Positions 1 through 18,906 of a DNA stretch of 18,906 nucleotides are shown here, one piece after another. The position numbers and the translations under genes are program-made. This stretch comes from Desulfarculus sp. (lineage in GTDB: Bacteria; Desulfobacterota; Desulfarculia; Desulfarculales; Desulfarculaceae). The notes beneath the pieces were generated by a model. The model made no database searches. It worked only from the letters and a program-made list of their open reading frames with translations, and was not told where the DNA came from. Every line of letters starts with the position of its first letter. Within the stretch, counting starts at the first letter, position 1. The stretch is taken from positions 1-18,906 of the forward strand of contig JAIWNN010000022.1 in assembly GCA_020216805.1 (NCBI GenBank), written 5' to 3'.

Positions 1-58
1 TCAAGGGCCGGGGCTAGAACCGGTCGCGGTGAATCGCCGACGGCGCTGAGTCGGCGGA

Positions 59-101
59 AGAAAAAACCAGGGGCGGCCGGGGTCAGGCTCCGGTCGCCCC
101 T
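59..101 (-). terminator. Intrinsic terminator of the TRAP/IclR operon
   Basis: Read on the minus strand, AGGGGCG (101-95) pairs with CGCCCCT (75-69). An inner CCGG/CCGG step lies inside it, and GG plus six T (66-61) follow. It sits 37 bp after the stop codon of the TRAP permease, where the four-gene minus-strand operon should end. A second perfect 7-bp inverted repeat (35-41 with 50-56, loop 42-49) lies just beyond the T run and may act as a backup or belong to the neighbouring transcript. No gene is visible in 1-137. Confidence 0.8.
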
Positions 102-137
102 CGCTTTCGCCGGGTGGGGGGAATGATGGTCAGCAGA

Positions 138-2051
138 TTACTCCTGGCGGGTTCGAGGCCATTGCCAGAGGGCAAAGGCGATGACGACCACGCATGCCGT
201 CGCTCCCAGCAGTCCCAGCCCGGGCTGGGGCATGATGGCCGTCACGGCCGCGCCCAGCATGGCCAGGCGCAGCGCCGGATTCAGGCGGCGTCCGGCCCAG
301 CCTTCCAGGGCGGTGGCCATCAGCACCACCGCCAGCAGGGACAGACCCAGGATGGCCAGGATGGGCAGCGCCGGGGTGTCCACGATGAGCAGGGCCGGGT
401 GGTAGACGTAGATGAAGGGGATCACGAAACCCGAGAAGCCCAGCCGGAAGGCGGTGAAGCCGGTGCGGGTGGGATTGGACTTGGCGATGCCCGCCCCGGC
501 GTAGGCCGCGATGGCCACCGGCGGGGTGATGAAAGAGATGATGGCGAAGTAGAAGACGAACATGTTGGCCGCCAGGGGTTGCACCCCCGCGGAGACCAGG
601 GCCGGGGCTCCCACCGTGGCCGCGATGACGTAGGCGGCGGTGGAGGGCAGGCCCATGCCCAGCACGATGCAGGCCGTCATCACCATCAACAACATGAGGA
701 ACAAGTTGTTGCCCGAGAGATCGAAGACGATCTGGGTGAACTTGACCCCGATCCCGGTCATGCTCACGATGCCGATCACCAAGCCGGCCGAGGCGCAGGC
801 GGCCGCCACCGGCGCGGTGGTGGCCGCCGCCTTGACGAAGGCGTCCTTGATCTCGCGCAGGGGTAAACGGCGCTCCAGGATCAGGGTCTTGACGATGCCC
901 ACCACCAGCAGCACCGCGATGGCGAAGATGGCGGCGTAATTGGCCGACAGCTCCACGATTAGGAGAAGATAGACAAGCACCGCGATGGGCACCAGGTGGT
1001 AGTAGCCGGCTTTGAAGACCTCCTTGAAGCGGGGCAGGTCGGCGCGCCTTTCGCCCTTCAGGCCCTGGCTGCCGGCCTGGAGATAGACCGCCAGGCCCAG
1101 GCTGAGGTAGTAGAGGATGCCTGGCAGCAGACCGGCCAGCACGATGTTGGCGTAGGGGGTGCCGGTCATGTCGGCCATGACGAAGGCGGCCGCGCCCATC
1201 ACCGGGGGCAGGATCTGCCCACCGGTGGAGGCCACCGCCTCCACCGCGCCGGCGTAGTGAGGCTGGTAGCCCACCCGCTTCATCAGGGGAATGGTGAAGG
1301 TGCCGGTGGTGACCACGTTGGCCACCGCGCTGCCGTTGATGGAGCCCATCATGGCCGAGGAGAGCACCGCCGCCTCGGCCGGTCCGCCGCGCATGCGGCC
1401 GGTCAGGGCGTAGGCGATGTCGATGAAGAACTTGCCGGCCCCGAACTGGTCCAACAGCTCGCCGAAGATGATATAGAGGCTGACGAAGGAGACCGAGGCT
1501 CCGATGGGGGTGCCGAACAGGCCCTCCAGGGTCCAGGCCAGGTAGCTGGTGATGTACTCCAGGTCATAGCCCTTGTGGGCCACCATCTCGGGCATGTAGG
1601 GGCCCAACAGGGCGTAGGCCAGGAAGGCCCCGGCGATGATGGTCAGCGGCAGGCCCACCGCCTGCTGGCTGGTCAAAAGCACCAGGGCGATGAGCGCCAG
1701 GCCGGCCAACGCGTCCAGCTCGCCGATGCCCATGATCCCGCGCTCCAGGATGGACTGGGGATCGGAGGTGATAAGGTAGTAGCCACCCACCACCGCCACC
1801 AACAATAGGATCAGGACATAGACTCCACCGCTCAACCATCCGCGCCGGGTCAGGTGGTCGCGGCATTTATAGAGATACCAGACCAGCATGATCGCGAAGA
1901 CGTGGACAATGCGTTGCTGGAGGACGTTGAGGTCGGTGTCCACGCCCAGGTAGAGGTGGAACAGGGTCAGCGCGGTCGAGACCAGGAAGATCAGGGTGGT
2001 CAGGAAGCGGTTGATCCTGGCGGGGCTCGCGGTGCTGGGACGATCTGACAT
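138..2051 (-). CDS. TRAP transporter permease, fused DctQM type (TAXI subfamily)
   Basis: This is the inner-membrane component of a tripartite ATP-independent periplasmic transporter, driven by an ion gradient, that takes a ligand from the TAXI binding protein encoded just upstream. The 637-residue protein is hydrophobic throughout. The first ~130 residues form a DctQ-like small membrane domain with about four helices, and the rest is a DctM-like domain with many helices. DctM signatures seen are EAVASTGGQILPPVMGAAAF, GSINGSAVANVV and GMGLPSTAAYVIAATVGAP. The fused arrangement and the length are usual for TAXI-type systems. The start ATG has AGGAG about 10 bp upstream. It is the last gene of the operon, separated from the binding-protein gene by a 114-bp spacer that holds a long hairpin. 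The substrate cannot be read from the sequence; organic acids are usual for the class. Confidence 0.93.
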   Translation of the reverse strand: MSDRPSTASPARINRFLTTLIFLVSTALTLFHLYLGVDTDLNVLQQRIVHVFAIMLVWYLYKCRDHLTRRGWLSGGVYVLILLLVAVVGGYYLITSDPQSILERGIMGIGELDALAGLALIALVLLTSQQAVGLPLTIIAGAFLAYALLGPYMPEMVAHKGYDLEYITSYLAWTLEGLFGTPIGASVSFVSLYIIFGELLDQFGAGKFFIDIAYALTGRMRGGPAEAAVLSSAMMGSINGSAVANVVTTGTFTIPLMKRVGYQPHYAGAVEAVASTGGQILPPVMGAAAFVMADMTGTPYANIVLAGLLPGILYYLSLGLAVYLQAGSQGLKGERRADLPRFKEVFKAGYYHLVPIAVLVYLLLIVELSANYAAIFAIAVLLVVGIVKTLILERRLPLREIKDAFVKAAATTAPVAAACASAGLVIGIVSMTGIGVKFTQIVFDLSGNNLFLMLLMVMTACIVLGMGLPSTAAYVIAATVGAPALVSAGVQPLAANMFVFYFAIISFITPPVAIAAYAGAGIAKSNPTRTGFTAFRLGFSGFVIPFIYVYHPALLIVDTPALPILAILGLSLLAVVLMATALEGWAGRRLNPALRLAMLGAAVTAIMPQPGLGLLGATACVVVIAFALWQWPRTRQE

Positions 2052-2108
2052 GGGTTGTGGGCTCCTGTGCAGCCGGGCGGTTTTGGGCCGAGACAGGCGG
2101 ACCGGGGA

Positions 2109-2158
2109 ACCGTCCCGGCCCCATCCCCCGCCGGAGCGGGTTCAGGGACCGGGACGGT
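2109..2158 (-). promoter_or_regulatory. Intercistronic hairpin between binding protein and TRAP permease
   Basis: ACCGTCCCGG (2109-2118) is perfectly complementary to CCGGGACGGT (2149-2158), a 10-bp stem. An inner 5-bp hairpin, CCCGC/GCGGG (2127-2131 with 2136-2140), is nested inside. There is no T run, so it is unlikely to be a full terminator. It starts 8 bp after the binding-protein stop codon. By analogy with other transporter operons it may protect the upstream mRNA or reduce permease expression; that role is inference. Confidence 0.6.
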
Positions 2159-2165
2159 GGGGGGG

Positions 2166-3158
2166 CTATTTCTTGTACTCGGGCGGATAAAGCTTGGGAT
2201 CGATCTTCAGGCCCTTCTCCTCGAAGAACTTGATGGCCCCCGGGTGCAGGGGGGTGCCGATCTCGTTGAGAGCCGTCTCTAACTGAACCTGCTGCTTGAC
2301 CGCCGCGTGCACGCCGTTCCACTCGTCCTGGTGCTCCCAGATGGCCTTCATGATGCGGTAGACATCATCGGTGGTGAAGTCGGCCTTGGTGGTGGTGTAC
2401 ATGATGATGCGGCTGATGGGCACCTGGACATCGACTTCCACGCCCTTATAGGTCCCGGCCGGTATGGTGTGCATGGTGTAGAAGGGGAACCGCTGGTAGA
2501 AGGCGGGGTCGTTCAGGGGGATCATCTTGACGGTCATGGAGTTGGTCAGATCCAGCAGGGCCGCCGACTTGATGGGGTGGGTGCAGATGAAGCCGTCGAT
2601 GCGGCCGTCCTTCAGGGCCTGGACCGCCTCGGTCTCGGGGATGAACTGGGGCTTGAGGTCCTTGTAGGTCAGGCCGTAGAAGCCAAGGATCATGCGGGCG
2701 GCCATCTCTCCGCCGCTGCCGGCCGGGCCTACGCCCACGGTCTTGCCCTTGAAGTCGGCGATGGACTTCACCGGGCTGTCGGCGGCCACGAAGACCTGCA
2801 CATAAGAGTAGATGGTGGAGAACATGGCCCGGATGTTGTCCATCTTGCGCTTGGCGAAGTCGCCCTCGCCGTTGTAGGCCATGGCCGCGATCTCCGATTG
2901 GGAGATGCCCATCCACATCTTGCCGGTGCTCAAGTTGCGCAGGTTCTCCACCGAGGCGGCGGTGGCCTCGCCGGTGGCGGCGAAGCCGGGCACGTACTTG
3001 GTGATCACCTGGCCCATGGCCACGCCCATGGGATAGAGCGCCCCGGCGGTGCCGGCGGTGCCGATCGAAAAACGCTTGGTGTCGGCCGCGCCGGCCGCGC
3101 CGACGCCCAGAGCGGCCGTCAACATTATCGCCGCGACCATCGCGAGATATTTTCGCAT
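2166..3158 (-). CDS. TAXI-family TRAP transporter substrate-binding protein
   Basis: This is the periplasmic ligand-binding subunit that delivers substrate to the fused TRAP permease encoded next. The protein has 330 residues. A signal peptide (MRK, hydrophobic core, AAGAA) probably ends near residue 25. The mature start, RFSIGTAGTAGALYPMG, is the classic TAXI beginning. It is followed by ATAASVENLRNL, VGVGPAGSGGEMAAR and an ending in PEYKK. I start it at 3158 because AGGAGG (3171-3166) lies 7 bp upstream and the signal peptide then begins correctly. A longer frame from 3227 would add 23 residues that do not resemble an export signal. The gene follows the EPSP-synthase-like gene by 85 bp in the same operon. 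TAXI proteins are related to glutamate/glutamine-binding folds, but the ligand here is unknown. Confidence 0.93.
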   Translation of the reverse strand: MRKYLAMVAAIMLTAALGVGAAGAADTKRFSIGTAGTAGALYPMGVAMGQVITKYVPGFAATGEATAASVENLRNLSTGKMWMGISQSEIAAMAYNGEGDFAKRKMDNIRAMFSTIYSYVQVFVAADSPVKSIADFKGKTVGVGPAGSGGEMAARMILGFYGLTYKDLKPQFIPETEAVQALKDGRIDGFICTHPIKSAALLDLTNSMTVKMIPLNDPAFYQRFPFYTMHTIPAGTYKGVEVDVQVPISRIIMYTTTKADFTTDDVYRIMKAIWEHQDEWNGVHAAVKQQVQLETALNEIGTPLHPGAIKFFEEKGLKIDPKLYPPEYKK

Positions 3159-3196
3159 GACCATTCCTCCTGGCCTGGTGTTGGTTTTCAACGCCC

Positions 3197-3212
3197 CCGG
3201 CCGCGTGGCCGG
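3197..3212 (-). other. Small intercistronic hairpin upstream of the TAXI gene
   Basis: CCGGCC (3197-3202), loop GCGT and GGCCGG (3207-3212) form a perfect 6-bp stem in the 85-bp gap between the EPSP-synthase-like gene and the TAXI gene. No T run follows on the minus strand. It may mark an mRNA processing or stability site, or be chance in GC-rich DNA. Confidence 0.35.
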
Positions 3213-3243
3213 CGGTGGTTGAGTCAAGCGCGGGTCGCCGGGT

Positions 3244-4533
3244 TTAGGCTCGCTCCACCTGCTGGATGTCCGCCCCCAGGGCCGTGAAGACCTGGTGGAA
3301 ATTGGGAAAGGACACCGCCACGTACTCCGCGTCGCCGATGACGGTCTCGCCCTCGGCCATCATGGCCGCCACCGCGCTGGCCATCACGATGCGGTGGTCG
3401 TGGCGGCCGTCGATGCGGGCGCCCTTGAGATTGGATTGGTAGATGGTCAGGGTGTCGGGGGTCTCCTCGAAGCGCCCCCCCATCTTGGTCAGTTCCTCCA
3501 TGATCGACCGAGTGCGGTCGGTCTCCTTGAGCCGGCTGGCGGCGATGTTTCTGAGCACCGTCTTGCCCTTGGCCTTGCAACCCAGGACGGCCAGGGCCGG
3601 CACCGCGTCCGGCGTGCCGGAGCAGTCGATCTCGATGCCGTTGAGTTCGTTGCCGCCCTCGACGGTCACGGTGCGGCCGCCGTCGGCGAAGGTCACGTTG
3701 CCGCCCATGGCCTTGATGATGTGAGGATAGGCTTTCTCGCCAGCGAAGTCATCGGGGTCCATGCCCACGAAGGTGACCTTGGAGTCGGTGATGGCCGCCG
3801 CCACCATGGGATAGCCGGAGCTGCCCCAGTCCGACGGCACCACCGCCTCGCAGGCGGTGTATTTCTGGCCGCCGGGGATGGTGAACTCCTCGTAGTCGCG
3901 GTGACGGCAGGTGGCCCCGAAAAGCCGCATCCACCCTATGGTCATGTTGACGTAGGGCCGCTCCATCAGGTTGTCCTCCAGCACCGTCACGCCGTCGGGG
4001 GTCAGGGCCCCGGCGATGAGCAGGGGGCTGAGCCACTGGGAGTTCACCCCCGGCAGTTGGGTGCGTCCGCCCTTCATGGGGCCCTTGATGACCAGGGGGG
4101 CCACCCCGGCGTTGCGGGTGGAGAAGACCGAGGCCCCCAGGTCGTTCAAAGCGTCGATCAGGGGCTGGGCCGGACGGCGGCAGATCTGGTAGTCGCCGCT
4201 GATCACCGAACAGCCGTCGATCAGGGCGGCGATGGCGGTCAGCAGATAGTAGCCGGTGCCGGAATTGCCGGCGTCCAGCACACAGCCCGGCACCTGGGGC
4301 TGATTGCCCACGCCCTCGAAGACCCATTGCTCGGGGTTGGATGTGTCGATTTTGGCCCCCAGGGCCCGCATCATGCCCACGATCGAGAAGCTGTCCACCC
4401 CGGGCAGGGGATTGGTGATGCGCGAGACGCCCTCGGCCAGGCCGCCCAGGACGATGGCCCGGGCGCTGGCGGATTTGTTGCCCGGAATCCGGGTGGTTCC
4501 GTTGAGACTGGATGGCTTGACGATGAAATGCAC
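3244..4533 (-). CDS. EPSP-synthase-fold enolpyruvyl transferase homologue, divergent active site
   Basis: The 429-residue protein spans the full EPSP synthase (3-phosphoshikimate 1-carboxyvinyltransferase, AroA) family length. Family motifs are PGNKSASAR (17-25; K20, S21 and R25 correspond to E. coli K22, S23 and R27), LDAGNSGTG (86-94), RRP (119-121; R124 equivalent), NSQW (164-167), TPDAV, LKETDR and DHR. Several catalytic or ligand positions differ when aligned by eye to E. coli AroA: R100 is Y96, S169 is N164, S197 is Glu, N336 is Ala and K411 is Val (in YVAVSFPNF). These residues bind the shikimate-3-phosphate phosphate group or PEP. A classical AroA activity is therefore doubtful, and I give no gene symbol. 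The start is GTG with GGAG 8 bp upstream. It lies 28 bp after the IclR gene and before a TRAP-TAXI transporter, which suggests a role tied to the imported compound. Automatic annotation would call it aroA. Confidence 0.85.
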   Translation of the reverse strand: MHFIVKPSSLNGTTRIPGNKSASARAIVLGGLAEGVSRITNPLPGVDSFSIVGMMRALGAKIDTSNPEQWVFEGVGNQPQVPGCVLDAGNSGTGYYLLTAIAALIDGCSVISGDYQICRRPAQPLIDALNDLGASVFSTRNAGVAPLVIKGPMKGGRTQLPGVNSQWLSPLLIAGALTPDGVTVLEDNLMERPYVNMTIGWMRLFGATCRHRDYEEFTIPGGQKYTACEAVVPSDWGSSGYPMVAAAITDSKVTFVGMDPDDFAGEKAYPHIIKAMGGNVTFADGGRTVTVEGGNELNGIEIDCSGTPDAVPALAVLGCKAKGKTVLRNIAASRLKETDRTRSIMEELTKMGGRFEETPDTLTIYQSNLKGARIDGRHDHRIVMASAVAAMMAEGETVIGDAEYVAVSFPNFHQVFTALGADIQQVERA

Positions 4534-4561
4534 GCTGGATGCTCCTTGCCGTTGACGGTGG

Positions 4562-5383
4562 TTAGGGAGTGACGGCCGCCGCCTCGAGGCGCACGGGTCG
4601 GCGCGCGCGGGCGCCCAGGCGGCGGGAAATCTCCTGACTGCACTCCCGGGCCAGGGCCAGGCAGCGCTCCTTCACCGCCGGGGTGAACTGCACTGTGGGC
4701 ACCAGCACCAGGAGGCCGGCGGCGGCCCGGTCGGGGCGTTGGTCGAAGATCGGAAAGGCCACGCCGGAGATGCCGGGGGCGGTCTCGTCGACGGCGATGG
4801 CGTAACCTTGGTCCCGCACCCGCTCCAGGCTGGTCAGCATCTCCGGGAGGGAAACCCCCACCCGGCCCTCCCAGAACTCGGGCGGGTAGGTGGTCAGCAA
4901 ATGGCGGCTCTCGGCCTTGGGGAGAAAAGCCAGCAACAGCTTGCCCAACAGGCCGTACCAGGGCGGGCGCACCAGGCCAACCTGGGAGCCCACCTTGAGC
5001 CCGTCGGAGTTCTCCCGCTTGTCGATGTAGACCAGCTTGTCCTCGCGTAGCAGCCCCACGATGAGGGTGTAGGGCAATTGGGCGGCCAAATGGTCCAGGT
5101 GGCGGGGCAACAGGCCGGAGAGATTGAAGCCGGCCTGGGCCACGTGACCCAGTTGGAAAATTTTGAGCCCCAGGCTGTAGCGGTTGTCCACCGGGTCCAG
5201 GTGGAGGTAACCGGATTCCAGCAGCGGATTAACGGTGCGATAGAGGGTGGCCCGGGGCAGACCGGTCTGCTGCACCAGCTCGCCCAGGGTTAGGCGCTGA
5301 CGCTCGAAGCTGAAGCAATCCAAGATCTTAATTGTCTTGGCGATGGTCTTGTTTCCCGGAAGGCTGCTAGCCAAGCGCTTCAT
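4562..5383 (-). CDS. IclR-family transcriptional regulator
   Basis: This is a DNA-binding regulator that probably controls its own operon in response to a small molecule. The protein has 273 residues. Residues ~13-72 form the winged helix-turn-helix: LTLGELVQQTGLPRATLYRT is the HTH, followed by VNPLLESGYL and the wing DPVDNRYSLG. Residues ~80-255 are the IclR effector-binding domain, with VYIDKRE, GLLGKLLLAFLP, YAIAVDE and GVAFPIFD. It is the first gene of the minus-strand operon. Regulators of this family often control uptake and breakdown of organic acids or aromatic compounds, which agrees with the TRAP transporter downstream. A perfect 5-5-5 palindrome lies 13-28 bp upstream of the start and is a candidate autoregulatory site. 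The ribosome-binding site (GGACAGG before ATG) is weak. Confidence 0.93.
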   Translation of the reverse strand: MKRLASSLPGNKTIAKTIKILDCFSFERQRLTLGELVQQTGLPRATLYRTVNPLLESGYLHLDPVDNRYSLGLKIFQLGHVAQAGFNLSGLLPRHLDHLAAQLPYTLIVGLLREDKLVYIDKRENSDGLKVGSQVGLVRPPWYGLLGKLLLAFLPKAESRHLLTTYPPEFWEGRVGVSLPEMLTSLERVRDQGYAIAVDETAPGISGVAFPIFDQRPDRAAAGLLVLVPTVQFTPAVKERCLALARECSQEISRRLGARARRPVRLEAAAVTP

Positions 5384-5396
5384 CCTGTCCGCATAG

Positions 5397-5411
5397 TGAA
5401 CAATAGGTTCA
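5397..5411. promoter_or_regulatory. Candidate IclR operator palindrome
   Basis: TGAAC (5397-5401), spacer AATAG and GTTCA (5407-5411) form a perfect 15-bp inverted repeat just upstream of the iclR start codon. IclR proteins bind roughly 15-bp palindromes near their own promoters. That this regulator binds here is inference. Confidence 0.45.
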
Positions 5412-5420
5412 GATAATAAA

Positions 5421-5450
5421 TAATTACCCCCTTGCCAGGCGCTTTGTCAA
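5421..5450 (-). promoter_or_regulatory. Possible promoter of the IclR/TRAP operon
   Basis: On the minus strand a perfect TTGACA (5450-5445) is followed, after 18 bp, by TAATTA (5426-5421) within an AT-rich run. The -35 box is consensus but the -10 box is poor. The candidate operator lies directly downstream, at or after the expected transcript start. Confidence 0.4.
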
Positions 5451-5458
5451 GAGGGTGG

Positions 5459-5533
5459 CTGGCCCAGGCCGGAAAGGCCGGCCAGGGGCTGGCGCGACGC
5501 GCGGGCGGCCCCCCTGGGGCCCGTTGGCGTCGC
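5459..5533. repeat. Pair of GC-rich hairpins between divergent promoters
   Basis: First element: CTGGCC (5459-5464) pairs with GGCCAG (5480-5485), with inner GGCC/GGCC around a GGAAA loop. Second: GCGACGC (5494-5500) pairs with GCGTCGC (5527-5533), with inner CGGGC/GCCCG (5502-5506 with 5519-5523). Neither is followed by a T run. They lie between the two candidate promoters and might be untranscribed spacers or DNA cruciform/protein sites. Confidence 0.4.
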
Positions 5534-5579
5534 GGGGCAGGGGCATGGCGGGATGGATCAGGCGGCGGCGTCTCCGTGG

Positions 5580-5615
5580 TTGCCTCGGATCCTAACTTCC
5601 TATTATCATGGTTAG
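5580..5615 (+). promoter_or_regulatory. Possible promoter/operator of the MoxR-MCP-VWA operon
   Basis: TTGCCT (5580-5585) and TATTAT (5601-5606) resemble -35 and -10 boxes but are only 15 bp apart. The -10 box sits between the arms of a perfect inverted repeat, CTAAC (5592-5596) and GTTAG (5611-5615), which could be a regulator site. This is weak evidence. Confidence 0.25.
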
Positions 5616-5818
5616 TAAAATGGGTTGGAGGTGGTAACGCCTATTCCTTAATTAGGAGTGGGGGGGTATGGAGGTCGGGCCGGGGGGCTTCCGCTGGATG
5701 GAAATACCGACCAAGAATATGGAATGGCTTGTGCTGAGTTCCATTCAAGGTTACATTGCAGCCATCGGGCCTTCCTCGGTGAGGCCAGCGACCAACCCCC
5801 ATCGGCTATGGAGTCCCC

Positions 5819-6682
5819 ATGTCCCGCCATTTCGACCAGTTCAAAGGCACCGACCGCTATATCGTCTCCCCCGCCCTGCGCGACGTGGTGAACGTGGCCA
5901 TCAGCCTGGGCCGGCCCCTATTGGTCAAGGGCGAACCCGGCACCGGTAAGACCCTCCTGGCCCACAACATCGCCCGGGGCCTGAACAAAGAGCTGTTGAT
6001 CTGGAACATCAAGTCCACCACCAAGGCCAAGGATGGACTCTATGTCTATGACACCGTCCAGCGCCTCAACGACAGCCGTTTCGGCACCGGCGACGTCAGC
6101 GACATCAAGCGCTACATCCACCTGGGCCAGTTGGGCCGCGCCTTCACCGCCCCGGAGCAGGTGGTGCTGTTGATCGACGAGGTGGACAAGGCCGATCTGG
6201 AGTTCCCCAATGACCTGCTCAATGAGCTCGACGAGATGAGCTTTTACATCCCCGAGACGGACGAGACCATCGAGGCTCGCCAGCGGCCGATCGTGGTCAT
6301 CACCTCCAACTCGGAAAAGGAGCTGCCCGACGCCTTCCTGCGCCGCTGTGTCTTCCACTACATCGAATTCCCGGATCAATCCCTGATGCAGGACATCGTG
6401 CACGTGCACTTTCCCAACCTGGAGAAGCGGTTGCTCAAGGAGGTCCTGACCCGCTTTTATTGGCTGCGCGAGGTGGAGGGATTCCGCAAAAAACCATCCA
6501 CCAGCGAGTTGCTGGACTGGATCGCGGCCCTGATCGCCGGGGGCATCGAGCCCGAGAAGGTGGCCAAGGAACTGCCCTTCGCTGGCGCCTTGATCAAGAA
6601 AGAGCAGGACGCAGAGTTGCTGCAAGCGGTGCTGGAGCGCGGCGGCAAGGGCTCCACCCTGGGCCTGAGGAGTCGCTATTAG
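5819..6682 (+). CDS. MoxR-family AAA+ ATPase
   Basis: This is a cytoplasmic AAA+ ATPase of the MoxR class. Such proteins work with VWA-domain partners as chaperones that mature or insert cofactors into enzyme complexes, for example CoxD with CoxE. The 287 residues include Walker A GEPGTGKT (38-45), Walker B VVLLIDE (115-121), sensor-1 ITSN (161-164) and arginine-finger-like residues in DAFLRR (171-176). The stretch KSTTKAKDGLYVYDTVQRL (65-83) is typical of the subfamily found beside CoxE-like VWA proteins. The start ATG has GGAG 5 bp upstream. It is the first gene of a three-gene plus-strand operon, with the chemoreceptor gene 36 bp downstream and its probable VWA partner after that. The client complex is not encoded in this window. 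Confidence 0.93.
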   Translation: MSRHFDQFKGTDRYIVSPALRDVVNVAISLGRPLLVKGEPGTGKTLLAHNIARGLNKELLIWNIKSTTKAKDGLYVYDTVQRLNDSRFGTGDVSDIKRYIHLGQLGRAFTAPEQVVLLIDEVDKADLEFPNDLLNELDEMSFYIPETDETIEARQRPIVVITSNSEKELPDAFLRRCVFHYIEFPDQSLMQDIVHVHFPNLEKRLLKEVLTRFYWLREVEGFRKKPSTSELLDWIAALIAGGIEPEKVAKELPFAGALIKKEQDAELLQAVLERGGKGSTLGLRSRY

Positions 6683-6718
6683 GTGCTAGGTTGTCCGCCT
6701 TTAACTAGCGAGGATACT

Positions 6719-8425
6719 ATGGCAAACCAGAAGACCACCCGGAAGTCCCTGAGCCTGAAGACCCAGATCATGTTTTTTCCGATCCTGTTTCTGGTGGGCT
6801 ACGGGGTTTTCGTCTTGGCCAGCTACGTGTTCGACGCCTCGCTGCGCGCCAACGTGGTGTTGCCCAGCATGGAGCGCCAGATCCTGGAGGACCATAAGGT
6901 CGCCCTCAAGGCTCTGGTCGAAGCCGAGGCCATCGCCTTGGGCGAGGTGGTGAAGGGCTTGGCCAGCCGGGAGGAAAAGCTGGCCGCCGTGGTCAAACAG
7001 ACCGACCCCATCCGCTTTTTCGACGATGGCTCGGGGTACTTCTTCTCCTATGATCTGGCCGGCATCCGCATCAACGTGCCCACCAACAAGGCCGACAACG
7101 GCAAGAGCTTCATGGAGGCCAAGGACAAAAAGGGCATCGCCTTCGTGGCCGAGTTCGTCAAGGCGGCCAAGGCCGGCGGCGGTTTCGTGGAGTATTACTT
7201 CGACAAACCCGGCAAGGGAGTCCAGCCCAAGCTGAGCTATATCAAGACGGTGCCGGGAACCGACTTCCTGGTCGGCACCGGGGTCTACATCGACAACGTG
7301 CAGGAGGAAAGCGCCAATCTGTTTAAGCGGCTGGACGAGGCCGACCGCGGCATGATGGTCTACAAGATCCTGCTCTTCGGGGTGATCCTCCTGGTGGTTT
7401 TTGTCATCAGCTTCCTGGTCGCTCGCCGAGTGACCGGTTCGGCTCAACGGGTGATCGATGGCTTGACCGCGGCGGCCGGGCAGGTCTCCGCCGCCGCCAG
7501 CCACGTCTCCGCCAACAGCCACCACCTGGCCGAGGGCGCATCCAACCAGGCGTCGTCGCTGGAGGAGACATCCTCGGCCCTGGAGGAGCTGTCGGCCATG
7601 ACCCGCCAGAACGCCAACAACGCTGGCGAGGCCAACACCCTGGCGGTGGAGTCCGGCCGGGTGATGGAGCAGGCCGAGGGCAGCATGCGCGAGCTGACCA
7701 ACTCCATGGGCGAGATCAGCCGCTCCAGCGAGCAGATCAGCAAGATCATCAAGACGATCGATGAGATCGCCTTCCAGACCAACCTGCTGGCCCTCAATGC
7801 GGCGGTGGAGGCGGCCCGGGCGGGCGAGGCTGGGGCCGGCTTCGCGGTGGTGGCCGAGGAAGTCCGCAACCTGGCCATGCGGGCCGGAGAGGCGGCCAAG
7901 AACACCGCCGACCTGATCGAGGACACCGTGCGGCGGATCAAGGCTGGCGACGAGCTGGTGGGCCGCACCAACACCGCGTTCACGGATCTTGCCAATAATG
8001 CGCGTAAGGTCGCGGAATTGGTGGGCGAAATCGCGGCGGCCAGCTCGGAGCAGTCCCAAGGCATCGACCAGGTGAACCGGGCGGTGGCCGACATGGACAA
8101 GGTGGTGCAGCAAAACGCGGCCACGGCCGAGGAATCCGCCGCCTCCTCAGAGCAGATGAACGCCCAGGCCCAGCGCCTGCACCAGTTCGTGGGCGAGCTG
8201 GCGGCTCTGATGGGCGGTAGGGGGCGAAATCCAAGCACCGCCTCCTCCACCGCCGGCGCCAAGGCCGCCGCCAGCGGACTGAAGCGGCCCAGCGCCGGTC
8301 CGCGGCCGGTGCAGAGCGCCCAGACCCTGCTGGCCCACAAGCCGGCGGCCCCGGCCAAACCGGCCGGCGGCAAGACCCCGCAGCAGCTCATCCCCCTGGA
8401 TGAAGACGATTTCAAGGACTTCTAG
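6719..8425 (+). CDS. Methyl-accepting chemotaxis protein with single Cache-type sensor domain
   Basis: This inner-membrane chemoreceptor would signal to CheA/CheW. The 568 residues comprise a first membrane helix (~17-38), a periplasmic Cache domain (~40-205) with [19 protein letters not shown] and [14 protein letters not shown], a second helix (~214-235), a short linker and a long coiled-coil cytoplasmic domain. The hairpin tip [20 protein letters not shown] (from ~349) and [15 protein letters not shown] are diagnostic. The C-terminus is an Ala/Pro-rich linker ending in [12 protein letters not shown], an acidic tail I associate with deltaproteobacterial receptors. I start it at 6719 (AGGA 4 bp upstream); a GTG at 6683 would add 12 atypical residues. 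It lies between genes for a MoxR ATPase and a VWA protein, unusual company for a receptor. The Cache family commonly binds small carboxylates, but the ligand is unknown. Confidence 0.93.
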
Positions 8426-8454
8426 GACGGGCGTCCCCGGACAGGTGAGGCAAC

Positions 8455-9627
8455 GTGTTCCTGGATTTCTTCTACACCCTGCGCCAGCTCAAGGTGCCGG
8501 TTTCGGTCACCGAATGGATGACCCTGATGGACGCCTTGGGCCGGGGCCACGCCCAGTCCAGCCTGACCAGCTTTTATTATCTGGCGCGGGCCATCCTGAT
8601 CAAATCAGAAGCCTTCTACGACCAGTACGACCAGGCCTTCGCCCATGTCTTCCGCAACGCCACCCTGCCGGCCGATGTCCGCGACGAGATTCTGCAGTGG
8701 CTGGAGGACCCCATCAACCAACTCAAGCTACCCCCGGAGGAGTTGGAGAAGCTCAAGCGCTGGGACCTGGACCAGCTGCGCGAGGAGTTGGAAAAGCGCA
8801 TGCAGGAGCAGACCGAGCGCCACGACGGGGGCGGGCGCTGGATCGGCACCGGCGGCACCAGCCCTTTCGGACACTCCGGAGCCCATCCCGCCGGCATCCG
8901 CATCGGCGGCACCGGCGGCGGGGGCCACGCCATCCAGATCGCCTCAAAACGGCTGTTCCGCAACTACCGCACCGACGTGACCCTGGACGTGCGCCAGATC
9001 AAAGTCGCCTTGAAAAAGCTGCGTCAGTTCGCCAAGGAAGGCCCCGAGGACGAGCTGGACGTGGACGCCACCATCGACAAGACCTGCCGCGAGGCGGGGG
9101 AGATCGAGCTGGTCTTCACCCGGGCGCGCAAGAACAAGGTCAAGGTGCTATTGCTGATGGATTCCGGCGGGTCCATGAGCCCCTACGCCCGCCTGGTGGA
9201 CCGGCTGTTCTCGGCCGCCCACCAGATGAGCCATTTCCGCGACTTCAAGGCCTACTATTTTCACAACTGCATCTACCAGGACATCTACAAGGACATCTAC
9301 ACCAGCGAGGCCGAACCCACGGCCGGGCTGCTCAAGAACCTGGACGGCGACTACAAGGTGATCCTGGTGGGCGACGCCTACATGGCCCCATCGGAATTGT
9401 TCAGCGCCGGCGGGGCGATAGACTACTTCTATCACAACGACACCCCGGGCCTGGAGTGGCTGCGGCGCATCGCCGACCACTTCCGCTATTGCGTCTGGTT
9501 GAACCCGCTGCCCCAGCGGGCCTGGATCCATCCCACCATCCGCACCATCAGCCAAACCTTCCCCATGTTCCCGCTCACCCTGGACGGGGTGGAGGACGCG
9601 GTGAAGGCCTTGATGGTGAGACACTGA
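8455..9627 (+). CDS. VWA-domain protein, CoxE-like (MoxR partner)
   Basis: This is the probable partner of the MoxR ATPase encoded two genes upstream; MoxR/VWA pairs act together in complex maturation. The 390 residues have an N-terminal helical region (1-120), a glycine-rich linker (~125-158), a middle region with KRLFRNYRTDVTLDVRQIK, and a C-terminal VWA fold. The metal-ion-dependent adhesion site is present as LLLMDSGGSM (D236, S240), where the canonical DxSxS has Gly in the third position, as is common in CoxE-type proteins. A second acidic residue is in ILVGDAYM (D307). It ends with DGVEDAVKALMVRH. The start is GTG with GGTGAGG 4 bp upstream, 29 bp after the chemoreceptor gene. No signal peptide or membrane helix is visible, so it should be cytoplasmic. 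Confidence 0.9.
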   Translation: MFLDFFYTLRQLKVPVSVTEWMTLMDALGRGHAQSSLTSFYYLARAILIKSEAFYDQYDQAFAHVFRNATLPADVRDEILQWLEDPINQLKLPPEELEKLKRWDLDQLREELEKRMQEQTERHDGGGRWIGTGGTSPFGHSGAHPAGIRIGGTGGGGHAIQIASKRLFRNYRTDVTLDVRQIKVALKKLRQFAKEGPEDELDVDATIDKTCREAGEIELVFTRARKNKVKVLLLMDSGGSMSPYARLVDRLFSAAHQMSHFRDFKAYYFHNCIYQDIYKDIYTSEAEPTAGLLKNLDGDYKVILVGDAYMAPSELFSAGGAIDYFYHNDTPGLEWLRRIADHFRYCVWLNPLPQRAWIHPTIRTISQTFPMFPLTLDGVEDAVKALMVRH

Positions 9628-9691
9628 TGACAGCGGTATTAAACAACGTGCTTCGCGGGAAGCCCAGGCAGGCGAGCCAGGTTTATCGTCC

Positions 9692-9816
9692 GATCCGGCG
9701 GGCTCGTCCCGAAGTTGGTGACGGAGGAGCTAGCATGCCCTTGCCGCCGGTTAAGGTCATCCCTTGCGGTGCCTGGCGGCGGGCTTGACGGCCCAAGTCC
9801 GGGTTGCCACCGGATC
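9692..9816 (+). ncRNA. Possible structured RNA, unassigned
   Basis: GATCCGG (9692-9698) can close against CCGGATC (9810-9816). Inside, GCCC-TT-GCCGCC pairs with GGCGGC-GGGC (about 9738-9749 with 9775-9784), enclosing an AAGG-TCATC-CCTT hairpin. A further GGCCC/GGGTT hairpin follows near 9790-9805. No known riboswitch or small-RNA family is recognised. GC-rich DNA yields such pairings by chance, so this is a weak call. Confidence 0.2.
9735..9788 (+). CDS. Possible 17-residue mini-ORF
   Basis: An ATG at 9735 follows GGAGGAG (9723-9729) at a 5-bp spacing, the best Shine-Dalgarno on this strand nearby. The frame encodes MPLPPVKVIPCGAWRRA and then TGA. It sits 107 bp after the VWA gene and overlaps the inverted repeats of the possible structured RNA. 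It could be a leader or small peptide, or chance. No family is recognised. Confidence 0.2.
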   Translation: MPLPPVKVIPCGAWRRA

Positions 9817-9836
9817 AATTCTCAAAACGCCACCGA

Positions 9837-9872
9837 GCTTGGGCACAAGCCCGATCCGGCCAAGATGGCCGG
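9837..9872. terminator. Twin hairpins, possible T-less terminator
   Basis: GCTTG (9837-9841), GGCA loop and CAAGC (9846-9850) form one stem. CCGGCC (9856-9861), AAGAT loop and GGCCGG (9867-9872) form a second perfect 6-bp stem. Lying between convergent operons they could halt transcription in either direction, but neither strand has a T run after them, so termination is uncertain. Confidence 0.3.
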
Positions 9873-10016
9873 CCAGGGCATTCCCCATAAAATCGTAGGA
9901 GCGTTCGCCAAAAGTTATTCGCCTCGCCCAGTTCGGTTGTCCCGCCAGCGTCCGCCGCACTTCCCGTTACATGACTGCCAGATGCACGGGGACCACTCCA
10001 TCGATCAAGGGACGGC

Positions 10017-10433
10017 CTAGAAATTCGCGTTGAGCTTGGGGATGATGGCCAACAACGCGGCCAGCTCCTCGGGTTCCAGGGCGCTGGCCAACTCGTGGGT
10101 TAGCTGGCGGTGCAACTGGTGGTGTTCAAGGAAGTATTTCTCGCCCTCGGAGGTCAGGGCCACCCGGATCGAGCGGCGGTCCTCCTGGTTGGGCTGGCGC
10201 GCCACCAGCCCCGCCCGCACCAGGCGGTCCACCATCACCGTCAGGGCCCCGGTGGTGATCCCCATCTTTTCGGCCAGCTCCTTCATGCGCAGTTGGCCGG
10301 CCGCGCCCAGTATCTCCAGGGTGTGCATCTGGGGCAGGGTGATGCCGGTCTCCTTGACCACCCCCTGCTCCCAGGACGAGAAGCGCTCGTAGAACTCCAC
10401 CAACAGCCCGGCCAAGCGCTCGATCTGGTCCAT
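10017..10433 (-). CDS. MarR-family regulator, possibly metal-sensing
   Basis: This 138-residue winged-helix repressor has the MarR layout: N-terminal dimer helices, LTLPQMH-like entry (here ITLPQMHTLEIL, 31-42), HTH MKELAEKMGITTGALTVMVD (50-69), the wing RQPNQEDRRSIRVALT (79-94) and C-terminal dimer helices. H37, H104 and H108, with nearby E22 or E28, fall where I recall zinc ligands H42, H108 and H112 of streptococcal AdcR. That fits a metal sensor, but the comparison is from memory. It lies directly after the P1B ATPase gene: AGGAGG (10444-10439) abuts the ATPase stop codon and is 5 bp from the ATG, so the two are probably coupled. It likely represses this operon through the palindrome at 12399-12419. 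Confidence 0.9.
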   Translation of the reverse strand: MDQIERLAGLLVEFYERFSSWEQGVVKETGITLPQMHTLEILGAAGQLRMKELAEKMGITTGALTVMVDRLVRAGLVARQPNQEDRRSIRVALTSEGEKYFLEHHQLHRQLTHELASALEPEELAALLAIIPKLNANF

Positions 10434-10444
10434 GACCGCCTCCT

Positions 10445-12367
10445 CTAGGCTCCAACGGGCGCGGCGGGGGGCGCGGCGGCGGTCGGCTCGCGGAACAGGA
10501 GCAGACTGGCCGAGCTCAGCACCACGATGATGGAGCCCGCGTTGTGGAAAACCGAGGCCGCGACGGGGCTCAAGAGGCCGTAGGCCCCGCCCAGGATGGC
10601 CACGGCGTTGAACAGGAGCCCCAGGCCGATGTTCAATCGGATCAGGGCCAGCATCCGGCGGGCCAGTCGGATCAGGAGGGGCAGCTTGGCCACCTCGTCG
10701 TGGACCAGGGCGATGTCGGCCGTCTCCAGGGCCACGTCGGTGCCAGCCGCGCCCATGGCCACCCCCAGGTTGGCCCGGGCCAGGGCCGGGGCGTCGTTGA
10801 CCCCGTCACCCACGAAGAGAACCCGCCGGCCCTGGGCTTGCAACTCCCGGATGACCTGGAGCTTGTCTTGGGGCTTGAGCCCGGACCAGGCCTCGGAGAC
10901 GCCGATAGCCGTGGCGATGCGGCGCACCGACTGGTCGTGGTCGCCAGAGAGGATGCCGATGCGGGCGATGCCCAGGCTCTTGAGGTCCGCCACCGCCTGG
11001 CGGGCGCTGGTCCGCACCGTGTCGCTGACTCCCAGGACGCCGATGGGCGTTTGGTCGCGATAGACCACCAGCGGGGTCACTCCCTTTTGTTTCATGTCGG
11101 CCAGGCGGGTCCGCATCGGCCCAGGCAGAGCCGCCTCGCCCAGGCCGAGATAGGCGCTGCCCACCTCGATGACGCTGCCGTCCAGCAAGGCCCGCACTCC
11201 CAGACCGATCTCGCTCAACACGTTCTCGGCCCGGGTCACGCTGATCCGGGCGTAGTGGGCGGCCTTCATCACGGCCCGGGCCAGGGGGTGGTTGCAGTTC
11301 TGCTCCGCCCCGGCGGCGCAGGCGATGATCTCCTCCCGGGTCAGGCCGTCGGCGGTGACGATCTCTTCCACCCGAGGTTCGCCAAGGGTGAGAGTTCCGG
11401 TCTTGTCGAAAAGGACGGCATCGGCCCGGGCCGCCTCTTCCAAATGGCGGCCGCTCTTGACCAAAATTCCGGCCCTGGCCGCGCGGGCCACGGCGGCCAC
11501 GGTGGCGGTGGGCGCGGCCATCAACAGGGCGCAGGGGCAGCCGGCCACCAAAACCGCCACCGCCCGCCCTGCCTCGCCGCTCAACCACCAGGCCAGGCCG
11601 GCGCAGGACAGGACCAGGGGGGTGAACCACCGGGCGTAGCGGTCCACCAGGCGGGCCGCGCGGGGCTTGTGGGCCTCGGCCTCGCTGACCAGGCGCACCA
11701 CCCGGCCCAGGGCGGTGTCCTCGCCCACTTGGGTGGCCCGGATCTCGATGACGCCGTTGTAGTTGAGGCTGCCAGCCAGGACCGGCTCGCCGGGCCGGCG
11801 GGTGCGGGGGATGGACTCACCGGTGAGAGATGACTCGTCGATGGCGGTGACGCCGGAGAGGATGAGGCCGTCCACCGGAACCCGCTCGCCGGGTTTGACC
11901 AGCAGATGGTCGCCGACGCGTACGCTGGCCACCGGGACCACCCGTTGGCCCTCGGGGGAGAGCAGGGTGGCCTCCGCCGGGGTCATGCGGGCCAGGGCCT
12001 GGATCGAGCGCCGGGCGGATTGGCTGATGGCCTGTTCGATCAAGGAGCCCAGGGTCATGATGAAGCTGACGAAGGCGGCGGTGAGGAACTCGCCCTGGAG
12101 CAAGGAGGCCAGGATGGCCAGACTCACCAGCTCGTCCACGTTGACCCGGCGCTCCCACAGACCCCGGGCCGCCTCCCAGACGATGGGCGCGCCGTTGATC
12201 GCCACCGCGGCCAGGGCCAGCGCCAGCCCCGGCCAGACCGGAGACGCCGCCGACCATTGCCAGGAGTAGGAAGCCAGGGCCAAGGCCCCACCCAAGAGGC
12301 AGAGACGGAACGCCTTGCGGCTGAAAAGCTCCCGATATGCCCCGAGCTTGGAAAACCTGCCGATCAT
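10445..12367 (-). CDS. P1B-type heavy-metal-translocating ATPase
   Basis: This inner-membrane ATPase should export a transition metal. The 640 residues contain TGES (182-185), the membrane metal motif CPC (277-279) in AGCPCALLMAAP, the phosphorylation motif DKTGT (321-325), the P1B-specific HP (360-361) and GDGVNDAP (520-527). The cytoplasmic N-terminal metal-binding domain (HMA, CxxC) is missing; the first helix begins near residue 20. The last helix reads VFHNAGSIIVV (HNAGS, ~608-612). This lacks the conserved Asp expected for ZntA-type zinc/cadmium pumps and resembles CtpC-like pumps. I start it at 12367, where GGGAG lies 7 bp upstream; an upstream start at 12478 would translate the AT-rich promoter and palindrome. 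It is first in an operon with the MarR gene. CPC alone does not fix the metal. Confidence 0.93.
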   Translation of the reverse strand: MIGRFSKLGAYRELFSRKAFRLCLLGGALALASYSWQWSAASPVWPGLALALAAVAINGAPIVWEAARGLWERRVNVDELVSLAILASLLQGEFLTAAFVSFIMTLGSLIEQAISQSARRSIQALARMTPAEATLLSPEGQRVVPVASVRVGDHLLVKPGERVPVDGLILSGVTAIDESSLTGESIPRTRRPGEPVLAGSLNYNGVIEIRATQVGEDTALGRVVRLVSEAEAHKPRAARLVDRYARWFTPLVLSCAGLAWWLSGEAGRAVAVLVAGCPCALLMAAPTATVAAVARAARAGILVKSGRHLEEAARADAVLFDKTGTLTLGEPRVEEIVTADGLTREEIIACAAGAEQNCNHPLARAVMKAAHYARISVTRAENVLSEIGLGVRALLDGSVIEVGSAYLGLGEAALPGPMRTRLADMKQKGVTPLVVYRDQTPIGVLGVSDTVRTSARQAVADLKSLGIARIGILSGDHDQSVRRIATAIGVSEAWSGLKPQDKLQVIRELQAQGRRVLFVGDGVNDAPALARANLGVAMGAAGTDVALETADIALVHDEVAKLPLLIRLARRMLALIRLNIGLGLLFNAVAILGGAYGLLSPVAASVFHNAGSIIVVLSSASLLLFREPTAAAPPAAPVGA

Positions 12368-12398
12368 CGGTTGACTCCCGTGGTGGTTTGATTGCAAA

Positions 12399-12419
12399 GT
12401 ATTTTTATAATCAAAATAC
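12399..12419. promoter_or_regulatory. Candidate MarR operator, 21-bp palindrome
   Basis: GTATTTT (12399-12405), spacer TATAATC and AAAATAC (12413-12419) form a perfect 7-bp inverted repeat in the most AT-rich stretch of the window. It lies 31 bp upstream of the ATPase start codon and overlaps the probable -10 region. Its size and position fit a MarR-type repressor site; the matching regulator is inferred from the adjacent gene. Confidence 0.55.
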
Positions 12420-12430
12420 AATGGCGTCAA
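12404..12430 (-). promoter_or_regulatory. Probable promoter of the P1B ATPase-MarR operon
   Basis: On the minus strand TTGACG (12430-12425) is followed after 15 bp by TATAAA (12409-12404). The short spacer is typical of some metal-regulated promoters but may simply mean the -10 is placed one base off. The candidate operator covers the -10 box. On the plus strand the same segment contains a perfect TATAAT (12406-12411) without a good -35 box. Confidence 0.45.
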
Positions 12431-12480
12431 CCCATGCTGGAGAGCGTTGGGCCACCTCGCGGGTCGGCAGGTCATCACGG

Positions 12481-12509
12481 TTTACCCGCCCGCGGGCGCT
12501 TGCTATAGT
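12481..12509 (+). promoter_or_regulatory. Sigma70-like promoter of the ABC-2 permease operon
   Basis: TTTACC (12481-12486), a 17-bp spacer and TATAGT (12504-12509) match the consensus at 4/6 and 5/6 positions. It lies 60 bp before the first permease start. The expected transcript start (about 12515-12517) falls on or next to an ATG at 12517 that opens a short ORF. Confidence 0.55.
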
Positions 12510-12516
12510 TTCCCCC

Positions 12517-12573
12517 ATGGACAGCCTGCTTAGCAGCCGGCCAGAGGCCGCCCGGGAGAAGATCGAGCCATGA
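12517..12573 (+). CDS. Possible 18-residue leader ORF overlapping the permease start
   Basis: The frame MDSLLSSRPEAAREKIEP ends in a TGA that overlaps the permease ATG as ATGA (12570-12573). Its ATG is only 8 bp after the -10 box, so it would be at or near the 5' end of the transcript and has no ribosome-binding site. It might be a leaderless, translationally coupled leader, or simply untranslated DNA. Confidence 0.25.
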   Translation: MDSLLSSRPEAAREKIEP

Positions 12574-13703
12574 GCCCTCCCCGCGCCTGGGCGGTCTTCC
12601 GCAAGGAGCTCATCCACATCCGCCGCGACCCCAGCAGCCTGGTGCAGATCGTTCTGATGCCGGTGATGCTGCTATTGCTCTACGGCTACGCCCTCACCTT
12701 CGACATCAAGCACGTGCCCACCGTGGTCTGGGACCGGGATGGCTCCTCCGAGGCCCGGCAATTCCTGGATCGGCTCTTTGGATCGCCCTATTTCCATGAT
12801 TTGGCCCGGGTGAGCGATTTCACGGACGGCGGCCGGATGCTGGATCGGGGCGCGGCGCGGGTGGTGGTGGGTTTGCCCCATGATTTCGGCCGACAGGTCA
12901 AGGGCGAGGGCCAGGCCAAGGTGTCGGTGGTGCTGGACGGAGCGGACGCCAACACCGCCAACGTGATCCTGGGCTATATCCAGGCCGTGATTTCGGATTA
13001 CAACCTGGGGCTCATGACCGAGCGCCTGCATCGGAAGGGCATGACCCGTCTGAACACCCCCATCAGCCCCGAGCCCCGGGTCTGGTACAACGAGGAGCTG
13101 GAGAGCCGCAACTTCATCGTCCCTGGCCTGATCGTGGTGATCATGACCATGGTGGGGGCGCTGTTGACCAGCCTGAGCGTGGTGCGCGAGCGGGAGCGGG
13201 GCAGCATGGAGGGGCTGATCGCCAGCCCGCTCAAGAAGTCCGAGCTGATCCTGGGCAAGCTGGGGCCCTACTTCATCATCGGCATGGTGGACATGGGCAT
13301 CGCCATGGGCATGGGCCAGTTCCTGTTCGAGGTGCCCATGCGCGGATCCTGGCTCTTGATGATCGCCATGAGCGCCTTGTACCTGATGGTGATGCTGGCC
13401 CAGGGGCTGTTGATCTCCTTCGCGGCCCAGAACCAGCTGCAGGCCAACCAGCTATCCATGCTCAGCACTTTTCTACCGGCGCTGCTGTTGTCGGGCTTTA
13501 TGTTCGACATTCGCCAGATGCCCTGGATATTGCAGGCCATCAGCTATATCGTTCCGGCCCGCTACTTCGTGACCCTGATCAAGGGGATCTACCTGAAGGG
13601 CCTGGGATTGGATTTGCTGTGGCCGGACGCCTTGCTGCTAGTGGGCTTCACGCTGCTTTTCCTGCTGCTGGCGGCGCGGCGGTTCGCCAAGAAGGTGCAC
13701 TGA
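12570..13703 (+). CDS. ABC-2 type transporter permease (YbhS-like)
   Basis: This membrane subunit of an ABC-2 exporter has 377 residues. An N-terminal cytoplasmic segment, FRKELIHIRRDPSS, leads to a first helix (~24-42), then a large periplasmic domain (~45-180) and five C-terminal helices from about residue 185. The family coupling motif is VVRERERGSMEGLIASPLK, the usual helix-loop contacting the ATPase. The ending VPARYFVTLIKGIYLKG is also typical. In E. coli, YbhS and YbhR pair as permeases with the ATPase YbhF and the periplasmic adaptor YbhG. Here the second permease follows 3 bp downstream, but no ATPase or adaptor gene is adjacent. The start ATG has GGGAG about 11 bp upstream. Possible substrates of such exporters are drugs or cations; none can be assigned. 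Confidence 0.9.
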   Translation: MSPPRAWAVFRKELIHIRRDPSSLVQIVLMPVMLLLLYGYALTFDIKHVPTVVWDRDGSSEARQFLDRLFGSPYFHDLARVSDFTDGGRMLDRGAARVVVGLPHDFGRQVKGEGQAKVSVVLDGADANTANVILGYIQAVISDYNLGLMTERLHRKGMTRLNTPISPEPRVWYNEELESRNFIVPGLIVVIMTMVGALLTSLSVVRERERGSMEGLIASPLKKSELILGKLGPYFIIGMVDMGIAMGMGQFLFEVPMRGSWLLMIAMSALYLMVMLAQGLLISFAAQNQLQANQLSMLSTFLPALLLSGFMFDIRQMPWILQAISYIVPARYFVTLIKGIYLKGLGLDLLWPDALLLVGFTLLFLLLAARRFAKKVH

Positions 13704-13706
13704 GCC

Positions 13707-14834
13707 ATGTGGCGAAGGATCAGGAGCATGCTGGTCAAGGAGTTCATCCAGGTGTTGCGGGATAGGCGCCTGCGCATCCTGTTGTTCCTGCCGCCCCTGA
13801 TCCAACTGATCGTCTATGGTTACGCGGTCAACTTCGACATCTCCCACATCCGAGTGGCGGTGTTGGACCAGGATCGCTCGGCCCAGAGCCGGCAACTGCT
13901 CAATCGCGTGACCGCCACGCCTTATTTCGACCTGGTGGCCTGGCTGGAGTCCGAGGACGAGGCGAGAAGGCTGTTGGATCTGGGCGAGGTGGCGATGGTG
14001 TTGCGCCTGCCGAACGACTTCGCCCGCAGGCTGAAACAGGGCGACACCGCCGGGGTGCAGATGCTCCTGGACGGCACCGACTCCAACCAGACCCTGGTGG
14101 TGATGCGCTATTTCAACCAGGTGCTGAGCGATTACACCCAGGATCTGATGCAGGACCGCCTCAACCGGCTGGGCCTCAAGCGACTGGAGATGCCGGTGGG
14201 GATCGAGCAGCGGGTCTGGTACAACCCCAACCTCACCGGTCGCTGGTCCTTCGTGCCCGGGGTGATCGCCATGGTGGTGCTGCTGGTCAGCCTGATGTTG
14301 ACCGCCCTGGCGGTGGTGCGCGAAAAGGAGATCGGCACCATGGAGCAGCTCCTGGTCACGCCCTTGCGCCCCCTGGAGCTGATTCTGGGCAAGACGGTCC
14401 CCTTCGTGCTGATCAGCCTGATCGACGCGGTGCTGGTGACGGTGGCCGGGGTGTTCTGGTTCGAGGTGCCGCTGCGAGGCAGCCTATGGGTGTTGCTGTT
14501 GGGCCTGGTGCTGTTTTTGTTCAACTCGGTGGGGCTGGGGCTTCTCATTTCCACCCTTTCGCGCACCCAGCAGCAGGCCATGACCGCTGGCACCTTCATT
14601 CTCACCCCGGCGGTGCTGCTCTCGGGCCTGATTTTTCCCATCGCCAACATGCCCGAGCCGGTGCAGTGGCTCACCTACTTGAATCCGTTGCGCTATTTCA
14701 TCATCACCGTGCGGGGGGTGTTCCTGAAGGGCGTGGGGCTGGAGGTGCTGTGGCCGGAGTATGTCGGCCTGGGGGCGTTGGGTCTGACCTTGCTGACCTT
14801 CAGCGTGCTGCGCTTCAAGAGCCGGATCGGGTAG
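13707..14834 (+). CDS. ABC-2 type transporter permease (YbhR-like)
   Basis: The second ABC-2 permease has 375 residues and is clearly homologous to the preceding one. It has the N-terminal RSMLVKEFIQVLRDRRLR, a first helix near 25-45 (PPLIQLIVYGYAVNFD), a periplasmic domain including VLDQDRSAQSRQLLNRV, and five C-terminal helices. The ATPase-coupling motif VVREKEIGTMEQLLVTPLR is closer to the family consensus than in the upstream copy. The gene starts 3 bp after the previous stop, so the two are cotranscribed and probably form a heterodimer. After it come a repeat region and a strong terminator, so the operon ends here with no nucleotide-binding subunit. The ATPase would have to be encoded elsewhere. 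Confidence 0.92.
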   Translation: MWRRIRSMLVKEFIQVLRDRRLRILLFLPPLIQLIVYGYAVNFDISHIRVAVLDQDRSAQSRQLLNRVTATPYFDLVAWLESEDEARRLLDLGEVAMVLRLPNDFARRLKQGDTAGVQMLLDGTDSNQTLVVMRYFNQVLSDYTQDLMQDRLNRLGLKRLEMPVGIEQRVWYNPNLTGRWSFVPGVIAMVVLLVSLMLTALAVVREKEIGTMEQLLVTPLRPLELILGKTVPFVLISLIDAVLVTVAGVFWFEVPLRGSLWVLLLGLVLFLFNSVGLGLLISTLSRTQQQAMTAGTFILTPAVLLSGLIFPIANMPEPVQWLTYLNPLRYFIITVRGVFLKGVGLEVLWPEYVGLGALGLTLLTFSVLRFKSRIG

Positions 14835-14858
14835 GAAGCAGGGAATGTAAAAATTCGG

Positions 14859-14959
14859 GAGATTGCTTCGCAGCTGGCGCTTCTGGCAATGAGGCTAACT
14901 GGGGAAGCTGAAGATTGAGAAGAGATCGCCACGGCGCCTGGCGGCGTCTGGCGATGACA
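14859..14959. repeat. Two degenerate copies of a palindromic intergenic repeat
   Basis: Copy 1 (14859-14894) begins GAGATTGCTTCG and ends TCTGGCAATGAGG. Copy 2 (14922-14959) begins GAGATCGCCACG and ends TCTGGCGATGACA. They align over 36-38 bp with a 2-bp length difference, and each has complementary ends (ATTGC/GCAAT; ATCGCCA/TGGCGAT). This looks like a short dispersed REP-like element. Coding potential is absent. Confidence 0.5.
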
Positions 14960-15021
14960 AGAAAGGTTGATAGTCCCCGTAACGAAAGCCGGCCAGCGGT
15001 CACGCTGAGCCACACCCCCGG

Positions 15022-15056
15022 GGCGAAAGGGCGCAAGCCCTTTCGCCAGCTTTTTT
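15022..15056 (+). terminator. Intrinsic terminator of the ABC-2 permease operon
   Basis: GGCGAAAGGGC (15022-15032) and GCCCTTTCGCC (15037-15047) form a perfect 11-bp stem with a GCAA tetraloop. AGC and six T (15051-15056) follow. It is a textbook rho-independent terminator about 190 bp after the second permease. Confidence 0.9.
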
Positions 15057-15065
15057 CGGAGGGGG

Positions 15066-15108
15066 TGTGGGGGAACCATTTTTGCGCAGCAAAAAGGGTC
15101 CCCCCACA
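15066..15108. terminator. Long hairpin, probable terminator of the SufCB operon
   Basis: Two 20-nt arms (15066-15085 and 15089-15108) are complementary apart from two mismatches, around a GCA loop. The inner part is TTTTTGC/GCAAAAA and the outer part TGTGGGGG/CCCCCACA. It starts 5 bp beyond the sufB-like stop codon. The T/A blocks are inside the stem and no T run follows on either strand, so it may act as a terminator, an RNA end-protector or a dispersed repeat. Confidence 0.5.
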
Positions 15109-15113
15109 AACTC

Positions 15114-16340
15114 TTACATCGACTCTTCGTTGGTGGCCTGGACGGCGCGGTCGATTTCGGCCTGGAGTTGGGGGGGCAGGCCGGGGATGTCGACGCTGAG
15201 GAAGCCGCGCACGATGGTGGCGGTGGCCTCGTCCTCGGTCAGGCCGCGGCTTTGCAGGTAGAGGATCTCCTCCTGGGCGATCTTGCCCACGGCGGCCTCG
15301 TGGCTCATCTCCACCCCGTCGACGAAGCCGTCCAGCTGGGGCACGGCCAACATGGCTCCGCCGCCGAGGATCAGCCCACGGCATTCCAGGTGGGCCTTGA
15401 TGTCAGGGGCGTTGCCCACCAGGTGGCCGCGGGCCATGATCTTGCCGCCACCCGTGATGGCGCGGCTGACGATCTCGGCCCGGCAGTGGGGGTGGTTGAG
15501 GATGACCCGGCTGCCGGCGTCGATGTCGGTGATGGGGGTGCCGACCATGATGCTGTAGAAGCGGGCCACCGCCCCGGGGCCGGCCAGGGTGGCGGTGGGG
15601 TACATTTGCAGCGAGCGCACCGGCTTCATGCAGATGTAATTGCTCAAGAACAGGCCGTCCTCCTCGATGATGGCGGCGCTGCGGGGGCGCACCTTCATCT
15701 CCTCGGCCCAGTTGTGGATCATGGTGAAGGATAGCTTGGCGCCTTTCTTGACGTAGAACTCGCTGACCCCGGCGTGAACTCCGCTGCGCATGTGCTCGCT
15801 GGTGACGCAGCCGCTGATGATGTGCAGCTCGCTGCCCTCCTCGGCGATGATGATGTTGTGGACGTTCTGCTGGAGCTTGTCCTGGTCCATGTAGAGGCAG
15901 GCCTGGATCGGGAAGATGGTCTTGCTGCCGGGCAGGGCGCGGATGACGTAACCGTCGTGCAGGTCCAACTCCACCGAGGCGGTGTATTTATCGGCGTCCA
16001 CCGCCACCGCCTTCCAATAATAGTCCCAGATCCAGGGGTGATGCTCCAGGGCCTGGCGGATGGGCAGCACCTCCACCCCCTCCTGCTTGCTGGAGCAGTG
16101 CAGGACGGAGGTGTCCTTCATGATGTAGGTGCCGCCGCGCTCCTGGCTTTTGACGTCCACCCCGCCCAGGAGCAGACGGTCCAGGTCGGCCTGGGGCAGG
16201 GAGCAAAGGTCGGCCTCGGCCATGGGCGATTGGGGCGGGGCGGTCCGCTGGTACTGGGAGAGGTCGATGTCCTCGCCGATGGCCGCGGCCTTGGCCGCCG
16301 CCGCCAGGGCCTTTTCCCTCAGTTGTTCTCTAGGGTGCAT
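15114..16340 (-). CDS. sufB: SufB/SufD-family Fe-S cluster assembly scaffold
   Basis: This cytoplasmic scaffold, with SufC, would assemble iron-sulfur clusters. It has 408 residues with the SufBD beta-helix core. Near the C-terminus are C320 (HLECRGLIL), corresponding to E. coli SufB Cys405, and H347-E348 in MSHEAAVGKI. The glutamate matches SufB Glu434 and the histidine sits where SufD has its conserved His, so one protein combines both signatures. It is shorter than E. coli SufB (~495). I start it at ATG 16340, which has GAGGAG 8 bp upstream; a GTG at 16349 is less likely. The reading frame overlaps the end of sufC by 22 bp. No sufD, sufS or sufE is next to it, so this is the minimal two-gene form known from anaerobes and archaea (SmsCB-like). 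The symbol denotes family, not strict orthology. Confidence 0.9.
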   Translation of the reverse strand: MHPREQLREKALAAAAKAAAIGEDIDLSQYQRTAPPQSPMAEADLCSLPQADLDRLLLGGVDVKSQERGGTYIMKDTSVLHCSSKQEGVEVLPIRQALEHHPWIWDYYWKAVAVDADKYTASVELDLHDGYVIRALPGSKTIFPIQACLYMDQDKLQQNVHNIIIAEEGSELHIISGCVTSEHMRSGVHAGVSEFYVKKGAKLSFTMIHNWAEEMKVRPRSAAIIEEDGLFLSNYICMKPVRSLQMYPTATLAGPGAVARFYSIMVGTPITDIDAGSRVILNHPHCRAEIVSRAITGGGKIMARGHLVGNAPDIKAHLECRGLILGGGAMLAVPQLDGFVDGVEMSHEAAVGKIAQEEILYLQSRGLTEDEATATIVRGFLSVDIPGLPPQLQAEIDRAVQATNEESM

Positions 16341-17092
16341 CGCACGCACTCCTCGTAGCCGTACTGCCCCACGCAGTGCAGGATCTCGCGGGGGTTGTTG
16401 CCGCAGGAGAGAACGCCGTCATAGAGCACGTAGCCCTTGTCGGCCTCCAGATAGTCCAGGATGTAGCCGGTGTGGGTGATGATCAGGCCCATCTTGGTGC
16501 GGGCCTTGCGGCTCTGGCGGATGGTCTTGGCCCCGGGGAGGGCCAGGTCGCCGTCCTTTTGCAGGAGTTCGGCGATGGTGTGGCCCACCAGGGCGATGTT
16601 CTCCATGTCCACTCCGCTCTCGGGCTCGTCGAAGAGCAGGAGGTCGGGCTTCTGGGCCATGAGCTGCAAAAGCTCGCTGCGTTTGATCTCGCCGCCGCTG
16701 AGGCCGGCGTTGACGTCTCGGTCCAGAAAGGCGGCGAAGTTGACCCGCTCGGCCATCTCCTCCAGATCCGGCTGGTCGCCGCCGGCGCAGAGGGAGATCA
16801 TCTGGCGGGTTTTGAGACCGTGGATGGTGGGCGGGCGTTGGAAGGACATGCCGATGCCCAGGCGGGCGCGCTCGTCGATGGAAGCGCGGGTGATGTCCAC
16901 GCCCTTGAAGGTGATCTTGCCACCCACCACTTTGTACTGGGGGTAGCCCATGATGGTCATGAGCAGAGAGGTTTTGCCCGAGCCGTTGGGCCCGAACAGG
17001 ATGTGGGTCTCGCCCGGAGGTATCTCCAGGTCGATGTGCTTCAATAGGAGCCGATCGCCCAGCTCCACCGCCAGGTCTTCCACCACCAACAT
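16319..17092 (-). CDS. sufC: SufC-like ABC ATPase for Fe-S cluster assembly
   Basis: This soluble ABC ATPase drives the SufB scaffold. The 257 residues include Walker A GPNGSGKT (34-41), a Q-loop in MSFQRPP, the signature LSGGE (~131-135) followed by IKRSELLQLMAQ, Walker B LLLFDEPESGVD (~151-162) and a switch His in LIITHTGYIL. ESGVD with IKR after the signature is characteristic of SufC rather than of transport ATPases. The protein carries an extra basic segment (GAKTIRQSRKARTKMG) and a cysteine-bearing tail ending EECVRCTLENN, absent from E. coli SufC as I recall it. AGAGGA lies about 5 bp upstream of the ATG. It is the first gene of the operon and overlaps sufB, indicating translational coupling. 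It lacks the transmembrane partner expected for a transporter. Confidence 0.92.
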   Translation of the reverse strand: MLVVEDLAVELGDRLLLKHIDLEIPPGETHILFGPNGSGKTSLLMTIMGYPQYKVVGGKITFKGVDITRASIDERARLGIGMSFQRPPTIHGLKTRQMISLCAGGDQPDLEEMAERVNFAAFLDRDVNAGLSGGEIKRSELLQLMAQKPDLLLFDEPESGVDMENIALVGHTIAELLQKDGDLALPGAKTIRQSRKARTKMGLIITHTGYILDYLEADKGYVLYDGVLSCGNNPREILHCVGQYGYEECVRCTLENN

Positions 17093-17158
17093 GGCTTTCC
17101 TCTTTTGCTTGGGACCGGCAGGCGCCGGCGGGGTCGTTTTTGTCTGGAGCCTGGAATC

Positions 17159-17187
17159 AGTTTAGGAGCGGGGGGGCGAGGCGTCAA
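17159..17187 (-). promoter_or_regulatory. Sigma70-like promoter of the SufCB operon
   Basis: On the minus strand TTGACG (17187-17182), a 17-bp spacer and TAAACT (17164-17159) fit the consensus at 5/6 and 4/6 positions. It lies about 67 bp upstream of the sufC start. I see no clear IscR-type site. In the plus direction, toward the channel gene, this 199-bp divergent region shows no equally good promoter. Confidence 0.55.
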
Positions 17188-17291
17188 GTTGTGGGCGTAG
17201 CCTCTGCCCGGCCCGGGTCGGGACTGGTAAGATTGGGACAGCGCGCCTGGTGCGCGCCAAGGATGTCCGACCGGGCATTGGGGCGCTAACT

Positions 17292-18398
17292 ATGCGTAAG
17301 ACAATATTCTTTTTTCTAGTCATCCTTTGGGCGTCCGGAGTCGGCCAGGCCTGGGCGGAGCCGCCCGACCAGCGCCGCACGCTGGTGGTGGGCACCACCT
17401 TGCTGGAACCGTTCGTCATGAAAAACCGGGATGGGGTTTACCGGGGGCTGGCGCTGGACCTCTGGGCGGCGGTGGCCCAGGATCTGGGTCTGGACTACAA
17501 GTTGGTGGAGCTGGACCTGGCCGACCTGCTGAACGCGGTCAAGACCGGAGGGGTGGACGTGGCGGTGGGGCCGATCACGGTCACCAGCGCGCGGGAGAAA
17601 GAGATGGACTTCTCCCATCCCTACTTCCACACCGGCCTGACCCTGGCGGTGCGGAACCATCTGGTGCAGGGCTGGCGCGAAACCTTCAAGCACCTTTTCA
17701 GCAGTCGGCCGATGCTGGTGCTCTTGGCGGTGCTGGTGGGGTTGGTGCTGATGGGGGCCCTGGTCTGGCTGGCCGAGCGCCGGGCCAACCGCCAGCAGTT
17801 CGGGGACGGGATGCGGGGCGTCGGGCATTCGCTGTGGTGGGCGGCCCAGACGCTGTCGTCGGTGGGTTATGGTGACAAGACGCCCATCACCCTGCCGGGA
17901 CGGGTGCTGGCCTTTGTCTGGATGATGATCTCCCTGGTGCTGGTGAGCCTGTTCACGGCGGTGATCACCACCGCCCTGACCGTGAACCACCTCAACCAGG
18001 TGGTGCGCGGTATCCAGGACCTGGTGGATGTGCGGGTGGGCACCGTGGCAGCCAGCAGCAGCGAGACCTTCCTGGCCAAGCACCGGGTGGACTTCGCCCG
18101 CTATCCCGGACCCCGGGACGGCCTGAAAGCTTTGAACCGTGGCGACATCGACGCTTTTGTCTTCGACGCCCCGATCCTGCAATACATCATCAAACACGAG
18201 ATGACCGACGGGATTCGAGTGATCGGCAAGACCTTCGATCCCCAGGACTACGCCTTCGCCCTGCCCAACCAGAGCCCCTGGCGCAAGGCGATCAACACCG
18301 CCCTGCTGCGGGCCATTCATGGCGAGCCATGGCGGGACGCAATTTACCTATATCTCGGCGACGACGCGGTACCGCAGGCGCCGATGGCCGAGCCATAG
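17292..18398 (+). CDS. GluR0-like ligand-gated potassium channel
   Basis: The architecture matches prokaryotic ionotropic glutamate receptors: a periplasmic binding domain (SBP family 3) interrupted by a two-helix pore. The 368 residues comprise a signal peptide cut after AWA (~22), lobe 1 (23-~138), helix 1 (~140-160, MLVLLAVLVGLVLMGALVWL), a pore loop with the K+ selectivity filter SVGYGD (190-195) in LSSVGYGDKTP, helix 2 (~203-230), and then the rest of the binding fold to the end. Ligand-pocket residues typical of amino-acid binders are T/S-x-x-R in TVTSAREKEMDFSHPYF (R101) and a late acidic residue (D292 in AFVFDAP). Length is close to Synechocystis GluR0 (~400). I start it at ATG 17292, where the signal peptide begins; a GTG at 17250 is less likely. 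It stands alone, divergent from sufCB. Ligand and gating are inferred. Confidence 0.88.
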   Translation: MRKTIFFFLVILWASGVGQAWAEPPDQRRTLVVGTTLLEPFVMKNRDGVYRGLALDLWAAVAQDLGLDYKLVELDLADLLNAVKTGGVDVAVGPITVTSAREKEMDFSHPYFHTGLTLAVRNHLVQGWRETFKHLFSSRPMLVLLAVLVGLVLMGALVWLAERRANRQQFGDGMRGVGHSLWWAAQTLSSVGYGDKTPITLPGRVLAFVWMMISLVLVSLFTAVITTALTVNHLNQVVRGIQDLVDVRVGTVAASSSETFLAKHRVDFARYPGPRDGLKALNRGDIDAFVFDAPILQYIIKHEMTDGIRVIGKTFDPQDYAFALPNQSPWRKAINTALLRAIHGEPWRDAIYLYLGDDAVPQAPMAEP

Positions 18399-18469
18399 CC
18401 CCACATCATCATCGCCGCGTCGGGGGCGGGTTGCGGACTCTCCCCGCGCACGGGCGTCGAGGAGGCGAC

Positions 18470-18906
18470 ATGAAAGCTTGTTCCGCCACCCACGCCGGCC
18501 TGAGCCGAAGGGGATTCCTGCTGGCCGCCGGCCTGGCGGCCACCGTCCCGGCCTGGCTGAGCCTGGCCGATGCGGCCCGGGCGGCCTCCCTGGCCAGCGG
18601 GCTGCCGGCCCAGGCCAACTATTTCGAGCGGGCCTTCGGCATCACCCCGGCCGATCTGTCGCGGATCATGGGCGAGGCCCTGGCCCAGGGCGGCGATTAC
18701 TGCGATCTCTATTTTCAGCACAGCCAGGGCACCTGGATCGTGATGGAGGACGGGGTGGTCAACCGGGCCTACACCTCGGTCAGCCTGGGGATGGGGGTGC
18801 GGGTGCTGATCGGCGAACAGACCGGCTACGCCTTCAGCCAGGTGCTGGAGATGCCGGCCATGCTGGAGGCGGCGCGGGCGGCGGCCTCCCTGGCCCGGGC
18901 CGGCGG
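18470..18906 (+). CDS. TldD/PmbA-family protein with Tat signal (3' end missing)
   Basis: The first 145 residues are visible and the frame stays open to the window edge. A twin-arginine signal, LSRRGFLLAAGLAA (11-24), is followed by a hydrophobic stretch and an AxA-type site near residue 38. The following segment, GGDYCDLYFQHSQG, EDGVVNRAYTSVSLGMGVRV and TGYAFSQVLEM, matches the N-terminal domain of TldD/PmbA proteins. E. coli TldD and TldE form a cytoplasmic metalloprotease, so export by Tat is unusual. The start has GAGGAGG 4 bp upstream. The HExxxH zinc site expected for the TldD subunit lies beyond the window, so I cannot tell TldD from TldE type. A tldE partner gene may follow. It is 71 bp after the channel gene on the same strand. 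Confidence 0.82.
   Translation, partial: MKACSATHAGLSRRGFLLAAGLAATVPAWLSLADAARAASLASGLPAQANYFERAFGITPADLSRIMGEALAQGGDYCDLYFQHSQGTWIVMEDGVVNRAYTSVSLGMGVRVLIGEQTGYAFSQVLEMPAMLEAARAAASLARAG

Follow-up and report, generated by a model that had tools for sequence, protein, structure and literature searches.

An EPSP synthase-like family encoded next to regulator and importer genes in many anaerobes

EPSP synthases of class I and II (AroA), the enzymes that glyphosate blocks, are the closest described relatives of the protein family considered here, termed family A. Family A shares with them the fold, the PEP-site and catalytic residues and a score above the aroA profile cut-off; the member studied here is about 30% identical to E. 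coli AroA. It differs in the replacement of the anchors R100 and S197 (E. coli numbering), in the substitutions S169N and F172W, and in its position in importer/IclR operons rather than with aro genes. Family A also occurs in genomes in which no aroC and no convincing aroK were found.

MurA, the UDP-GlcNAc enolpyruvyl transferase, has the same superfamily fold and donor. The family A protein scores only 86 bits against the murA profile (cut-off 392.7), and its host has a murA of its own. In NikO-type enzymes of antibiotic pathways, an EPSPS-fold enolpyruvyl transferase has moved to another hydroxyl acceptor. To our knowledge, these enzymes are encoded in biosynthetic clusters without an IclR regulator or importer, a description that sets them apart from family A, and we know of only a few acceptors for the EPSPS/MurA fold. 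A bryophyte MurA reported to make EPSP (PMC11588093) indicates that acceptors can shift on this fold. Enolpyruvyl transferases of the EPSPS fold are a known kind of enzyme; a literature search restricted to open-licence PMC papers found no description of the family with its importer operon.

An EPSP synthase paralogue in a TAXI transporter operon

The window (the whole 18,906-nucleotide stretch of Desulfarculus sp. DNA that was analysed) encodes a 429-residue family A protein together with a regulator and an importer:

138..2051, minus strand: fused TAXI-TRAP permease, 637 aa (TIGR02123, 611 bits, cut-off 321)
2166..3161, minus strand: TAXI-TRAP solute-binding protein (TIGR02122, 264 bits, cut-off 84)
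3244..4533, minus strand: family A EPSP synthase paralogue, 429 aa, GTG start codon at 4533
3961..3963, minus strand: codon of Glu191, aligned with E. coli S197 (S3P-phosphate anchor, role after PMC12256929)
4042..4044, minus strand: codon of Asn164, aligned with E. coli S169
4246..4248, minus strand: codon of Tyr96, aligned with E. coli R100 (S3P-phosphate anchor, role after PMC12256929)
4562..5383, minus strand: IclR-type regulator, with 28 bp between it and the downstream enzyme gene (Pfam IclR_C 80.7 bits, HTH_IclR 47.9 bits)

All of these genes are co-directional, with the IclR gene upstream of the enzyme gene and the TAXI binding protein and permease, which both exceed their NCBIfam cut-offs, downstream. 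An earlier note on this DNA had named an IclR regulator and a TAXI transporter as the flanking genes, and the Pfam and NCBIfam matches bear this out. The enzyme has the EPSPS fold (Pfam EPSP_synthase, 325 bits) and passes the curated NCBIfam aroA model (TIGR01356, 371 bits against a cut-off of 287.25). The closest fold neighbours of the family A protein are S3P-bound EPSP synthases.

The window's genome (55% complete) contains three EPSPS-family genes: murA on contig C32, the family A gene, and a canonical aroA on contig C104 that adjoins a gene read as DAHP synthase and a PF00425 gene. A search for a second, canonical aroA, proposed in the earlier note, was thus positive. By coordinates, two relatives (G008 and G014) carry the canonical aroA in one stretch with aroE, aroK, aroC, CM-PDT and a PF00425 gene. 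Among four genomes of the window's family, family A copies are 78–91% identical and canonical copies 63–89%, with family A the more conserved in five of six genome pairs.

Elsewhere in the window, positions 17250–18398 (plus strand) encode a type 3 solute-binding domain split by an ion-channel domain with an SVGYGD-type filter, an arrangement that presumably resembles prokaryotic glutamate-receptor channels. A MoxR-type AAA ATPase and a VWA_CoxE protein are encoded at 5819–9627 (plus strand) with a chemotaxis-receptor-like ORF between them. At 15114–17092 (minus strand), a SufBD-core protein adjoins an ABC-ATPase-like ORF, forming a minimal SufB/SufC-like pair.

Family A residues and the sister clade

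We aligned 227 of 231 family A proteins, sampled as the best 120 of 3434 and the best 120 of 971 matches to two family members; P0001 (wrong frame) and P0006, P0149 and P0200 (outside 380–480 aa) were left out. P0006 is a 580-aa homologue that joins EPSP synthase to a hemerythrin domain (Pfam accession PF01814), perhaps through an assembly or start-site artefact. In a tree of 49 rows with a MurA outgroup, family A is monophyletic (support 100/99), forms a sister pair with a group that we call clade B (98/98), and groups as part of that pair with class I (93/78). Record titles place members in Desulfarculaceae, Syntrophaceae, other deltaproteobacterial MAGs, Spirochaetales, Negativicutes, Halanaerobiales, other Bacillota, Atribacteria and a Thermoproteota archaeon. 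Among the matches listed, family A is annotated as 3-phosphoshikimate 1-carboxyvinyltransferase wherever a source name is given. Within the window's phylum (394 genomes, comprising the window's own and others at least 85% complete), 17 genomes including the window's own have a match at E ≤ 1e-148; the next matches follow after a gap, at about 40% identity.

Residues were read from a MAFFT alignment against E. coli AroA and compared with 43 canonical rows from the loci examined (16 class I-like and 27 class II-like). The five letters given in the earlier note are correct: the window enzyme has Asn at S169, Glu at S197, Ala at N336, Tyr at R100 and Val at K411. Three of these positions are informative, as canonical rows have Arg at 100 (43/43), Ser at 169 (43/43) and Ser (31) or Thr (12) at 197. 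Canonical rows vary at the other two, so N336A and K411V carry no information. Position 336 is His in 15 and Arg in one of the class I-like rows and Glu in all 27 class II-like rows; position 411 is Lys in 15 class I-like rows with one gap, and Ile (15), Val (10) or Thr (2) in class II-like rows.

R100 had also been placed in the PEP site. In tobacco EPSPS, the backbone NH of Ser179 holds the S3P phosphate together with Lys358, Arg105 and Ser206 (PMC12256929); in our own mapping these residues correspond, in that order, to E. coli S170, K340, R100 and S197. Because tobacco Arg105 anchors the S3P phosphate, we assign R100 to the S3P-phosphate site and not to the PEP site. Judged by alignment, two S3P-phosphate side chains, R100 and S197, are thus lost in family A.

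Across the 227 best-ranked homologues, position 100 is Tyr in 213, Phe in 11, Arg in two and Cys in one (Tyr or Phe in 224), position 197 is Glu in all, and position 169 is Asn in 217 (otherwise Ile, Thr, Val or Leu). Trp172 and Trp243 are each present in 220. The near-fixation of Tyr100, Asn169 and Glu197 indicates that the three changes exceed chance; it holds within the family A sample and not for all EPSP synthases, since the rows are the best-ranked matches to two members. The PEP-site and catalytic set K22, R124, D313, E341, R344, H385 and R386 is retained, as are S23, R27, Q171, Y200 and K340 of the acceptor half-site. K22 is kept in 225 of 227 rows, R27 in 226 and R124 in 216 (Lys in ten, Asn in one), and Q171, Y200, D313, K340, E341, R344, H385 and R386 are each found in all 227.

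Clade B consists of six proteins (L117–L121 and L083), five of them from genomes with GTDB family code f36 and the sixth from a Spirochaetales genome, and is only about 37–41% identical to family A. Like family A, it has Glu197 (six of six), no Arg100 (Asn in five, Tyr in one) and an aromatic residue at 243 (Trp or Phe). It keeps Ser/Thr169 and Tyr172, so that Asn169 and Trp172 separate family A from clade B. Genomic context also differs. In all five f36 loci (L130–L134), the gene adjoining clade B carries a shikimate-dehydrogenase domain (by coordinates), and in two of them (L133 by Pfam scan, L134 by its letters) the clade B gene has an aroDE fusion on one side and aroC on the other; L083 (locus L135) lies outside any such operon. 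Clade B is the sole AroA match in each of the five f36 genomes and is very probably a working EPSP synthase.

Because clade B mostly sits in shikimate operons, loss of R100 and S197 is by itself no proof of a new substrate, and we dropped the argument from residues alone. The S3P-phosphate anchors R100 and S197, taken as a defining feature of AroA, are missing from family A; since clade B also lacks them, the feature may not define the EPSPS family.

Shikimate genes and importers in carrier genomes

We identified 15 genomes among 33 searched carriers that have no aroA match at E ≤ 1e-30 besides family A. Twelve of these (G063, G064, G066, G070, G073, G074, G075, G081, G082, G085, G088 and G089) have no matches to canonical aroA, aroC, PF00425, PDT or shikimate dehydrogenase. 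Four of the twelve (G064, G081, G082 and G085) also have no PF01202 match. In the other eight, PF01202 matches are weak (about 21–25 bits, mostly just over the Pfam cut-off of 22.1) and span about 23–27 of 159 positions, or 2–133 in G088 and 2–107 in G089. Most full-length shikimate kinases score 74–164 bits, and we take the weak matches for other, probably P-loop, proteins. Archaeal shikimate kinase belongs to a different family, so the PF01202 test is uninformative for the archaeon G088. Seven of the twelve are 90–98% complete (G063 92, G066 93, G070 98, G073 95, G074 97, G075 98 and G081 90%), as matched to the same assembly by contig number and overlapping coordinates; these figures exclude G064, G082, G085, G088 and G089. 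A twin of G073, G410, shows two AroA-family matches, the second of which may be a start fragment on L072.

AroA would be expected to share its genome with a shikimate kinase and a chorismate synthase; family A also occurs where no aroC match and no convincing shikimate kinase match was found (12 of 33 genomes). Because the tested shikimate-pathway genes are absent, S3P is unlikely to be the substrate in these twelve. Absence of PF08501 alone is not decisive, since G080, with aroC and aroK, also misses it. The remaining three of the 15 keep some genes: aroC is present in G060 (an assembly identical to G005, 70% complete) and in G087, with family A as the only aroA match in each, and G067 has PF01202. 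Another carrier, G077, has aroC, aroK, PF00425 and PDT, with one clade B and one family A gene as its only candidates. In genomes like G077, G060 and G087, family A might still act as an EPSP synthase. We also considered enolpyruvylation of 3-hydroxybenzoate for menaquinone (the futalosine route) and rejected it, as the twelve genomes have no PF02621 (MqnA/MqnD) match above cut-off and one sub-threshold match (G088).

The earlier note had called for a survey of gene neighbourhoods. We mapped 33 loci (the window, L036, L037 and L042–L071, leaving out L072 and L073, start fragment only) and found an importer gene beside the family A gene in 31 and an IclR gene directly upstream in 18 (17 by clustering, L036 by tblastn at 30%). 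The importers are TAXI (18 loci), SsuABC-type ABC (7), TctCBA (3) and Liv ABC (3), classes that rest on one Pfam-scanned representative per cluster, with LivH and LivM named from gene order and length. TAXI genes are divergent in L059, and the binding protein stands alone in L071. L052 has no importer beside the family A gene. L055 starts at a contig end, and its other fragment, L072, follows SsuABC genes. The conserved operon core contains no aro gene in the 33 loci, and Pfam scans of further neighbours revealed no additional enzyme common to most of them. That the transporter class changes as the enzyme stays constant suggests one ligand reached by several routes. UbiD and UPF0261 (Tm-1-like) clusters, named from the L043 copies, occur near the family A gene in L043, L049 and L064, which have different importers.

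The glutamate TAXI system of Vibrio cholerae, VcGluP, belongs to the same binding-protein and permease families. In VcGluP, the side chains of Y45, Q93 and E125 coordinate the glutamate amino group, and Q93 is the main glutamate determinant (PMC11574862). We took PDB chain 8s4j as VcGluP on the basis of matching residue numbers and compared the 18 TAXI binding proteins linked to family A, omitting a 19th row (L046) that is not linked. S75 and Q93 are mostly kept, and Y45, H123, E125, D157 and M201 are replaced. Y45 is Leu in all 18, and E125 is Ser in 15, Gly in two and Gln in one. These two replacements are suggestive of a ligand that is probably not an amino acid bound in the VcGluP manner; retention of Q93 (16 of 18) counts against a non-amino acid ligand. 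We abandoned an attempt to read the ligand from transporter homology, because the PDB chains closest to the TAXI, Liv, Ssu and TctC binding proteins disagree on it.

Candidate functions and a link to chorismate mutase

We are confident that family A is not a housekeeping EPSP synthase. On balance, we favour a neofunctionalised enolpyruvyl transferase of the EPSP synthase fold that acts outside the shikimate pathway, and we hold it rather likely that it uses PEP with another acceptor. The IclR regulator would sense a small organic acid and the importer (here TAXI-TRAP) would carry it in. Using the K22, D313, E341 and arginine set of EPSPS, the enzyme would transfer the enolpyruvyl group of PEP to a hydroxyl of this probably imported compound. 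As two of the side chains that bind the S3P 3-phosphate are lost, the acceptor would probably be an unphosphorylated hydroxy-carboxylate. This explanation is supported by the separate aroA, the twelve genomes in which the tested shikimate genes were not found, importers of four classes with IclR upstream in 18 loci, the retained catalytic set, the changed Y45 and E125 of the linked TAXI proteins, and the chorismate mutase gene next to family A in six loci. Against it stand clade B in shikimate operons, passage of the aroA cut-off, aroC genomes without a canonical aroA, the weak PF01202 matches in eight of the twelve genomes, Q93 kept in 16 of 18 linked TAXI proteins, and L052 without an importer. 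The earlier note's conclusion thus holds for a non-housekeeping, transporter-tied enzyme (canonical aroA, 31 of 33 loci, 12 of 33 genomes), and its residue argument is weaker than stated. Of the new substrate or reaction that it proposed, we infer the substrate; a different reaction is neither shown nor needed, because PEP and catalytic residues are kept.

We consider it unlikely that family A performs no net enolpyruvyl transfer and instead runs the reverse reaction (imported enolpyruvyl ether plus phosphate to PEP), an elimination or an isomerisation. The EPSPS reaction is reversible, and an importer with one enzyme, a regulator and no further enzyme common to most loci resembles a short uptake pathway. 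This reading is countered by the retained PEP-site and general acid/base residues, and we know of no common environmental enolpyruvyl ether. Quite unlikely, in our view, is a second functional EPSP synthase isozyme on S3P, for example under another regulator or fed by imported shikimate. Such a role would agree with the TIGR01356 score, the S3P-bound fold neighbours, a Glu197-bearing sister clade mostly in shikimate operons, and the three aroC carriers (G077, G060 and G087) without a canonical class I or II aroA match. It is opposed by the 12 of 33 carriers that lack chorismate synthase, shikimate dehydrogenase and the chorismate-consuming enzymes tested for, and in which shikimate kinase matches are weak or missing, by an operon core without aro genes, and by the Asn169 and Trp172 that set family A apart from clade B. 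The conserved co-occurrence with several importer classes would also fit a protein that has lost catalysis and serves the transporter as a sensor or chaperone, but all 227 best-ranked rows have D313, E341, R344 and R386, and we regard this role as extremely improbable.

The favoured reading, a transferase with another acceptor, has practical consequences. The family is widespread (several bacterial phyla and an archaeon) and annotated as EPSP synthase wherever a source name is given, though 12 of 33 searched carriers lack the tested pathway genes; some of the anaerobes that carry it thus seem to be without a shikimate pathway. Models of metabolism and surveys of glyphosate sensitivity may be wrong for such carriers if they count family A as aroA. 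Ligand screening with the conserved importer and its binding protein would be a direct route to the acceptor.

In six loci (L044, L045, L046, L048, L055 and L057), the next gene on the same strand encodes a chorismate mutase of 93–121 aa; the L048 protein passes NCBIfam CM_P2 (75.8 bits, cut-off 69.55). Chorismate mutase acts on enolpyruvyl ethers. Read by eye against the active site of E. coli AroQ, the linked mutase retains the catalytic lysine and arginines and has Asn in place of one aspartate. PF01817 was found in six of the twelve shikimate-less genomes (G063, G064, G066, G070, G073 and G075) and in none of the other six. Among seven tested genomes without an AroA match, it is absent from six and present twice in G096. 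All five shikimate-less carriers known to belong to GTDB family code f10 have a chorismate mutase (G063, G066, G070, G073 and G075), and all three tested f10 genomes without an AroA match have none (G094, G218 and G191). The presence of chorismate mutase where no chorismate synthase was found points to a chorismate-like ether made by family A, in the f10 lineage only.

A doubtful extension is that, in some anaerobes that have no shikimate pathway, an imported unphosphorylated hydroaromatic acid and PEP would give a chorismate-like enolpyruvyl ether, which the adjacent mutase would convert to a prephenate-like keto acid. Equally doubtful, as part of the same proposal, is that prephenate-type metabolites would arise with no need for AroK, canonical AroA or AroC and might supply prephenate-dependent hydroxylases of the U32 family, whose relatives have genes nearby. 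With the mutase-linked version, another origin for prephenate-type compounds becomes testable. The U32 protein TrhP depends on prephenate (PMC6599085). Of the twelve shikimate-less genomes, the six with a chorismate mutase have PF01136 matches and the remaining six have none. In L156 and L157 a chorismate mutase gene adjoins a U32–radical-SAM module; in L158, the locus of L043, it adjoins a U32 gene. Two other loci, L159 (from G094, which has no AroA match) and L160, have the module and no chorismate mutase, and PF01136 without chorismate mutase is found in three of seven additional genomes that lack an AroA match. The U32 protein of L048 scores 18.2 bits against TrhP (cut-off 534), and that of L043 matches no family. 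With these weak matches and mutase-free modules, we rejected the U32 link as a general explanation and keep it only within the proposal above. Recurrent U32 genes (L043, L045, L046, L048, L156, L157, L159 and L160) lie mostly beside a B12–radical-SAM gene of the BchE type and sometimes beside chorismate mutase.
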